Shown: one piece after another, positions 1-64,000 of the stretch
How the letters are laid out: every line of letters begins with the position of its first letter
Numbering within the stretch: position 1 is the stretch's first letter
Source: Campylobacterales bacterium
GTDB taxonomy: Bacteria > Campylobacterota > Campylobacteria > Campylobacterales > Sulfurimonadaceae
Direction: 5' to 3'
NCBI GenBank assembly: GCA_026390075.1
Contig: JAPLGP010000037.1
Location: forward strand, 1 to 64,000
Length of the DNA stretch: 64,000 nucleotides
Made by a program: the position numbers and the translations under genes
The notes under the pieces: model-generated
What the model was told of the DNA's origin: nothing
What the model saw: only the letters and a program-made list of their open reading frames with translations
The model's database searches: none

Positions 1-53
1 CTACAAAATAAATTTAAGAATCAATTAATCAATAAAAATATACAATCCTTTAA

Positions 54-81
54 TTGACTGATAGTCGGTCATTTTATATTT
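54..81 (+). promoter_or_regulatory. Promoter with probable TetR operator
   Basis: An imperfect palindrome at 55-71 (TGACtGA...TCgGTCA) overlaps a possible -35 hexamer TTGACT at 54-59. A TATATT -10-like hexamer lies at 75-80, about 15 bases further on. Dyads of this type are typical TetR-family operators, so the downstream regulator probably represses itself and the efflux genes. The operator assignment is inferred from sequence and position. Confidence 0.5.
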
Positions 82-92
82 AGGGTGGTTGA

Positions 93-689
93 ATGGCAAT
101 AATTGTTGACAAAGTACAAAAAAGAAAAGATATAGCACTCTCATGTAAAGAGTTGTTTATTCAAAATGGAATTAAAAATTTAACTATTTCTGAGGTTGCA
201 AAAACTGCGGGAGTTGGCAAGGGTACGATATATGAATATTTCAAAAACAAAGAAGAAATAGTTTTTGAGATAGTCAATATTTTACTTCAAGAACATAATA
301 TAGATAAAAAATTAAGAATTGACTCTAAGCAAAGTACAAAAGAGAAGATTATCGAATTTTTCGGCGTATTTTATAGAGAAGAAGATATTGAGCTGAGAGA
401 ACTTTATAAGGAGTTTATTTCTATCAGTCTTGCAAATCCGATGCAGGAGATGATTGCATTTCAGAGTCAATGCTCAAACACATATTTTAAATGGTTTGAA
501 GAGATTATTCAAGCTGGAATTGATAAAAATGAATTAGTCCACTCTTCAAAACAGTTGGCTAGAGGGCTTTTTGTCATGGGAGAGGGCTTGTTTATATCAA
601 GCTGTGTGACAACAACAATAGAAGATTTAAAAAAAGAGTTAGATACTTTTTATGATACTTTATTTGAACTTATGGAGGTTAAAAAATGA
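93..689 (+). CDS. TetR/AcrR-family transcriptional repressor of the efflux operon
   Basis: A 198-residue one-component regulator. Residues about 27-55 form the TetR helix-turn-helix, with the motif VAKTAGVGKGTIYEYFKNKE. The C-terminal part is a variable helical ligand-binding domain. It is the first gene of a four-gene unit: its stop overlaps the start of the TolC-like gene (ATGA), so the two are translationally coupled. By analogy with AcrR and CmeR it probably represses the operon until a pump substrate binds. The palindrome overlapping the promoter at 55-71 is the likely operator. The ligand is unknown. Confidence 0.88.
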   Translation: MAIIVDKVQKRKDIALSCKELFIQNGIKNLTISEVAKTAGVGKGTIYEYFKNKEEIVFEIVNILLQEHNIDKKLRIDSKQSTKEKIIEFFGVFYREEDIELRELYKEFISISLANPMQEMIAFQSQCSNTYFKWFEEIIQAGIDKNELVHSSKQLARGLFVMGEGLFISSCVTTTIEDLKKELDTFYDTLFELMEVKK

Positions 690-1912
690 GAAGATTATTG
701 TTTTTACTAGCACCCGCTTTACTCTTGAGTGAGGACTTAAAGTCACTTTTAGAGTTTGCAAAACAAAATAACGACCTTTTGGTCTCAAGTAAATTTACAC
801 AAGAGGCAAAAGCAAAAGATGTGGATTCAAAAAAAAGTGCCTATTTTCCAACCATTGACATTGGTGGATTTTACCAAAGCTTGGATGAGAAAACTCCAAT
901 GTTAGCAGGGGATATGTCGAGTGGATTTGCTAAAGCTAGCTTAGATATTTATGATGGTGGTAAAAAATCATCTCTTTTAGACCAAGCAAAGAATGAATAT
1001 AAAGCCAGTGAATTCGATACAAATGAGATGAAAAAAGCTTTGAGTTTAGATATTGTGCAAAATTTTTATGCTCTGCAAAGTCTCAATGCTTCACTCGTAG
1101 CAAAAGAGGATGCGGGCAAATCGCTTGATGAACAACTCTCTCGCATAAAAAAATATTTTGAGGCAAAACTTGCTACAAAAGATGATGTAGATAGACTTCA
1201 AGCAGCGTATGACACAAATGTTTATGAGATAGAATCACTCAAACTTCAAATACTCTCAAATCTTAAACTTTTAGAGTTAAAAGTGGGCAAAAAAATTGCT
1301 GTTTTAGATAATTCAAGCTTTAAAGAAGTGCTGCAAAGTGAGATGGTGCAAAGTGATGCGATTAGCTCTTTGATGGCAAAAGAGAGTGCTGTTTTATCAA
1401 GTGCAGATTCGATTTCGAGCGTTTATTATCCTCAAATAAAAATCGAAGAGAGTTATAATGTGTATGGTTACAATAGAACGGACTTAGCGCATCCTGAAGG
1501 TGTAGAAAATCAAAATAAAGTTCTCCTCAGTGCAAACATGCGAATTTTTGACTATGGAGCTATGAGTGATGCAAAACAGTCAGTGATGCTCAGTGCTAAA
1601 GCTTTAAATGCACAAATGGTTTTTAAAACAAAAGAGCAAAAAATGCAATATGAACTAGCATCTTCAAGAATAGAGACGAGCAAAATGAAGATAAAAAGTG
1701 CTCAGAGTGCTTTGACTTCAGCAAAAAGCGCTTATACAACAATCAACGAAAAGTATAAAGCAGGAGTGGTGGATTATGTGATTTATCTCAACGCTTTAAC
1801 TTCACAAACAACGGCACAAGCGATGTATAAAACATCACTTTGTGAGTTAGAGAGTGCGTATGCGTCTTATTACTATTACAGTGGAAAAAATTTAGAGGAG
1901 TTTATAAAATGA
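686..1912 (+). CDS. TolC-type outer membrane efflux protein
   Basis: 408 residues, starting with a short signal peptide (MRRLLFLLAPALLLS). The rest has the long helical repeats rich in Ala, Ser, Lys and Gln of the outer-membrane efflux family, which forms trimeric channels across the outer membrane and periplasm. At about 410 residues it is in the normal family range. It overlaps both neighbours by 4 bases. Together with the downstream adaptor and inner-membrane pump it forms a complete tripartite exporter. Confidence 0.88.
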   Translation: MRRLLFLLAPALLLSEDLKSLLEFAKQNNDLLVSSKFTQEAKAKDVDSKKSAYFPTIDIGGFYQSLDEKTPMLAGDMSSGFAKASLDIYDGGKKSSLLDQAKNEYKASEFDTNEMKKALSLDIVQNFYALQSLNASLVAKEDAGKSLDEQLSRIKKYFEAKLATKDDVDRLQAAYDTNVYEIESLKLQILSNLKLLELKVGKKIAVLDNSSFKEVLQSEMVQSDAISSLMAKESAVLSSADSISSVYYPQIKIEESYNVYGYNRTDLAHPEGVENQNKVLLSANMRIFDYGAMSDAKQSVMLSAKALNAQMVFKTKEQKMQYELASSRIETSKMKIKSAQSALTSAKSAYTTINEKYKAGVVDYVIYLNALTSQTTAQAMYKTSLCELESAYASYYYYSGKNLEEFIK

Positions 1913-2661
1913 GAAAAATAATCATAGGTTTAATGAGTTTAGTTTTAGTGATGAGTGCGGATGAAGTTTATGCAAATTTTCGTGTAGATGCGGCTAAAAG
2001 TGCAAATTTAGCTTTTGATGCGAGTGGAGTTATTAAAAATGTTTTTGTGGATGTTTCAAGTGTTGTAAAAAAAGGCGACAAACTTGCAGAGCTTTATAGT
2101 GATGATATAAAAGCCTCTTTAGAGATTGCAAAAGTGGCTGTGCAGAGTGCGGAAGTTGTCCTAAAATTTGCACAAAAAGATTATGATCGACAGGTCATTA
2201 TAAAACATCTTATAGATGAAGCTCAATTTGATAAATATGCACAAAATTATGAGAGTGCAAAAGTGGCACTTGTCTCAGCTAAAGCAAACCTTGCGTACAG
2301 ACAAGCTTTGTATGACAAAACAATTCTTTGCGCACCATTTGATGGGGTGATTTTTGAAAAAATTGTTGAAGTTGGCGATGTTGTAAATGGGATGGTTTTA
2401 AGAACTATTTTTAAAATTCAGAGCCAAAGTGATAGAAAACTTATTTTAGAATTAGACCAAAAGTATTGGAAAAGTGTTGCGGTTGGACAAACATTCAAAT
2501 ACACAATGGATGGCGATAAACAGGTATATGAGGGGAAACTTACAAATGTATATCCACATGCCAATGATTTAAACAGAAAAGTAAATGCAGAGGTTAAAGC
2601 AAAAGATTTTATAGTAGGACTTGTTGGCAACGGCACTATAAATACAGCTGCAAAAGAGTAA
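1909..2661 (+). CDS. Periplasmic adaptor (membrane fusion) subunit of RND efflux pump
   Basis: 250 residues with an N-terminal signal peptide (MRKIIIGLMSLVLVMSADEV). It has the split biotinyl-lipoyl half-motifs of HlyD/AcrA adaptors (FDASGVIKNVFVDVSSVVKKGDKL near residue 40 and LCAPFDGVIFEKIVEVGDVV near 145) around a short helical hairpin. It is short for the family, ending soon after the beta-barrel domain, so the membrane-proximal domain is reduced. It links the RND permease to the TolC-like channel. The gene overlaps its upstream neighbour by 4 bases and sits 3 bases before the pump gene. Confidence 0.85.
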   Translation: MRKIIIGLMSLVLVMSADEVYANFRVDAAKSANLAFDASGVIKNVFVDVSSVVKKGDKLAELYSDDIKASLEIAKVAVQSAEVVLKFAQKDYDRQVIIKHLIDEAQFDKYAQNYESAKVALVSAKANLAYRQALYDKTILCAPFDGVIFEKIVEVGDVVNGMVLRTIFKIQSQSDRKLILELDQKYWKSVAVGQTFKYTMDGDKQVYEGKLTNVYPHANDLNRKVNAEVKAKDFIVGLVGNGTINTAAKE

Positions 2662-2664
2662 AAA

Positions 2665-5600
2665 ATGTATAAATTAGCAATAAAAAGACCAATTACAACT
2701 CTGATGTATGTTTTAACATTGGTTATCTTTGGATATATGAGCTTCAAGTCCATGCCATCAGCTCTTTTTCCAAATATTGATTTTCCAATAGTTACAGTAA
2801 AAACAACTTACCCAGGGGCTGAATCAAGCACCATGGAGTCGCAAGTTACAGACAAAATAGAAGAAGCAATTTCTCGCATCGGCGGAGTTGATAGTATCAC
2901 TTCAACAAGCAGTGATGGCGTAAGTGTTGTTATAATTAAGTTCTTTTTAGAAAGAAAAATGGACGAGTGTGCCAACGATGTACGCGATAAAGTTTCAGCA
3001 GTTGTATTACCAAAAAATGCGAACATGCCACTTGTAAGTAAACTAGATATCGGTGGTGCTTCTGTTATAAATGTTTTCTTAACAGCGAAAAATGACAGCA
3101 TTAAAAATCTTATGCTTTTTGCGGATGAGAAGGTAAAACCAAAGATTCAAAAAATCAATGGTGTAGGTGCGATTAATATTATCGGCTATAAAGATAGAGA
3201 GATAAAAATATTTCCACATGCCGAAGCTCTGAACAAATATGGCATTACAATTGAAGAGTTGAACTTGATTGTTGCAAAAGAAAATGTAAAAATTGGTGGG
3301 GGTAAACTCATCACTGCAACAGAAGAATTTACTCTAAAAACAAGAGCAGATGCCCTGAGTGTAAGCGAACTTGAAGAGATAGAGATAAAAAATAATGTAA
3401 AGTTAAAAGATATAGCGACAGTTCAAGATGCACTGAGTGATTCCAAAAGTTATGCTTCTTATAACGGTGTAGAGGGTGTTATGCTTGAGGTTCAAAAAAT
3501 CTCTGGGACAAATACGCTTGATATCGTTGCTATGGTAAAAAAAGTTATTCCAGAGATTCAAGGGATGGCGGGAGATAAATATGATGTTCAATTACTAAGC
3601 GACACTTCTCCGTTTATTATAGAATCACTTAAAAGTGTTGAATTTGACCTCATTTATGGAGCGATTTTAGCGGCGTTCATTGTTTTTGTTTTTTTGAGAA
3701 ATTTTACAATCACGATAGTTTCAGCTCTCTCAATCCCTGCCTCGATTATGGGTACATTTGCTCTTATGGATTATATGGGTTTTGAGCTTAACAAAATGAC
3801 GCTTATCGGGCTTACTTTAGCCATCGGAATTATTATCGATGATGCCATCGTTGTAATTGAGAATATTTATAAAAAGATGGAAGCTGGAATGAGCAAATAC
3901 GAAGCGGCGTACGAGGGAACTAAAGAGATGGCATTTACCATTTTGGCAATTTCTGCAATGCTTTTGGCGGTTTTTATTCCTGTTTCTTTTATGAGCGGAA
4001 TCGTAGGGAAATTTTTTGAAAGTTTTGCTATGACGGTTGGTTTTGCCATTATCATCTCTTACTCAATTGCTCTTAGTTTTATTCCAAGTTTGAGTGCAAG
4101 AGTGCTTCGCAAAGATGAGAGCAGGTTTTACAACATGACTGAACCTTTTTTCAAAGCTCTTGAAAAAGTTTATGAAAAAACACTCAAACTTGTTTTGAGA
4201 TTTAAAGTGATTACTCTTATTTTGGTATTTGCACTCTTTTTTGCTTCGCTTAGCCTTTTTCCAAAAATTGGTATGGATTTTATTCCTAAAGAAGATAAAG
4301 GAGAGTTTGAGATAGCACTCAAAGCAAATGCAGGAATATCGCTCGAAGAGATGATTAGAAAATCAAAAGTCGTTGAAGATATGGTAAAGAAAAATTCAGC
4401 TGTGGAATATACAACTTTGAGTGTAGGGTACAACACTGCGCAAGAAAAACATAAAGCGACTATTTATGTAAAACTTGTAGAAAAAACACAACGAACTTTA
4501 GATCAAGAAAATATTATTCAAGAACTTAGAGGGGAACTTACCCCTTACAAAAAAGATATGTTTATAACCGCGGCAGCTATTCCAAACATAAAAGGTGCAG
4601 GGGTTTCTGTTCCTTATCAGATAGTTTTAAAGTCAGACTCGTTTGAAGATTTGATGACCGCAAAGAAAAATCTTACTGAGTATTTGGCGAAGAAAAAAGG
4701 CTTTGTAGATATTGATACAAATCTTGATGACCCAAAACCTCAAATAGAGATAAAAATATTAAGAGACAATGCAAATAGATTGGGCATTTCAGCATCACAA
4801 ATTGCAGAAGCGATATCTGTTGCATTTTCAAGCGATATGGAAATTTCGTACTTTGAAGAGAATGGAAAACAGTACGACATCACTCTAAGGTTTGATGATA
4901 AAAATAGAATGAGAATTGAAGATATAAAAAAGCTTCAGCTCAGAACAAAAAATGGAGATTTAGTTTATCTTGACGGGCTTGTTGAGTTTAACAAAAGTGA
5001 AACACTTGGAACAATTAATCACTTTGATAGACAAAGACAGGTAACAGTTTTTTCAGACCTTTTTGGACTTGATTTGGGTGGGGCTGTAGGATATACAAAA
5101 GCAGAAATAAATAATCTTTTACCAAAAAGTGTTAGTTACAGATTTACAGGTTTTGCTGAAGAGATGGTAAAAACAGGACAAGCTTTTGGTGTGGCTATTG
5201 GTTTATCTGTGATTTTGATGTTTATTATTTTGGCGATTTTGTATGAGTCATTGATTCAGCCGATTATCATCATGGTTGCACTTCCTTTGAGTATCATCGG
5301 AGTTATGTTGGCTCTATTTATAAGTGGACATCATTTTAGTCTCTTTGTTATGATAGGATTTATGCTCCTTATGGGAATGGTCGGTAAAAATGCAGTACTG
5401 CTTGTGGACTTTGCAAACAACGCTGTGGCATGTGGAAAGAGTGCAGATGAAGCACTCATCGAAGCAGGAGAAAAAAGACTTCGCCCGATTCTTATGACAA
5501 CTATCGCCATGGTTTTTGCGATGCTTCCACTTGCTCTAGCTGATGGTCTTGGAAGTGAATCAAAAGCACCCATGGCAGTAGCAATTATAGGCGGACTTTT

Positions 5601-5706
5601 AAGCTCTATGGTTTTAACCTTGCTTGTAGTTCCTGCTATTTATAGAATGATTAGTCCGCTTGACAGATGGTTGAGAAAGTTTTATGAGGAAAAACAAGAA
5701 CTCTAA
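2665..5706 (+). CDS. RND-family inner membrane efflux permease (HAE1 type)
   Basis: 1013 residues, the usual length for AcrB-like proton-driven drug exporters. The first transmembrane helix is followed by a large periplasmic loop (residues about 35-320), a helix cluster, a second loop (about 540-840) and a final helix cluster. TM4 carries the paired proton-relay aspartates in GIIIDDAIVVIENI, and TM10 the partner lysine in GKNAVLLVDFAN, so the relay looks intact. It is the last gene of the tetR-tolC-adaptor-pump operon. Two exact copies of the window-wide 11-mer lie inside it (3212-3222 and 5427-5437). The substrate cannot be read from sequence. Confidence 0.92.
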   Translation: MYKLAIKRPITTLMYVLTLVIFGYMSFKSMPSALFPNIDFPIVTVKTTYPGAESSTMESQVTDKIEEAISRIGGVDSITSTSSDGVSVVIIKFFLERKMDECANDVRDKVSAVVLPKNANMPLVSKLDIGGASVINVFLTAKNDSIKNLMLFADEKVKPKIQKINGVGAINIIGYKDREIKIFPHAEALNKYGITIEELNLIVAKENVKIGGGKLITATEEFTLKTRADALSVSELEEIEIKNNVKLKDIATVQDALSDSKSYASYNGVEGVMLEVQKISGTNTLDIVAMVKKVIPEIQGMAGDKYDVQLLSDTSPFIIESLKSVEFDLIYGAILAAFIVFVFLRNFTITIVSALSIPASIMGTFALMDYMGFELNKMTLIGLTLAIGIIIDDAIVVIENIYKKMEAGMSKYEAAYEGTKEMAFTILAISAMLLAVFIPVSFMSGIVGKFFESFAMTVGFAIIISYSIALSFIPSLSARVLRKDESRFYNMTEPFFKALEKVYEKTLKLVLRFKVITLILVFALFFASLSLFPKIGMDFIPKEDKGEFEIALKANAGISLEEMIRKSKVVEDMVKKNSAVEYTTLSVGYNTAQEKHKATIYVKLVEKTQRTLDQENIIQELRGELTPYKKDMFITAAAIPNIKGAGVSVPYQIVLKSDSFEDLMTAKKNLTEYLAKKKGFVDIDTNLDDPKPQIEIKILRDNANRLGISASQIAEAISVAFSSDMEISYFEENGKQYDITLRFDDKNRMRIEDIKKLQLRTKNGDLVYLDGLVEFNKSETLGTINHFDRQRQVTVFSDLFGLDLGGAVGYTKAEINNLLPKSVSYRFTGFAEEMVKTGQAFGVAIGLSVILMFIILAILYESLIQPIIIMVALPLSIIGVMLALFISGHHFSLFVMIGFMLLMGMVGKNAVLLVDFANNAVACGKSADEALIEAGEKRLRPILMTTIAMVFAMLPLALADGLGSESKAPMAVAIIGGLLSSMVLTLLVVPAIYRMISPLDRWLRKFYEEKQEL

Positions 5707-5728
5707 AAGGCTGAGATTATCTCACCTT

Positions 5729-5756
5729 TTGGCATGTGGGAATTTCCACATGCCAA
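5729..5756. repeat. Inverted pair of GGCATGTGGAA motif between convergent genes
   Basis: A one-mismatch copy (GGCATGTGGGA, 5731) faces an exact copy (TTCCACATGCC, 5744-5754). Together they form a hairpin of about 12 bp with a tiny loop, placed between the 3' ends of the efflux pump and the acetyltransferase genes. There is no U-tract, so a role in termination is only possible. It belongs to the motif family described in the findings. Confidence 0.7.
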
Positions 5757-5767
5757 GAGTATGCCCC

Positions 5768-6520
5768 TTACTCAACGCATAATCCAAAATGTTCCCGTGC
5801 CGCTGAGGTATAATCAACTTCGCTTACCGTGAGAACACCTTTTTCAATGATTTTGAGAGTATTATCCACGAGGATTTTTCGCCCTGAAGGTGTTTGCATG
5901 ACAGCTAACTTTTTTGTGGTGAAAATTGTATCGGGATGGGTAGCGTTAAAATGGTTCGCAAGGCTAAACTCAATCCACTCTTGAGCAAGAAGAGCAAAAC
6001 CGTATTGGGGTGCCCACTCACCATTGACAAAAGAGCTGAGAACATATTCCCCATCGTGTAATTTCAACTTAAATGTATCCCCATTTTGCTCCGTCGCATC
6101 TACATCCACAACTTCCAAAGGTTCTCGAACCCCATATCCACCGAACCCTGTGTCGCAGAGATAGCTTTTTCCATCGATAACGACGATGACAACCATATGT
6201 GTTTTGGGACGGCGAGTAGGGTAAAACATCGGACGCGCACCTGCAAAATACCACTCAAACCCGATTGCAGTGAGTGCCATGGCAAACAGACCGTTTACCT
6301 CGTAGCAGTACCCACCGCGTTTGTGCGTGACAACTTTTTCATAAATATCTTCGGTGATAAGAGAGGGAATTCGCCCCGCTTGAACTTCGGTATTTTCAAA
6401 CGCAACCGATTGGAGTTGCGCACGCATAAGTGCAGTTAATGTTTTTAAATCATTTTGAACATCCCCGCTGTAGCCGATGCGTTTGAGGTAGTCAGGGAGC
6501 AAAAAAGTAGAAGCAGTCAT
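5768..6520 (-). CDS. nat: Arylamine N-acetyltransferase
   Basis: 250 residues. It transfers acetyl from acetyl-CoA to arylamines and hydrazines in the cytoplasm. The cysteine-protease-like triad is visible: Cys72 in RGGYCYEVNGLF, His108 in PKTHMV and Asp123 in YLCDTGFGG. Length is slightly short of the usual 255-280 but all core motifs are present. It is convergent with the efflux pump and not in an operon. By eye the gene is clearly richer in G+C than the genes on either side, suggesting relatively recent acquisition. The physiological substrate is unknown; detoxification is a guess. Confidence 0.85.
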   Translation of the reverse strand: MTASTFLLPDYLKRIGYSGDVQNDLKTLTALMRAQLQSVAFENTEVQAGRIPSLITEDIYEKVVTHKRGGYCYEVNGLFAMALTAIGFEWYFAGARPMFYPTRRPKTHMVVIVVIDGKSYLCDTGFGGYGVREPLEVVDVDATEQNGDTFKLKLHDGEYVLSSFVNGEWAPQYGFALLAQEWIEFSLANHFNATHPDTIFTTKKLAVMQTPSGRKILVDNTLKIIEKGVLTVSEVDYTSAAREHFGLCVE

Positions 6521-6685
6521 CGAAATTTCCTTACATTGATGTTTATTGTACCCAATTTTCTAGGTTGAGAGTGTTTACTCTTTGAAATATTTTGAACTGT
6601 TTGGCATGTGGAACGAGAAAAATAACCTACAGTATCGGAGAGGTAGAACGATAAAAAATAGAATGAGAAAATATATTTTTAGTGT

Positions 6686-6691
6686 TATAAT
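6686..6691 (+). promoter_or_regulatory. -10 element of the 6722 lipoprotein gene
   Basis: TATAAT lies 30 bases before the start codon, preceded by an AT-rich tract with no clear -35, as is common in Campylobacterota sigma-70 promoters. The rest of the 200-base gap from 6521 holds one exact GGCATGTGGAA motif at 6603-6613 and nothing else I recognise. Confidence 0.5.
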
Positions 6692-6721
6692 GCATTGTAA
6701 AATAATATAAAGGTTATTAGT

Positions 6722-7306
6722 ATGAAGATATTTGATACAATAAATATTTTTAGTCTTGTTGTCATAATCACATTTTTAGGTGGTTGTGCGGCGGCTAATT
6801 TTGGTGTTGGAAAGCAGAGTAAGTTTATACAATATGATAATACAAATCATATTGTTGGAAACAAAGATATTGCGACCAAAAAACTAGTTTATATTGAAGA
6901 AATTAATGGTGCAATTTACAAGCAAATTACATTCTACATTGATAAATTTCCATATAAAACTGATTTTAATTTATGCTCAGATAAAAAAGATTTTAAGACA
7001 ATAAAAGCTGTAATGATTGATAAGTCTGCTGAACAGAAAGCTATTTATGAAGATGATCCTATTAGTTGTAATGGTGACATCTATGTATCACTAAATAATA
7101 ATAGCAATAATAATTTTGTTGGATCATATAATATGAAATTTTTGGATGGCTTTGATGTACAAGATTTTCATGGATATGATTTGCTGTTAAAGCATACTGC
7201 AAGTACATCAAGTAGTTCTTTTACTGTAGAAGACAATTCATTTGAACAAGACTCTATCAAACAAATTGTCAAAAAACAATATTGGTACATTAAAGACTTA
7301 GAATAA
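6722..7306 (+). CDS. Predicted lipoprotein of unknown function
   Basis: 194 residues. A type II signal peptide ends in the lipobox FLGGC, with Cys22 as the lipidated residue, so the protein is exported and membrane-anchored. The mature part is Asn/Lys/Ser rich, with two further cysteines (near residues 79 and 119) that could form a disulfide. I recognise no domain. It stands alone, with its own -10 element upstream and repeats downstream. The low-complexity, asparagine-rich composition is typical of fast-evolving surface lipoproteins. Confidence 0.6.
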   Translation: MKIFDTINIFSLVVIITFLGGCAAANFGVGKQSKFIQYDNTNHIVGNKDIATKKLVYIEEINGAIYKQITFYIDKFPYKTDFNLCSDKKDFKTIKAVMIDKSAEQKAIYEDDPISCNGDIYVSLNNNSNNNFVGSYNMKFLDGFDVQDFHGYDLLLKHTASTSSSSFTVEDNSFEQDSIKQIVKKQYWYIKDLE

Positions 7307-7378
7307 TTCCTTGTTTTTTCGTTCCCAAGGTCTTAGACTGTGGGTTGTTTCACTGTATCAGGAGATGTGGAGCGAGAT

Positions 7379-7434
7379 TTCCACATGCCAAGATTATGGC
7401 ATGTGGAATTACGAATGCACTGCGTTCGTAATTC
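7379..7434. repeat. Inverted GGCATGTGGAA pair followed by a second palindrome
   Basis: Two exact 11-mers in opposite orientation (7379-7389 and 7398-7408) are separated by 8 bases and can form a perfect 11-bp stem. Immediately after, 7406-7434 forms another near-perfect hairpin (GAATTACGAATGC ... GCGTTCGTAATTC), sharing bases with the first. The tandem hairpins precede the MFS gene by about 20 bases and lie in its leader if transcription starts upstream. Confidence 0.7.
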
Positions 7435-7455
7435 AATTAGAGGATAAATAATAAA

Positions 7456-8583
7456 ATGACTAACATAACCAACGCAACAAAATTCACACTTCTGCTTATG
7501 TCCATGATGACTATGATGTCCAATGTTGCGATTGTGACGACTTTGCCACATCTTAGTTCTGTTTTTAGCGGCGAGGAAAATATCGAGTTTTTATCAAGAC
7601 TTATGATAACGCTTCCCTCTTTGGCGATAGCTCTTCTTGCACCGTTTTTGGGGCATCTTGTGAGTCGGTTTGGCAAAAAAAGTTCGGCTACAGTGGCTCT
7701 TTTCTTTTTTTCTGTTTTTGGAAGTGCAGGGCTTTATTTAGAAACCATTTATGAACTTTTGGCTTCAAGATTTTTCTTCGGAATAGCAATCGCAGTTTTG
7801 ATGATAGTCTCCACTTCTCTCATCGGAGACTATTTCAAAGATGAAGCGAGACACAAATTTATGGGTTTGCAAAGTGCTTTTATGGCACTTGGCGGAGTAT
7901 TTTTTCTTGTTGGTGGCGGTTTTTTGTCGGACATCAGTTGGAGATATCCTTTTGGAATCTATCTTGTTGGGTTTTTGATAATCATCTTTGTCGCAAAATT
8001 TTTAGTTCACAAAGAGAGCATTTTAGAGCAAGAGACAGAGGTCATCCATAACCTTTTTCCCATCTACATTTTGGCTTTTTTACTCATGATGATTTTTTAT
8101 ATCCTGCCGACACAAATGCCATTTTTGATTATCAATGTTTTTCATGCAAGTGGTACACTCGCGGGTGAGATTATCTCCATGGCATTTGTCTTTAATGCTC
8201 TGGGTGCTATGAGTTTTGTTTTTCTAAAAAAGCGGTTTGATTTTAAAACTATCTACATGATAGGAATGGCTATCGTGGCATGTGGATTTATTTTGATTGG
8301 TTTGGTGCAAAATGTCTATCTTTTCTTTTTGACATCACCTATCATGGGCTTTGGCGGTGGCATTCTTATGACAAATATCACAGCGTGGATGCTCAGCCAT
8401 GCCCACCATACAAAAAGAGTAAAATCATCAAGCTACCTCACAAGTGCACTTTTTCTAGGACAGTTTAGTTCACCGATTGTTTTTCACCCTTTTGTGAGTT
8501 ATTTTGGAGTGGAACATTTTTTTGAGGTTGTTGGAGGGTTGTTACTACTCATTTTGTTGCTTTTGTATAAATTTAAAAAATGA
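7456..8583 (+). CDS. Major facilitator superfamily transporter
   Basis: 375 residues, nearly all hydrophobic, with roughly 11-12 predicted transmembrane helices, slightly short of the usual 390-420. The loop between helices 2 and 3 carries the degenerate MFS motif GHLVSRFGKK (residues about 69-78), and the segment LASRFFFGIAIAVLMIVSTSLIG resembles helices 4-5 of drug:H+ antiporters. A DHA1-like exporter is the best guess; the substrate is unknown. It is monocistronic, with hairpin repeats upstream and a 103-bp palindromic repeat downstream. Confidence 0.8.
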   Translation: MTNITNATKFTLLLMSMMTMMSNVAIVTTLPHLSSVFSGEENIEFLSRLMITLPSLAIALLAPFLGHLVSRFGKKSSATVALFFFSVFGSAGLYLETIYELLASRFFFGIAIAVLMIVSTSLIGDYFKDEARHKFMGLQSAFMALGGVFFLVGGGFLSDISWRYPFGIYLVGFLIIIFVAKFLVHKESILEQETEVIHNLFPIYILAFLLMMIFYILPTQMPFLIINVFHASGTLAGEIISMAFVFNALGAMSFVFLKKRFDFKTIYMIGMAIVACGFILIGLVQNVYLFFLTSPIMGFGGGILMTNITAWMLSHAHHTKRVKSSSYLTSALFLGQFSSPIVFHPFVSYFGVEHFFEVVGGLLLLILLLLYKFKK

Positions 8584-8642
8584 GAAAGTTGATAAAATTT
8601 GGTATCATAGTAAAATAGTATTTTTAAAGATAAAATAGAAAT

Positions 8643-8745
8643 AGACTTCTTGCATAACCCATTTTTAGATTGCTTCGTCATTCTTCCTTGGCACATGACC
8701 GTCATTGCGAACGAAGTGAAGCAATCTTGGGTTTGCAAGAAGTCT
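8643..8745. repeat. Palindromic about 100-bp element, copy 1
   Basis: It begins AGACTTCTTGCA and ends TGCAAGAAGTCT. Internally AGATTGCTTCgtcatt... is mirrored by ...GAAGTGAAGCAATCT around a CAATGAC/GTCATTG centre. The whole unit is one long imperfect inverted repeat, like a REP/MITE-type element. It lies between the MFS gene and the TetR gene. Other copies are at 15512, 18486, 39831, 48441, 55078 and 56293. Confidence 0.8.
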
Positions 8746-8768
8746 AATAAAATAAGTAATGGGGAAAG

Positions 8769-9362
8769 TTGATTTTGATAGATAAAAAACAGTTAAAAAA
8801 AGAGCAGATAATTCAGTCTGCTTTAGAACTTTTTGCCGCAAAGGGATTTTACAACACTACCATTCCAGACATAGCATTAGCGGTTAAAATGAGTGTTGGA
8901 AATATGTATAATTACTTCACTTCCAAAGATGTTCTTGCAAAAGAAATCATAAAATATATCTCTGTATATCTTGGTCAAAAGCTTAGAGAAATAAATGAAG
9001 AAGATATTTCCACAAAAGAAAAAACAAGAAAAATAGTTGAAATTTATTTTAAAATAGCTTCTTTAAAGCCTGAAATGATAGATTATTTTTTGCGAATTTA
9101 TCTCTCAAATCGTGAAGTATTTAAAGATGGTTGCGAGGGAATGATTTGTGTCAATGAGTTTGTTACAGAAATTATGATTTATTTTGAAGAGGGTGTAAAG
9201 TGTGGAGACTTAAGAGAGCAAGATTTTTTTAGTGCTTTTGGTCTTTTTATGGGGTATTTGGGTGGAATGGTTTTTTTAAAAGGCGAAAATATTTTGCCCC
9301 GTGAGTTAGATGCGTATATAGACGATATTTCACACAACATATATAAAGCACTCAGCGTTTAA
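8769..9362 (+). CDS. TetR/AcrR-family regulator linked to hydrogenase genes
   Basis: About 197 residues. The N-terminal HTH is clear (IPDIALAVKMSVGNMYNYFTSKD, residues about 33-55), followed by a helical ligand-binding domain. There is no ATG at the start: TTG at 8769 or TTG at 8775 is used, and the latter has the better spacing from GGGGAAA at 8761. It ends 3 bases before a hydrogenase small-subunit-like gene, so the two are almost certainly cotranscribed. The context suggests it controls hydrogenase expression, perhaps through the dyad at 11571-11586. The ligand is unknown. Confidence 0.85.
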   Translation: MILIDKKQLKKEQIIQSALELFAAKGFYNTTIPDIALAVKMSVGNMYNYFTSKDVLAKEIIKYISVYLGQKLREINEEDISTKEKTRKIVEIYFKIASLKPEMIDYFLRIYLSNREVFKDGCEGMICVNEFVTEIMIYFEEGVKCGDLREQDFFSAFGLFMGYLGGMVFLKGENILPRELDAYIDDISHNIYKALSV

Positions 9363-9365
9363 GAT

Positions 9366-10238
9366 ATGAAAAAGACGAGAGTTCTATGGCTTAGCGCAAT
9401 CTCTTGCAATGGCAATACGCACTCCTTTTTAAACTATCCCTATTTAGAACAATTTCTCAGTGATTTTGAATTTATTTACCATCCTGTACTTGAGTCAGAT
9501 TACTCACTTGAAGATATTACGGCATGTGGAATTGCTTGTGATATTTTACTCATAGAGGGTGCAATTTCAAGTGAGTTTCAAAGAGCAGATGTCGCTATAA
9601 CACAGATAATAGAGAGCTACGCACAAGAAGTTAAAAAGATTGTCACAGTCGGAACATGTGCGACATTTGGCGGTATTTTTGGTGAGAATGATAATGTAAC
9701 GGGTTTGCATTTTGATAAAGAGAAAAGAACAGATACTTTTGAGCACTATTTTGATAAAACAATCTCTATTTCAGGATGTCCAATCCATCCAGAGGTGTTA
9801 GTAAATACTTTGTATGCGATAAAAAAAGAACTTCTCATATCGGTTGATAAATTTTTAAGACCAAAAGAGTATTTTGCTTACACGGTTCATAATGGCTGTA
9901 CAAGAAATGAGTACTTTGAGTACAAGATTGATAATCATAAGTTTGGTACATTAGAAGGGTGCATGTTTTATGAGCATGGTTGTCAAGCGCCTTACACGCA
10001 AGGCAGTTGTAATAAAATACTTTGGAATGAGGTAAACTCAAAAACACGCGCAGGGCTTCCTTGCATGGGGTGTACAGAGCCGACATTTCCAAAACAAAAT
10101 CTTTTTCATACGAAAAAGAATATGGGAATACCTCAAAATCTTCCTGTTGGCGTAGCAAAAAGAACCTACCTTACTCTCGCTGGAATTACAAAAGCGTTTA
10201 CCATAGAGAGATTAGAAAAGAAGTTATTTGATGATTAA
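9366..10238 (+). CDS. [NiFe] hydrogenase small subunit, cytoplasmic (sensor/group 2-like)
   Basis: 290 residues with no signal peptide, so it stays in the cytoplasm, unlike hydA downstream. It has the FeS ligand pattern of small subunits: Cys14, Cys98 (GTCATFGG) and Cys138 (SGCP) for the proximal cluster, His175, Cys178, Cys199 and Cys206 for the distal cluster, and Cys215, Cys233 and Cys236 for the medial one. The position of the second proximal Cys is Asn17 (CNGN in place of CxGC). Organisation resembles HoxB/HupU and group 2 uptake enzymes. It follows the TetR gene by 3 bases and overlaps the large-subunit gene by 8. Function is H2 sensing or cytoplasmic H2 uptake; sensing is favoured by context. 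Confidence 0.82.
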   Translation: MKKTRVLWLSAISCNGNTHSFLNYPYLEQFLSDFEFIYHPVLESDYSLEDITACGIACDILLIEGAISSEFQRADVAITQIIESYAQEVKKIVTVGTCATFGGIFGENDNVTGLHFDKEKRTDTFEHYFDKTISISGCPIHPEVLVNTLYAIKKELLISVDKFLRPKEYFAYTVHNGCTRNEYFEYKIDNHKFGTLEGCMFYEHGCQAPYTQGSCNKILWNEVNSKTRAGLPCMGCTEPTFPKQNLFHTKKNMGIPQNLPVGVAKRTYLTLAGITKAFTIERLEKKLFDD

Positions 10239-11484
10239 ACTTATAGAAAAAATAGAAGGCGAAGCGAAACTAAATTTCAATTTTAAGGACAATAAAATTG
10301 ATTTTGTGGATATAAAATTTATGTCAACAAGAAATATTGAAAATATTTTGAGGGGTAAATCGCCGCTGGATGCACTCGTTATAAACCCAAGAGTTTGTGG
10401 TATCTGTGGACATGCGCATCTTATTGCAACAGTTGGGGCACTTGAAGATTGTTATGATGATTTGAAAATCTCAAATAAAGCTAAAACTATAAGAGAATTA
10501 ACGCTTAACTTTGAGCTTATTCAAAATCATTTCAAATGGTTTTATCTTACTATGTTACCTCTCTTTGGACATAAACAACAAGTCCTTAAAGCGACTTATC
10601 CATCGCAACTTATGGCAAAAGCAATAGCTCTTTTTGGAGGGCAATATCCACACACTTCCTATGCAATTGTTGGCGGAGTTGTTTGTGAAATCACGGAGAT
10701 GGATAAAATAAAGTTGCAACATCTCATAACTGAGACGATAAAATTTGTTGAAGACAATCTTGTAAAAAGTGAAAACTTTTCAGTCTGTAAAAATATAGAT
10801 AATGTATTTAAAATGGAGGGTGATTTACCCAATCTGCTTCGACAGATAAAAGAAGAAAAATTACTCGAACGAGGAAAAAGTTATGACAGATTTATAGCTT
10901 TTGGTGCAAATAGTTACTTTAAAAAAGGCAAATCACTTAAAACGAGAGTGAGCCATGCTATCTCATTGAACTATGTAAAAGAATCAGAAATCCCGTCTTC
11001 GTTTGCTAAAAATGTAAGCTATAAAGAAAAATATTATGAAGTAGGACCACTGTCTCGTGCGATGATAAATAAAATACCACTCGTGATAGATGCCCATAGA
11101 AAATATGGCGATAGTATCTTGAGTAGGATTTTGGCAAGGGTTTGTGAAATATCACAACTTTTAGAACACTCAAAAAAATTAATCCAAGCCTTAGATTTAA
11201 GTGAGCCATCCTTCATTGAACCACCCGTAGATATTTCACAATTAAACGCAAGTGGATGTTCTGCTGTGGAGGCTGCAAGAGGAACACTTATACATAAAGT
11301 AGAAATTGAAAATGGAGTTATTAAAAACTATGAAATTATCACTCCTACGCAATGGAATTTAAGCGGTGGAACAAAAGATAAACAAGGTGTATCACAAAAA
11401 GCCATGATAGGACTGAGTGATATTAAAACAGCAGAACTTGTTTTTAAAAGTTTTGATGTCTGCTCCGTTTGTACGACACACTAA
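10231..11484 (+). CDS. [NiFe] hydrogenase large subunit without maturation peptide
   Basis: 417 residues from ATG at 10231 (a TTG lies just upstream). It carries the [NiFe] ligands: N-terminal RVCGICGHAH (Cys56, Cys59) and C-terminal DVCSVCTTH (Cys411, Cys414). The protein stops immediately at that His, so there is no C-terminal peptide for an endopeptidase to remove, as in H2-sensing HoxC/HupV and some group 2 enzymes. The normally conserved Pro of DPCxxCxxH is Val. It is much shorter than HydB (583). With the preceding small subunit it forms a soluble pair next to a TetR regulator rather than the usual histidine kinase. Confidence 0.83.
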   Translation: MIKLIEKIEGEAKLNFNFKDNKIDFVDIKFMSTRNIENILRGKSPLDALVINPRVCGICGHAHLIATVGALEDCYDDLKISNKAKTIRELTLNFELIQNHFKWFYLTMLPLFGHKQQVLKATYPSQLMAKAIALFGGQYPHTSYAIVGGVVCEITEMDKIKLQHLITETIKFVEDNLVKSENFSVCKNIDNVFKMEGDLPNLLRQIKEEKLLERGKSYDRFIAFGANSYFKKGKSLKTRVSHAISLNYVKESEIPSSFAKNVSYKEKYYEVGPLSRAMINKIPLVIDAHRKYGDSILSRILARVCEISQLLEHSKKLIQALDLSEPSFIEPPVDISQLNASGCSAVEAARGTLIHKVEIENGVIKNYEIITPTQWNLSGGTKDKQGVSQKAMIGLSDIKTAELVFKSFDVCSVCTTH

Positions 11485-11570
11485 CCAATATAATTTTTAT
11501 TAATACAAAAACTTTTTCTTTTTTTCACTTTTAAGTTAGCATGAAGTCTAATTGCATTAGAATTGAAAAT

Positions 11571-11586
11571 ATGAATGATTATTCAT
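11571..11586. promoter_or_regulatory. Perfect dyad upstream of hydA
   Basis: ATGAAT-GATT-ATTCAT lies 22 bases before the hydA start and just before the AAGAGGAG ribosome site. Dyads of this form are known TetR/FadR-type operators, and a TetR gene opens the same gene cluster. It is the best candidate hydABC operator in the 123-base gap; the pairing with the 8769 regulator is inference. Confidence 0.45.
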
Positions 11587-11607
11587 TTTATTTAAGAGGA
11601 GTGTATT

Positions 11608-12834
11608 ATGATTGAAAAAAGAGAAGCTTTAGCGAAGATGTTTAGTGCTAAAGGGTCAAAGATAAATACAAATCGTGGCGCTGAGTATTATGACTCTTTA
11701 ATGCAAACTATGACTAAAAGACTCGCAGAACTAGAACAAACTCCAGCTGCTTCAAAAGCATCTATAGAGAGTGTTTTAGAAGCTGAAGGTCTGACTAGAA
11801 GAGATTTTATGAAGTGGGCAAGTGCGGCATGTGCAGCTTTAATGCTTCCATCAAATTTTACTCCTCTTATTGCTCAAGCCGCGGTGCTTATGAATAGAGT
11901 TCCCGTTATATGGATAGAACTTCAAGATTGTGCGGGTAACTCTGAAGCAATTTTACGAAGTGATGCTCCAACGATTGATGAGCTTATACTTGAAACAATC
12001 TCATTAGAATTTAATGAAACACTTATGGCAGCAGCAGGTCATGCGGCTGAGGCACACTTAGAAGAAGCGATGCATACATTTAAAGGTAAGTATCTTTGTG
12101 TAGTTGAGGGAGCAATTCCTTTAGCGATGAATGGTCTTTATGGAACGATGGGTGCGAAAGCTGAAACTTATAAAGACCACTTGATTAGAGTTGCAAAAGA
12201 TAGTGCTGCGGTTGTTGCGGTAGGAACTTGTGCAACATTTGGTGGTGTTCCAGCAGCTTCACCAAATCCTACAGGGGCCGTGGGTGTGCAAGATGTTGTA
12301 AAAGGCAAGGCTATTATAAATATTCCTGCTTGTCCTGCAAATCCTGCAAATATTACAGGAACTATTCTTCATTTTGTTCTTACAGGACAAGTTCCAGAAT
12401 TAGATCATTTAAACCGTCCTAAATTTGCATTTGGTTATAGAATCCATGACAACTGTGAGCGACGCGCACACTTTGACGCTGGAGAATTTGTAGAAGAGTG
12501 GGGCGACAAAGGCGCTCAAAACAATTTCTGTCTCTATAAAATGGGATGTAAAGGTCCAATGACATTTAACAACTGTTCTATTGTGAGATACAACAGTGGT
12601 ACTAATTGGCCTATTGGTGCTGGACATGGCTGTATAGGTTGTTCTGAACCTCAGTTTTGGGATAAATATGCACAAGAGCGACCGATGTCAGATACACATT
12701 TCAAAGCACCAACAGGTGGCGTTGAAAAAACTGTAGATCAGTTTGGTTTAGGATTGATTACCGCAGCTGGTATTGGTATAGGTATTCACGCGGTTGCGAG
12801 TCTTGTAGCAGCAAAAAAAGAGGGAGATGAATAA
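11608..12834 (+). CDS. hydA: Membrane-bound uptake [NiFe] hydrogenase, small subunit
   Basis: 408 residues. A 60-residue N-terminal stretch precedes a twin-arginine signal (TRRDFMKW, residues 63-70, then a hydrophobic run ending near AQAA at 91). This late Tat signal is also seen in Helicobacter HydA. FeS ligands: Cys108, GTCATFGG and PACPANP for the proximal cluster, then the distal and medial ligands ending in CIGCSEPQFW. The second proximal Cys is replaced by Asn111 (CAGN). A C-terminal hydrophobic helix (about residues 378-400) anchors it and contacts cytochrome b HydC. It oxidises H2 on the periplasmic side. Its stop overlaps the hydB start (TAATG). Confidence 0.92.
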   Translation: MIEKREALAKMFSAKGSKINTNRGAEYYDSLMQTMTKRLAELEQTPAASKASIESVLEAEGLTRRDFMKWASAACAALMLPSNFTPLIAQAAVLMNRVPVIWIELQDCAGNSEAILRSDAPTIDELILETISLEFNETLMAAAGHAAEAHLEEAMHTFKGKYLCVVEGAIPLAMNGLYGTMGAKAETYKDHLIRVAKDSAAVVAVGTCATFGGVPAASPNPTGAVGVQDVVKGKAIINIPACPANPANITGTILHFVLTGQVPELDHLNRPKFAFGYRIHDNCERRAHFDAGEFVEEWGDKGAQNNFCLYKMGCKGPMTFNNCSIVRYNSGTNWPIGAGHGCIGCSEPQFWDKYAQERPMSDTHFKAPTGGVEKTVDQFGLGLITAAGIGIGIHAVASLVAAKKEGDE

Positions 12835-14585
12835 TGGCAAGTAAACACATAATAGTAGATCCAATAACAAGGATTGAAGGGCATTTAAGAATAGAAGCCG
12901 TGATTGATGAAAATAATGTTATCAAAGATGCATTTGCAAGTTCTACAATGTTTAGAGGGATAGAAACAATTTTAAAAGGTCGTGACCCACGAGATGCTGG
13001 ACTTCTTGCGATGAGAATATGTGGTGTTTGTACGGGTACGCATTACCAAAGAAGTATAGAAGCAGTTGAAAATGCATTTAATGTAACTATTCCTAAAAAT
13101 GCAAGAATTGTAAGAAATTTGATTCAGGGTGCTCTTTATGTGCATGACCATGTTGTGCATTTTTATCATCTTCATGCGCTTGATTGGGTGGATATTACCT
13201 CTGCACTCAAAGCAGATCCAAAACTTGCAGCTGTTGAAGCTCTTAAATGGACAAACACTCCGCATGGAGCTGGAGAGGGTGAGCTTAGAGCTATTCAAGA
13301 AAGAGTTGGTAAGTTCGTAGCACAAGGGAGACTTGGAATTTTTTCAAATGCTTATTGGGGAAATAAAAACTATAAACTCTCAGCAGAACAAAATTTAATT
13401 GCAGTTGCGCATTACTTACAAGCGCTTGACATGCAAAGAGATATGTCTAAAATGATGGCTATTTTTGGCGGTAAAATGCCTCACCCTCAGTCACTCATCG
13501 TGGGCGGTGTTACATGTGTGCAAGATATTCAAAATCCAGCGAGAATTGCTGAGTTTAAATCTTTACTCAACAAAGCAAGAAAATTTGTAAAAAATGCATA
13601 TCTTGTAGATGTTCTTATGGCAGGAACTGTTTATGCAGGTGAAGCTCTTGATGGAACGGGTGGCGGTCTAAAAAACTTTATGAGTTATGGAGATTTTAAA
13701 CTTGATGACACAGGTTTTTATAAAGCTGCAAATCTTTTTCCTTCAGGTGTAGTTTTAAACGGAGATTTAACAAAACTCTATCCACTTGATCAAGCAAAAA
13801 TAACAGAAGATATTTCTCATGCATGGTATGAAGGCGCAAACGATAAAGGTCTTCATCCGTATGATGGTGTAACAAATCCTAAATACACTGGTTTAGAAAA
13901 AAAAGAAGACGGCTATTCATATCTAAAAACAAATGAAAAATACTCTTGGATTAAATCTCCACTCTATGATGACATAAGAATGGAAGTTGGACCACTTGCA
14001 AGAATCGCTGTTGGACTTGCCGCTGGCGATGAAAGAATGACGAAGTATGCGGTAGGGTTTTTAACAAAACTTGGAAAAGCTTTAGGGCTTGACAAACCTG
14101 CTCCAGCATCTGTAATTTTTTCAACTGTAGGCAGAACTGCTGCAAGAGCGATTGAGACAGAACTTATGGCGGATGTTATGATGGATTGGGTGGATGAGTT
14201 AGCGGCAAATGTTGCATCGGGTGATTTAAAAACATGGACAAAGTTTGACTTTGACGCAGTTTCTAAAGATGCGAGAGGCTATGGCATGGCAGAAGCTCCT
14301 CGTGGTGGTTTAGGTCACTGGGTGGTCATAAAAAATGGAAAAATAGAAAATTATCAAGCAGTCGTTCCATCGACTTGGAATGCAGCACCACGAGATTATA
14401 AGGGAAGAATGGGTGCGTATGAAGCTGCACTTATCGGTACAAAAGTAGCCGACCCTGAACAACCATTGGAAATACTTCGAACTGTACATAGTTTTGACCC
14501 ATGTATTGCATGTGCTGTTCATATCGTAGATACAAAAGGAAAAGAGCTTAGTAGTTTTAAAATAAATGTTAGCTGTGCCATTTAG
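12834..14585 (+). CDS. hydB: Membrane-bound uptake [NiFe] hydrogenase, large subunit
   Basis: 583 residues, normal for group 1 enzymes. Active-site motifs are RICGVCTGTH (Cys63, Cys66) near the N-terminus and DPCIACAVH (Cys557, Cys560) near the end. The His is followed by a 20-residue tail (IVDTKGKELSSF and on) that HydD would remove after nickel insertion. It has no signal of its own and is exported folded with HydA through Tat. It is coupled to hydA by a 1-base overlap and followed by hydC. Confidence 0.95.
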   Translation: MASKHIIVDPITRIEGHLRIEAVIDENNVIKDAFASSTMFRGIETILKGRDPRDAGLLAMRICGVCTGTHYQRSIEAVENAFNVTIPKNARIVRNLIQGALYVHDHVVHFYHLHALDWVDITSALKADPKLAAVEALKWTNTPHGAGEGELRAIQERVGKFVAQGRLGIFSNAYWGNKNYKLSAEQNLIAVAHYLQALDMQRDMSKMMAIFGGKMPHPQSLIVGGVTCVQDIQNPARIAEFKSLLNKARKFVKNAYLVDVLMAGTVYAGEALDGTGGGLKNFMSYGDFKLDDTGFYKAANLFPSGVVLNGDLTKLYPLDQAKITEDISHAWYEGANDKGLHPYDGVTNPKYTGLEKKEDGYSYLKTNEKYSWIKSPLYDDIRMEVGPLARIAVGLAAGDERMTKYAVGFLTKLGKALGLDKPAPASVIFSTVGRTAARAIETELMADVMMDWVDELAANVASGDLKTWTKFDFDAVSKDARGYGMAEAPRGGLGHWVVIKNGKIENYQAVVPSTWNAAPRDYKGRMGAYEAALIGTKVADPEQPLEILRTVHSFDPCIACAVHIVDTKGKELSSFKINVSCAI

Positions 14586-14636
14586 AGGTGAAAACCGTAA
14601 TAGTTATGTTGGGAATGAATATCTATGGAGGAAAAA

Positions 14637-15332
14637 ATGAGTTATAAAAAAATAAAAAGAATGACAGCAGTGATGAGAATCAACCACTGGGTGGTTGCTC
14701 TTTCAATGATAGTTGCAGTTGTAACTGGTCTTTATATCGGTCATCCTTACTATCAATCGTTCATCGCCGACCCTGCCGTTGATAAATATGTCATGGCATG
14801 GAACAGATTAGCGCACTTTTTAGTTGCGATTATATTTGATGTGAGTAGTGTTGTTGTGGCATATTTGTACTTTTTTTCAAGATTTGAAAAACCTTATAAA
14901 AAGTTGCTTCCAACAGGGAAAAATATGGCTGAGTTTGTTGCAGTTTTAGTCAATCTTCTAACCCTTAACCGTGTAAAACAGTTTGATTCATCCCATGCTG
15001 ATAGTTTTAATGCTGTATTTTTCTTTGTATTTCACATGCTACTAGCTTGGATGCTTTTTACAGGGCTTCAACTTTATGTTCATGGACTAGGCTCTGGACT
15101 TAGTTCTATTGGTGCATGGTGGCCAGCAATTCTTCACCTCACAACAGACTGGACAGTTGGAGTGAGTGGTGGAACTTATATGGATGTGAGAATTTCTCAT
15201 CATTACAGTATGTATGCTATTATTGCTTGGGCAATTTTTCATGTTTACTACCAAATATGGAGAACTATTTTTTGGAAAGAGGGCGATATCAACATAGTAG
15301 TTGGTGGAAATAAATTCGTAGAAGAAAAATAG
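14637..15332 (+). CDS. hydC: Hydrogenase cytochrome b subunit
   Basis: 231 residues, an integral diheme cytochrome b of the HydC/HyaC family that passes electrons from HydAB to menaquinone. Four transmembrane helices are visible, with candidate heme histidines in RINHWVV, NRLAHFLV, FHMLLAW and SHHYSMYAIIAW...FHVYYQIW. The start is ATG 14637: an in-frame ATG 12 bases earlier lies inside the Shine-Dalgarno GGAGG (14627-14631). It is the last gene of the hydABC unit, followed by a 96-bp structured repeat and a strong terminator. Confidence 0.9.
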   Translation: MSYKKIKRMTAVMRINHWVVALSMIVAVVTGLYIGHPYYQSFIADPAVDKYVMAWNRLAHFLVAIIFDVSSVVVAYLYFFSRFEKPYKKLLPTGKNMAEFVAVLVNLLTLNRVKQFDSSHADSFNAVFFFVFHMLLAWMLFTGLQLYVHGLGSGLSSIGAWWPAILHLTTDWTVGVSGGTYMDVRISHHYSMYAIIAWAIFHVYYQIWRTIFWKEGDINIVVGGNKFVEEK

Positions 15333-15354
15333 TTTAGACTTAAAGATCTTGAAA

Positions 15355-15450
15355 TTCTCGAAAAACAAAGTTTTTCGTAGCTTTAGGGGGTTGTAGGGAC
15401 ATATTTGTCCCTGCCACTAAAACGGACGCGTTCGTTTTAGTGTATAACAT
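15355..15450. repeat. 96-bp three-hairpin element, copy 1
   Basis: Three successive inverted repeats are visible: CGAAAAAc.aaGTTTTTCG, then GGGACAtatTTGTCCC, then a palindrome around ACGCGT (AACGgACGCGTTCGTT). The same architecture and nearly the same bases, also 96 bp, recur at 24258-24353 after sqr. Here it separates hydC from the terminator. It could be a mobile element or a structured RNA affecting mRNA processing between hydABC and hydD. Confidence 0.75.
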
Positions 15451-15459
15451 CAGATAGAG

Positions 15460-15492
15460 AGCCAAAAAAATAGTAATTTTTTTGGCTTTTTG
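15460..15492 (+). terminator. Rho-independent terminator after hydABC
   Basis: AGCCAAAAAAAT, a 4-base loop AGTA, and ATTTTTTTGGCT form a perfect 12-bp stem followed by a run of T. It should end most hydABC transcripts before hydD, so hydDE-hypF may be expressed at a lower level. Confidence 0.85.
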
Positions 15493-15511
15493 TATTTAAG
15501 TTCTAAACCTA

Positions 15512-15634
15512 AGATTGCTTCGTGCCTCGCAATGACGAAATCTCGCAATGACGAGATGAAAGATTGTTTCGTGCCTCGCAATGACCGTCATTGCGAACGA
15601 AGTGAAGCAATCTAAAAATGGGTTATGCAAGAAA
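15512..15634. repeat. Palindromic about 100-bp element, copy 2 (rearranged)
   Basis: A derivative of the element at 8643, with the left half duplicated (two units starting AGATTGctTCGTGCCTCGCAATGAC) and a right half GTCATTGCGAACGAAGTGAAGCAATCT. Its right end supplies an ATG at 15625 that would falsely extend hydD. Confidence 0.75.
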
Positions 15635-15651
15635 TTTATTTAAGGAAAACT

Positions 15652-16218
15652 ATGAAAACAGCAATAATCGGTGCGGGAACTATTATCTATCAAGATGAAG
15701 GTATCGGTGTGTATGCATCACGATATATTCAAGAAAATTTTACCTTTAGTGATGATGTGACATTAGTTGATGGCGGAGTGCTAGGCTTTTTGCTAATGAC
15801 ATACTATCAAGAGTACGACAAAGTAATCATACTCGACACGATTACTATGAAAGATGAAGTGGGTTCTATTTATAACCTGCCATCGGAGCAGTTGCTTGGT
15901 CTTGGAAGTTATAAACAAACTGCACATGAAGTGGAAATCATAGAGATGTTAGAAATTTGCTCTTTGCTTGAGCGAATGGCGGAGATAAACATCATCGGAA
16001 TTGTTCCAGAGGATATAGAAAGTGTAAATATCGGCTTGAGTGATGCGATGAAAAACAAATTTGATGCGCTCATTAACGCAGCCTTGGCAGAACTAGATGC
16101 ATCAGGCATACAGTACAAAAGAAACTCGCACATGCTAAGCTTAGACGACATCCTACAAATATATGCAAATCCACAAAGTGAGTTTAAAGATGGCTATCAA
16201 ACAAATTATCAACTATAA
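15652..16218 (+). CDS. hydD: Hydrogenase maturation endopeptidase
   Basis: 188 residues from ATG 15652, which has an AAGGA ribosome site. The in-frame ATG at 15625 lies in repeat DNA and is rejected. It belongs to the HyaD/HybD/HupD family, nickel-dependent proteases that cut the HydB C-terminal tail. The N-terminal fold is typical (IIGAGTIIYQDEGIGVYA, with the conserved Glu that reads nickel, then LVDGGVLGF with the conserved Asp). It lies between hydC and hydE as in Helicobacter and Wolinella. The sensor-like large subunit upstream lacks a tail and would not need it. Confidence 0.9.
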   Translation: MKTAIIGAGTIIYQDEGIGVYASRYIQENFTFSDDVTLVDGGVLGFLLMTYYQEYDKVIILDTITMKDEVGSIYNLPSEQLLGLGSYKQTAHEVEIIEMLEICSLLERMAEINIIGIVPEDIESVNIGLSDAMKNKFDALINAALAELDASGIQYKRNSHMLSLDDILQIYANPQSEFKDGYQTNYQL

Positions 16219-17605
16219 AAGTAACACACACTATTTTGCAGGTTTTTTACAATCCATCATAAATGAGAGCGGTATCGTAGGAAGTGTTTCTCAATCTGGA
16301 GATACCATAGTGCTTAAACTTGATGAAAGGGATGAAAAAGCACTCTTAGAATTTAGTAAGTTGTCTAACAAATATTTACCTCACTCTCTTTTTTTAGGGG
16401 ATGTTCAAACTTTGAAAGTGGATGCAATAAGCCACTATGAACCATTTACTTCCCCAACTTATAACATTGCACCGTGTCAAAAATGTTTAGAAAATTTAAC
16501 AGACCCAGCAAGTCAAAATTATCTGAGTGACTCTTTAACATGTAATCATTACTCCAACACTACAAATGAGAACTTTGTAGATGATAAATATTACTCTCCC
16601 CATTACACCGATGGAAGTGACCTTTTAGTGGTCAATCCACAGAGGGTAGAGACTCTTTTTATAATGACAGAAGATGAGATAAAAGCACTCTTTAGTATAG
16701 AAAAACCAACGCTTAAAGTGACGATTAAAGATGAAACACTCAAAGAGTTATGTGAGAAAAATTTTATAAATATTAAATCTCCGATGAGTGTAAAAAGCAA
16801 TCTTGTAGCACTCAACGCAAGGGAAAGCGATATAAATTATCTCTTTTTTCAAAATAGTGATGATTTAAAAGTGGCCGTTGTTCAAAAAAATGTCACGATT
16901 ATCCGCGATACAAGAGGTGTAAGTAACACGCTTGAGGCTTTGGATAGTGATAAAGTAATCAACAGATTTTTAAATATCTCAAAAGAAGCAGGTTTCACAA
17001 ACGCTTCCATAGGAGCAAATTTAAGTACAAGAAACGGTATCTCTTTTCTTGTTTTGAATGAACAGGGATGTAAAAAAGTTATCAATTTTCAGCCTTTTAG
17101 TGTAAAAGATGTTTTGCAAAGTATGAAAAATGATATAAATAAATCAAGACTGCTTCCAAATTTCACGCAAAAATATCCTCAAATAATGCAAGAGTTATCA
17201 GAAAATGAGACCTATAATTTGTTTGAGTGCGTTTGTGCTATTTTAGAGTTAAAAGAAAAAAGTTTTGAGTCACTCAGCGATACAGCCTTAGAATTTCATG
17301 GAAACGGCGGACTTAAAATCGATACAAACTTTAGTGATGAAGGTTTTGATTATGCCTCATTTATAGGCTCGATTATGAGTTTTAAACTTGCAAATACTGA
17401 AGAACATTACTTAGCATACTCCATTTACGAAGCATTTGGAGATATGGCAATAGCAACACTCACCGAACTTAAAACAAAATTTAAAATAGAGAACTTCGTA
17501 ATGATGGGCGATATGTTTGAAAACAGTGTTTTGTACAGCAGAATACTCAGTAAATTTAACCTTAATAATCCATACTTTTCAAAAGGTTTTGCTTTAGATG
17601 ATTAG
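16190..17605 (+). CDS. hydE: Hydrogenase accessory protein HydE
   Basis: 471 residues from ATG 16190 (MAIKQIINYK), overlapping hydD by 29 bases. By position (hydABCDE) and size it matches the Campylobacterota protein HydE, needed for hydrogenase activity in Helicobacter. It is not the radical SAM HydE of [FeFe] enzymes: no CxxxCxxC motif is present. A HypF-like Cys cluster (PCQKCLENLTDP...TCNHYSN, residues about 100-125) and overall layout suggest descent from the HypF carbamoyltransferase family. The exact biochemical role is unknown. It overlaps hypF by 8 bases, suggesting coupled expression. Confidence 0.7.
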   Translation: MAIKQIINYKSNTHYFAGFLQSIINESGIVGSVSQSGDTIVLKLDERDEKALLEFSKLSNKYLPHSLFLGDVQTLKVDAISHYEPFTSPTYNIAPCQKCLENLTDPASQNYLSDSLTCNHYSNTTNENFVDDKYYSPHYTDGSDLLVVNPQRVETLFIMTEDEIKALFSIEKPTLKVTIKDETLKELCEKNFINIKSPMSVKSNLVALNARESDINYLFFQNSDDLKVAVVQKNVTIIRDTRGVSNTLEALDSDKVINRFLNISKEAGFTNASIGANLSTRNGISFLVLNEQGCKKVINFQPFSVKDVLQSMKNDINKSRLLPNFTQKYPQIMQELSENETYNLFECVCAILELKEKSFESLSDTALEFHGNGGLKIDTNFSDEGFDYASFIGSIMSFKLANTEEHYLAYSIYEAFGDMAIATLTELKTKFKIENFVMMGDMFENSVLYSRILSKFNLNNPYFSKGFALDD

Positions 17606-19931
17606 AAAAAGCTTTTTCATAAATGGCGTTGTTCAAGGAGTTGGATTTCGTCCGTTTGTGTATAAGTTGGCATGTGGAAACTCTCTTTGCGGATTTGTAA
17701 AAAATGATAGCTCTGGGGTGGAGTTGGAAGTTGAGGGAAGCGAAGAAAATCTAGCTTTATTTCAAGTACAACTTCACTCACAACTCCCACCACTTGCAAG
17801 AATTGACAAGATAGAAGTTAAAGATTTACAACCGCTTTATGAAAAAACATTTGAGATAAAAGAGAGCGCACACAACGCACAAAACGCAAAAACAGCTTTA
17901 ATCTCTCCAGACATTTCCACATGCCAAGAGTGTTTAGATGATGTAAAAAATGAGGGCAAATACCACAACTATTTTGCCACAAACTGCACAAACTGCGGAC
18001 CAAGATACTCCATAATCAAAACAGTTCCCTATGACAGAGTAAACACTTCCATGGCAAAGTTTGGCATGTGCAAATCGTGCGCTGAGGAGTATAACAATCC
18101 ACTCAGCAGAAGATACCACGCCCAGCCGATTTCTTGTAAGAGTTGCGGATTAACTTTGTCTCTTTTTTGTGTGGAAACTCAAAAAGAAGTTGAAGCGGAT
18201 TCTATTTTTGCTGAAGTTGCAGAGTTTATAAAAAGTGGAAAAATCCTTGCCATAAAAGGCATAGGTGGCTTTCACATCGTCTGTGATGCAACAAATGATG
18301 CAGTGATTTTAAGGCTGAGAAGTTATAAAAACAGACCGACAAAACCTCTTGCGATTATGTGTAAAAACCTTGTGCAGATAAAAGGTTTGGCATGTGTAAA
18401 TGAGAAAGAGGAAGAGCTTTTAACCTCAAAAGAAGCTCCGATAGTTGTGTTGAAAAAAGTATTAGATTCTGTTGATAAACCTATGAGATTACTTCACTTC
18501 GTTCGTAATGACAAATCTCGTCACTGCGAGGCTTTGAAAAAGCCGTGGCAGTCTAAAAGTGATTTTTTTAAAATTTCAATAAGTGATAAACTTGCCCCAA
18601 ACATAGACAGAATAGGCTGTATGTTGCCTTACACTCCACTACATCATCTTCTTTTTGAACATTTACAAAACCCTATCGTTGCGACAAGTGCGAACCTTGC
18701 AGACGAACCAATAATTACAAATAGGGAAGATATTTTTACAAAATTACCTTTTATTGACTATGTTCTTGACTACAACCGAGAGATTATAAATGGCGTGGAC
18801 GACAGCCTTCTTCAGGTTGTAAACGGCAAAACGCAAATGCTTCGCCTTGCCCGTGGATACGCTCCAAAAGTGATAAAGTTGCCTTTTAAATCAGAGAAAA
18901 AAATATTAGCAGTCGGAGCAAATGCAAAAAATTCCATCGCTTTTGTGATGAACGATAATATCATTGTATCCCCACATATTGGCGATTTAGACAGTTTAGT
19001 GGCGTTTGAGTATTTTGAGCGAACGATAGAAACTTTTAAAAGATTTTATGACTTTGAGCCAGACATCCTAATCCACGATAAACACCCAAACTATGAAACT
19101 ACAAAATGGGCGAAGAAACAGGAGAAAGAGCTTGTGGAAGTGCAACACCATTTGGCTCACATCTACGCCTGCAAAGCGGAGTTTGGACTGCATGGCGACT
19201 ACTTAGGATTTAGTTTTGATGGCACGGGTTATGGCGATGGAGGTACTTTGTGGGGTGGAGAAATTTTTATAGGCGATGAAAGAAAATACCACTTTAAACC
19301 TATAAAACTTTTAGGTGGCGAAAAGGCGATAAAAGAGCCTCGAAGAGTCGCACTGAGTATGCTTTTTGATAAACTGAGTTTAGAAGAAGTTTTGGAACTT
19401 GACTTGGCATGTACCAAAGAGTTTCCACATGCCAATATAAAAATGCTCCACCAAAGCCACACCAAAAATCTAAACGCACCACAAAGCTCCTCGGTCGGAC
19501 GACTTTTCGATGCGATTGCCTCCTTCGCTGATATCGCCCAAACCATAAGTTACGAAGGCGAGAGCGGACTTTTGTGTGAGAGTTTTTATGATGAAAATAT
19601 AAAAGAGTGTTTTGATTTTAAGATAGAAAATAGTGTCATAGAACTAAAAATAGTCGAGTTCATTTTACACAACAGCTACGACAAAAAGCTTTTGGTTTCG
19701 ATGTTTATCAACACTTTAGTAAAAATCATTGTAGAGATTTCAAAAACAGAAAAATTAGAAGTTATTTTAAGTGGTGGCGTGTTTCAAAACAAAACTTTGC
19801 TTGAACTCGCGACATGTGGACTTGAAAAAGAAAATATCCCGTACTTTTTCCAACAGCAAACAGCTATAAATGATGGTGGAATCGCTTTGGGACAGGCATA
19901 TTATGCGTGTTCAAAAACGATGTTTAAATAA
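17598..19931 (+). CDS. hypF: Carbamoyltransferase HypF, with an in-frame repeat insertion
   Basis: 777 residues. It makes the thiocarboxamide on HypE that becomes the CN ligands of the NiFe site. Domains in order: acylphosphatase (GVVQGVGFRPFVYKLA, residues 10-25), two zinc fingers (CQECL...CTNCG and CKSCA...CKSCG, about 110-185), a YrdC-like domain (about 200-390) and a Kae1-like carbamoyltransferase domain with VQHHLAHIYA and FDGTGYGDGGTLWGGE. Residues about 297-319 (LLHFVRNDKSRHCEAL) are translated repeat DNA inserted in frame in the YrdC-like domain. Three exact copies of the 11-mer motif also lie in the gene. Confidence 0.93.
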   Translation: MIRKSFFINGVVQGVGFRPFVYKLACGNSLCGFVKNDSSGVELEVEGSEENLALFQVQLHSQLPPLARIDKIEVKDLQPLYEKTFEIKESAHNAQNAKTALISPDISTCQECLDDVKNEGKYHNYFATNCTNCGPRYSIIKTVPYDRVNTSMAKFGMCKSCAEEYNNPLSRRYHAQPISCKSCGLTLSLFCVETQKEVEADSIFAEVAEFIKSGKILAIKGIGGFHIVCDATNDAVILRLRSYKNRPTKPLAIMCKNLVQIKGLACVNEKEEELLTSKEAPIVVLKKVLDSVDKPMRLLHFVRNDKSRHCEALKKPWQSKSDFFKISISDKLAPNIDRIGCMLPYTPLHHLLFEHLQNPIVATSANLADEPIITNREDIFTKLPFIDYVLDYNREIINGVDDSLLQVVNGKTQMLRLARGYAPKVIKLPFKSEKKILAVGANAKNSIAFVMNDNIIVSPHIGDLDSLVAFEYFERTIETFKRFYDFEPDILIHDKHPNYETTKWAKKQEKELVEVQHHLAHIYACKAEFGLHGDYLGFSFDGTGYGDGGTLWGGEIFIGDERKYHFKPIKLLGGEKAIKEPRRVALSMLFDKLSLEEVLELDLACTKEFPHANIKMLHQSHTKNLNAPQSSSVGRLFDAIASFADIAQTISYEGESGLLCESFYDENIKECFDFKIENSVIELKIVEFILHNSYDKKLLVSMFINTLVKIIVEISKTEKLEVILSGGVFQNKTLLELATCGLEKENIPYFFQQQTAINDGGIALGQAYYACSKTMFK
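18486..18554. repeat. Palindromic repeat inserted in the hypF reading frame
   Basis: 69 bases starting AGATTaCTTCACTTCGTTCG and ending in GTCT derive from the about 100-bp palindromic family (compare 55078-55179). The length is a multiple of three and the frame is open, so HypF gains about 23 residues just before the conserved IGCMLPYTPLHHLLF segment. Confidence 0.75.
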
Positions 19932-19989
19932 AGTCCATTTTTTTTCATTGCGCTATGTTATCATTTCAAAAAATTAAAAGAGATTATGT

Positions 19990-22551
19990 ATGAATGAAGT
20001 AAAAACTATTTATTTAAAAGATTATAAAGCACCAGAATTTCAGGTGTTAGGCTGTGAATTGGTGTTTGAACTGTTTGAAGATGAGACGATTGTAAGTAAT
20101 GTTATGAAGATCAAAAAAGTTGAAATGTATGCCAAAGATATCGTTTTAGATAGTCTTGATTTGGAACTTTTAGAGTTGTGGCTCAATGACCTCAAGCTCA
20201 AAGAACCGCGTTATAAAATCGAAAAAGAGAATTTGATAATTTTTAATGTTCCCGATGAATTTACGCTCAAAATCAAAAATAAAATATTTCCACATGCCAA
20301 CACAGAGTTGGAAGGTCTCTATAAATCTGGAACGATTTTTTGTACACAAAACGAGCCAGAAGGGTTTAGAAAAATCACTCCTTATTTAGACCGTCCTGAT
20401 GTGATGTCCGTTTTTACAACGACTGTGATTGCGGACAAAAAGAAGTATCCGATTTTGCTCAGTAATGGAAACAAAAGAGCGACAAAAGATTTGGAAGATG
20501 GAAGACACAGCGTGACTTGGGAAGACCCGCACAAAAAACCATCCTACCTTTTTGCCCTTGTAGCTGGGGATTTGGGGTGTGTCAATGATAGCTTTACGAC
20601 CATGAATGCTCGGCATGTGGAACTCAATATCTACTGCGATTTGGGCAATGAATCCAAATGTGCACATGCCATGAAATCGCTCAAAGAGTCTATGACTTGG
20701 GATGAAGAAAAATATGGGCGCGAGTATGATTTAGAGATTTATAATATCGTTGCGGTGGATAGTTTTAATATGGGTGCGATGGAAAATAAGGGTTTAAATA
20801 TCTTCAACTCTGCGTATGTTTTGGCAAATGAAGATACGGCTACAGATGCTAACTTTATGGGGATTCAAAGCGTTATCGCCCATGAGTATTTTCACAACTG
20901 GACAGGAAACCGCATCACTTGCCGTGATTGGTTTCAGTTGACACTCAAAGAGGGGCTGACAGTCTTTCGAGACCAATGTTTCTCAGCTGATTTGAACTCA
21001 AAAGAGGTGCAAAGAATCGAGAGTGTTATCGCCCTTCGAGATAGACAGTTTGTCGAAGATGCTTCGCCGACCGCACACCCGATTCAGCCCGATTCTTACA
21101 TGGCTATCAACAATTTTTACACCGCTACTGTGTATGAAAAAGGTGCGGAGGTGATTCGTATGATTCACACTCTTTTAGGTGAAGAAAACTACCGCAAAGC
21201 GACGGATTTGTACTTTAAAACTTTTGATGGACAGGCTGTGCGAACGGATGATTTTTTATGGGCGATGAGCAGTGCTTCTGATGTGGATTTGCGTGCGTTT
21301 GAGATTTGGTATCATCAATCGGGAACACCAAAACTACATGTGCAAGAGAAGTATGAAGATGGCGCTTACACATTAACCTTAACTCAGAAAGTTCCACATG
21401 CTGTAGATGGTTCTGCACAAAAGCCTTATTTCTTTCCTCTCAAAATGGCACTTTTGGATGAAAATGGCAAAGAAATAGTAGAAAAAATCTTAATCATTTC
21501 TAAAAAAGTAGAAGAGTTTGTTTACGAGAACATGAGTCAAAAACCAGTTTTATCGATAAACCGTGATTTTTCAGCACCGATTATTATAGAACAAGAAGAA
21601 AATGACTACGCATTTTTGATGAAGCATGATAAAAACAGTTTTGTGCGATACGAATCAGCGCAATCTTTTGCAGTCGCTACGCTTGAGGCGATGATGTGTG
21701 GTAAAGAAATAGATGAAGAGTTTGTTGCTTCTTATGGGTATGTTTTAGGGCTGGATATTGATTTGTTCTACAAAGCTTTACTTTTAGAACTTCCATCTGT
21801 TTCTACGCTCATGCAAAGACAAGAAGAGGTGGATTTTGAGCCTATTTATCAGGCAAAAGAGAAGTTGGCAAAACATTTAGCAACAACTTATAAAGATAAA
21901 TTGGTTGCGCTTTATAATGAATTCCACATGCCAAGTAATGCAGATATTGATGCCCTGAGTATTGGAAAAAGAGCTTTAAAAAATCGTGTTCTTAAACTGC
22001 TCTCTTCATTGGAAAATGAGGAAGTGATTTTGATGGCAAAAGCGCAGTATGAAGAGTCCTTAACGATGACGGACAGAGTTACGGCACTTGATATTTTAGA
22101 AAATACTTCAGCTCCACATGCCGCAGTTGCACAAGCAGATTTTTATGAAAAATACAAAAATAACACTTTAGTTATGAACAAATACTTCTCGATTTTGGCA
22201 TCTTCGCTTAGAGATGCAACGCTTAAGCGGGTTATGACTTTGCAAGAAGATGGCGTGTATGATGAGAAAGTGCCAAATTTAGTTCGTTCACTTATTGGGG
22301 TATTTTCGAAAAATTATAAACACTTTCATGCTAAAAATGGAAAAGGTTACGCATTTATCGCAGATAAAATTATAGAAATAGATACAATCAATCCACAAAT
22401 GGCATCAGGTCTGTGTTCCGCCTTCAAAATATATGAACGACTCAACAAGACAAATAAAAATTTAATGCAAAAAGAGTTAGAGCGTATCATTTCTACACAC
22501 TCACTCTCAAAAAATTCTTATGAAATTATGAGTAAAATTTTAAAAATTTAA
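19990..22551 (+). CDS. pepN: Aminopeptidase N (M1 zinc metallopeptidase)
   Basis: 853 residues, typical of bacterial PepN. It removes N-terminal amino acids from peptides in the cytoplasm. The exopeptidase signature MGAMENKGLN lies near residue 262 and the zinc motif HEYFH near 298, with the third zinc ligand Glu in LKEGLTVFRDQ. The C-terminal half is the helical repeat domain of the family. It starts about 60 bases after hypF and has its own terminator. It is unusually rich in the window-wide 11-mer (three exact copies at 20288, 20612 and 21922 plus near copies), read as FPHA, RHVE and FHMP. Confidence 0.95.
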   Translation: MNEVKTIYLKDYKAPEFQVLGCELVFELFEDETIVSNVMKIKKVEMYAKDIVLDSLDLELLELWLNDLKLKEPRYKIEKENLIIFNVPDEFTLKIKNKIFPHANTELEGLYKSGTIFCTQNEPEGFRKITPYLDRPDVMSVFTTTVIADKKKYPILLSNGNKRATKDLEDGRHSVTWEDPHKKPSYLFALVAGDLGCVNDSFTTMNARHVELNIYCDLGNESKCAHAMKSLKESMTWDEEKYGREYDLEIYNIVAVDSFNMGAMENKGLNIFNSAYVLANEDTATDANFMGIQSVIAHEYFHNWTGNRITCRDWFQLTLKEGLTVFRDQCFSADLNSKEVQRIESVIALRDRQFVEDASPTAHPIQPDSYMAINNFYTATVYEKGAEVIRMIHTLLGEENYRKATDLYFKTFDGQAVRTDDFLWAMSSASDVDLRAFEIWYHQSGTPKLHVQEKYEDGAYTLTLTQKVPHAVDGSAQKPYFFPLKMALLDENGKEIVEKILIISKKVEEFVYENMSQKPVLSINRDFSAPIIIEQEENDYAFLMKHDKNSFVRYESAQSFAVATLEAMMCGKEIDEEFVASYGYVLGLDIDLFYKALLLELPSVSTLMQRQEEVDFEPIYQAKEKLAKHLATTYKDKLVALYNEFHMPSNADIDALSIGKRALKNRVLKLLSSLENEEVILMAKAQYEESLTMTDRVTALDILENTSAPHAAVAQADFYEKYKNNTLVMNKYFSILASSLRDATLKRVMTLQEDGVYDEKVPNLVRSLIGVFSKNYKHFHAKNGKGYAFIADKIIEIDTINPQMASGLCSAFKIYERLNKTNKNLMQKELERIISTHSLSKNSYEIMSKILKI

Positions 22552-22577
22552 TGAATATATTTTCTGAAATTAGCGAT

Positions 22578-22610
22578 AAATCCCTTAAAATAGGGATTTG
22601 TTCTATTTTA
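22578..22610 (+). terminator. Terminator after pepN
   Basis: AAATCCC (22578-22584) pairs with GGGATTT (22593-22599) across an 8-base loop, followed by a T-rich tract. The stem is modest. Confidence 0.65.
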
Positions 22611-22717
22611 TAATTTAAAAATATAATAATTATTTTAAAAATAATAATACTTTATGATGATTTTGTGATATTATTTGGCTAAAGTCTCTAAGAACTTTTT
22701 TAAAAGAGGAATTAAAT

Positions 22718-24187
22718 ATGGCAAGATTAGTTGTTTTAGGTGGGGGTGTCTCAGGACACACAGCTGCGACTTTCGCAGCAGAATGGTTAGGCTCAGAACA
22801 TGAGGTTGTAGTTGTGACTCCAAATGCAAAATGGAACTGGATTCCATCAAACATTTGGGTTGGTGTTGGTCAAATGACTAAAGAAGAAGTTACTTTTGAT
22901 TTAGCTCCTGTGTATGCTAAAGCTGGTATTATCTATCATCAAGCAAAAGCACTTGGAATTCACCCTGAAGGGAATGAAACGAGTGATAAGCCTTATGTTG
23001 TTGTTGAGTCAACTGAAGCTGGTAGTGCAGGTAAAATTGAAAATATAGAGTATGATTACCTTATCAATGCTACTGGTCCAAAGCTTAACTTTGCTGCAAC
23101 TCCAGGTTTGGGTGATGCAAATGGTTTAGGTGAATTTACTGTTTCAGTTTGTACAGCAGACCACGCAGTTCACGCAAGTGAAGAGCTTCATAAATGTATT
23201 CAAACAATGAAAGCTGGAAAGCGTCAAAAATTCTTAATCGGTACTGGACATGGTATGTGTACTTGTCAAGGTGCTGCATTTGAGTATATTTTCAATATTG
23301 AGCATGAATTAAACAAAGCTGGTGTTCGTGATATGGCAGACATCAAGTGGATTTCAAACGAATCATTTTTAGGTGACTTCGGTGTTGGTGGACTTCACAT
23401 GAAAGCTATGGGTTTTGCTGTTAGTTCAAAAATATTTGCTGAGTCTCTTTTTGCTGAGAGAAATGTTGATTGGATTATCGGTGCGCATGTTAACAAGGTT
23501 GAAAAAGGCAAAGCACACTATGAACTTCTTGATGGAAGTATGGGTGAAGAAGAGTTTGACTTTTCAATGTTAATTCCTCCATTTGCTGGTGTTGGCTTAA
23601 AAGCTATCAACAAAGCAGGTGAAGATATTACAGCTACTGTTTTTGCTCCAAATGGTTTTATGAAAGTAGATGCTAACTATGCTGCTGGTGCGTATGAAAA
23701 CTGGAAAGCAAGTGACTGGCCTTCAACTTACCAAAATCCAACTTATGGAAATTTATTTGCATGTGGAATTGCTTTTGCACCGCCACACCCTATTTCAAAA
23801 CCAATGAGTTCACCAAATGGAACTCCGATCACTCCTACTCCTCCAAGAACTGGTATGCCATCAGGTATCATGGGTAAAGCTGTTGCTCATAGTGTTTGTG
23901 ACAGAATCTTAAAAGGTCCAGATGCTCCACTTCATGAAGCTTCAATGGCTCACATGGGTGCTGCTTGTGTTGCTTCTGCAGGTAAAGGTTTATTTACTGG
24001 AACTGCTGCTGCGATGACAATTTATCCTGTTGTTCCAGATTTTGAAAAATACCCAGGAACTGGTCGTGATACAGAATATACATTTGGTGAAATTGGTCTT
24101 GCTGGTCACTGGATTAAACATATCTTACATCACTTGTTTATTTGGAAAGCTAAACTCAAGCCAGGCTGGACATTAATCCCAGAATAG
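22718..24187 (+). CDS. sqr: Sulfide:quinone oxidoreductase
   Basis: 489 residues, an FAD flavoprotein that oxidises sulfide and passes electrons to quinone at the membrane. The N-terminal dinucleotide fold is LVVLGGGVSGHTAATFAAEW. Redox cysteine candidates are in VCTADHAV (near 145) and MCTCQGAAFE (near 185). The second FAD contact is probably the region around NLFACGIAFAPPHP. The C-terminal segment (GHWIKHILHHLFIWKAK) is amphipathic and likely seats it on the membrane. It is longer than type I/II enzymes (about 430); I cannot fix the Sqr type by eye, but a type III or VI form fits the size. It is linked by a structured repeat to a 54-residue ORF. Confidence 0.85.
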   Translation: MARLVVLGGGVSGHTAATFAAEWLGSEHEVVVVTPNAKWNWIPSNIWVGVGQMTKEEVTFDLAPVYAKAGIIYHQAKALGIHPEGNETSDKPYVVVESTEAGSAGKIENIEYDYLINATGPKLNFAATPGLGDANGLGEFTVSVCTADHAVHASEELHKCIQTMKAGKRQKFLIGTGHGMCTCQGAAFEYIFNIEHELNKAGVRDMADIKWISNESFLGDFGVGGLHMKAMGFAVSSKIFAESLFAERNVDWIIGAHVNKVEKGKAHYELLDGSMGEEEFDFSMLIPPFAGVGLKAINKAGEDITATVFAPNGFMKVDANYAAGAYENWKASDWPSTYQNPTYGNLFACGIAFAPPHPISKPMSSPNGTPITPTPPRTGMPSGIMGKAVAHSVCDRILKGPDAPLHEASMAHMGAACVASAGKGLFTGTAAAMTIYPVVPDFEKYPGTGRDTEYTFGEIGLAGHWIKHILHHLFIWKAKLKPGWTLIPE

Positions 24188-24257
24188 TCATCTGAGTTTG
24201 TTGTCTATCTAATGACTTTACGCACTTTTATGAAGAATGCGTAAAACACCTTAATAA

Positions 24258-24353
24258 TTCTCGAAAAATAAAGTTTTTCGTAGCTTTAGGGGGATGTAAG
24301 GGACAATTTGTCCCTGCCACCTAAACGAACGCGTTCGTTTGGGTGTGTAACAT
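24258..24353. repeat. 96-bp three-hairpin element, copy 2
   Basis: The counterpart of 15355-15450: CGAAAAAt.aaGTTTTTCG, GGGACAATTTGTCCC and AACGAACGCGTTCGTT, in the same order and total length. It lies in the 184-base gap between sqr and the 54-residue ORF, so if transcription runs through it would sit between them in the mRNA. Confidence 0.75.
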
Positions 24354-24371
24354 AAATAAAAAGGAAATATT

Positions 24372-24536
24372 ATGTCAAAATATGGCGAAAAAAACATCAA
24401 AGCGTATGGTAACAACTTTACAACTATGACACCTGGTCCAGTTGCAAAATTTTTGAGAACATGTGTTATCTTCCAATTTATAAGATTTATCTTTATTAAT
24501 ATAAAAATGCTAGTAGTGGTAAGTAAAAGCCACTAA
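24372..24536 (+). CDS. 54-residue putative membrane-associated protein after sqr
   Basis: ATG at 24372 has a good ribosome site (AAAAAGGAA, spacing about 6). The product starts MSKYGEKNIKAYG, has a central TMTPGPVAKF, and ends in a hydrophobic stretch (residues about 31-50). It is followed at once by a strong terminator, which supports a real transcription unit ending here. I do not recognise the family. Its place after sqr suggests a role tied to sulfide oxidation or membrane attachment, but this is inference. Confidence 0.6.
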   Translation: MSKYGEKNIKAYGNNFTTMTPGPVAKFLRTCVIFQFIRFIFINIKMLVVVSKSH

Positions 24537-24542
24537 AACTAC

Positions 24543-24578
24543 AAGTACCTTGGAGAATTTTTCAAGGTACTTCTTCTT
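24543..24578 (+). terminator. Terminator after the 54-residue ORF
   Basis: AAGTACCTTG and CAAGGTACTT form a perfect 10-bp stem around a 10-base loop (24543-24572), followed by CTTCTTC. Confidence 0.8.
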
Positions 24579-24615
24579 CAAACTTTCATCCTATTTTTTA
24601 ACAAGGCAATAACTT

Positions 24616-25425
24616 ATGGTACAAGAGATAATCACATACCCTATGGCACCAAGTGCTCAGTATGGAACTGATGTCAGAGTCTTTAATGAAGAGGTATTTT
24701 TATTACTTGATGATTTAAAAGATACTATAAATGAAAACAATTTAGATGCTTTAGCAGCATTTCAAGTTGGAAGCTATTACAATATTGTTGTTATTAAAGA
24801 AGAGGATGGCAGTTTTTTAGAGTTAATAAATCCTAGACTCATTAGTACGAAAGATAAAATTACTACAATAGAGACAACTTCTTATTTTCCAAATTTAAGC
24901 GCTGAAATTACAAGACATGATAGTATTAGCATTGTTTATCAAGACAGGTATGCAATGAACCATTCTTTAAAAGCAAGTGCTGAGAGAAGTGTTCTTATTC
25001 AAAGAAAATTAGATTATAACTTTGGGGCAACTTTTTTAAGTAAATTGTCTAAAAAAGAAAAAGCAAAATTTGAAAAAAAGCTAGAATTTGGCTCTGATAT
25101 TACAATTTCTGAGAGTTGCCCAACAACTTTCAAAAGAGATTATCTTGTAAAAATATCAAAAGTCTTACTTATTTTAATGCTCGTACTTCTTGTTGTTTCT
25201 TTATTTGTAAGTGACAAAGCAATACTCTCTGGCATGTGGAATACTCAGATAGGTTTATCTATTGCAGCTTTATTAACTAATATCACATACTTCTTTTATG
25301 CGCATTATGAAGCTAAACAATATACTTCATGTGTAAGTTGTCAAAGTGGAAATATAATCGGCACTACGCTTGTTGCATTCGTTAAAATATCAGTCATTAT
25401 GATTGCTTCATACTTTCTTCTCTAA
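24616..25425 (+). CDS. Inactive peptide-deformylase-like domain fused to a membrane domain
   Basis: 269 residues. Residues 1-160 align along their length with peptide deformylase: ITYP at the start, NNLDALAAFQVG for motif 1 (GxGLAAxQxG), ELINPRLIS, then ETTSY in place of motif 2 EGCLS, and QRKLDY (129-134) in place of motif 3 QHExDH, followed by FLSKLSKKEKAKFEKKLE as in true enzymes. The metal ligands (Cys and both His) and the catalytic Glu are all gone, so it cannot be a deformylase. Three transmembrane helices follow (about 180-198, 211-229, 250-268), with a CVSC pair between the last two. It sits 5 bases before a hybrid histidine kinase, suggesting a ligand-binding or signalling role. Confidence 0.72.
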   Translation: MVQEIITYPMAPSAQYGTDVRVFNEEVFLLLDDLKDTINENNLDALAAFQVGSYYNIVVIKEEDGSFLELINPRLISTKDKITTIETTSYFPNLSAEITRHDSISIVYQDRYAMNHSLKASAERSVLIQRKLDYNFGATFLSKLSKKEKAKFEKKLEFGSDITISESCPTTFKRDYLVKISKVLLILMLVLLVVSLFVSDKAILSGMWNTQIGLSIAALLTNITYFFYAHYEAKQYTSCVSCQSGNIIGTTLVAFVKISVIMIASYFLL

Positions 25426-25430
25426 AATCT

Positions 25431-27716
25431 ATGAAAGGTACTATTACTTATCTTGTAGAAGTACAAACCGTTTTTATATTGGCAAAAGATACAATTCTTT
25501 GGGATTGGATTGCCTATGAGTCTCCTAAAAAAATCTTATTACAGCATGATATTGAACCAGAAATATTTATAACACATTACGCTGGTGGTGTTTTTGATTA
25601 TTTTATGGGTGTTATCGCTGGTAAAGTTGAAATAGGAAATTGTCCTGTTATGCAAAGTCTTTTGTCGTATCTAAAAAATAAAAATATTAGTGCGGATGAG
25701 TTGTTTGAGATATGTAGCTACTTTCGTCGTGCAATGATTGATTTTTCCTATGACGCTGGTTTAAACTCTAAAAATATTTTTAATGAGCTTTCTTATATTT
25801 TTGATAAAAATTTTAGAGGAATTTTAAAATATTATACAGACACTATTTTTCAAAGACTTATAGATGCAAGACTTGATGCGCAAAATGCTTCACAAGCCAA
25901 AGAGTACTTTTTGTCTAATATGTCACATGAGATAAGAACACCTCTCAATGCAATTTTAGGGTTTGTAAATCTTTTAATAGATGATGATATATCCAAAAAG
26001 CATAGAAAATATTTAGATATTATTCAAAACAGCGGTGAAAACCTTTTAAGCATAATGAATGACATTTTAGATTTCTCAAAACTTCGTAGCGGTGAGTTTA
26101 TGATTGAGCCTAAAATATTTTCACTTCATGAAGAGATAAGCCATACGATGGAGCTTTTCATTGCAAGTGCAACAAGTAAAGATATTACTATAACTTCATT
26201 TATCGACCCCAATATACCAAAAGAAATGTATGCAGATTCTTTGCGATTGAAGCAAATTTTGTCTAATTTTTTAAGTAATGCCATAAAGTTTACACATAAT
26301 GGAGGCGTTATTTTTGTTGATGTAAGTTGCAAAAATAAACTATTAATAATAAGCGTAAAAGATGATGGGATAGGAATAGAGCAAAAAGATATTCAAAATA
26401 TATTTACTGCATTTACTCAAATTCAACATGGTGAACTCAGCAACTCTCAGGGAACAGGTCTTGGCTTATCAATATGTAATCAGTTGGCACTTCACATGAA
26501 TGGTACAATAAATGTAGAATCAACAAAGGGTGTTGGAAGTACATTTTGGATAGAAATTCCTGTTGAAATTCACTCAAATGAGTGCCATATATTTGAAGAT
26601 TTGAAGCAGTTCTTAAATCTTAAAATAGCACTTTATTCAAAAAGTAAAGAAATTATTTTTCAATATGATTCATTGTTGAAATATGCGAATGCTTTTGGTA
26701 TGAATATGAAAATAGTCGATACTCTTGATGGTGATTATGACATATTTGTTTTTGTGCATGAAGAGATAGATTTTAAGATGAAAAAAAGTATTATAAGTTC
26801 ACACAAAAAATATATTGCACTAATGAGTAAACATTATGATGAATATGATATTTATAAAGATATTATATCTCTATGTTTTCCACTCTATTGTTCAAAAATA
26901 TATTCTGCTTTTGATGAGTTGTTGTATCAGAATACAGATATTGCAGTTCTTAAAAAATCATCGCAACAGTTTGAAGGGCATGTACTTCTCGCCGAAGATA
27001 ATGAAGCCAACCAAGAACTTATGAAAATTATACTTACAAAGTATGGACTCAGTTTTGATATTGCGCATAATGGGCTTGATGCACTGGATTTATATAAGCA
27101 TAATAAGTATGATTTAGTTTTAATGGATGAACAGATGCCACTGATGAACGGCATAGAAGCATTAAAAGAGATATTAAAATATGAACAGGAGACACGACTT
27201 AGACATACCCCTATTTCGGCACTTACAGCCAATGTAATTAAGGGTGCAAGAGAGAGAGGGCTTTTAAGTGGTTTTGATTCATTTTTGGGGAAACCGATTA
27301 TTTTAAAAGAGCTAGAGAGAGTTTTTTTAGCCTACTTAAAAGTTGGTAAAAATACTAAACAAGAGCTAAAACAAGAAAATTATTCAAACACAATAATAAA
27401 AGGCTTAGATATAAAAAAGCTTCAAGAAGAGCTTTTACTTAGTGAAGAAGAGCTTTTGCTCTTAGTGAATATGTTTATAAAAAAGATGAAAAAATCTTTA
27501 CCAGATTTACAAAATGCGATACAACTAAAAGATTATAAAAAGATAGCTTTAATCGCGCACAGCATTCAAGGTTCAAGTGCAAACTTTAGACTTGATGCTT
27601 TACAAAATAGTGCAAATCAAATGCAAATAATGGCTAAAGATAAAAATTGTGAGTACAAATATGAAGTTATGTTTGAAAATATAAAACAAAAAATTCAAGA
27701 GATACAAATATTCTAA
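25431..27716 (+). CDS. Hybrid histidine kinase with HisKA, HATPase, receiver and Hpt domains
   Basis: 761 residues with no clear transmembrane helix. Residues 1-140 form an all-helical sensory region I do not recognise. Then a short coiled coil, HisKA with phospho-His near 167 (NMSHEIRTPLNAIL), HATPase (N box NFLSNAIKFTH, DDGIGI, GTGLGLSI), a degenerate stretch, a receiver domain with phospho-Asp in LVLMDEQMP (near 566), and a C-terminal Hpt domain with His in IAHSIQGSSANF (near 709). This is a complete phosphorelay in one chain. It follows the deformylase-like membrane protein by 5 bases, which may be its input partner, and faces a response regulator gene convergently with 4 bases of overlap. 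Confidence 0.9.
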   Translation: MKGTITYLVEVQTVFILAKDTILWDWIAYESPKKILLQHDIEPEIFITHYAGGVFDYFMGVIAGKVEIGNCPVMQSLLSYLKNKNISADELFEICSYFRRAMIDFSYDAGLNSKNIFNELSYIFDKNFRGILKYYTDTIFQRLIDARLDAQNASQAKEYFLSNMSHEIRTPLNAILGFVNLLIDDDISKKHRKYLDIIQNSGENLLSIMNDILDFSKLRSGEFMIEPKIFSLHEEISHTMELFIASATSKDITITSFIDPNIPKEMYADSLRLKQILSNFLSNAIKFTHNGGVIFVDVSCKNKLLIISVKDDGIGIEQKDIQNIFTAFTQIQHGELSNSQGTGLGLSICNQLALHMNGTINVESTKGVGSTFWIEIPVEIHSNECHIFEDLKQFLNLKIALYSKSKEIIFQYDSLLKYANAFGMNMKIVDTLDGDYDIFVFVHEEIDFKMKKSIISSHKKYIALMSKHYDEYDIYKDIISLCFPLYCSKIYSAFDELLYQNTDIAVLKKSSQQFEGHVLLAEDNEANQELMKIILTKYGLSFDIAHNGLDALDLYKHNKYDLVLMDEQMPLMNGIEALKEILKYEQETRLRHTPISALTANVIKGARERGLLSGFDSFLGKPIILKELERVFLAYLKVGKNTKQELKQENYSNTIIKGLDIKKLQEELLLSEEELLLLVNMFIKKMKKSLPDLQNAIQLKDYKKIALIAHSIQGSSANFRLDALQNSANQMQIMAKDKNCEYKYEVMFENIKQKIQEIQIF

Positions 27717-28462
27717 TCTTCTATACAGTATCCTATACCAGAGGCATTTTTTATAATGTCGCCTTCAAGTTTATTTCTAAGTCTCCAAACAAGAGTTCTT
27801 ACACTATTTTCAGTAGCACCATGCTCTTCCCATACATAGTTCATGGCTTGTTCAAAAGTGACCACAGCTCCTAGTTGTGCAACAAGAAGTCTTAAAAAAG
27901 CATTCTCTTTTTTTGTGAGTTTAATCTTCTTACCCTTGTAAAATGTTTCACAAATGCTAATATCTAAATGATAATCTTCACCAAAAGGTACGATTGGTTC
28001 ATCAGATGCTCTTTTTGAATAGAGAAGTTTTTCTAAATTGAGTTTATCTATTTTAAGAGAGTTTATGTCATTTTTTCTCTCTTTTTCTATTTCGTATTTA
28101 AAAAGAGCCATTTGTATAGTTGCATGAAGTGAGCTTGGGTCAAAAGGTTTTACAATATAGCCATAAGGTTCAGTTTCTTTTGCTTGAGATAATATCTCAT
28201 CATCGCTGTAAGAAGTTAAAAAGATGAAAGGTATGCCGTATTTAGCTCGTATTTCTTTGGCTAAGTTGATGCCATCATTGCTCTCTTGGAGTGAGATATC
28301 AACGATTATTATATCTGGTGCGTAAGTTATAATTTTATTTTTTGCTTCAGTCGTATTATCACAGACTGCGACTATGTTGTATCCATGTTTTTTGAGTGAT
28401 AGAGACAGGTTGAGTGCCGTAATTTCATCATCTTCAACGATAAGAATATTCATATTTTTCAT
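27713..28462 (-). CDS. OmpR-like response regulator
   Basis: 249 residues. The receiver domain (1-120) has acidic residues in IVEDDE and the phospho-Asp in DIIIVDIS, with Lys in YIVKPFDP. The C-terminal winged helix (about 165-248) has LTKKENAFLRLLV and the recognition helix region NSVRTLVWRLRNKL. The 40-residue linker is longer than usual. The gene is convergent with the hybrid kinase and overlaps its last codon, so the two are probably partners, the kinase Hpt passing phosphate to this receiver. ATG 28462 is kept because CAGGA lies 10 bases upstream; a second Met three codons later is possible. Confidence 0.88.
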   Translation of the reverse strand: MKNMNILIVEDDEITALNLSLSLKKHGYNIVAVCDNTTEAKNKIITYAPDIIIVDISLQESNDGINLAKEIRAKYGIPFIFLTSYSDDEILSQAKETEPYGYIVKPFDPSSLHATIQMALFKYEIEKERKNDINSLKIDKLNLEKLLYSKRASDEPIVPFGEDYHLDISICETFYKGKKIKLTKKENAFLRLLVAQLGAVVTFEQAMNYVWEEHGATENSVRTLVWRLRNKLEGDIIKNASGIGYCIED

Positions 28463-28634
28463 TTGTAAAATTTCCTGACATAAAAAGGTAATGACTTTGT
28501 GATAAATATAGCGCTTATTATAATATAACTTTTTATTATTTACAAGAAAAATAAGTGCAAACTTACTTAATTACTTCTTATTTTGATTGTTATTACAGTA
28601 CAATAAATGTAATTAAATGGGGAGTTTTTATTTT

Positions 28635-28880
28635 ATGTCTTATTTTGTTTACATTTTAAAATGCAGTGACAGTACTTTATATACAGGCATTGCAAAAGAT
28701 GTAAACAAGCGCTTGGATGAGCATAATACTTCTGATAAAGGTGCAAAATATACAAAAATGCGACGCCCTGTTGCATTGGTTTATGTGGAAAAATCAGAAG
28801 ATAGAAGCAGTGCCTCTAAAAGAGAATGTGTTATTAAAAAACTCTCAAGAGGAAAAAAATTGGATTTGATTTATGCTTAG
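28635..28880 (+). CDS. GIY-YIG domain protein (UPF0213/YhbQ-like)
   Basis: 81 residues from ATG 28635, placed 10 bases after GGGGAG; an upstream ATG at 28617 overlaps that ribosome site and is rejected. The GIY-YIG nuclease core is complete in miniature: YFVYILKC, LYTGIAKDVNKRLDEHN (Arg and His/Asn positions present), then KYTKMRRP and ECVIKKLSRGKKLDLI. Such small single-domain proteins are widespread, with suspected roles in DNA repair or processing. It overlaps the next gene by 8 bases. Confidence 0.85.
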   Translation: MSYFVYILKCSDSTLYTGIAKDVNKRLDEHNTSDKGAKYTKMRRPVALVYVEKSEDRSSASKRECVIKKLSRGKKLDLIYA

Positions 28881-29322
28881 TATTTATGTAGATGGGGATG
28901 CTTTTCCTAATTTACTAAAGCCGATTTTATTTCGTTCATTAGAGAGACTGAAAATTCAAACTTTTGTTGTAGCAAATAAAAAAGTAGATATTGGTAAATC
29001 AAAGCATATCCATTATATTCTCGTAGAATCTGGAGCGGATGAAGCCGACCATAAAATAGCAGAAATGGTGCAAGAGGGTGACTTGGTGATAACAGCAGAT
29101 ATTCCTCTTGCAGATAGAGTAATCAGTAAAAATGCACATGCCATAGATCATCGTGGTGAACTTTACAGTGTTGATAATATCAAGCAATATTTAGCAATGA
29201 GAAACTTAATGCAAACAATCAGAGAAAGTGGTGCATTAACAAGAGGTCCAGCACCTTTTTCTCAAAAAGATGCGCATGAGTTTTCAAATCAATTACATAA
29301 ATTTTTAACAAAATACTGTTGA
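28873..29322 (+). CDS. UPF0178 (YaiI/YqxD, DUF188) family protein
   Basis: 149 residues. The family signatures are clear: IYVDGDAFPN at the N-terminus, VESGADEADHKIAEMVQEGDLVITADIPLADRVI in the middle and RGELYSVDNIKQYLAMRNLM towards the end. The fold is PIN-like with conserved acidic residues, suggesting a nucleic-acid function, but no activity is established. It is coupled to the upstream GIY-YIG gene by an 8-base overlap. Confidence 0.88.
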   Translation: MLSIYVDGDAFPNLLKPILFRSLERLKIQTFVVANKKVDIGKSKHIHYILVESGADEADHKIAEMVQEGDLVITADIPLADRVISKNAHAIDHRGELYSVDNIKQYLAMRNLMQTIRESGALTRGPAPFSQKDAHEFSNQLHKFLTKYC

Positions 29323-29394
29323 CATAAATTTTATTGATATATATCAACATTTTTTTTAGTATAATAATGGCTATTAATAAAGGGTTTCTCGTAA

Positions 29395-30378
29395 ATGCAA
29401 AATATAAAATCTATTTTTGAACTTCTCGTGCGTGGTAAAATCAGTATCAAATTATTTATAATTGCAATGATTTTGACCATTATTTGGGTCGCAGTTGCAT
29501 TTATTACAATTTCAAATCGTGTCGATAACTTAAAAAATGAAAAATATATTGAAATTTCTAATAAAATGAAGAATGAGCTCAAGGTATTGATAGACGAGAA
29601 AAGAGAAGCAGTTCGTATAATCGCCTTATCTGTTGCACAAAATAGAGATATTAAAGAGGGCTTGCTTAACAACAAAAATTCACTTAACTTGAACGAATTT
29701 TCTTCACAATTAGCGGAATTTACATCTCTTAAAAATATATGGTTTCAAGTTATAACATCTGAGGGCAAAAGTTTTAGCAGAAGCTGGACAAATAAAGTAG
29801 GAGATGATTTATCAAGCGTTAGATTGGATGTAGCACAAATGATTAAAAGTCCTAAAGTTATCTCATCTATTAGTATAGGTAAGTTTGATTTATCATTCAA
29901 ATCTATGGTACCTATTTATGACAAGGATAAATTTATTGGTATTATAGAAATATTGGGTAAGTTTAACTCTATTGCTTTAAAAATGGAGAGTAAAGAGTAT
30001 GATATGGTCATATTGGTTGATAAAAATTATAAAAAACAGCTTGAACATGTAAAAAATGAAAATTTTCTTGATGATTATTATGTTGTAAATAAAAATGCAA
30101 AAAAAGAGTTCCTTGAACTTATCCATGAAAAATCAGTAGAATATTTTATTGGAATGGATACTTTTCTTATAGATAAAAAAACAAGTCACTTAGTTGTAAC
30201 TTATCAATTACATGACATCAATGATCAACAAATGGGACATTTTATAATATTTTATGATTTAGATAAAATAGACATTGGTGATGTTATTCGTACTAGAGAT
30301 AGATTAATACTGACTTTTGTTCTTATTTATCTGTTTTTACTTGCTCTTGCTTATTATGTTTATGTGAAACAATATTAA
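29395..30378 (+). CDS. Membrane sensor module, cut off from its output domains by an in-frame TAA
   Basis: 327 residues: one N-terminal transmembrane helix (about 20-42), a periplasmic region of about 250 residues resembling a CACHE-type sensor, and a second transmembrane helix (about 302-322), ending YVYVKQY. The stop TAA at 30376-30378 is in the same frame as the following GGDEF-EAL gene, with only GGT between it and the TTG at 30382. Such sensors normally continue straight into a coiled coil and GGDEF domain. So this is most simply the front half of one 784-codon gene with a nonsense codon, for example CAA to TAA, or a sequencing error, or a true split. Confidence 0.75.
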   Translation: MQNIKSIFELLVRGKISIKLFIIAMILTIIWVAVAFITISNRVDNLKNEKYIEISNKMKNELKVLIDEKREAVRIIALSVAQNRDIKEGLLNNKNSLNLNEFSSQLAEFTSLKNIWFQVITSEGKSFSRSWTNKVGDDLSSVRLDVAQMIKSPKVISSISIGKFDLSFKSMVPIYDKDKFIGIIEILGKFNSIALKMESKEYDMVILVDKNYKKQLEHVKNENFLDDYYVVNKNAKKEFLELIHEKSVEYFIGMDTFLIDKKTSHLVVTYQLHDINDQQMGHFIIFYDLDKIDIGDVIRTRDRLILTFVLIYLFLLALAYYVYVKQY

Positions 30379-30381
30379 GGT

Positions 30382-31749
30382 TTGATAGATAAATTAAACA
30401 GAGAATTAGAAGAGAAAGTTGAAGAAAAAACAAAAGAACTCAAACATCAAAGTGAAACCCTAGACCATTTAGCACACTACGATTCTCTTACAGGATTACC
30501 AAATCGATTACTTTTTTTAGATAGATTGAAACAAGCTATTAAACATGCAAAAAGACGAAATAAAAATGTAACTATTTTATTTTTGGATTTGGATCGTTTT
30601 AAAGAAGTCAATGATACTTTTGGACATGAAATAGGAGATAAACTTTTAAAAGAAGTAGCGATTAGATTACTTCATTGTGTACGCGATGAAGATACTATTG
30701 CAAGACTGGGTGGTGATGAATTTACTATAATTCTTGAAGATGTTGGGCAAAATGAAGTTATAAGAATTGCTAAAAATATTATAAAAGCCATGCAAGAGCC
30801 AGTTTATATAAGAAATCAAGAGCTTTACACAACATTTAGTGTAGGCATTAGTAGTTATCCAGAAGATGGTAACACATCAAGCATATTGATTAGAAATGCT
30901 GATACTGCTATGTATAAAGCTAAAGAAAATGGTAAAAATAATTATGAATTTTATAATTCTAAAATGACTGAAGTTGCGTTTGAGAGACTTATGATGGAAA
31001 GTGGCTTAAGACGAGCAATAGATGAGAATGAATTTGTGACTTATTTTCAACCAAAAATAGATGCAATAGACTCCAAAGTAATCGGTTCGGAAGCTCTAGT
31101 GCGTTGGCAACATCCATTACTAGGGCTAGTTCCTCCAATGAAATTTTTATCACTGGCAGAAGATATTGGTCTTATAAAATATATAGACGAATGGATGATG
31201 ATGAATACTATGAAAATTATGAAGAAGCTCCAAGATGAGGGTATTTATACAGGTATAGTTTCTTTAAATGTGTCTATGAAACATTTAGAAGATAAACAAT
31301 TTATGCAATATTTTCGAGAAACAATAGCAAATATAGGATTTGATACTTCATTTTTAGAACTTGAAATTACAGAGAGTCAGATTATGAAAAATCCAGTCTC
31401 TGCTATTGAAACACTCAAAAATATTCGTTTAATGGGTATAAGAATTTCAATTGATGATTTTGGAACAGGATATTCGTCACTCTCTTATTTAAAGCGATTA
31501 CCAATAAATAATCTTAAAATAGATAGAGAATTTATTGTAGATGCATACAAAGATGAAGAAGATGCTTCGATAGTCAGAGCAATCATTGCCTTAGCAAAAA
31601 GTTTAAATCTAAGCTATATTGCTGAGGGTGTGGAGACAAAAGAGCAACTTGATTTTTTACTAGAAGAGGGCTGTCATAATATTCAAGGATATTATTACTC
31701 AAAACCATTGCCAGAAAGTGCATTTAAAGAGTTTTTACTTAAAAATTAA
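30382..31749 (+). CDS. GGDEF-EAL c-di-GMP enzyme, separated output half of the upstream sensor
   Basis: 455 codons open from TTG 30382. A coiled coil (LEEKVEEKTKELKHQSETL) leads to GGDEF (RLGGDEFTII, near residue 112) and EAL (EALVRWQHP near 235, DDFGTGYSSLSYL near 355). Both active sites appear intact, so synthesis and hydrolysis of c-di-GMP are both possible. It has no membrane segment or sensor of its own, no good ribosome site before TTG, and is in frame with the preceding sensor gene across a single TAA. It is probably functional only by reinitiation or readthrough; otherwise the pair is a fresh pseudogene. Confidence 0.8.
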   Translation: MIDKLNRELEEKVEEKTKELKHQSETLDHLAHYDSLTGLPNRLLFLDRLKQAIKHAKRRNKNVTILFLDLDRFKEVNDTFGHEIGDKLLKEVAIRLLHCVRDEDTIARLGGDEFTIILEDVGQNEVIRIAKNIIKAMQEPVYIRNQELYTTFSVGISSYPEDGNTSSILIRNADTAMYKAKENGKNNYEFYNSKMTEVAFERLMMESGLRRAIDENEFVTYFQPKIDAIDSKVIGSEALVRWQHPLLGLVPPMKFLSLAEDIGLIKYIDEWMMMNTMKIMKKLQDEGIYTGIVSLNVSMKHLEDKQFMQYFRETIANIGFDTSFLELEITESQIMKNPVSAIETLKNIRLMGIRISIDDFGTGYSSLSYLKRLPINNLKIDREFIVDAYKDEEDASIVRAIIALAKSLNLSYIAEGVETKEQLDFLLEEGCHNIQGYYYSKPLPESAFKEFLLKN

Positions 31750-31754
31750 AAGTA

Positions 31755-32024
31755 TCAATTATTTACAGTATTTTTAAGGTTATACCAGTTTTTATCACTC
31801 TCTTCATCTAAATCTTCTTCTGCATCATTCTTTTTATCAAGCAAGTGTTGGATGATTTTGAGATTATCAAGCATATTATTCATAGGTTGAAGTTGTGATG
31901 AGAAGTTGCTATCTTGTTTAGTAGTTTGCTCTGTTTTTATCGGTTCTATTGGAATCCATTTTATATCTGCAAAAGCTTGTATTGTTGCAAATAACAAATA
32001 GAATATGATGATTGTATTTTTCAT
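31755..32024 (-). CDS. Small secreted protein of unknown function
   Basis: 89 residues. A signal peptide (MKNTIIIFYLLFATIQAFA) is followed by a charged, probably helical mature part of about 70 residues with many Asp, Glu, Asn and Lys (KKNDAEEDLDEESDK). No family recognised. It lies 25 bases downstream of a GGDEF-EAL gene on the same strand and may be cotranscribed with it. Its end nearly touches the end of the convergent 30382 gene. Confidence 0.55.
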   Translation of the reverse strand: MKNTIIIFYLLFATIQAFADIKWIPIEPIKTEQTTKQDSNFSSQLQPMNNMLDNLKIIQHLLDKKNDAEEDLDEESDKNWYNLKNTVNN

Positions 32025-32049
32025 TTATCTCTTATTTAGTTTTCTTGGG

Positions 32050-34038
32050 CTAATTTAAATTCCCCATCGATTCAATCAAAAATGATTTCATTCGCTCTGC
32101 ATCCATCGGTTTGGCATACAAATAACCTTGCATTAAATTGCATCCATAATCCACTAAGAATCTTTTTTGTTCTTGTGTTTCAACGCCCTCTGCAATAATA
32201 CTCAATTGTAAACTCTGCGTTAAACCAATAATTGTTTTTACAATTGCAACATCATTCTCATCATGAGGTAATCCATCCACAAATGATTTGTCGATTTTGA
32301 GTTTATCAATAGGAAGCTGTTTCAAATACGCTAAAGAGGAGTAACCTGTTCCAAAATCATCAATCGATATTTTAATACCTAATGCACTAATTACTTTAAG
32401 AATCATAATGGATTTTTGAGGATTGCTCATAATATGACCCTCTGTTACTTCGAGTTCAATCCATTGTGCTTGACATCCTGTATCTTGTATCAGTTGTTGC
32501 AACCGACTTACAAAATCTTCCTGTTCTAGTTGTCTTACTGATAAATTTAAAGATAAAACTCCCGGATTTAACCCTTGCGCATACCATTGTGCAAACTGGA
32601 GCATTGCTTTTTGCATCACGATTCTATCTATGAGGACAATAAGTCCAATCTCTTCTGCAAGTGGTATAAAATTATTTGGCTGAACAAATCCATTGAGTGG
32701 ATGATTCCATCGTACGAGTGCTTCCATACCAATAATTTTATCCAGCTCTGCATCGATTTGTGGTTGATAATAAACTACAAATTGATCTTCTTTGAGGGCA
32801 TTACGCAAATCTTTTTCTAGTTCCATTCGCTCTATAGCATGTACTGTCATTGCCATTTGGTAATACTGATAATTGTTTTTTCCTTCTTCTTTGGCACGAT
32901 ACATCGCTGTATCTGCATTTCGAAGCAATAAGTTTGCGATATTTTCACGATGCAAGAGGGTTTCATTTCCTTCTAAATCATCAGGATAGATACTAATTCC
33001 TATACTGCATGTTACTTGTAGTTCTTGATTTTCCAGCTGTATTACTTGTCGTACTGCTTCGGTTAACTTATCGGCTAAAAATGACAAATCATCTATATCT
33101 TTAAACTTATCCACAAGTACAACAAATTCATCTCCGCCTAAACGAGAAACTATATTGTTACCGCTTACATGACCACGAAGAACATTTGAAATATGAATCA
33201 GAACTTGATCACCGACGGGGTGACCCATTGTGTCGTTTATCTGTTTAAAGCGGTCTAAATCAATAAAAAAAAGTGCCAACTTTTGATCATGGTTCATTGC
33301 ATAATAAATGGCATTTTGTAATTTTTCCAATAATGAAAAGCGATTTTCAAGCCCTGTTAAATGATCATGTGTAGCAATTTGTTCCAACCTTGAATTTGCT
33401 TGCGCTAATTCATTGCTTGTTTTCAAGAGTGCCTGATGTTCTTTAAACAACACAGCTTCCGAACGCCTTTCTTTGTCTGTTATGTAATAGTGAAACATAT
33501 AATAAATACCGCCAAACCCGACTACACTGTTCAAAACAAAAAAGGTAGTAATCCATCCTTGAGAGAGATGCGAAACCTCGTGTATAAGTGTTGAGTCTAA
33601 AAAAGAAGAGATAAAAATTAAAATGATGAAGGCGATAAACCAAATAGTATTTTTGTTTTTTTCAAACGCCATTGCAGCTACGGGAGCAAAAAATGCCCAA
33701 ATGAGCATAAAACTTCCCCCTGTAAAACCACCAAGAGACCACATCAGAAAAAATGGGAGAAAAAGAACCAAAAGAAGTTGAGAAATTTGTAAAAACCAAA
33801 TTTTTTTGGTGGTAAATAAATGCCAAAGATTCAGAGCAGAAATAACGGTATAAAATAAGGGAATTGAAGCAGAAAGGTAATGCCCAAAAAGAATATAAAT
33901 ACCTCCCAAAACAGTTGCAACTACTCCAATAATCAATGGGAGAAAAGAGAGCATCCTTTTCTTTATAATTTCATCATCACTGTCATCCTGAGCAATTCCA
34001 AGCAGCATATATGATTTCATAAAACTTTGAAAACTCAC
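32050..34038 (-). CDS. Membrane GGDEF-EAL protein
   Basis: 662 residues from GTG 34038, placed 8 bases after AGGTGG; a GTG four codons upstream overlaps that site. Residues about 30-185 hold six transmembrane helices with short loops, a MASE-like integral membrane sensor. GGDEF (RLGGDEFVVL) and EAL (EALVRWNHP, DDFGTGYSSLAYLKQLP) motifs are intact, so it may synthesise and degrade c-di-GMP. It resembles the output half of the 30382 gene, from which it is separated by a small secreted protein gene. The signal it senses is unknown. Confidence 0.88.
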   Translation of the reverse strand: MSFQSFMKSYMLLGIAQDDSDDEIIKKRMLSFLPLIIGVVATVLGGIYILFGHYLSASIPLFYTVISALNLWHLFTTKKIWFLQISQLLLVLFLPFFLMWSLGGFTGGSFMLIWAFFAPVAAMAFEKNKNTIWFIAFIILIFISSFLDSTLIHEVSHLSQGWITTFFVLNSVVGFGGIYYMFHYYITDKERRSEAVLFKEHQALLKTSNELAQANSRLEQIATHDHLTGLENRFSLLEKLQNAIYYAMNHDQKLALFFIDLDRFKQINDTMGHPVGDQVLIHISNVLRGHVSGNNIVSRLGGDEFVVLVDKFKDIDDLSFLADKLTEAVRQVIQLENQELQVTCSIGISIYPDDLEGNETLLHRENIANLLLRNADTAMYRAKEEGKNNYQYYQMAMTVHAIERMELEKDLRNALKEDQFVVYYQPQIDAELDKIIGMEALVRWNHPLNGFVQPNNFIPLAEEIGLIVLIDRIVMQKAMLQFAQWYAQGLNPGVLSLNLSVRQLEQEDFVSRLQQLIQDTGCQAQWIELEVTEGHIMSNPQKSIMILKVISALGIKISIDDFGTGYSSLAYLKQLPIDKLKIDKSFVDGLPHDENDVAIVKTIIGLTQSLQLSIIAEGVETQEQKRFLVDYGCNLMQGYLYAKPMDAERMKSFLIESMGNLN

Positions 34039-34216
34039 GATGTAACCCACCTATAGTAATATAAAAAACAAAATCAACAAATAGCCGCCATATTATACTG
34101 TCGAAACCTGTCAATGTACTGAAAACCTCATAGGGTGTTTTAAATTTACAGATAAGATGAAATTACTATTTAACTGAAGGGAGAATGTCATGAATGTAAG
34201 GATTTTTGCAGTTAAA

Positions 34217-34247
34217 TTCCACATGCCAAGAGATTTCCACATGCCAA
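34217..34247. repeat. Direct doublet of TTCCACATGCC motif
   Basis: Two exact 11-mers (34217-34227 and 34235-34245) lie in the same orientation with spacer AAGAGAT. The identical doublet, spacer included, recurs at 38697-38727. It sits upstream of the porin promoter in the 313-base gap between two divergent genes. Confidence 0.8.
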
Positions 34248-34285
34248 AGTTAGTAGCATAAATGTAAATATTTTTGATTTTACCA

Positions 34286-34335
34286 TTGACATAAGTAATA
34301 ATCTCATGTATAATTTGCAAATGATAACTATTATC
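34286..34335 (+). promoter_or_regulatory. Consensus sigma-70 promoter with Fur-like box for the porin gene
   Basis: TTGACA (34286-34291), 17 bases, then TATAAT (34309-34314) is a perfect textbook promoter, unusual in Campylobacterota, where -35 boxes are weak. Just downstream, GCAAATGATAACTATTATC (34317-34335) matches the 19-base Fur consensus at 15 positions and would cover the start site. This predicts strong, iron-repressed transcription; the Fur assignment is by consensus only. Confidence 0.7.
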
Positions 34336-34351
34336 GATAAAGGAATTTGTA

Positions 34352-35680
34352 ATGAAACTTATTTTTAAAACTGCTTTACTGAGTATGATCATAGCTGGCA
34401 GTGTAAATGCTCAGGATTATACAACAACACTTGAACCATGGAATGCAAGTATTCAGTCAACTTCCATTTGGCAATATAAGCCATCCATCAATGCTCCATA
34501 TGGTACTTATGGTGATAATACGCATAGTTTATTGCCTAACAGTGAAAGCGTATATTCTATTAGCGTTTCTCCAACATTTGGTCTTAGAGTTTGGGATGGT
34601 GGTGAAGTTTATTTTACTCCTGAGGTATTTTCAACAAAGATGATGTCTGAAATGACAGGTTTTGGCGGATTTCCAAATGGTGAAAACCAAAGAGGTGGAA
34701 GTGAAAAACCTAAGTTTTATGTTGCAAAATTATTTTTTAGACAAACATGGAATTTAGATGGAGATTATACAACTGTAGCCTCTGAAGCTGGGCAACTCGC
34801 TGGAAGTGTATCAAGTCAACGAATAGTCTTAACGATTGGTCAATTGGCTCTTCCAGATATCTTTGACAATAATAAATATTCACATAGTCCTCGCACTCAA
34901 TTTATGAATTGGTCAATAATGTCGGGCGGTGCATACGATTATGCTGCTGATGTTCGTGGCTATAATCAAGGGGTAACGCTCGAGTATTATGATTATGACT
35001 GGGTTTACCGAATTGGGCGTTTTAAAGAGCCTGTACTTCCTAACGGTCTTGAATTAGATTTACATTTTTTGACGCACTATGGAGATCAGATAGAAGTTGA
35101 ACATGCACATACTATTGCTTCTTTATCAGGAAAGATTCGTGCATTGGTATTTCGTAATAAAATGGAAATGGGATCCTATGCAGATGCTCTTGCCTTGGGA
35201 CAAACTTCTGCTGCAATACCGGATCAAACACTCGTACGAAAAGAACATACAAAATATGGATATGTAATCGGGTTGGAACAGTCGTTATCGGATGATATAG
35301 GAGTTTTTGGGCGTTACAGCTGGTGTGACGGTCAAACAGAAATGTACTCATTTGCAGAGATAGATGAATCACTCTCCGGAGGTGTTTCTATTCAAGGAGA
35401 AAGATGGAAGCGAAAAGATGATACCTTTGGTATTGCAATCGCTTTGAATGATTTATCAAAAAATCATCGTGAGTATCTTGCGCAAGGTGGACTGGATTTT
35501 GTAATTGGAGATGGAAAAATCAATTATCATCAAGAGCAAATTCTTGAAACTTATTATAGCGTTCGCATCAATAAAAATATTTGGACATCACTCGATTATC
35601 AGCATATTATAAATCCTGCGTACAATAATGATCGTGGGCCTGTTAATATTTATGGTATTCGTTTGCATATGGAATTTTGA
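34352..35680 (+). CDS. Outer membrane porin-like beta-barrel protein
   Basis: 442 residues. A signal peptide (MKLIFKTALLSMIIAGSVNA) is followed by alternating aromatic/polar strands ending in a C-terminal RLHMEF, the terminal aromatic of outer-membrane barrels. The middle (VLTIGQLALPDIFDNNKYSHSPRTQFMNW and GYNQGVTLEYY) resembles carbohydrate-selective porins of the OprB type. The start has a good AAAGGA site. Transcription is probably strong and iron-regulated from the promoter at 34286. It may let in a solute needed under iron limitation; the specific solute is unknown. Confidence 0.75.
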   Translation: MKLIFKTALLSMIIAGSVNAQDYTTTLEPWNASIQSTSIWQYKPSINAPYGTYGDNTHSLLPNSESVYSISVSPTFGLRVWDGGEVYFTPEVFSTKMMSEMTGFGGFPNGENQRGGSEKPKFYVAKLFFRQTWNLDGDYTTVASEAGQLAGSVSSQRIVLTIGQLALPDIFDNNKYSHSPRTQFMNWSIMSGGAYDYAADVRGYNQGVTLEYYDYDWVYRIGRFKEPVLPNGLELDLHFLTHYGDQIEVEHAHTIASLSGKIRALVFRNKMEMGSYADALALGQTSAAIPDQTLVRKEHTKYGYVIGLEQSLSDDIGVFGRYSWCDGQTEMYSFAEIDESLSGGVSIQGERWKRKDDTFGIAIALNDLSKNHREYLAQGGLDFVIGDGKINYHQEQILETYYSVRINKNIWTSLDYQHIINPAYNNDRGPVNIYGIRLHMEF

Positions 35681-35750
35681 ATTGGCGAATGTAAATAGTA
35701 GTTATTTTTTGAATGAAATTTAAGTGAAGAAAAACGCTGGAAAACACCTA

Positions 35751-35774
35751 TTTTAGGTGGCTTCGAATACTGGA
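35751..35774. other. Degenerate copy of tRNA-Asn 3' end (probable att remnant)
   Basis: 24 bases, TTTTAGGTGGCTTCGAATAC and on, match the 3' end and flank of tRNA-Asn copy 1 (37513-37536) with two mismatches. The core also matches tRNA-Asn copy 2 with one mismatch. With the integrase remnant between them this looks like the distal attachment site of an eroded integrated element. Confidence 0.65.
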
Positions 35775-35887
35775 AATCATAGGATAATCTCTTAAATATC
35801 TTATACGAAGTTTTCACATTGTAGATAGTTAGTAAAAAATTTATTTAAGAGGCATTTGATGGTAGTAAATTGACACCGAGAATACAA

Positions 35888-36445
35888 TTATTTTAAAATA
35901 TCTATTAAATCATCTTGTTTAAATATTTTACAAAACTCTGCCATATCATCAACAATTTTATTGATTTTACTTGGTTTTGGTATATCAAAAACCATAAAGA
36001 TTGTATCGCTATTTTCTTCTTTATCAATTTCTATAAATCCAAAATGTTTATAAAATTCAACTGCTTCTGGCTTACTATCAACTATCAAGGCACGACAACC
36101 TATTTTCTTTTGTTGAACTACTGCTAAAATATTGGCAAAAGTCATTAAAACAGTTCCAACACCTTTAGTACAGAAACTATTAAAAACACAAAGTTTCGTT
36201 ATTTTTACAGCTGGAATAGAATATTTTATAGATGAAGATATATTGAGTTCGTCCTCTATTGTAGCTCTTTCAATAGTAGCAACTGACACAGAAATATAAC
36301 CTAAAAAATTATCATTATCATCTACATAAAAATATGTTTGAAATAATCCTTCTTTTTGATGATTGAAGGCATATTGCTTAATGTGTCTTTCAAGTTCTGT
36401 ATTTTCACAAGAAAAGCTCTTTTTTAGTCTATCAAATTTACTTCT
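35888..36445 (-). pseudogene. GNAT acetyltransferase (TacT-like) lacking a start codon
   Basis: The frame is open from 36445, although the first usable codon is GTG at 36289. Reading from 36445 gives DRLKKSFSCENTELERHIKQ..., the N-terminal signature of GNAT toxins of the TacT/AtaT type, then VDDNDNFLGYISVS, an acetyl-CoA loop (FCTKGVGTVLM) and VEFYKHFGFIEI. No ATG, GTG or TTG is in frame before 36289, and TAA closes the frame at 36446-36448. In the next frame, FKEVNLID directly precedes this sequence, so a one-base frameshift near 36430 has probably broken the gene. It lies within the island remnant beside tRNA-Asn. Confidence 0.6.
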
Positions 36446-36487
36446 TTAAATATCTGAAAGACTAATTATTGAGGGCATTAAAAGCTT

Positions 36488-36676
36488 TTAGCTGGCAGTT
36501 GGAAAAGGTTTTTTTGTAACGAAATCAAGAAAAGATTTCAATTTATTTGTTTTTTCTTGAATATATTTAGAAGACTTGTTGTCGCTAAATATTGAAAAAA
36601 CTTTTGTTGCATCAGCACCAGAAAGTAGAATACCGCTTTCTTCTTTTGCATTTTCATTAATATGCTTAACAGCCAC
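36488..36676 (-). CDS. Small ORF upstream of the GNAT gene, possible antitoxin remnant
   Basis: 62 codons from GTG. The part ESGILLSGADATKVFSIFSD faintly recalls the C-terminal region of DUF1778 (TacA) antitoxins, which are encoded just upstream of GNAT toxins on the same strand, as here. The ribbon-helix-helix part is missing. It may be a decayed antitoxin or chance. Position is the main argument. Confidence 0.3.
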   Translation of the reverse strand: MAVKHINENAKEESGILLSGADATKVFSIFSDNKSSKYIQEKTNKLKSFLDFVTKKPFPTAS

Positions 36677-36740
36677 TTGAGTCCCATTTTTTTATGATTT
36701 CGTCAGTTATATCAAAAAATCAATTAAAAAAAATTAGCGA

Positions 36741-37367
36741 ATGGATAAAAATCCGTTTGACTATATAAAAAGACCTAAGAAAAATCAAGGTAGTGCAAAA
36801 CCATTTGGTATTGATACTATGAAGCTGTTGATTGAAAAAGCAGAGGATGATTGGTTTAAAATTTTTTTAGCACTCTCTTTTTTTACTGGACTTAGAACTG
36901 GTGAAGCAGTCGCTTTAAAATGGGATGATATAAATCTTGACACGCAAGAGTTGGAAGTGAAACGCTCTCGAAGATATGGAAAAGATTTAACGCCAAAAAC
37001 TCAAAAGAGTAATAGGGTGGTTCCAATATTTGATGAACTAATGCCATACTTAAAAAGCCAACATGACTTATCTTTTGACATAAGCGAGTATGTTTTTCTT
37101 TCAAGTGAAAAAAGACCGTTCAATGATGGCAACAGAATACGAGATTATCATTGGAAACATTTACTTGAAAAGTTAGAACTTCCATATCAAAGATTATATG
37201 ACACTCGTTCAAGCTTTGCAACTATGATGCTCTCAAGTGGAAAATTTAGTATAAATCATATTGCTCAAATGATGGGACATACAAATATTGATATGTTGAT
37301 TCACAAGTACAACAAATTTATTCCCTCTGAAATAAGAAAGATTGACAAATCAATCGGATTGTTCTAA
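36741..37367 (+). pseudogene. Tyrosine recombinase (phage/island integrase), C-terminal catalytic part only
   Basis: 208 residues covering only the catalytic domain: the first Arg in FFTGLRTGEAVALKW, box II YDTRSSFATMML, GHTN, and the Tyr nucleophile in HKYNKFI. Full integrases have about 170 more residues for DNA binding; a TAG lies just upstream in frame. It points at and lies 150 bases from tRNA-Asn, a classic integration target. It is probably the leftover of the integrase that inserted the 35.75-37.5 kb segment. A repeat TTTAGCTACCA x2 follows the stop (37374-37395). Confidence 0.8.
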
Positions 37368-37519
37368 AAATTTTAGCTACCATTTAGCTACCATTGATTT
37401 TTTAGGTCAAAATCATGTTTTCTAAAGTATTAAAAATTCTTATATAATGGTATTTGGAATTTGATTTATTTTGGATTGAATTTAAAGTTGTGAAATGGCT
37501 TGAAAGTGCGTGTTTTAGG

Positions 37520-37594
37520 TGGCTCCGGATACTGGATTCGAACCAGTGACCAAGTGATTAACAGTCACCTACTCTACCGCTGAGCTAATCCGGA
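37520..37594 (-). tRNA. tRNA-Asn (GTT), copy 1
   Basis: 75 bases including an encoded CCA. Reverse-strand cloverleaf: acceptor TCCGGAT with ATCCGGA, anticodon loop ACTGTTAATC (GTT, Asn), T loop GGTTCGAATCC. The 3' end at 37520 borders the island remnant. Confidence 0.95.
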
Positions 37595-37625
37595 ATATGA
37601 AAAAAATTTAGGAAGTTCAAATAAA

Positions 37626-37700
37626 TGGCTCCGAATACTGGATTCGAACCAGTGACCAAGTGATTAACAGTCACCTACTCTACCGCTGAGCTAATTCGGA
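37626..37700 (-). tRNA. tRNA-Asn (GTT), copy 2
   Basis: A tandem copy of the tRNA at 37520, 31 bases away, with encoded CCA and the same anticodon. The acceptor stem differs by a compensated pair (TCCGAAT with ATTCGGA), so both copies are under selection to fold. Confidence 0.95.
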
Positions 37701-37756
37701 ATATTTATTGAGCCGCAATTATACTTTATGAAGCTTGAAAAGTCAAGTTATTGGGG

Positions 37757-38689
37757 CTATTTTTGGCGTTTTCTTTTTAGGTTGGCATGTGGAATTAGAA
37801 ATTCCAAAGTTCCGACTCTTTTTTGTACTACTTTTTCTTCTTTTATAAGCATTTGCAGTCGTTTTTTGCTCTCTTCATCAAAGAGTAAATTGATGTCATC
37901 CATTGTGAGAGGTCTTTTGTCGAGCGTGTTGAGTATTTCATCGTTCTCATAGTGCGAGTTATTTGGTTCGGCGTGAATTCTTGAGGCTATATGGATTGGA
38001 AGAGTGTTGTCAAACATCAAAGATATATCAAACAACTCTTTATAGCTAATTCCCATCACAGGATACGCAGGAGGTCTGTCTATAGTGCCTAAATCAACTC
38101 TTGTACAATCAAGTGTTAGTAAAACTTCATTTAGCTTTTGTACCTCTTCTTTAGTGTCATTTAAGCCGTGTACAAAAAGTATCTCTATAAAGAGTTTACC
38201 TTTGTAAACTTTGCTAAATTCCTGAACTTTTTTTACAACTTCTTCTATCTTTATACTTTCGTGTGGTCTATCTATTTTTTTAAATATATCAGGGCTGATT
38301 GCATCGAGTGAGAGTTTGACTTGGTCAAGTTTTAGAAGTGTATTGAAAATTTTATCATCTGTCAGCGAAGCACTATTTGTAAGAATGAGAGTTTGGGTTT
38401 GATTTTTGATTGTATCTATTGCATCGATGAGTTCATTTAGGTGAGGGTAGAGCGTTGGTTCACCGTTGGCTGTGAGTGTGATGACATCTATTTTTTCGTT
38501 GAGATGGGATTTTAGTTCTTCTATGATTTGTTTAACTGCGACCACTTCTTTTTGCGAATCTACTGTTGCCATGGGTGCGAGTTCGCAGTAAAGACAGTCA
38601 AAGTTGCATTGTTTCGTTGCAGGAGAGAGGTCGATGCCCAAAGATGAGCCAAAACGGCGAGAGTTGATTGGTCCGAAGATTGTATTCAT
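37757..38689 (-). CDS. Radical SAM protein (COG0731-like Fe-S oxidoreductase)
   Basis: 310 residues from ATG 38689 (MNTIFGPINSRRFGSSLG). A longer frame back to 38722 would add MWKSLGMWNST, which is only translated 11-mer repeat DNA and is rejected. The radical SAM cluster motif is CNFDCLYC (Cys positions near 29, 33 and 36), followed by TLTANGEPTLYPHL and ILTNSASL as in the wybutosine-related COG0731 family found in Campylobacterota and archaea. The substrate is unknown; tRNA modification is possible. It is followed on the same strand by nothing, with tRNA-Asn genes downstream. Confidence 0.8.
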   Translation of the reverse strand: MNTIFGPINSRRFGSSLGIDLSPATKQCNFDCLYCELAPMATVDSQKEVVAVKQIIEELKSHLNEKIDVITLTANGEPTLYPHLNELIDAIDTIKNQTQTLILTNSASLTDDKIFNTLLKLDQVKLSLDAISPDIFKKIDRPHESIKIEEVVKKVQEFSKVYKGKLFIEILFVHGLNDTKEEVQKLNEVLLTLDCTRVDLGTIDRPPAYPVMGISYKELFDISLMFDNTLPIHIASRIHAEPNNSHYENDEILNTLDKRPLTMDDINLLFDEESKKRLQMLIKEEKVVQKRVGTLEFLIPHANLKRKRQK

Positions 38690-38696
38690 AGTTGAG

Positions 38697-38745
38697 TTCC
38701 ACATGCCAAGAGATTTCCACATGCCAAGAGTGTTGGCATGTGGAA
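38697..38745. repeat. Triple GGCATGTGGAA motif cluster
   Basis: Three exact 11-mers: TTCCACATGCC at 38697 and 38715 (same doublet and spacer as at 34217) and GGCATGTGGAA at 38735. The last two form an inverted pair with a 9-base loop. It occupies almost the entire gap between hemE and the radical SAM gene, so it may act as an intercistronic hairpin. Confidence 0.85.
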
Positions 38746-38752
38746 ATGAATT

Positions 38753-39787
38753 TTAAGATTTTTTACTAACTCTATGACACTCGTTTATAAAGTGTTTTGC
38801 ATTTTCTACTGGTACATCAGGAAGAATTCCGTGACCTAAGTTAAATATGTGGCGTTTGCCTTGCATTATTCCTTGCAGTGCTTCTACGCATTTTGTAGTT
38901 TCTTCTTGTGAGTATAATCTACATGGCTCCATATTGCCTTGAAGTACATATTTTTCACCAAGTTTTTCTTTTGCAAAAGCCATTGGCGTTGACCAATCCA
39001 CTCCAAAAACATCAAAGTTTCCATACACTTTATCTAAAAATGCTGGAACACCCTTTGGAAACATAATGATTGGAATATGTGGATATTTTGATTTGAGATA
39101 ATCAGCTATTTCAACCATATATTTCCAAGAAAATTCATCATATTTTGAAGGCTCGATTGCCGCTGCCCATGAGTCAAAGATTTGAACTACATCTATACCA
39201 GCTTCTATCTGTTTTTCCATATAAAACTTTACAACTTCTGTCACTTTCGCCAATATTTTATGTAAAAGAGCAGGGTTTGAATACATCATTTTTTTACAAA
39301 TATTGTAAGTTTTTGTCCCCTCTCCCTCAATCATATAAGTCGCCAAAGTCCATGGTGCACCTGTAAAACCGATAAGAGCTTTATCTTCCGCTAACTGTTC
39401 TTTGATAAGTTTGATTGTGTCGTAAACATAAGTGAGTTTAGAAGCTGCTTCTTCGCCACCTATGAGTCTGTCTAAGTCAGCTTCATCTTTTATCGGGTCA
39501 TTAAATTTTGGACCTTCTCCAGCTACAAACTCTAAGTCCATTCCCATTTCATCAGGAATAACTAAAATATCACTAAAAAGTATAGCCGCATCAACACCTA
39601 CAATATCCACTGGTTGCAGTGTTACTTCACAAGCTAATTTAGGGTTGTGACATAGGTTTAAAAAGTTTCCAGCTTCTGCGCGAACTTTCATATACTCAGG
39701 AAGGTATCTTCCTGCTTGTCGCATCATCCAAACTGGAGTGTATGGAGTCTCTTTGCCAAAACAGGCATCTACAAATATTTTACTCAT
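38753..39787 (-). CDS. hemE: Uroporphyrinogen decarboxylase
   Basis: 344 residues, normal length. It removes four carboxyl groups from uroporphyrinogen III to give coproporphyrinogen III in heme synthesis. Signatures: [15 protein letters not shown] (residues about 18-32) with the substrate-binding Arg residues, [17 protein letters not shown] with the catalytic Asp, [16 protein letters not shown], and [16 protein letters not shown] at the C-terminus. It may share a transcript with the radical SAM gene. A palindromic repeat lies just upstream. Confidence 0.95.
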
Positions 39788-39830
39788 TTTTGTCCTTGTA
39801 TTTTTATATATTTTTTAACGGTTATGTAAT

Positions 39831-39924
39831 AGACTTCTTGCATAACATATTTTTAGATTGCTTCATTTCATTCGCAATGACAGTCATTGCGAGGAAGAAT
39901 GACGAAGCAATCTAAAAGAGGTCT
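39831..39924. repeat. Palindromic about 100-bp element, copy 4
   Basis: AGACTTCTTGCATAAC at the left, AGATTGCTTC... in the centre around CAATGACaGTCATTG, and GAAGCAATCTaaaagaGGTCT at the right. It fills the gap between hemE and the UPF0114 gene. Confidence 0.8.
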
Positions 39925-39926
39925 AA

Positions 39927-40445
39927 CTAATGTGCTTTTCCGACTTTGCTAAGAAAGTAAAGTCCAACAGAAATTGCAGCAATAGAGAGTGCAAGATAAA
40001 ACAAATCTAACGAATTGTTATAGGAAGTATGTCCAACTTTTTGAAAAAAACCAACAACTAAAACCATAACAATTACTTTAGAAATTTTATCTTTTAACTG
40101 GTCGAGAGAATGAATAGCTAGAAGCTGATTTTCTTCTCCATTTTCATCTCTTGCGACATCTATTTCAGAGATAAAAAGTTCATAAAGACCAAAAGAGAAA
40201 ATTACCATAACAACACCGATAAGATATAAATCAACTGCACCGATTATCCCACCGATAACCACTTCATGAAAATTTTCAGGATGTGCATGTGATAAATAAG
40301 AGTTTAGCACATATACAACTGTGTCATATATGTCAAAACTGGCAACAACAAATAAAACTATAGCACCAATCAGACCAAAAACTACAGCTAAAATTATTAC
40401 AAATCTTGAACTCCATAGAGTACTTTCAAATATTCTTTCAAACAT
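39927..40445 (-). CDS. UPF0114 (YqhA-like) membrane protein
   Basis: 172 residues with four hydrophobic helices (about 15-38, 62-90, 118-138, 145-165). The N-terminal FERIFESTLWSSRFVIILAVVFG and the central GIIGAVDLYLIGVVMVIFSFGLYELFISEID are characteristic of UPF0114. Function is unknown. It lies 3 bases after asd on the same strand, so it is cotranscribed with it. Confidence 0.85.
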   Translation of the reverse strand: MFERIFESTLWSSRFVIILAVVFGLIGAIVLFVVASFDIYDTVVYVLNSYLSHAHPENFHEVVIGGIIGAVDLYLIGVVMVIFSFGLYELFISEIDVARDENGEENQLLAIHSLDQLKDKISKVIVMVLVVGFFQKVGHTSYNNSLDLFYLALSIAAISVGLYFLSKVGKAH

Positions 40446-40448
40446 AAA

Positions 40449-41480
40449 TTATTTTTCTCCTTCCATTTCTACCCATTTTTGAGCGATACGAACAGCGTTC
40501 GTAGCAGCTCCCACTCTAAGGTTATCTGCAACTACAAACATATGAATCATATTTTTTCTAAAAGTATCATTTCGAATACGACCTACAAAAGTCTCATTTT
40601 TGTCCACACAAGTTGCAGGCATAGGGTAAAGCGATTCAGATGGATTGTCTAAAATCACTATGTTTGGAGCAAGACTGAGTATCTCTCTCACTTTATCAGC
40701 TTCTACATCACAACCAAAAGTAAGAGTTAAAGCTTCGGCATGTCCACGAAGTGTAGGAACACGAACACAAGTTGCGCTTAGTTCAATGTTTTTGTGCATG
40801 ATTTTAGTTGTTTCATTTACCATTTTCATCTCTTCTTTCGTGTATCCATTGTCAGTAAATACATCTATTTGAGGGATAACATTCAGAGCTATTTGGTGTT
40901 TGAAAGATTTATGTTCTGAATCAGCTAGTTTAAATGTAAAAAAATCTTGCATCTGTCTTACTAACTCTTCCATAGCAGTTTTTCCAGCTCCAGAAGTCGC
41001 TTGATAAGTGCTTACATCAACTCTTTTTAAGTCGTACGCTTCATCAAGCGGTTTGAGTGCTTGAACCATTTGAATCGTCGAGCAGTTTGGATTTGCGATG
41101 ATTCCTGTGTCTCTCCACTTAGCAATATCTTCAGGATTTACTTCAGGAACAACCAATGGCACATTTGCATCCATTCTAAAGTGTGAAGTATTGTCAACTA
41201 CAACAGCTCCAGCTTTTACAGCATGTGGAGCAAACTCTGCACTCACACTTCCACCAGCACTAAAGAGAGCAATTTCTACTTCCTCTTTTTCAAAAACATC
41301 TGCAGTAAGCTCAATTATTGGATATTCTTTTCCATTAAACTCTACTTTTTTGCCAAGACTTCTTGCACTTGCAAGAGGAATAAGTTTGTTGATTGGGAAA
41401 TTCACCTCTGCTAAAATCGTTAATATTTCTTCACCAACTGCACCATTTGCACCAACAACCGCTACATTATATTTTTTCAT
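40449..41480 (-). CDS. asd: Aspartate-semialdehyde dehydrogenase
   Basis: 343 residues. It reduces aspartyl phosphate to aspartate semialdehyde with NADPH, on the path to lysine, diaminopimelate, threonine and methionine. Motifs: NADP-binding VVGANGAVGEEIL at the N-terminus, catalytic Cys in NPNCSTIQMVQAL (near residue 131), TYQATSGAGK, and the catalytic His in LRGHAEALT (near 247). It is followed closely by the UPF0114 gene and lies about 50 bases after the flgR-like gene on the same strand. Confidence 0.95.
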   Translation of the reverse strand: MKKYNVAVVGANGAVGEEILTILAEVNFPINKLIPLASARSLGKKVEFNGKEYPIIELTADVFEKEEVEIALFSAGGSVSAEFAPHAVKAGAVVVDNTSHFRMDANVPLVVPEVNPEDIAKWRDTGIIANPNCSTIQMVQALKPLDEAYDLKRVDVSTYQATSGAGKTAMEELVRQMQDFFTFKLADSEHKSFKHQIALNVIPQIDVFTDNGYTKEEMKMVNETTKIMHKNIELSATCVRVPTLRGHAEALTLTFGCDVEADKVREILSLAPNIVILDNPSESLYPMPATCVDKNETFVGRIRNDTFRKNMIHMFVVADNLRVGAATNAVRIAQKWVEMEGEK

Positions 41481-41528
41481 TTATACTCCTAATGTTTGTA
41501 TGTTTAAATTTTCTTCATTTAATTTGAT

Positions 41529-42689
41529 TTAAGATTCTTTAAATCCACGAGATTCTAAAAACAGTTCATGAGGCAATATTTCATCGCCATCGCTCAGTAT
41601 AACTGCTCGCTCAACGACTGAAATAAGTTCTCTTATATTTCCAGGCCAATTATATGCTAAAAGCTGTTCTGTAGCTTTATCTGAAAAAGTTTTTAGTGCA
41701 AAACCATACTTAAGACAATTTTGCTCCAGAATTTTATCCGCAATTTGCAAAATTTCATCTTTTCTCTCTTTTAAAGGTGGAATATTGAGAGGAATAGTAT
41801 TTAATCTATAGTATAAATCTTCTCTAAATGAACCATTTTGTATCTTTTGTGGTAGATTTGCATTGGTTGCAGATAAAACTCGAATGTCAATTTTGATACT
41901 TTTGGATGAGCCAAGTCTTCTTACCTCTTTTTCTTGTAAAGCACGAAGAATTTTTGCTTGAACGCTGTATGGCATTTCTCCGATTTCATCTAAAAAAAGT
42001 GTTCCACCATTTGCTAACTCAAATTGTCCAGCTTTGGCTTCACTCGCATCTGTAAAAGCACCTTTTTCAAATCCAAATAATTCACTCTCAATTAAGTTTT
42101 CTGGAATGGCAGCCATATTTATAGCTATAAAAGGTTTTTTAGCTCGCGGTGAATTTTCATGAATATAATTTGCAAAAACTTCTTTACCAACACCACTTTC
42201 TCCTAAAATGAGAACGCTCGCATCCGTTTTTGCAACTTTATTTGCTATATTTAATAGAGTGAGTAGAGCCTCAGATGTTCCTAAAAACCCATGTGATGCG
42301 TTTTCTTGTCTTGGAGTAGAAGATATTTTTTTGTTAGCAATTTGAATTTTATTTTCTCTTTTTATTGCTAAAACTAAAGTGTCTATATCAAAAGGTTTCA
42401 ATAAAAAATCTTTTACACCCAAGTGGATAGATTCAATTGCTCTTTGAAGTGTTGCGTTTCCAGTCATGATGATTACTTCAAAGCGACCATTAAGTGCTTT
42501 AACAAACTCTATTCCGTCCATACCAGGCATATTTATGTCTGTTATGACTAGGTTAAAACTCTCATCAAGAGCTTTGAGTGCATCTTTTGCATTTTTAAAT
42601 GTTTGAATTTCAAACTCAGGAAAATCGCTCATAGCGATTTCAAGAGATTTTCTCATATTGATATCATCTTCAACTATTGCAATTTTCAC
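41529..42689 (-). CDS. flgR: Sigma-54-dependent response regulator without DNA-binding domain (FlgR-like)
   Basis: 386 residues. The receiver domain (1-120) has its phospho-Asp in LVITDINMPG. The AAA+ activator domain has Walker A GESGVGKEVF, the sigma-54 contact loop GAFTDA (in place of the common GAFTGA) and Walker B GGTLFLDEIGEMP. The chain ends after the AAA+ lid (LPHELFLESRGFKES) with no Fis-type helix-turn-helix. Helicobacter FlgR also lacks this domain and activates flagellar sigma-54 genes from solution, so flagellar control is the best inference. No kinase gene (FlgS) is nearby, so the symbol is provisional. Confidence 0.75.
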   Translation of the reverse strand: MKIAIVEDDINMRKSLEIAMSDFPEFEIQTFKNAKDALKALDESFNLVITDINMPGMDGIEFVKALNGRFEVIIMTGNATLQRAIESIHLGVKDFLLKPFDIDTLVLAIKRENKIQIANKKISSTPRQENASHGFLGTSEALLTLLNIANKVAKTDASVLILGESGVGKEVFANYIHENSPRAKKPFIAINMAAIPENLIESELFGFEKGAFTDASEAKAGQFELANGGTLFLDEIGEMPYSVQAKILRALQEKEVRRLGSSKSIKIDIRVLSATNANLPQKIQNGSFREDLYYRLNTIPLNIPPLKERKDEILQIADKILEQNCLKYGFALKTFSDKATEQLLAYNWPGNIRELISVVERAVILSDGDEILPHELFLESRGFKES

Positions 42690-42698
42690 TAAAAACCC

Positions 42699-43109
42699 TT
42701 ATTTTAAAGGGGCAATTTTAACAAAATTATCATTAAAATCGACTTCGAAACATGTTGTCTTGAGTGTGAGTATTGTTGTAGATTTATACTGCGCGTTTAT
42801 TGTAACATCGTTATGTTCCACATGCAGATTAAGTTTATGAATATAGTCTATAAACTCTTCTGAATTTTTAGCAATTACAGTTTTTAAATTAGTATCAGAT
42901 TCAGTTGGCAATATCAGAGCATTTTGTGGAGTTCCATTACATTTTTGCATGGATTTTGAAATAGAGAGAGATTCATTATAAAGAGTAGCATCTTTTACAA
43001 CATAGCGATACGAGATAAGATACTCACTTGCGCTAAGAACAAGTGAGTTAAAAAAGATTATTGAGCAAATTGAGAGTAAGAAAGAGTGATTTCCATCTCT
43101 ACTTCGCAT
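42699..43109 (-). CDS. Exported protein of unknown function after the LPP20-like gene
   Basis: 136 residues starting MRSRDGNHSFLLSICS, with a hydrophobic export signal to about residue 28. The mature part has two Cys and no recognised domain. Its start overlaps the 3' end of the LPP20 gene by 52 bases, so the two are cotranscribed. The true start may be further in, but no ATG, GTG or TTG is available between residue 1 and the signal core. It ends 9 bases before the flgR-like gene, so it could belong to one long operon with it. Confidence 0.55.
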   Translation of the reverse strand: MRSRDGNHSFLLSICSIIFFNSLVLSASEYLISYRYVVKDATLYNESLSISKSMQKCNGTPQNALILPTESDTNLKTVIAKNSEEFIDYIHKLNLHVEHNDVTINAQYKSTTILTLKTTCFEVDFNDNFVKIAPLK

Positions 43110-43564
43110 AGACCATCTTTAAAAGTAGTTTCAACAACACTTGCACTTCTTATACAAGCATTTACATAAGTACGAACTTTTGAACGCTTAATCATCATAT
43201 TGACAACAGTATCTTCACCTTCAACACGAACTCCCTTTACCTTTTCTGCGATGATTCTATACGCATCTGCAATAGCGGCTCTTTTTGCTAAAGCATATGC
43301 TTGTGCAGGTGAAGTAGTGTTCATTGGTGCAACACCTTGTCCTAAAGCAGAAATAGTAATAGTATGATTTCTTTCTAAAACTTTTTCTTCATTCTGTGTC
43401 GGATTTTGAGCTGCTTGATTTGTTTGTGGACTTTTTTCTTCTTTGTTCACTGTAACATTCTGAACAACTGTAGGAGCAGGTTTGTCAGATCTTTCAATTG
43501 CACAACCAACAAATGTTGTAGTCAACAACGCTGTTAAAATACTAGATAATATTACCTTATTCAT
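43058..43564 (-). CDS. LPP20-family lipoprotein
   Basis: 168 residues. The lipobox FVGC puts the lipidated Cys at 21. A Pro/Asn/Gln-rich linker (about 28-62) leads to the LPP20 domain with AQAYALAKRAAIADAYRIIAEKVKGVRVEGED. The family was named for a Helicobacter surface lipoprotein, and several members are involved in cell envelope or flagellar structures. The N-terminal ERSDKPAPTVVQNVTVNKEEK resembles the corresponding part of the next small lipoprotein gene upstream (SEKVSPTVVQTVVVQAEKK), so they are partial paralogues in tandem. Confidence 0.78.
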   Translation of the reverse strand: MNKVILSSILTALLTTTFVGCAIERSDKPAPTVVQNVTVNKEEKSPQTNQAAQNPTQNEEKVLERNHTITISALGQGVAPMNTTSPAQAYALAKRAAIADAYRIIAEKVKGVRVEGEDTVVNMMIKRSKVRTYVNACIRSASVVETTFKDGLCEVEMEITLSYSQFAQ

Positions 43565-43585
43565 TTATTCATCCTAATTTAATAT

Positions 43586-43795
43586 TTAATAATTGTTACT
43601 ACAACCATTCATGTAATAGCCACCATGCCAAGTAGGAACATATTCCCCACGAGAAGAATTACTTTTTTCTGCCTTTTTTTCTGCTTGTACTACAACTGTT
43701 TGTACAACCGTAGGAGAAACTTTTTCAGATCGTACAGTTGAACAACCAGTAAATATTGAAGCAACTAATACTCCAAATGATATAATTTTATTCAT
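43586..43795 (-). CDS. Small tandem lipoprotein A
   Basis: 69 residues with lipobox FTGC (Cys18). Its middle shares TVVQ.V.V..E with the LPP20 gene downstream, and its end GEYVPTWHGGYYMNGCSNNY is shared with the neighbouring small lipoprotein (GHYVPPTWHSGYGGNYCDN). Thus it looks like a chimera between the two. No function known. Confidence 0.65.
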   Translation of the reverse strand: MNKIISFGVLVASIFTGCSTVRSEKVSPTVVQTVVVQAEKKAEKSNSSRGEYVPTWHGGYYMNGCSNNY

Positions 43796-43814
43796 CTTCC
43801 ATCCTAACTAATAT

Positions 43815-43991
43815 TTAATATCTGTCGCAATTATCACAATAATTGCCCCCATAACCACTGTGCCATGTTGGAGGTACATAATGACCACAAGAAGAATTGC
43901 ATTTATCAAATGTGTCACAACCCTTAGAATAACAACCAGAAAATATTGTAATAATAAATCCTATTAACAAAGATAATAATACTTTGCTCAC
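43815..43991 (-). CDS. Small tandem lipoprotein B
   Basis: 58 residues from GTG 43991, which lies 7 bases after GAGGGG; an ATG 9 codons upstream precedes that site and is rejected. The lipobox is FSGC (Cys20). The short mature part has seven further Cys (GCDTF..CNSSCGHYVPPTWHSGY..NYCDNC), suggesting disulfides or metal binding. The YVPxTWHxGY element is shared with lipoprotein A. It is the first gene of a run of small envelope proteins after gyrA. Confidence 0.6.
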   Translation of the reverse strand: MSKVLLSLLIGFIITIFSGCYSKGCDTFDKCNSSCGHYVPPTWHSGYGGNYCDNCDRY

Positions 43992-44032
43992 TATTTTCCC
44001 CTCGATATAATTAATCACAGGTAAAGCAACTT

Positions 44033-46516
44033 CTATTCCAAGTCTAGTGTTGGATATTCACTTTCTTCAATTTCATCTTCATCTTCTTCTTTTTTAGGGC
44101 AGCGAGAGATGCTTGAGACATCATCACCTTTTACAATGTAAACACCACTTGTATTTCTGCTTGATTTTGAGATAGTTTGCATATCTACACGAATCATTTT
44201 ACCAGCATTTGTAAGTGCCATCATGTCCATTGATTCATCAACCATTAAACATCCAACAACATACTTCCCAGTTTTTGTAGTCATTTTCATCGCAATAACA
44301 CCAGAACCACCGCGATTTGTAAGACGGTACTCACCAGCATCTGTTCGTTTTCCGATACCTTTTTCACTCACTACTAAGATTTCTTGCTCATCACTTGCAA
44401 TGATGTTCGCATCAACAACTTCATCTGCTTCATGTTTAAACTTGATGCCTCTTACACCACGCGTACTACGACCTTGGTCACGCGTTTTTTCTATATCAAA
44501 TTTAATACATTGAGCAAGTTTTGTAACAATAAAGAGATACTTAATGCTTTGGTCTGCTATTCTAGCTGTAATTAACGCATCATCATCATCAAGAACAATA
44601 GCGCGCACACCGTTACTTCTAATATTTGAAAATTCGCTTAAGTTTGTTCTTTTTACGATACCTTTTTGAGTGAAAAATACCAATGATTTTTCATCGCTAA
44701 AGTCAGTCGTTGGAATAATTGAGCGAATTTTCTCATCAGCTACAAGGTTAAGAAGATTTACTACAGCCTTACCTTTAGCAATTCTGCTTCCCTCAGGAAT
44801 ACGGTACACTTTAAGCCAGTGGAGTTGTCCTCTGTCTGTGACAAACAGAAGTGTATCGTGCGTGTTACATGTGAAGAATCTCTCTATAAAGTCATCTTCA
44901 TAAGTAGTAACGGCAATTTTACCTTTTCCACCTCTTTTTTGTTTTTCATAAGCTACGAGTGGTACTCTTTTGATGTATCCACGGTGCGTAATTGTCACAA
45001 CCATTGGTTCATTCGGGATTAAATCTTCAATGTCTATGTCATCGTAATCATCTTCGATTTCTGTTCTTCTTTCGTCTGTGTAAGTTGCAAGTATTTCATC
45101 AAACTCCTCGCCGATGATACCTTGTAAAATTTCTTCACTTCTAAGAATAGATTCTAAATACTCAATAAGTGTAAGAAGTTCACGAAGTTCATTCTCGATT
45201 TTTTCGCGCTCTAAACCTGTAAGTCTTCCAAGACGCATATCAACAATGCTTTGCGCTTGAATTTGAGTAAAATCAAATTCTGAAACTAAGTTGTCTCTTG
45301 CTTCATCGATGCTTTTACTTGCTTTAATAGTTTTAATAATTTGGTCAATAATATCAAGAGCTTTTTTGAGACCTTCTAAAATATGCGCTCTTGCTTTTGC
45401 TTTTTCTAAATCAAAAATAGTACGACGGATAATGACTGTTTTACGGTGATTTATAAAGTGTTTTAGAATTGTAATAATTCCAAAAACTCTAGGTTCTTGA
45501 TTTAATATAGAGAGCATGATAATACCAAAAGTGGTTTGCATACTTGTTTGTTTGAAAAGATTATTGAGAACTATCTCACTCATTGCATCTTTTTTTAACT
45601 CGATTACAGCACGGATTCCATCACGGTCAGATTCATCACGAATTTCTGAAATACCGTCAATCATTTTATCTTTTACTAGATTTGCAATACTCTCAATCAG
45701 ACGCGCTTTATTTACTTGATAAGGAAGCTCATCAATAACAATAACATCTCTGTTGCCTTTTTTCTCAATATGAATTTTTGCACGAACTTTGATACGACCA
45801 CGACCTGTCTCATACGCATCCATAATTCCTTTTTTACCGAAAATAATTCCGCCTGTTGGAAAATCTGGTGCTTTGATATGATCCATAAGTTCTATTAGAG
45901 AAATGTCTGGATTTGCAAGAAGAGCTTTAAGTCCAAGCATAATCTCTTTTGGATTGTGTGGAGGAATATTTGTAGCCATACCAACGGCGATACCAGATGA
46001 ACCGTTGATTAAGAGGTTTGGAACACGAGTAGGCATAACATCAGGCTCTTTTGTAGTACCGTCATAGTTTTCTATCATATTTACAGTATTTTTATCTAAA
46101 TCTTTTAAAAGTTCACCCGCATATTTTGTCATACGCGCTTCTGTATATCTCATCGCTGCCGCACTATCGCCATCAACAGAACCGAAGTTACCTTGACCAT
46201 CAACGAGTTGCATACGCATAGAGAAGTGTTGTGCCATACGAACGAGAGCATCATAAACTGCTGTATCGCCATGTGGATGGTACTGACCGATTACATCCCC
46301 AACTATACGCGCTGATTTTTTATATTTTGCACCATGAGAAAGGTTGAGCTTGTCCATCGCATAAAGTATTCTTCTATGAACAGGCTTCAAACCATCTCTC
46401 ACATCTGGTAGAGCACGACCAACAATTACACTCATTGAATAATCTAGGTAGCTATTTTGAAGAGTTTCTTCAATATTTATAGTTTGTATCTGGTTGTTGT
46501 CTAGCAAATTGCTCAT
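44033..46516 (-). CDS. gyrA: DNA gyrase subunit A
   Basis: 827 residues. The N-terminal breakage-reunion domain has the catalytic Tyr in [10 protein letters not shown] (near 122). The quinolone region reads [17 protein letters not shown], with Thr at the Ser83 position as in wild-type Campylobacter. The C-terminal pinwheel has the GyrA box QKRGGKG, so this is gyrase and not ParC. The acidic tail ([14 protein letters not shown]) is typical. It introduces negative supercoils with GyrB, which is not in this window. Confidence 0.97.
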
Positions 46517-46647
46517 GTTAAAACACCTATATTTTTGAAATAAAAATTGGTTTCATGATATCTTAATATCCCTTAAGGTTCTTATAAATATTAGTAAAAT
46601 GTATAATAACTCTTTAAGATGAGAAAAAGAGGAAGGGTTTTAGTTAA

Positions 46648-46702
46648 TGATTAAAAATTAATCAATAACTTGCATTTAAACATTCCTTTATGTTTGTATA
46701 AT
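46648..46702 (+). promoter_or_regulatory. Amt promoter with TGATTAA-N3-TTAATCA dyad
   Basis: A perfect palindrome TGATTAA-AAA-TTAATCA (46648-46664) lies upstream of a TATAAT box at 46697-46702, itself 26 bases before the amt start. The same 7-bp arms and 3-base spacer occur before the second amt gene (48635-48651). The position, about 40 bases before the -10, suits an activator, but a repressor is possible. Confidence 0.65.
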
Positions 46703-46727
46703 TTTGTCACTTCAACACTAAGGATAA

Positions 46728-47990
46728 ATGATGAAAAAATACTTTCTTGCTTTACTCGCATTACCATCACTGGTATTTGCTGAGGAGACAATAACAATAA
46801 GTGGTGGAAATACTGCTTGGATATTAGTTGCTACGGCTTTGGTAATGTTAATGACACCAGCGGGACTTGCACTATTCTACGGTGGACTTACGCGTTCAAA
46901 AAATGTTATCAATACTATAAGCATGAGTTTGGGTGCTTTTGCAGTTGGTAGTTTGGTATGGGTTTTAGTTGGTTATTCAATCGCTTTTGGCGATGGTGAT
47001 ATCATCGGTACTGGTAAGGTTCTCCTTTCTGGGATTGGTTCAGAAACTCTAAAAGGTACTATTCCTGAGTTACTGTTTGTAGCGTTTCAAGGAACATTTG
47101 CAGCAATTGCTGTAGCAATAGCAAGTGGTTCTATGATAGAGAGAGTGAAGTTTTCTACATTTATGATATTTGTTGCTTTATGGGTAGCAGCTGTTTATGC
47201 GCCTGTTGCACACTGGGCATGGGGCGGAGGTACAACGCTTAACTTTGGTGAACTAGACTTTGCTGGTGGAACTGTTGTTCATATTAACGCAGGTGTTGCT
47301 GGTTTGGTTGTTGCAATGATTTTAGGTAAAAGAAAAGATTATGGACGCGTTGCGATTAAACCTTTTTCTCCTGTTCTTGTAGCTTTAGGTGCTGCACTTC
47401 TATGGTTTGGATGGTTTGGATTTAATGCAGGAAGTGAACTTGCTGCGGATGGTGTTGCTGCATCTGCTTTCTTAGTGACAAATGTTGCTGCATCTGTTGG
47501 TGTAATCGGTTGGTTGTTAGCTGAATGGTTAGTGTATAAAAAGGCTACTTTGGTTGGTGGTGCTTCTGGTGCGATTGCTGGTCTTGTTGCTATTACTCCA
47601 GCTGCTGGTTTTGCAGGTGTAGAAGGTGCTATAATACTTGGTCTTGTTGCAGGTGTGTTAGGTTTCATCGGCGTTAGTAAATTAAAACCAATGCTTAAAA
47701 TAGATGATTCATTGGATGCATTTTGGGTTCACGGTTTAGTTGGTATCTGGGGTTCGATTGCAACTGCTTTATTCATAGCAGATTATGCGCTTCCAAAAGA
47801 TTTCAATATGGCTTCTCAACTCGTAAGTCAAGTTCAAGCGGTTGGTTTGACTGTTGTTTATAGTGCTGTTGCAACTGCGATAGTATTTTATATTGCTTCT
47901 GCACTTACAGGTGGTGGCAGAGTGGATGATGAGACTGAGGCAGTAGGTCTTGATGAAATGACACATGGTGAAAAAGCTATAAATTTATAA
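46728..47990 (+). CDS. amt: Ammonium transporter, first copy
   Basis: 420 residues with a cleavable signal-like N-terminus (MMKKYFLALLALPSLVFA) followed by 11 transmembrane helices as in AmtB. Family motifs: TPAGLALFYGGLTRSKN near the start, the channel His pair in GGTVVHINAGVAGLV and DAFWVHGLVGIWGS, and FGWFGFNAGSELA. It takes up ammonium across the inner membrane. A PII gene follows 60 bases later, the usual amtB-glnK pairing in which PII blocks the channel when nitrogen is plentiful. The start could equally be the second ATG, one codon on. Confidence 0.95.
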   Translation: MMKKYFLALLALPSLVFAEETITISGGNTAWILVATALVMLMTPAGLALFYGGLTRSKNVINTISMSLGAFAVGSLVWVLVGYSIAFGDGDIIGTGKVLLSGIGSETLKGTIPELLFVAFQGTFAAIAVAIASGSMIERVKFSTFMIFVALWVAAVYAPVAHWAWGGGTTLNFGELDFAGGTVVHINAGVAGLVVAMILGKRKDYGRVAIKPFSPVLVALGAALLWFGWFGFNAGSELAADGVAASAFLVTNVAASVGVIGWLLAEWLVYKKATLVGGASGAIAGLVAITPAAGFAGVEGAIILGLVAGVLGFIGVSKLKPMLKIDDSLDAFWVHGLVGIWGSIATALFIADYALPKDFNMASQLVSQVQAVGLTVVYSAVATAIVFYIASALTGGGRVDDETEAVGLDEMTHGEKAINL

Positions 47991-48032
47991 ATGTTGATTA
48001 AAACCGTAAATATGGTTACAATTTTAAACTAA

Positions 48033-48389
<357 letters not shown>

Positions 48390-48399
48390 CTTTTGCTTT

Positions 48400-48427
48400 T
48401 TCCACATGCCGTGCTTGGCATGTGGAA
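48400..48427. repeat. Inverted GGCATGTGGAA pair after the PII gene
   Basis: TTCCACATGCC (48400-48410) and GGCATGTGGAA (48417-48427) are exact and separated by GTGCTT, giving a hairpin of at least 11 bp 10 bases after the stop codon. A T-rich run precedes the stem and none follows, so it would be an unusual terminator. Confidence 0.8.
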
Positions 48428-48440
48428 ATGTAAAATATTA

Positions 48441-48592
48441 ACTTCTTACAAAACTTTCTCATAAGATTGCTTCGCTTTGCTCGCAATGACGGCTATTGCT
48501 TCGATTTGCTTCGCAATGACCGTCATTGCAAGGGGGAACGAACCGTCATTATGAGGAGGAACGACGAAGCAATCTAAGTTTTGCAAGAAGTA
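48441..48592. repeat. Palindromic element, copy 5 (nested or duplicated)
   Basis: It starts ACTTCTTACAAAACT and ends AGTTTTGCAAGAAGTATA. The centre is enlarged to about 150 bp by extra GCTTCG and GTCATT units, as if one element inserted in or recombined with another. With the hairpin before it, it fills most of the 331-base gap between the PII gene and the second amt. Confidence 0.75.
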
Positions 48593-48634
48593 TATTTTAA
48601 ACTTGCTACAAAAATAGGCAACTTTTTTTAAAAC

Positions 48635-48688
48635 TGATTAAATTTTAATCAACAATCAAATTCAAAACCTCTATTTCTTCGATAAAAT
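48635..48688 (+). promoter_or_regulatory. Second amt promoter with TGATTAA-N3-TTAATCA dyad
   Basis: TGATTAA-ATT-TTAATCA (48635-48651) is followed by a TAAAAT box at 48683-48688. The dyad has identical arms and spacing to that before the first amt gene. Confidence 0.6.
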
Positions 48689-48720
48689 CATCGCCTTAAC
48701 TTTAAAAAATGGTGGTTTCA

Positions 48721-49896
48721 ATGTTAGAAGCAGATTTTAAATATATTATAGACACATTCTTCGCACTCTTTTCAATGGTGCTTATAATCTTCATGGTTCC
48801 TGGTTTCGCTATGCTTGAAGCGGGACTTGTTCGCACAAAAAATGTTTCCTCTGTCCTCACTATAAATGTAATGATTTATGCTGTTGCATCTTTGGCATTT
48901 TTACTTATTGGATACAGCTTGGCTTTTGGAAGTTGGGAAAATTCCAACATGAGCATTTGGGCTGCATTTTTATTTCAAATGGCGTTTGTTGGTAAAACTA
49001 TCAATATCATGAGTGGTGGTGTGAGTGAGCGTGTTCGCATCATTCCACTGGCTATTTTTGCAGTTATAATGGGTGGATTTATCTATCCTGCTGTTGTCAA
49101 TATTAGCTGGGGTGCAGATATCTTAGCGGGTACACTTTTAGATATAGACATGCATGATTTAGCAGGTTCTACAGTAATCCATTCAACAGGTGGCTGGGCG
49201 CTTTTAGCTGCAATCCTTATCATCGGTTCTCGTAAAGGTCGTTATGTTCAAGGTGGCATTCGTGTTATCCCCGCTTCAAATATTCCGCTTGTAGTTTTGG
49301 GTGCATTTTTGCTCTGGATAGGCTGGTTTGGTTTTAATGGTGGAAGTGTAGGCTCAATATCGAGTGTAGAAAACGCAAATACTGTTGCAAAAACCATCAT
49401 GAATACAAATACAGCAGGTTTAGCTGGTGCGATTATTGCGGGAATATTGATGTATGTAAGATACAAACTCTTTGATATTACCATGATACTCAACGGTGCA
49501 TTAGGTGGGCTTGTTGCAATCACCGCAGGCCCTGATTTGTTTAATGTATATGTGCCAATTGTAATCGGTGCAATTGGTGGTGCTTTAGTTGTATTTGCAG
49601 TACCTATTTTTGATAAATTCAAACTCGATGACCCCGTGGGTGCTTTGTCAGTTCACTTAGTAAATGGTATCTGGGGAACTTTAGCAGTAGGCATATTTGT
49701 AGAAAAAGTTTCATTTCTGGCACAGTTAAAAGGTGTGCTCATAGTTGCAGTTTTCGCATTTAGTGTCTCTTTTATAGTTATATATATTATCAATAAATTT
49801 AGTAAGTTTAGAGCTACAGACGATGACCAACAAGAGGGAATGGATGTAAGCGAATGTGGTGTGGAAGCATACCCTGAGTTTAAAAGAGCTATCTAA
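48721..49896 (+). CDS. amt: Ammonium transporter, second copy
   Basis: 391 residues from ATG 48721 (GGTGG 5 bases before it; an ATG four codons earlier overlaps this site). It lacks a signal-like N-terminus. Eleven transmembrane helices, with FMVPGFAMLEAGLVRTKN, the His residues in STVIHSTGGWALLAA and ALSVHLVNGIWGTLAVG, and LLWIGWFGFNGGS. It is clearly divergent from the first copy, so it is an old paralogue rather than a recent duplication. A terminator follows at once. Under the shared dyad both copies should respond to the same nitrogen signal. Confidence 0.93.
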   Translation: MLEADFKYIIDTFFALFSMVLIIFMVPGFAMLEAGLVRTKNVSSVLTINVMIYAVASLAFLLIGYSLAFGSWENSNMSIWAAFLFQMAFVGKTINIMSGGVSERVRIIPLAIFAVIMGGFIYPAVVNISWGADILAGTLLDIDMHDLAGSTVIHSTGGWALLAAILIIGSRKGRYVQGGIRVIPASNIPLVVLGAFLLWIGWFGFNGGSVGSISSVENANTVAKTIMNTNTAGLAGAIIAGILMYVRYKLFDITMILNGALGGLVAITAGPDLFNVYVPIVIGAIGGALVVFAVPIFDKFKLDDPVGALSVHLVNGIWGTLAVGIFVEKVSFLAQLKGVLIVAVFAFSVSFIVIYIINKFSKFRATDDDQQEGMDVSECGVEAYPEFKRAI

Positions 49897-49901
49897 ATGG
49901 A

Positions 49902-49926
49902 GGGTCTAATTTTTAGACCCTTTATT
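49902..49926. terminator. Bidirectional terminator between amt and the diguanylate cyclase
   Basis: GGGTCTAA (49902-49909) pairs with TTAGACCC (49913-49920), loop TTT, followed by TTTATTTA on the plus strand. It overlaps the last codon of the convergent gene. Confidence 0.75.
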
Positions 49927-51452
49927 TAGTTATTTTCATAAAGAGTTACTCGATTTCTACCATTTTCTTTTGAAAGATAGAGTGCTTTATCGGCATTATT
50001 ATACAAATCAATACTATTTGTTAGCTCATCGACTTTTACAGTGCTGATACCAATGGAAACAGTAACTTTATTAAATGTAGAGTTATAGGCATGTGCAATA
50101 TTTAAATTTTCTACATTTTCACAAAGTTTCTGTGCTATGTCAGAACCATCATCATACTTTTCATGTTCGATTATAGTCACAAACTCTTCACCACCTACTC
50201 GGTAACAGTAATCATTAGCGCGTTGAAATACATCTTTCATACATTTAGCAATACTTTTTAAAACTTCATCACCTTCAGAATGACCATATTTATCATTAAA
50301 ATTTTTAAAATTATCTGCATCAATCATAATAAAAGTAACATATAAATTATTTCTCAAAGCACGCTTAATTTGTACATGGGCATTTTCTAAATAAAACTTT
50401 TTGTTGTACAAAGATGTCAGTCCATCAGTAATTGAAATTTCATGTAATCTTTCATAGGCGACATTAAGTTGATTTTCTGTTTTTTTGATATACCTAGCAT
50501 AATATACAATGAGTAAAAATATTAAGAAAAAAACGATTACAGTAATTTTGCCAATTAATTGAACTAAATAGGTATGTTCATCACTTACATCAATGAGTAC
50601 ATAAAGTTTGCCAACTTCAGTGCCATTCACATCTAAATAGGGTCTGTTGTTTATGTGATATTCCTTGCCATGATTGATTAGGTGTGTATCGTTAAAGTTC
50701 TCATTTGTATTTAATATTTTCTGTAGCTCTGTATCAATATCATTTAGGGTTGAATCAATAATGAAAAAATTATCCATCGCTTTATAGTATCTATTTCTTT
50801 GTGATTTAGATCTCCAAACTTCAAAGTCTTTCATAGTAATTAACTCTTTTTTTATTGTAAAAACGATATCAGCACTTAGCATTTTGCTGAGTTCTGGAGT
50901 TAATGAATCAATTTCTCTACCAAATTCAAGAAAGCCAATTAACTCTCCATCAACAAACCATGGAATCACTACTCTTAATGTAAGATTATGATATATGCCA
51001 AATTCAACACCACTACTCATTTTAAGTTCTTCTGCAGCGTTATAGAGAGTTTTTCTCTTGATAATATCAGAGTGAATATATCGATCATGTACCCTCAAAA
51101 AATTTGTTTTATCAATATTGTGTATATAAAAGTGAGTAATGTTATAGTGAGATTTATATTCAGAAAAAGATTGATATAAATATGCATAAAGATTATCTCT
51201 TTTTCCATCTTTATAGAGTGCAATCATTTTCGGATCTTTTTTGATTATATCTAGTAACCCATGCATTAAATCTATATCTTTTTTTGTTATTTGATTCAAA
51301 GCTAAAGAGACCGTTTCAAAAGCTTCTTTAGCTTTTTTATCTATATTTTGTTGTTGTAGCAGATAAAGAGAATAGATTGAAACAGATGCAATTAAAAATA
51401 ATCCAAGGAACAAAGGTGCTATGATTTTTAAGACTATTTTAAACTTATCCAT
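49926..51452 (-). CDS. Membrane-anchored diguanylate cyclase
   Basis: 508 residues. Transmembrane helices near 12-32 and 305-325 flank a periplasmic region of about 270 residues (with YIHNIDKTNFLRVHD and VVIPWFVDGELIGFLEFGREI) of the double-CACHE type. A GGDEF domain follows, with the active-site motif RVGGEEFVTI, so it can make c-di-GMP. An inhibitory RxxD is not obvious. No EAL domain. The periplasmic ligand is unknown. It is convergent with the second amt gene and apparently monocistronic. Confidence 0.9.
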   Translation of the reverse strand: MDKFKIVLKIIAPLFLGLFLIASVSIYSLYLLQQQNIDKKAKEAFETVSLALNQITKKDIDLMHGLLDIIKKDPKMIALYKDGKRDNLYAYLYQSFSEYKSHYNITHFYIHNIDKTNFLRVHDRYIHSDIIKRKTLYNAAEELKMSSGVEFGIYHNLTLRVVIPWFVDGELIGFLEFGREIDSLTPELSKMLSADIVFTIKKELITMKDFEVWRSKSQRNRYYKAMDNFFIIDSTLNDIDTELQKILNTNENFNDTHLINHGKEYHINNRPYLDVNGTEVGKLYVLIDVSDEHTYLVQLIGKITVIVFFLIFLLIVYYARYIKKTENQLNVAYERLHEISITDGLTSLYNKKFYLENAHVQIKRALRNNLYVTFIMIDADNFKNFNDKYGHSEGDEVLKSIAKCMKDVFQRANDYCYRVGGEEFVTIIEHEKYDDGSDIAQKLCENVENLNIAHAYNSTFNKVTVSIGISTVKVDELTNSIDLYNNADKALYLSKENGRNRVTLYENN

Positions 51453-51760
51453 TTTGTATCCATTTGTATATCAATATGACTGATTATATCTCATTTTATT
51501 ATTGAAGTTCGCATCATAAATGTATAAAATTAAAGCAAAAAATAGAGCCAATTTATGAAATAAAATAAACTTCCACATGCCATACTTTCTAAAAAGTAAG
51601 TATATTTTTTTAAAGAGTAATATATTCTTAACTTTCACTATTAAAACCAGAAAAAGTTAGAATTTTAAATCATTTGCATACAAACGAATATAAATAAATC
51701 CTATATTTCAAAGAAATAAGATACAATTATTGCAAATACATCAATAAGTGGAATCCTAAA
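51453..51760. other. 308-base AT-rich gap
   Basis: It holds one exact TTCCACATGCC (51571-51581) and AT-rich runs that could contain the divergent promoters of the diguanylate cyclase and the YwqK-like gene. Nothing else is recognised. Confidence 0.5.
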
Positions 51761-52354
51761 ATGAAAAAAATAATTATAGTCGCTTTGGCTCTTGTGCCGT
51801 TCTTGCACTCAGATATGCAGTACACTTATTATCTCAATAGTAATCTTAGAAGTGAAACATCGTTGAAGGGCACAGTAAAAGATGGTATGAGTCGCATGTA
51901 TCAAGATAATGGGAATTTACAGAGCGAAGGCTCTTATAAGAATGATAAACTTCATGGAATAAGCAGAGAGTATTATCAAAATGGAAATTTAAAAAGTGAA
52001 GTGAATTATAAAAATGGTGTTGTCCATGGTGTTACAAAAAAGTATTTCCAAAATGGTAATTTAATGCTTGAAACATCTTTTATTGACGCTAAACAAAATG
52101 GTATATGTAAAAACTACTACTTAAATGGTACTTTGATGAATGAGATAACATACAAAGATTCAAATAAAAATGGCTTGCAAAAAAGTTATTCAAGTAACGG
52201 AACTTTGCTCGATGAAATTATATTTAAAGATAATGTAGCAGTAGAAGGAAATTCTTTTAATCAACATGGGCATAAAAGTAAAATGAGTCAAACTGAGTTA
52301 GAAGATGCAATGATTATGAAAAGTGATGTAATTGGTGACCCCAAGGAGATTTGA
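51761..52354 (+). CDS. Exported MORN-like repeat protein (YwqK family)
   Basis: 197 residues. A signal peptide (MKKIIIVALALVPFLHS) is followed by about six repeats of 22-24 residues with the pattern YYxNGxLxSExxYKNGxxHG, the MORN-2/YwqK repeat found in YwqK-type immunity proteins and in surface proteins. Function is unknown. Its last 22 bases overlap the 3' end of the convergent tRNA-Glu gene, so its final codons (GDPKEI) are read from tRNA sequence. Its natural stop may have been lost. Confidence 0.75.
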   Translation: MKKIIIVALALVPFLHSDMQYTYYLNSNLRSETSLKGTVKDGMSRMYQDNGNLQSEGSYKNDKLHGISREYYQNGNLKSEVNYKNGVVHGVTKKYFQNGNLMLETSFIDAKQNGICKNYYLNGTLMNEITYKDSNKNGLQKSYSSNGTLLDEIIFKDNVAVEGNSFNQHGHKSKMSQTELEDAMIMKSDVIGDPKEI

Positions 52355-52407
52355 ACTCCTGTAATACGGATGAAAACCGTAGATCCTAACCGTTAGACGA
52401 TGGGGCC
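52333..52407 (-). tRNA. tRNA-Glu (TTC)
   Basis: 75 bases including CCA. Reverse-strand acceptor GGCCCCA with TGGGGTC region, anticodon loop GGTTTTCATC (TTC, Glu), T loop AGTTCAAATCT. It overlaps the end of the convergent YwqK-like gene. Confidence 0.93.
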
Positions 52408-52421
52408 AATTAATTGTAAAA

Positions 52422-52497
52422 TGGTGTCCTGTGATGGATTCGAACCATCGGCCACATCATTAAAAGTGACGTGCTCTACCAGCTGAGCTAACAAGAC
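52422..52497 (-). tRNA. tRNA-Lys (TTT)
   Basis: 76 bases including CCA. Acceptor GTCTTGT with ACAGGAC (one G-T pair), anticodon loop ACTTTTAATG (TTT, Lys), T loop GGTTCGAATCC. It lies 14 bases from tRNA-Glu and is probably cotranscribed with it. Confidence 0.95.
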
Positions 52498-52639
52498 TTC
52501 AACAAGCATTTCTGTTTGTGGACGCGAATTATAGGCAAATAGTTTTTATATGTCAAGAAATGAAACATGAAGTTTGAAAAAATTTTATAATTTATTGCAA
52601 AAACGCATAAAATGGCTATTTTTGGATATTATAATATCC

Positions 52640-53557
52640 ATGAATTCCTATACTTTTGAATACCCATTCTTACTATTGTTACTCATCCCTTTGATTTATT
52701 GTTTATATAAATGTAAGGAGTATAAAAAGCCAATCTATTTTGTGCATCTTCATTTTATGTCTGCCAAAAAAAGCTTTTTAAAGTTAGATTGGATTGTGAA
52801 AATCATTATATTGACTCTGCTTACTATCGCTCTTACTTCGCCAATTATGATTGATAAATTCAATCCGCTTAACAGACATGGTAAAGATATCGTCTTAGCG
52901 ATTGATGCGAGTGGTTCTATGAACTCCTCTGGTTTTGATAATGAACTTGGCGATGGAAAAAGGTTGTCCCGTTTTGAAATCACTAAAATTATCGCTTCAG
53001 ATTTTATTTTAAAGCGTGTGAGTGACAATCTTGGTGTGGTTTTATATGGAGATTTTGCTTTTATAGCTTCGCCGATAACTTATGAAAAAGAGATTGTAAA
53101 CGAGATGTTAGGCTATCTGAGTCAAGGTATGGCAGGGCAAAATACTGCGATAGGTGAAGCAATCGCTATGAGTGTAAGGGCTTTTAAATACTCTATAGCA
53201 AAAACAAAAATCGTCATACTTTTAACGGATGGCGAACATAACAGCGGAGCTATCTCCCCAAAAGAGGCTACAAAACTAGCCAAAGATGCAAATATAAAGA
53301 TTTATACTATTGCGATGGGAAATAAGGGCGAAGCAGATGAAACATTGCTTCAAACTATTGCACAAGAGAGTGGCGGTACATTTTTTAGTGCAACAAGTGC
53401 TAAAGAGTTGCAAAGTGTTTACAGCGCGATAGATACATTAGAATCTTCAGATATCAAGAGTAAAGAGTTTCTTCAAAAAGATTTTTACTATTTTGTAGCA
53501 TTACTCTTGGCATGTGGATTTTTACTTTTTTTACTCTTTAGGGAGGTTAGAAGATGA
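52640..53557 (+). CDS. BatA-like von Willebrand factor A protein
   Basis: 305 residues from ATG 52640 (MNSYTFEYPFLLLL); a frame from TTG 52574 adds a doubtful N-terminus. Two N-terminal transmembrane helices (about 10-25, 50-70) and one at the C-terminus (about 285-302) enclose a VWA domain with the metal site DASGSMNS, the Thr in MAGQNTAIGEA and the Asp in LLTDGEHNSG. BatA proteins work with MoxR ATPases in envelope stress tolerance. It overlaps the next gene by 4 bases. A paralogue starts at 63463. Confidence 0.82.
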   Translation: MNSYTFEYPFLLLLLIPLIYCLYKCKEYKKPIYFVHLHFMSAKKSFLKLDWIVKIIILTLLTIALTSPIMIDKFNPLNRHGKDIVLAIDASGSMNSSGFDNELGDGKRLSRFEITKIIASDFILKRVSDNLGVVLYGDFAFIASPITYEKEIVNEMLGYLSQGMAGQNTAIGEAIAMSVRAFKYSIAKTKIVILLTDGEHNSGAISPKEATKLAKDANIKIYTIAMGNKGEADETLLQTIAQESGGTFFSATSAKELQSVYSAIDTLESSDIKSKEFLQKDFYYFVALLLACGFLLFLLFREVRR

Positions 53558-55068
53558 GTTTATTGTCTCCTCAATATTTTTGGCTTCTACTGCTTTTAGC
53601 ACCACTCTTTATCAAAAAAAACTTTAAAGAGATAAGTTTTGTTGCGTATGGATATATTTTTACTTTTTTATTTATAGTTTTGGCACTTACCCGCCCAGTA
53701 ATAGAGCAAGAGCCTATCAAGAGTGAGCAAGTGCTGAGTGATGTGATAATCGCGGTGGATTTGTCTTACTCTATGAATGCCACAGACATTTTGCCCTCCC
53801 GATTAGAAAAAGCAAAAGAGATACTACAAACTGTTGTAAAAACAAATCATGAAAGTCGATTTGGCGTACTTGGATTTACTACAAATGCCATAGTTTTATC
53901 GCCTTTGACGCAAGATAGTGAGCTTTTACTGCATCTTTTTAACTCACTTGAACAAAAACTCATTATCACAAAAGGGAGTAGTGTTTTACCAGCCATAAAA
54001 CTAGCAAGAGTGATGTCCAAAGCTAAACATCCTAGCGTAGTTATTCTCAGCGATGGAGCGGATGAAGCAGAGTATGCGAAGGAGGCAAATCTTGCCAAAG
54101 AGAGCGGATTGGTTGTTAATGTTTTTATGCTCGGTACTGACATTGGAACAACGATAACGCTTGAAGATGGAACGCTTTTAAAAGATGAAAACGATGGCAT
54201 CGTTGTTTCACGAGCAAATAATGCACTTGCACTCGTTGCAAAAAGAAGCGGAGGAGTATTTACACAAGATATCGACGAGTTGCAAAGTGCGCTTGAAGCT
54301 CAAAAAAACAAAGATTTTAAAACGCAAAGTACGATTATGAAAAACTTTGAACTCTTTTACTTTTTTGTTTCTCTTGCACTCATTACATTTTTAGTAACTA
54401 TTACTACTCTCAAACGCTTTGTAATCACTGCTTTACTTTTGTTTGGAATAAGCTTAGATGCCTCAGTTTTGGATCAAATAAATGAAAATATTGCAAAAAG
54501 TGCGTATGAAAAAGGGGATTATAAAAAAGCTATAATTTACTATAAAAAGATTGATGCAAATAAAGCTTATTATAATCTGGCATGTGGAGAGTATAAAGAG
54601 GGCGAGTATGATAAAGCTCTTGTAAATTTTGAACGGGTAAAATCGAGTGATGCAAGGTTTAAATCAGAGCTGTTTTATAATATTGGAAATACACTTATAC
54701 GGCTTCAAGAGTTTAAAAAAGCAAGAGAGGCGTATTTGAAATCGTTAACACTTTTTTACTCAAAAGAAGCAGATGAAAATTTAGAGTACATAAAAGATAC
54801 AGATGAGCAAGAAAGAATGCGAACGGGACAACAAAAAACGAAAAACAATTCATCTATTGCAGAACAAGAAAAGTCTTCACAAAAGAAAAAAGAGGGCGGT
54901 GGCTCAAACATGAAAGTAAGTGCAAATGCAAGTAGTGGAGCGGGTGATATGGACAAAAAAACAGAGGGTGAAAGTATGTTAAACTTGAATGAAGGCAAAG
55001 CAAAACTCAGCTCAAAACAGTATGAGTTAATCAACAAAAGGGGCAATAATGAAAAAAAACCTTGGTAA
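53554..55068 (+). CDS. BatB-BatC fusion: VWA domain plus TPR region
   Basis: 504 residues. Two transmembrane helices, then a VWA domain with metal site DLSYSMNA (near residue 70) and SDGADEAE, a membrane helix near 270-290 and another hydrophobic segment, then TPR repeats (about 320-410: YEKGDYKKAIIYYKKI, YKEGEYDKALVNFERV, LQEFKKAREAYLKSL), and a charged tail. In Bacteroides batB and batC are separate genes. Its last 20 bases overlap the batD-like gene. It probably forms a membrane complex with the neighbours. Confidence 0.82.
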   Translation: MSLLSPQYFWLLLLLAPLFIKKNFKEISFVAYGYIFTFLFIVLALTRPVIEQEPIKSEQVLSDVIIAVDLSYSMNATDILPSRLEKAKEILQTVVKTNHESRFGVLGFTTNAIVLSPLTQDSELLLHLFNSLEQKLIITKGSSVLPAIKLARVMSKAKHPSVVILSDGADEAEYAKEANLAKESGLVVNVFMLGTDIGTTITLEDGTLLKDENDGIVVSRANNALALVAKRSGGVFTQDIDELQSALEAQKNKDFKTQSTIMKNFELFYFFVSLALITFLVTITTLKRFVITALLLFGISLDASVLDQINENIAKSAYEKGDYKKAIIYYKKIDANKAYYNLACGEYKEGEYDKALVNFERVKSSDARFKSELFYNIGNTLIRLQEFKKAREAYLKSLTLFYSKEADENLEYIKDTDEQERMRTGQQKTKNNSSIAEQEKSSQKKKEGGGSNMKVSANASSGAGDMDKKTEGESMLNLNEGKAKLSSKQYELINKRGNNEKKPW

Positions 55069-56263
55069 ATTTTTATTAGACTTCTTGCAAAACTCTCTTT
55101 TTAGATTGCTTCACTTCGTTCGCAATGACTGTCATTGCGAGGAGGAACGACGAAGCAATCTTATTTTTGCAAGAAGTCTATTAGTATTTTTAGCACTCTG
55201 GCATGTGGAACTTTTCGCTTCAACCTATCTTTGGCATGTGGAAACTGATAAAAAGAGTGCTTTTGTCAATGAACCAATCTATCTAAAATACAGCTGTGAA
55301 TTTAGTGACAGAGCGGAGCTTTATGCGATAGATTTTAACCCCGTGGGTGAGAATGAAAAATATAGTCTTAAACTTTTAAGTCAAAATACAAAAGTAATCG
55401 ATGGCAAAAAGATAGTTTCGTATGAATTTATCGCATTTGCAAAAAAAGTGGGTGCATTGGAGTTTGAGTTTGAAGCGCTTATGAAAGAAACAAATAAGGA
55501 TTCCATAGAAAACAGAAATTTAGGTCGAGACAATATGGATCATGTGGAATACTCTACAGTTACCTTGCGACAAGAAATATTGAGTGTAGATGTTTTAGAG
55601 AGTGCGAGTGATTTGGTTGGTTCGTTTGTTTTAGAGGTTAAAAAAGATGAACCAAAAATCAAAGCACACGAACCTTTTCACATGGAAATTATTGTAAAAG
55701 GAGAGGGAAATTTTGAAGCTCTTAAGGCTTATGATTTTAACATCTCGGGCGTAAAAATATTTTCTCAAAAACCAATAGAGAACATTACCCTCACAAAAGA
55801 TGGATTTAGTGGTGTTTGGAGTCAAAAGTTTGCTTTTGTAAGTGAGAAAGATTTTGAAATACCTCAAATTTTCCTGCACTATTTTGATGCAAAAGAACAA
55901 AAAATAAAAGAGATGAAACAGGACGCTCTGAGTGTACAAGTAAGTGAAGGATTCGTAAAAGAGGAACTTCTTGACGCGGATGAAGCGCAAATGAGCTTTT
56001 TAAAATTGGACTATTTATACTATTTTTTAACTTTTATAACAGGGTTTTTAGTAGCGAAAATCAAAATAAGAAAAAGAGTTCCACATGCCATAGATGCGTT
56101 TGCAGAGAAGGTGCAAAACGCAAAATCATTAGAAGAACTTTGTATGATTCTTGTACTCAAAGATGCTCAAAAATATAGTGATTTTGTTCTCAAAATAGAG
56201 ACAAAAGAGATAACTTCACTCAAAATTGCTAAAGAAATTGTTGCTTTGTTAATAGTACATTAA
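55049..56263 (+). CDS. BatD-like protein whose N-terminus is made of repeat DNA
   Basis: 404 residues. Residues from about 60 to 300 are extracytoplasmic, beta-rich (ALYAIDFNPVGENEKY..., VLEVKKDEPKIKAHEP), typical of BatD; a transmembrane helix lies near 328-345 (YYFLTFITGFLVAKI) with a short cytoplasmic tail. Residues about 10-44 (LLDFLQNSLF, LLHFVRND, CHCEEERRSN) are the translation of a 102-bp palindromic repeat inserted in frame. Two copies of the 11-mer follow (LWHVE twice). The export signal is therefore disrupted or replaced by LIFARSLLVFLALWHVEL. Whether it is still secreted is uncertain. Confidence 0.7.
   Translation: MKKNLGKFLLDFLQNSLFRLLHFVRNDCHCEEERRSNLIFARSLLVFLALWHVELFASTYLWHVETDKKSAFVNEPIYLKYSCEFSDRAELYAIDFNPVGENEKYSLKLLSQNTKVIDGKKIVSYEFIAFAKKVGALEFEFEALMKETNKDSIENRNLGRDNMDHVEYSTVTLRQEILSVDVLESASDLVGSFVLEVKKDEPKIKAHEPFHMEIIVKGEGNFEALKAYDFNISGVKIFSQKPIENITLTKDGFSGVWSQKFAFVSEKDFEIPQIFLHYFDAKEQKIKEMKQDALSVQVSEGFVKEELLDADEAQMSFLKLDYLYYFLTFITGFLVAKIKIRKRVPHAIDAFAEKVQNAKSLEELCMILVLKDAQKYSDFVLKIETKEITSLKIAKEIVALLIVH
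55078..55179. repeat. Palindromic element inserted in the batD-like reading frame
   Basis: A full copy: AGACTTCTTGCAAAACT ... AGATTGCTTCACTTCGTTCG ... CAATGACtGTCATTG ... GACGAAGCAATCT ... TTGCAAGAAGTCT. At 102 bp it is exactly 34 codons with no stop in the frame used. Confidence 0.85.
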
Positions 56264-56292
56264 CTACTATTTCACTACTATTTCTTAAATAA

Positions 56293-56392
56293 ACTTTTTG
56301 CAAAACTCTCTCATAAGATTGCTTCACTTCGTTCGCAATGACCGTCATTGCGAGGAAGAATGACGAAGCAATCTGAGTTTTGCAAGAACTCT
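56293..56392. repeat. Palindromic element, copy 7
   Basis: Starts near ACTTTTTGCAAAACTCTC and ends GAGTTTTGCAAGAACTCT, with the central CAATGACCGTCATTG. It lies between the batD-like gene and the lipoprotein gene and could act as a hairpin between them. Confidence 0.8.
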
Positions 56393-56411
56393 AATATTCG
56401 CAGGATTAAAA

Positions 56412-57416
56412 ATGAATAAAACTATTTTCTTAATTTGTTTGTCGCTTGTTGTGTTCATGATGCAAGGTTGTGCACAAAAAGTCAATATTAAAGCCCTTGT
56501 TCCTGCAGAAATAGACAGGGCTACAAGTACAAAAAATATTGCAATAACAGACTTCAAAAATGATTTCGTTGGTCTCAGAGGAAAGATAGAAGCAAACCTT
56601 GCAAACCAAAAAATCAACAATCAATCGTTTTTTACCTTAGTCAGTAGAAACGATATTGACAAGGTTATAAAAGAGCAAAAAATTCAAAACAGCGGTTTAG
56701 TAGAGGCAAATGAGGCAGTTGAAGTCGGCAATCTCATTGGTGCTCAAGCGATAATCTCAGGGGATGTCGGCAGTGAGACTTCTACGGACACACTCTATTA
56801 TGAACAGAGAGTGCGATGTGCCGACAAAAAATGTAAAGAGTTAGTCACTTATAATGTCAGCTGTAATATGCGTGTAGTGGGTATTTCAGCTCAAATTCGT
56901 ATGATTGACATTGCAAAGGGCGATATTATTTATGCAGACACTATGTCAAAAGCATCTGAGTTTAGACACTGTATTGATGATTATCGCGCTATCCCATCTC
57001 CAGAAATAGCGGCACAAGAGTTAGCAAACGAAATTTCAAATGAGTTTACCTACAAGCTTACTCCGCATTATTACTACTTTAGTGTTGTTCTTTTGGAAGA
57101 TCCAGATTTGGATTATAATAAAGCGCAAGAGAAACTTTTAGAGAACTCTTTGGAGTACATTAAGCAAAATCGCTATGATAAAGCTGAAAAATTGCTCATG
57201 GATTTGGTGGACTCGACCGATAAACAGAGTTTCGTTGCTTTTTACAATCTTGGAGTTGTAAAAGAGGCTCAAGGAGAGTACAAAAAGGCTCAAGAGTATT
57301 ATAAAATCGCTGATAATTTGATGGTTAAACCAGTAGAAGAGATTAGTACGGCGTACAATAGAATAGCGTCGATGATTGAAAATCAAAATAAAACACAAAA
57401 ACAGATGGCAAGGTAG
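56412..57416 (+). CDS. CsgG/LpoB-like lipoprotein with TPR
   Basis: 334 residues. Lipobox MQGC (Cys20). Residues about 40-220 resemble the CsgG/LpoB-type periplasmic fold (KNIAITDFKNDF...LVSRNDIDKVIKEQK...VGNLIGAQAIISGDV...), which in other bacteria forms secretion pores or activates cell wall synthases. Residues about 235-320 hold TPR-like helices (KQNRYDKAEKLLMDLV, GEYKKAQEYYKIAD). It is followed at once by an LPP20-type lipoprotein, with which it is probably cotranscribed. The role of the pair is unknown; envelope or flagellar assembly is possible. Confidence 0.72.
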   Translation: MNKTIFLICLSLVVFMMQGCAQKVNIKALVPAEIDRATSTKNIAITDFKNDFVGLRGKIEANLANQKINNQSFFTLVSRNDIDKVIKEQKIQNSGLVEANEAVEVGNLIGAQAIISGDVGSETSTDTLYYEQRVRCADKKCKELVTYNVSCNMRVVGISAQIRMIDIAKGDIIYADTMSKASEFRHCIDDYRAIPSPEIAAQELANEISNEFTYKLTPHYYYFSVVLLEDPDLDYNKAQEKLLENSLEYIKQNRYDKAEKLLMDLVDSTDKQSFVAFYNLGVVKEAQGEYKKAQEYYKIADNLMVKPVEEISTAYNRIASMIENQNKTQKQMAR

Positions 57417-57420
57417 GCAG

Positions 57421-58407
57421 ATGAAATTTTTTGTACTTCTGCTGAGTGTTTTATTTTTTTTCTCGGCATGTGCAAGTCAAAAGCGTGCAGTGGTTGTAAG
57501 CACAAAAGAGTTGCCTTCATGGTATAAAAATCCACCCAAATCAAGCCCTTTAACTCTTTACTCAGTAGGCGAGGGAGAGAGTAAAGAAGAAGCAGTAGGG
57601 ATTGCTTTGAGTTCGATGGCATCGACTTTGAGTGTTTCTATATCCTCTGAGTTTAAGACAAAAAGTGTCGTACGCGAGGGTGCAGTTGAGAGCTATCAAT
57701 CAACAAGCGTAAATGAAGTGCAAAGCGATGTAAACAAAGTTCGCATAAGTAATTATGAAGTTGTTGAGGCGGAAGAGTTTGGATTTAAAAAGTTTATAGT
57801 TCTTGTGAAATCTGACAAGAAAAAGCTTTTTGAAAGTTTAAAAAAAGAGTTAGACCAAGAATTTAGCCTCACGCAAAACAGAGAAACACTGAATGCTATC
57901 AAACAGCTCAATATGTATGAAGAGCAAAAAAAATCACTCGAAAATGTCCCAAATACGCTCATGGTTATGAGTGTTCTTGATGAAAGATTTGATAGTGCAT
58001 CCTACATCAAAAAGATAAAAGAGATGGATGAAAAACATGAAAAATTACTAAATTCTATATCGTTCAGCATTGAGAGCGACAGCGAGTCACAAAACCTAAC
58101 CGCAGCACTTCAAAAAGGTTTAAGTGCGAAAAAAATAATCATAAAAGAGGGAAGTGGTAAAAATCATTTTAAAATCACTCTCTCCTCAAAAATCGAAAAA
58201 GCCTCTTCCTACGGCTTTGTTCTAGCTAGAAGCGCGATTACTATAACCACAAAAGATGTCAGTGGTGCGATAATAGGAAGCAACAAACTCAACATAACAG
58301 GACAATCCACCCAAGGCTACGACATTGCAAAAGAGAGCATCGCCATAAAATTAAACGAGATGATTAAAAAAGAGGGGATAGAGAAGGTTTTGGGGTTGGA
58401 GTTGTAA
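57421..58407 (+). CDS. LPP20-family lipoprotein
   Basis: 328 residues from ATG 57421, just after GGTAGGCAG; an ORF start 45 bases earlier is inside the previous gene. Lipobox FSAC (Cys17, read in part from a near copy of the 11-mer). The LPP20 signature is PSWYKNPPKSSPLTLYSVGE...SKEEAVGIALSSMASTLSVSISSEF. The C-terminal part (about 210-325) repeats a similar alpha/beta fold. It is 4 bases downstream of the CsgG-like gene, so the two are cotranscribed. No function can be assigned. Confidence 0.75.
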   Translation: MKFFVLLLSVLFFFSACASQKRAVVVSTKELPSWYKNPPKSSPLTLYSVGEGESKEEAVGIALSSMASTLSVSISSEFKTKSVVREGAVESYQSTSVNEVQSDVNKVRISNYEVVEAEEFGFKKFIVLVKSDKKKLFESLKKELDQEFSLTQNRETLNAIKQLNMYEEQKKSLENVPNTLMVMSVLDERFDSASYIKKIKEMDEKHEKLLNSISFSIESDSESQNLTAALQKGLSAKKIIIKEGSGKNHFKITLSSKIEKASSYGFVLARSAITITTKDVSGAIIGSNKLNITGQSTQGYDIAKESIAIKLNEMIKKEGIEKVLGLEL

Positions 58408-58429
58408 AAAAATCTGCAGCTTAATTAAT

Positions 58430-58455
58430 CACCCTTCGAGTGGCTCAGGGCGAAC
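58430..58455. repeat. Short REP-like palindrome
   Basis: ACCCTTCGAGTGGCTCAGGG followed by CGAAC is a form of the widespread CCCTTCGA...GCTCAGGG repeat that folds back on itself. It lies 22 bases after the lipoprotein gene and may help end or stabilise its mRNA. Confidence 0.5.
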
Positions 58456-58592
58456 TGGCGGTATGTCTAAAAAAATATTTTGTTTCGCAAAAGCGTATAA
58501 CTTGTTTTGTAACAGTTTTATAAAAGATAGTATTTCATATATTTTTGCTACAATTCTTAAACAAAGATGATATTTTATCTAAAAGGTTTTGT

Positions 58593-59858
58593 ATGAATGA
58601 AGTAAAAAACATAGTGATTAAGGCTTGGAACAACCCTGTAGCTCTTATGACTCTTCATAGTGATGGTAAAATATATTTTGAATACACAAAAGAAAATAGT
58701 ATAAATTTTTCACCCATTAAGCTTACAGATATGAAAAAAACATATGAATTTTCAAATCTCTTTTTTCAAAATCAAGTTTGTGGATTGGTTCAAGATTCTC
58801 TTCCAGGAAAATATGGTTCTGAATATATGGATATGTTCTTTAGAAAAAATAACAGAGATATTCCTACAACTTTAGAAAGGCTTTTGTTTATCGGAGATAA
58901 TGCACTTGGAGCATTAAGTTTTGAACCTGCAGAGCATAATGTGTCTCAAATAGAGCAAATTATGGATATAAAAGAGTTTTATACAAAAAGTAAAGAGGCA
59001 CTAAGTGGAGTTGGTTCAATCGAGATGAGCACCATAATAGCTCTCTCAAACTCCGCTGGAGGCGGAGCAAGAGCAAAAGGTATAGTTGGATACAACCCAA
59101 ACAATCAAGAGATATTTGTAGGGCATAAACACAATTATTTTCCAAAAGGATATATACCTTCGATTATAAAGTTTGATGAAAAGAACCTGCACAAAACAGA
59201 TATGATAGAAGATGAATGGAAGGAAGCTTCCGTGCAAAATAAAACTGAATACGCTTATCATCTTTTGGCAAAAAGAGCCGAAATAAAAATGTCGGATTGT
59301 TACTTGGCACAGAGTGAAGATGGTTTTCATTTTGTAACAGAAAGATTTGATAGAAAAAGTGATGGAGAACGACTTCACATGCACTCACTCTCTGGCTTAT
59401 TTCATCACAATCCAGCTGAGACTACATTTGGATATGAGAACCTTTTTAGAGCGGGGAGAATGTTAAATATACCCTACAAAGACCATGAACAGATATTTAA
59501 AACACTTATTTTTAATCTTTTGTTTGCAAACAGAGATGACCACTCTAGGAATTTCTCATATTTGATGGATAAAAATGGCGTGTGGCGTTTTGCTCCAGCA
59601 TACGACCTTACATTTTCATTAAACAGAAGCCACCAGATGTTTATAGGGTATGTAAATGGACATGAAATATCGCGAAAGCATCTACTGAAATTTGCTAAAG
59701 AAAATGATATAAAAAATGCGGATGTGCATATTGATGGATTGATAGAAATAAAAGAGCAATATTTGGAAAATGAGTTGAAAAATCTTGACATACCTGTCTC
59801 ATGGATAAAGTACATAAATGATAAAAGTGCCGATGTGCTGGTAAGGCTTAAGGGGTAA
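58593..59858 (+). CDS. hipA: HipA-like serine/threonine kinase toxin
   Basis: 421 residues from ATG 58593 (AAAAGG just upstream), the normal HipA length. An N-terminal HipA_N domain (about 1-105) precedes the kinase, which has the Gly-rich loop GGGARAKGIV, a catalytic segment NRDDHSRNFSYL and the metal-binding Asp in FAPAYDLTFS. Known HipA phosphorylates GltX and causes persistence. All catalytic parts look intact. The helix-turn-helix partner follows 2 bases after the stop, the reverse of the E. coli hipBA order. Confidence 0.85.
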   Translation: MNEVKNIVIKAWNNPVALMTLHSDGKIYFEYTKENSINFSPIKLTDMKKTYEFSNLFFQNQVCGLVQDSLPGKYGSEYMDMFFRKNNRDIPTTLERLLFIGDNALGALSFEPAEHNVSQIEQIMDIKEFYTKSKEALSGVGSIEMSTIIALSNSAGGGARAKGIVGYNPNNQEIFVGHKHNYFPKGYIPSIIKFDEKNLHKTDMIEDEWKEASVQNKTEYAYHLLAKRAEIKMSDCYLAQSEDGFHFVTERFDRKSDGERLHMHSLSGLFHHNPAETTFGYENLFRAGRMLNIPYKDHEQIFKTLIFNLLFANRDDHSRNFSYLMDKNGVWRFAPAYDLTFSLNRSHQMFIGYVNGHEISRKHLLKFAKENDIKNADVHIDGLIEIKEQYLENELKNLDIPVSWIKYINDKSADVLVRLKG

Positions 59859-59860
59859 GC

Positions 59861-60160
59861 ATGAAAAATATAGAATATAGAGTTGAAGATTTTTTATTTG
59901 GCAGTACGAAAGAGATTTCAAAAGCATTGGCAGAGAGGGTAAAAACTTTTAGAAAGCAAAAAAAGATGACGCAAGAAAAATTTGCAGAGCACATAGCTAT
60001 TCCTTTTGGAACATATAAAGAGTTTGAAACAAATCATAAAATATCTTTAGAAAATTTCATCAAAGTATGCAGAGGATTGGAGAGAGTAGAAGACCTGTTT
60101 TATTTGTTAAAACCAAAAGGAATTGAAGAGGTTGGAATAGCACAATGGAATTTTAAGTAA
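59861..60160 (+). CDS. hipB: XRE-family antitoxin/regulator (HipB-like)
   Basis: 99 residues. A helix-turn-helix of the Cro/C1 type covers residues about 22-80 (ALAERVKTFRKQKKMTQEKFAEHIAIPFGTYKEFE). The N-terminal 20 and C-terminal 20 residues are extra. It is located 2 bases after hipA on the same strand, so it most likely neutralises HipA and represses the unit. The promoter would be before hipA. Confidence 0.78.
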   Translation: MKNIEYRVEDFLFGSTKEISKALAERVKTFRKQKKMTQEKFAEHIAIPFGTYKEFETNHKISLENFIKVCRGLERVEDLFYLLKPKGIEEVGIAQWNFK

Positions 60161-60258
60161 AGGTTTTTTGGGGTTGGAAATTTAATTTTATTGTGATATT
60201 CCAGAATTATGACTATTTTATAGTACAATATAGTCATATTAACTAAAAAGGCTAAATT

Positions 60259-60606
60259 ATGACTAAAGTAAATATAGCTGATACTAAAGCTCATCTTTCA
60301 AAATATATCAATTTGGCTGAGTTGGCTGGTGAAGAGATAGTGATTCAAAAGCATGGTCGCCCAGTTGCGGCTCTTATTAACATTGAAATGTACGAGAAAT
60401 TTAAACAGATGCAATCGCCTGTAGAAGAGGGAAAGCTTGTTTATAAAAAACTTGACTACAAAGAGCATATACTCAAACCTTCTCATAATATCAATGAATT
60501 GTTGTCGCTTGTCGGTGATGATGAAAAAGAAGTTGAGCCTTTTTCTGATGTTGATGATGTTGTAGCCTTTGCAAAAGAACTTCGTAGCAGTGCGTGGAAG
60601 CAATAA
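60259..60606 (+). CDS. Phd/YefM-type antitoxin
   Basis: 115 residues. The N-terminal DNA-binding domain has the family signature VNIADTKAHLSKYINLAELAGEEIVIQKHGRPVAALI (residues 4-40). The C-terminal part (DDVVAFAKELRSSAWKQ) would wrap the toxin. Its stop overlaps the VapC start (TAATG), so the pair is translationally coupled. A promoter is likely in the AT-rich palindromic region at 60200-60250 (TATAGTACAATATAGTCATA). Confidence 0.88.
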   Translation: MTKVNIADTKAHLSKYINLAELAGEEIVIQKHGRPVAALINIEMYEKFKQMQSPVEEGKLVYKKLDYKEHILKPSHNINELLSLVGDDEKEVEPFSDVDDVVAFAKELRSSAWKQ

Positions 60607-60986
60607 TGGCACTCTTAATCGATACTTGCGTCATAATCGATTATTTGCGTGACAATAGTAAAATTGATTTATCGCACAAAGAAATTTTGATAAATTCTGT
60701 TGTAGAACTTGAAATTTTGCAAGGTGTTCGCAACAAGCGAGAACAAAAAGAGGCACTTTTGCTCATGGAATCATTCGGGCATGTGGAATATTCAACCGAA
60801 TGTTTCAATCTTGCCAAAATACTGATACTTCGTTATTTACTCTCACATTCCTTAAAGCTTCCAGATGCCCTTATCGCCGCTTCTTGTTTGATTTATGATT
60901 TACCGTTATGGACATACAATATAAAAGATTTTGCTTATATCGAGGGGATGAAAATTTATCAACAAGAACTGAATAATGACGAATGA
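60606..60986 (+). CDS. vapC: VapC-type PIN-domain toxin
   Basis: 126 residues from ATG 60606, overlapping the antitoxin stop. PIN-domain acidic residues: Asp in LLIDTCVIIDYL, Glu in NSVVELEILQGV, Asp in LKLPDALIAASCL and Asp in WTYNIKDFAYIEGM. VapC toxins are ribonucleases cutting tRNA or rRNA. An exact GGCATGTGGAA lies inside (60778-60788), read as GHVEY. Its stop overlaps the start of a 50-codon ORF (ATGA). Confidence 0.88.
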   Translation: MALLIDTCVIIDYLRDNSKIDLSHKEILINSVVELEILQGVRNKREQKEALLLMESFGHVEYSTECFNLAKILILRYLLSHSLKLPDALIAASCLIYDLPLWTYNIKDFAYIEGMKIYQQELNNDE

Positions 60987-61135
60987 AGAGTGAAAATTCC
61001 AATAGTGGTGCAGAGTGGATAGATGACGCTACTTCTAAAAATCTTGAAGATATTGTTACCTATGCAAGAAGTAAACACTCTATTGTTGAAATTTCTGAGT
61101 ATTCAACCTTGTCAAAATCCAAGATGGCTAGTTAA
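60983..61135 (+). CDS. 50-residue ORF coupled to vapC
   Basis: ATG overlaps the vapC stop in an ATGA. The product (MKSENSNSGAEWIDDATSKN, then LEDIVTYARSKHSIVEISEY) is polar with no signal or membrane segment. No family recognised. The overlap and the clean coding pattern make it a plausible third gene of the toxin-antitoxin unit; chance is not excluded. A weak hairpin (61175-61198) follows. Confidence 0.4.
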   Translation: MKSENSNSGAEWIDDATSKNLEDIVTYARSKHSIVEISEYSTLSKSKMAS

Positions 61136-61294
61136 CACGCTAATTGAAAAGTATGAAAAAATAAACCTCCAAAGAAACCGAAGATAAGCCATCGGTTTCA
61201 CAAAACCCACATGCCAAGAAACTATCAAACATTTATCAACCATTAACCCCCTCTTTGCTATACTTTTCCACTTTAAAAACAAGGGAATATTTAT

Positions 61295-62242
61295 ATGCTT
61301 TCTAAAATTCAAGAGATAAAAAAAGAAGTTTCAAAGGTAGTTGTTGGGCAGGAGAAGATGATTGATGGTCTTTTGATTGCACTTTTGTGTGATGGGCATA
61401 TTCTCATCGAGGGTGTTCCCGGACTTGCAAAAACTACAACTGTAAATGCACTCGCAAAATCACTCGGTTTAAACTTCAAACGAGCACAATTTACTCCAGA
61501 CTTACTTCCATCAGACATTTTGGGTGCGGAGATTTACGATCCTCAAAACAACAGCTTTAAAATCAAAAAAGGTCCTATTTTTACAAACTTGCTTTTAGCA
61601 GATGAGATTAACCGCTCTCCTGCAAAAGTGCAATCAGCTTTGCTTGAAGTGATGCAAGAAAAACAAGTCACTTTGGGCGATACAACTTTTAAACTTGAAC
61701 CTCCATTTTTTGTTATGGCGACACAAAATCCTGTGGAACAAGAGGGTGTTTACCAGCTTCCAGAGGCGCAACTTGACCGTTTTATGCTTAAACTTATAGT
61801 AGATTACAATACAAAAACGGAAGAGTTAGAAATTGCACGACGCATTTCAAGCGGAAAGTTTGAAGAGATACATCCAGTTTTAACGCACGATGATTTAATA
61901 GCGCTTAAAAAAGCTATCAAAGAAGTGCATGTGGATTCTGAGGTTGAAGAGTACATGATAGAACTTGTGAACGCAACGAGAAACCCTGCGCAGTACGGAC
62001 TTGAGAGTATCAAAGATTATATACAGTTTGGTGCATCGCCACGGGTGAGCATCGATATGTTTAAGGCTGTAAAAGCTATGGCATTTTTGCGAGGTAAAGA
62101 TTTTGTAACACCTGTGGATGTTGCGTATATTGCCAAAGAACTTATGCGACACCGCATTGTTTTGAGTTATGAAGCTGAGGCTGAGGGTATAACGACGGAT
62201 GCAATAATCCAAAAAGTTTTAGAAGCAGTACAAATACCATAA
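61295..62242 (+). CDS. MoxR-family AAA+ ATPase
   Basis: 315 residues. Walker A is read as GVPGLAKTTT (near residue 45), Walker B as LLADEINRSPAKVQSALLEVMQE and sensor 1 as MATQNPVEQEG, all diagnostic of MoxR proteins, which act as chaperones for VWA-domain partners. The four genes from here to the window end (moxR, DUF58, a small membrane protein, VWA) overlap or abut, forming the classic Bat-type operon. Confidence 0.93.
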   Translation: MLSKIQEIKKEVSKVVVGQEKMIDGLLIALLCDGHILIEGVPGLAKTTTVNALAKSLGLNFKRAQFTPDLLPSDILGAEIYDPQNNSFKIKKGPIFTNLLLADEINRSPAKVQSALLEVMQEKQVTLGDTTFKLEPPFFVMATQNPVEQEGVYQLPEAQLDRFMLKLIVDYNTKTEELEIARRISSGKFEEIHPVLTHDDLIALKKAIKEVHVDSEVEEYMIELVNATRNPAQYGLESIKDYIQFGASPRVSIDMFKAVKAMAFLRGKDFVTPVDVAYIAKELMRHRIVLSYEAEAEGITTDAIIQKVLEAVQIP

Positions 62243-63072
62243 TGAGTAAACTAAAAAAAATACTTGTTCGGGCAAGACGACAAGTTTTTAGCGAAATGGT
62301 TGGGAATAATCCTTCGATTTTTCAGGGCGAAGGGTACGATTTTATAGAGCTTCGTGAGTATATGCCTGGAGATGATATCCGCCATATCGACTGGAATATC
62401 ACGGCGAAAATGCAACAACCCTACATAAAAATCTTTCGTGAAGAGAGAGAATTAAATGTGGTTGTGGCGAGCGTGCTCAACGGAAGCGTTCACTTTGGTT
62501 CTAAGAAGTTTAAACAGGATGTTATCGCTGAAATAAATGCACTTTTAGGGTTTTCAACGCTCAAAAATGGCGATTTGTTAAGTTCCTACATCTTCACAGA
62601 TACGATGGTTTCTCATCTAAAACCGAGTAAAAAAATCAATCAAGTACAAAAAAGTGTGAGCGAGATTTTAGATTTTTATGCACTGAATCAAAAAGTGGAT
62701 TTTAAAGTTTTAGCAGATACGCTCTATAAAAGACTCAAAAGAAAATCACTCATCATTATTGTTGGAGATTTTTTTGAGATTCCTGACTTTAAGCTTTTAG
62801 CTAAAAAACATGAAGTTGTGGCGGTTATCGTGCGAGATTTATTGGAAGAAAAACCGCCTGTTATGGGCTTTTCCTCTTTAGTTGACCCTGAGAGTGGAGC
62901 GATTTTGGAAGGTGATTTTAACGCTTCAAGCGTGGAAGCGTACGCGAAAAAAGTGACGGCGCATGACCATCAACTCTATGATACGCTTAGAAAACAGCAA
63001 ATTCGTTTTACAAAAATATATACACATGCCAATGCAGCGGTAGAACTCCGCAGATTGTTTGAGGGTAGATAA
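62242..63072 (+). CDS. DUF58-domain protein
   Basis: 276 residues. The DUF58 signature GEGYDFIELREYMPGDDIRHIDWNITAKMQQPYIKIFREERELNV lies near residues 30-75, followed by a VWA-like fold. It has no transmembrane segment. DUF58 genes almost always follow moxR, as here, with the ATG overlapping the moxR stop by one base (AATG). Function is in the MoxR/VWA assembly system but is not defined. Confidence 0.9.
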   Translation: MSKLKKILVRARRQVFSEMVGNNPSIFQGEGYDFIELREYMPGDDIRHIDWNITAKMQQPYIKIFREERELNVVVASVLNGSVHFGSKKFKQDVIAEINALLGFSTLKNGDLLSSYIFTDTMVSHLKPSKKINQVQKSVSEILDFYALNQKVDFKVLADTLYKRLKRKSLIIIVGDFFEIPDFKLLAKKHEVVAVIVRDLLEEKPPVMGFSSLVDPESGAILEGDFNASSVEAYAKKVTAHDHQLYDTLRKQQIRFTKIYTHANAAVELRRLFEGR

Positions 63073-63470
63073 TGCAAAGTTATGACATACCATTACATGA
63101 TATAAAACCGATTGTTGAGGTGCAAGAGTACTCTTTGTACTATTTTTTAGGTCTTGTTGGAGTGGCACTTCTTTTGGCATGTGGAATTGTTTATCTAATC
63201 TATTTGTGGCTTAAAAAAAGAAAGAGATTTAATATAAGAAAAGAGCACAAAAAGCTTTTAAATGCACTTGATTTGAGTGATGTAAAAAAATCCGCTTACG
63301 CTATAACAAGCTACGGAGCAACCTTTAAAAACGATACGCCTCGGCATGTGGAAATGTATAAAAATCTCACAGAAAGACTCGAAGCGTATAAATATAAAAA
63401 AGAAGTAGCAGAGTTAGACAAAGAAACTTTGGGTTATTTTGAACTTTACAAAGAGATGTGCGATGTTTGA
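63072..63470 (+). CDS. Small membrane protein of the MoxR-VWA operon (DUF4381-like)
   Basis: 132 residues with one transmembrane helix (about 25-48, YYFLGLVGVALLLACGIVYLI) and a charged cytoplasmic domain (KKRKRFNIRKEHKKLLNAL...). Size and position between DUF58 and a VWA gene match DUF4381 proteins. Overlaps both neighbours. Two exact 11-mers lie inside (63176 and 63343), the first within the membrane helix codons (LACG). Confidence 0.65.
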   Translation: MQSYDIPLHDIKPIVEVQEYSLYYFLGLVGVALLLACGIVYLIYLWLKKRKRFNIRKEHKKLLNALDLSDVKKSAYAITSYGATFKNDTPRHVEMYKNLTERLEAYKYKKEVAELDKETLGYFELYKEMCDV

Positions 63471-64000
63471 TGGGCTTTATTTTGAGCTGCCAAAACTCTC
63501 TTTTATACTTTTTGTTTTTATAGGATGTGCCTCGATTTGCAAGATGCGAATGCCATCTTTGTACTTTCCACATGCCCAGCAGTTTATGCAAACCTCTGTT
63601 TCAAACTCAAAACTGCTCTTTTTTCTAAAATGGCTTGGGATTATTATGATGATTTTAGCTCTCATGTCTCCAGTCAAAGATGAACTTTATGAGCCAGAGC
63701 CAAAAAATGGTTATGAGATAGCCTTAATACTTGACGCTTCTGAGTCGATGTCATCGAGGGGTTTTGATGCTTCAAATGAAAATTTAAATAAGTTTGATGT
63801 TGTAAAAAGTATCGTGAGTGATTTTATAAGTCAAAGAAAAAATGACAATATAGGTTTGGTGGTTTTTGGAGCGTATTCGTTTATAGCTTCGCCTCTGACT
63901 TATGATGAAAATATTTTAAATCGCATAGTTGCACAACTTCAAATCGGTATGGCTGGAAAATTTACAGCACTTTATGAGTCTTTGGCGCAGGGCGTAAATC
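63463..64000 (+). CDS. BatA-like VWA protein, partial at the window edge
   Basis: About 179 codons are visible; the gene runs off the end. Start ATG 63463 overlaps the previous stop. Two N-terminal transmembrane helices precede a VWA domain with metal site DASESMSS and the Thr in MAGKFTALYES. It is a clear paralogue of the 52640 gene (both have GFxxASPLTY/ASPITY and QxGMAG motifs). An exact TTCCACATGCC lies at 63566-63576. Confidence 0.82.
   Translation, partial: MFDGLYFELPKLSFILFVFIGCASICKMRMPSLYFPHAQQFMQTSVSNSKLLFFLKWLGIIMMILALMSPVKDELYEPEPKNGYEIALILDASESMSSRGFDASNENLNKFDVVKSIVSDFISQRKNDNIGLVVFGAYSFIASPLTYDENILNRIVAQLQIGMAGKFTALYESLAQGVN

Follow-up and report, generated by a model that had tools for sequence, protein, structure and literature searches.

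What is the function of a peptide deformylase that has lost its catalytic residues and carries a membrane domain, and with which of its neighbors does it act? The question is raised by a gene, termed PDFL, in the window, i.e., the whole stretch of 64,000 nucleotides of Campylobacterales DNA that was analyzed. The source genome comprises 2.4 Mb, and the named genomes closest to it belong mostly to Sulfurimonas and Sulfuricurvum. The original prediction held that a reused, dead deformylase fold could bind formyl-peptides or another ligand and feed the hybrid kinase encoded directly downstream. The features of the locus, in window coordinates, are as follows.

19990..22551, + strand: aminopeptidase N-like gene, 853 aa (named from its sequence, without an HMM search)
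22718..24187, + strand: flavoprotein of the sulfide:quinone reductase (SQR) type, 489 aa, containing all three cysteines typical of SQR; conserved partner upstream of PDFL
24372..24536, + strand: small ORF for a microprotein of 54 aa with a hydrophobic/basic helix; conserved, directly 3' of SQR
24543..24572, + strand: hairpin between the small ORF and PDFL; most relatives have a hairpin of variable sequence there
24616..25425, + strand: PDFL, pseudo-deformylase membrane protein, 269 aa (ORF, PF01327, AlphaFold2)
25431..27716, + strand: hybrid histidine kinase, 761 aa, with a globin-like sensor domain (residues 1 to ~140), HisKA, HATPase_c, REC, and Hpt
27713..28462, - strand: OmpR-type response regulator (REC and Trans_reg_C), convergent with the kinase

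The 5-nt gap between PDFL and the kinase, and the convergent orientation of the regulator, which overlaps the kinase gene by 4 nt, are as originally described. The SQR gene had been missed as a partner, as had the 54-aa ORF, which fell below the size limit of the ORF list. A literature search, which covered few subscription journals, returned no relevant paper on PDFL or the SQR locus.

Deformylase and membrane domains of PDFL

Residues 3–149 of PDFL match PF01327 with 85.6–87.2 bits (E ~1e-24, cut-off 22.8), and the protein lies below the NCBIfam equivalog cut-offs for deformylase. The AlphaFold2 model, built with 74 natural sequences, displays a deformylase fold (pLDDT 86.7) whose best solved match is the Helicobacter pylori deformylase 2ew5 (Foldseek E 2e-13; in VIA, Z 23.2 with an rmsd of 1.8 across 159 residues and 32% identity). 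The HMM and structure searches that had been proposed as a check thus agree with the predicted N-terminal scaffold. Alignment with the intact deformylase (L001) that the source genome keeps elsewhere confirmed the loss of the motif-2 Cys (EGCLSVP to ETTSYFP) and of HExxH in motif 3 (QHEMDH to QRKLDY); the motif-1 Gln50 is retained. Among 61 PDFL members, the motif-2 ligand Cys is replaced by Thr, Ser, or Asp, and the replacement residues R130, K131, and Y134 are found in 54, 53, and 46 members, respectively. Q129, D133, and G137 are invariant in these members, which come from several families. The family has replaced each of the three metal ligands as well as the catalytic Glu, and since the replacement residues are conserved, this loss does not reflect decay. 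On sequence grounds, the gene encodes a true, catalytically dead homologue of peptide deformylase, in which the near-invariant R130 and K131 would place two positive side chains where the metal-binding His and the catalytic Glu had been.

That PDFL is an ordinary peptide deformylase would fit the PF01327 score and the database annotation, RefSeq naming the Sulfurovum mangrovi homologue 'peptide deformylase', but is highly improbable given the family-wide replacements, the separate intact enzyme in the same genome, and the scores below the equivalog cut-offs. PDFL shares with Def (PF01327; 2ew5) the fold, the domain length, the motif-1 Gln, and the general scaffold, while it differs in the missing metal ligands and catalytic Glu, in its membrane domain with three conserved cysteines, and in its link to SQR. 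To our knowledge, it would be the first pseudoenzyme family recognized in the deformylase fold, and one that is hidden in public records under the name of the enzyme. The fold search also found two Escherichia coli deformylase complexes that hold hydrosulfide (PDB 4al2 and 4az4), so the ancestral deformylase fold could bind sulfide.

The deformylase fold spans residues 1–160. In accordance with the three predicted transmembrane segments, hydropathy and the AlphaFold2 model place helices at residues ~175–195, 201–234, and 237–268, with the CVSC pair (C239-V-S-C242) between helices 2 and 3. C239 and C242 are invariant in the 61 members, and C168 followed by Pro is found in 60 of them. Helix 1 and the loop connecting helices 2 and 3 are bordered by positive charge. 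Together with hydropathy and the helix positions, this charge suggests a cytoplasmic location for C168, for the turn with C239xxC242, and for the soluble domain, and by helix topology the three cysteines would be clustered at the cytoplasmic membrane face.

The same architecture is encoded in 121 of 400 Campylobacterales genomes, so its occurrence in the window is not due to chance. The profile for this genome scan came from a closer member set, an alignment of 50 diverse members being too varied. In a phylum-wide sample, 18 of 121 genomes contained PDFL, every one of them from Campylobacterales; the families include Sulfurimonadaceae, Sulfurovaceae, and Arcobacteraceae. A search of plasmids returned just one homologue, carried by a Sulfurovum mangrovi replicon of 395 kb. 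On this plasmid (NZ_CP087125.1; L224:6001-6816) the PDFL frame is interrupted, annotated as two 'peptide deformylase' pieces, and adjoins genes for an FAD oxidoreductase and the microprotein.

The source genome encodes a second PDFL paralogue with 45% identity, and a clade of 15 second-copy sequences is unlinked from the SQR locus. In two loci of this clade (L051 and L053), the gene adjoins a DsrE-family gene. The genes flanking the second copies there (L051:5186-8588 and L053) are DsrE-like, carboxymuconolactone decarboxylase-like, and nitrilase-like, and one encodes a MerR regulator. The DsrE-like family comprises sulfur carriers, and its presence beside members of the paralogue clade would suit a new metal-free enzyme that uses the remodeled pocket or the cysteine trio, e.g., for sulfur transfer after SQR; so would the conservation of R130, K131, Y134, and Cys 168/239/242 across families. 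We nevertheless regard such an activity as quite unlikely, as the cysteines are located in or beside membrane helices and we know of no deformylase-fold enzyme that works without a metal.

SQR and the microprotein as constant partners

SQR is the nearest real upstream neighbor of PDFL in 47 of the 59 loci with ordered genes, which represent several families, and is nearly always on the same strand. The remaining neighbors are entirely different from family to family and include housekeeping genes, among them rpsI/rplM, ppk, and the gene for carbonic anhydrase. SQR is present in 119 of the 121 PDFL genomes compared with 195 of the 400 Campylobacterales genomes overall, a figure that is inflated by relatedness and with which gain and loss events agree. 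Conversely, 76 SQR-positive genomes are devoid of PDFL, indicating that PDFL is not essential for SQR. The upstream gene product matches Pyr_redox_2, a dinucleotide-binding oxidoreductase domain (36.6 bits, cut-off 26.1), and is homologous to the Aquifex aeolicus SQR (3hyv/3hyw), with whose three cysteines C143, C183, and C417 align. Unlike the A. aeolicus enzyme, it is longer (489 aa) and is accompanied by the microprotein and often by PDFL. We know of no accessory of either kind for SQR.

A small ORF, mostly of 52–60 aa, occupies 120 of the 121 gaps between SQR and PDFL. It starts at a median of 26 nt after SQR, is preceded by a Shine-Dalgarno-like motif in 111 of the 120 cases, against a background of 9%, and shows most of its divergence at third codon positions. 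The C-terminal motif of the microprotein is RTCxxxQxIRFxxINxKMxxVVxKSH, with the form RTCVxxQxIRFxxINxKMLVVVxKSH in the window. One RefSeq record lists it as a hypothetical protein; an assignment to DUF4492 was unsupported by a Pfam test. Of 40 additional loci that were inspected and have no adjacent PDFL, 37 likewise have the microprotein 3' of SQR, and two of the three exceptions are at contig ends. As it follows SQR even without PDFL, SQR and the microprotein constitute the base unit, to which PDFL is an addition.

These many genomes with SQR and microprotein but without PDFL also bear on the idea that PDFL assists the assembly or membrane targeting of SQR (or of the microprotein), with the dead pocket binding a formylated nascent N-terminus. 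The deformylase fold natively recognizes N-termini, and this function would be consistent with the loss of the catalytic residues and the linkage of PDFL to SQR and a membrane microprotein. Nonetheless, the change from HE to RK in the pocket would alter formyl-Met recognition, and together with the PDFL-free genomes this makes the idea unlikely.

Hairpins with a stem of at least 7 are present between the microprotein and PDFL in 70 of 103 loci, where 5 are expected; their position is conserved, their sequence is not. The hairpin may separate transcription units, and PDFL may consequently be expressed at a lower level than SQR or independently of it.

The aminopeptidase N-like gene is found upstream only in Sulfurimonadaceae loci and is probably a positional neighbor outside the SQR/PDFL module. 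SQR, the small ORF, and PDFL are present without kinase or aminopeptidase on three Arcobacteraceae-binned contigs (L098, L099, and L122), whose PDFL sequences nest among Sulfurimonas ones; a MAG binning error is possible. A contig titled Helicobacter pylori PMSS1 MAG (L128), which also has the order SQR-small ORF-PDFL, is nested with an Arcobacteraceae-binned locus; its title is probably wrong.

The hybrid kinase of Sulfurimonadaceae

The HisKA, HATPase_c, REC, and Hpt domains of the kinase all score above their Pfam cut-offs. Counted by a match to its N-terminal domain at E 1e-39 or better, the SQR-locus kinase occurs in 44 of the 400 genomes, nearly all of them Sulfurimonadaceae, and 41 of these contain PDFL. 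The neighbor survey suggested with the original prediction did not bear out a fixed PDFL-kinase pair: 80 of the 121 PDFL genomes are without the kinase, and the constant partner of PDFL is SQR with the microprotein. Moreover, three genomes have the kinase but not PDFL. Two of them (G170 and G089) show the order SQR-microprotein-kinase, and the third (G282) has lost the block of SQR, small ORF, and PDFL as a whole, its aminopeptidase gene lying directly next to the kinase gene. PDFL homologues are thus scattered without the kinase, which had been named as the outcome that speaks against the proposal. The basal lineages of the PDFL tree have SQR and no kinase. The kinase is a later, Sulfurimonadaceae-specific addition to the SQR locus.

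A ligand receptor, for formyl-peptides or another compound, that feeds the hybrid kinase would explain why the two genes form a same-strand pair with a gap of 5–20 nt in most Sulfurimonadaceae loci, and why PDFL retains a peptide-binding fold with Gln50. This reading is unlikely in view of the distribution described above, including the basal lineages; furthermore, the catalytic pocket is remodeled instead of retained, and the kinase has a globin-like sensor domain of its own. A formyl-peptide receptor is conceivable only as a clade-specific extra use, which is itself unlikely. What holds of the original proposal is a reused, dead deformylase on a membrane anchor that is paired with the kinase across Sulfurimonadaceae; the role of feeding the kinase is not supported.

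The kinase N-terminus had been described as helical and unrecognized. In a Pfam search its first ~145 residues gave chance matches only, and they are modeled as a helical domain of the globin superfamily. The model matches the RsbR N-terminal domain 2bnl with Z 11.8, which is middling for a helical fold and tied with other globins (rmsd 2.7, 126 residues), and the globin-coupled sensor HemAT 1or4 with Z 11.3. In 62 domains of this type, W26, F46, Y57, G69, C71, P72, F92, C95, and N127 are invariant, and no His in the F-helix region that could serve as proximal haem ligand is invariant. The domain may share its predicted fold with RsbR and the globin-coupled sensors but differs from them in the absence of a conserved F-helix His, in the invariant Cys71-Pro72 and Cys95, and in belonging to no Pfam family. 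The same Cys-Pro domain (window 25431-25865; L215-L221) is also found on other proteins: hybrid kinases, kinases with PAS domains, and proteins of the GGDEF/PilZ type. The kinase contributes to the locus an uncatalogued sensor domain, also present on diguanylate cyclases, and is a candidate for sensing sulfide or redox state.

Among the regulators already known for genes of sulfide oxidation, SqrR, BigR, and FisR are DNA-binding repressors or activators, and SqrR and BigR sense by cysteines. The kinase and regulator of this locus are likewise linked to such genes, but they constitute a two-component system, with a Cys-Pro domain of globin-like fold, and are confined to one clade. BigR is a sulfide sensor (PMC5823870).

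A putative role for PDFL in an SQR module

Linkage, co-loss, and co-occurrence indicate that PDFL is part of the SQR module, in which the deformylase fold serves as a scaffold. The best explanation, to which we assign a probability of about 0.5, is that PDFL is a non-catalytic, membrane-anchored deformylase-fold accessory of a module consisting of SQR, the 54-aa membrane microprotein, and PDFL. The DsrE-family gene beside the unlinked copies in L051 and L053 also favors this reading. The working parts of PDFL are likely the cysteine trio and the Arg/Lys pocket. As to its biochemical role, we infer that the deformylase fold would serve for binding: the pocket that once held the metal, lined by Arg130 and Lys131, may accommodate the terminus of a protein or an anionic group. 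At the cytoplasmic membrane face, C168, C239, and C242 could together make up a site for redox chemistry, sulfane sulfur, or a metal, and this site might tune SQR activity, assembly, or product handling. In Sulfurimonadaceae, the Cys-Pro globin-like kinase and the OmpR-type regulator would have been added downstream and probably control the locus by sulfide or redox state, in parallel to PDFL and not necessarily through it.

Several observations weigh against an SQR accessory. One clade of PDFL paralogues is no longer found at the SQR locus, the co-occurrence is partly phylogenetic, 76 genomes have SQR without PDFL, and the hairpin may split the transcription units. In addition, a periplasmic orientation has been proposed for SQR in some other bacteria, and such an orientation would put the catalytic face opposite the soluble domain of PDFL. 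A more specific version, in which PDFL is a dedicated membrane subunit or a sulfur/redox relay in a new three-component complex with SQR and the microprotein, is put forward tentatively, as the less probable case. In those Campylobacterota that are dominant at many vents and in sulfidic waters, sulfide enters respiration through SQR; if the accessory role is true, SQR in these bacteria would work with undescribed partners, a microprotein and a pseudo-deformylase.

Finally, a near-perfect palindrome (CACCTAAACGAACG/CGTTCGTTTGGGTG) is present at window positions 24318-24345, in the gap between SQR and the small ORF, which is unusually long here. Its core occurs in one further copy, with one mismatch, at window positions 15420-15437.
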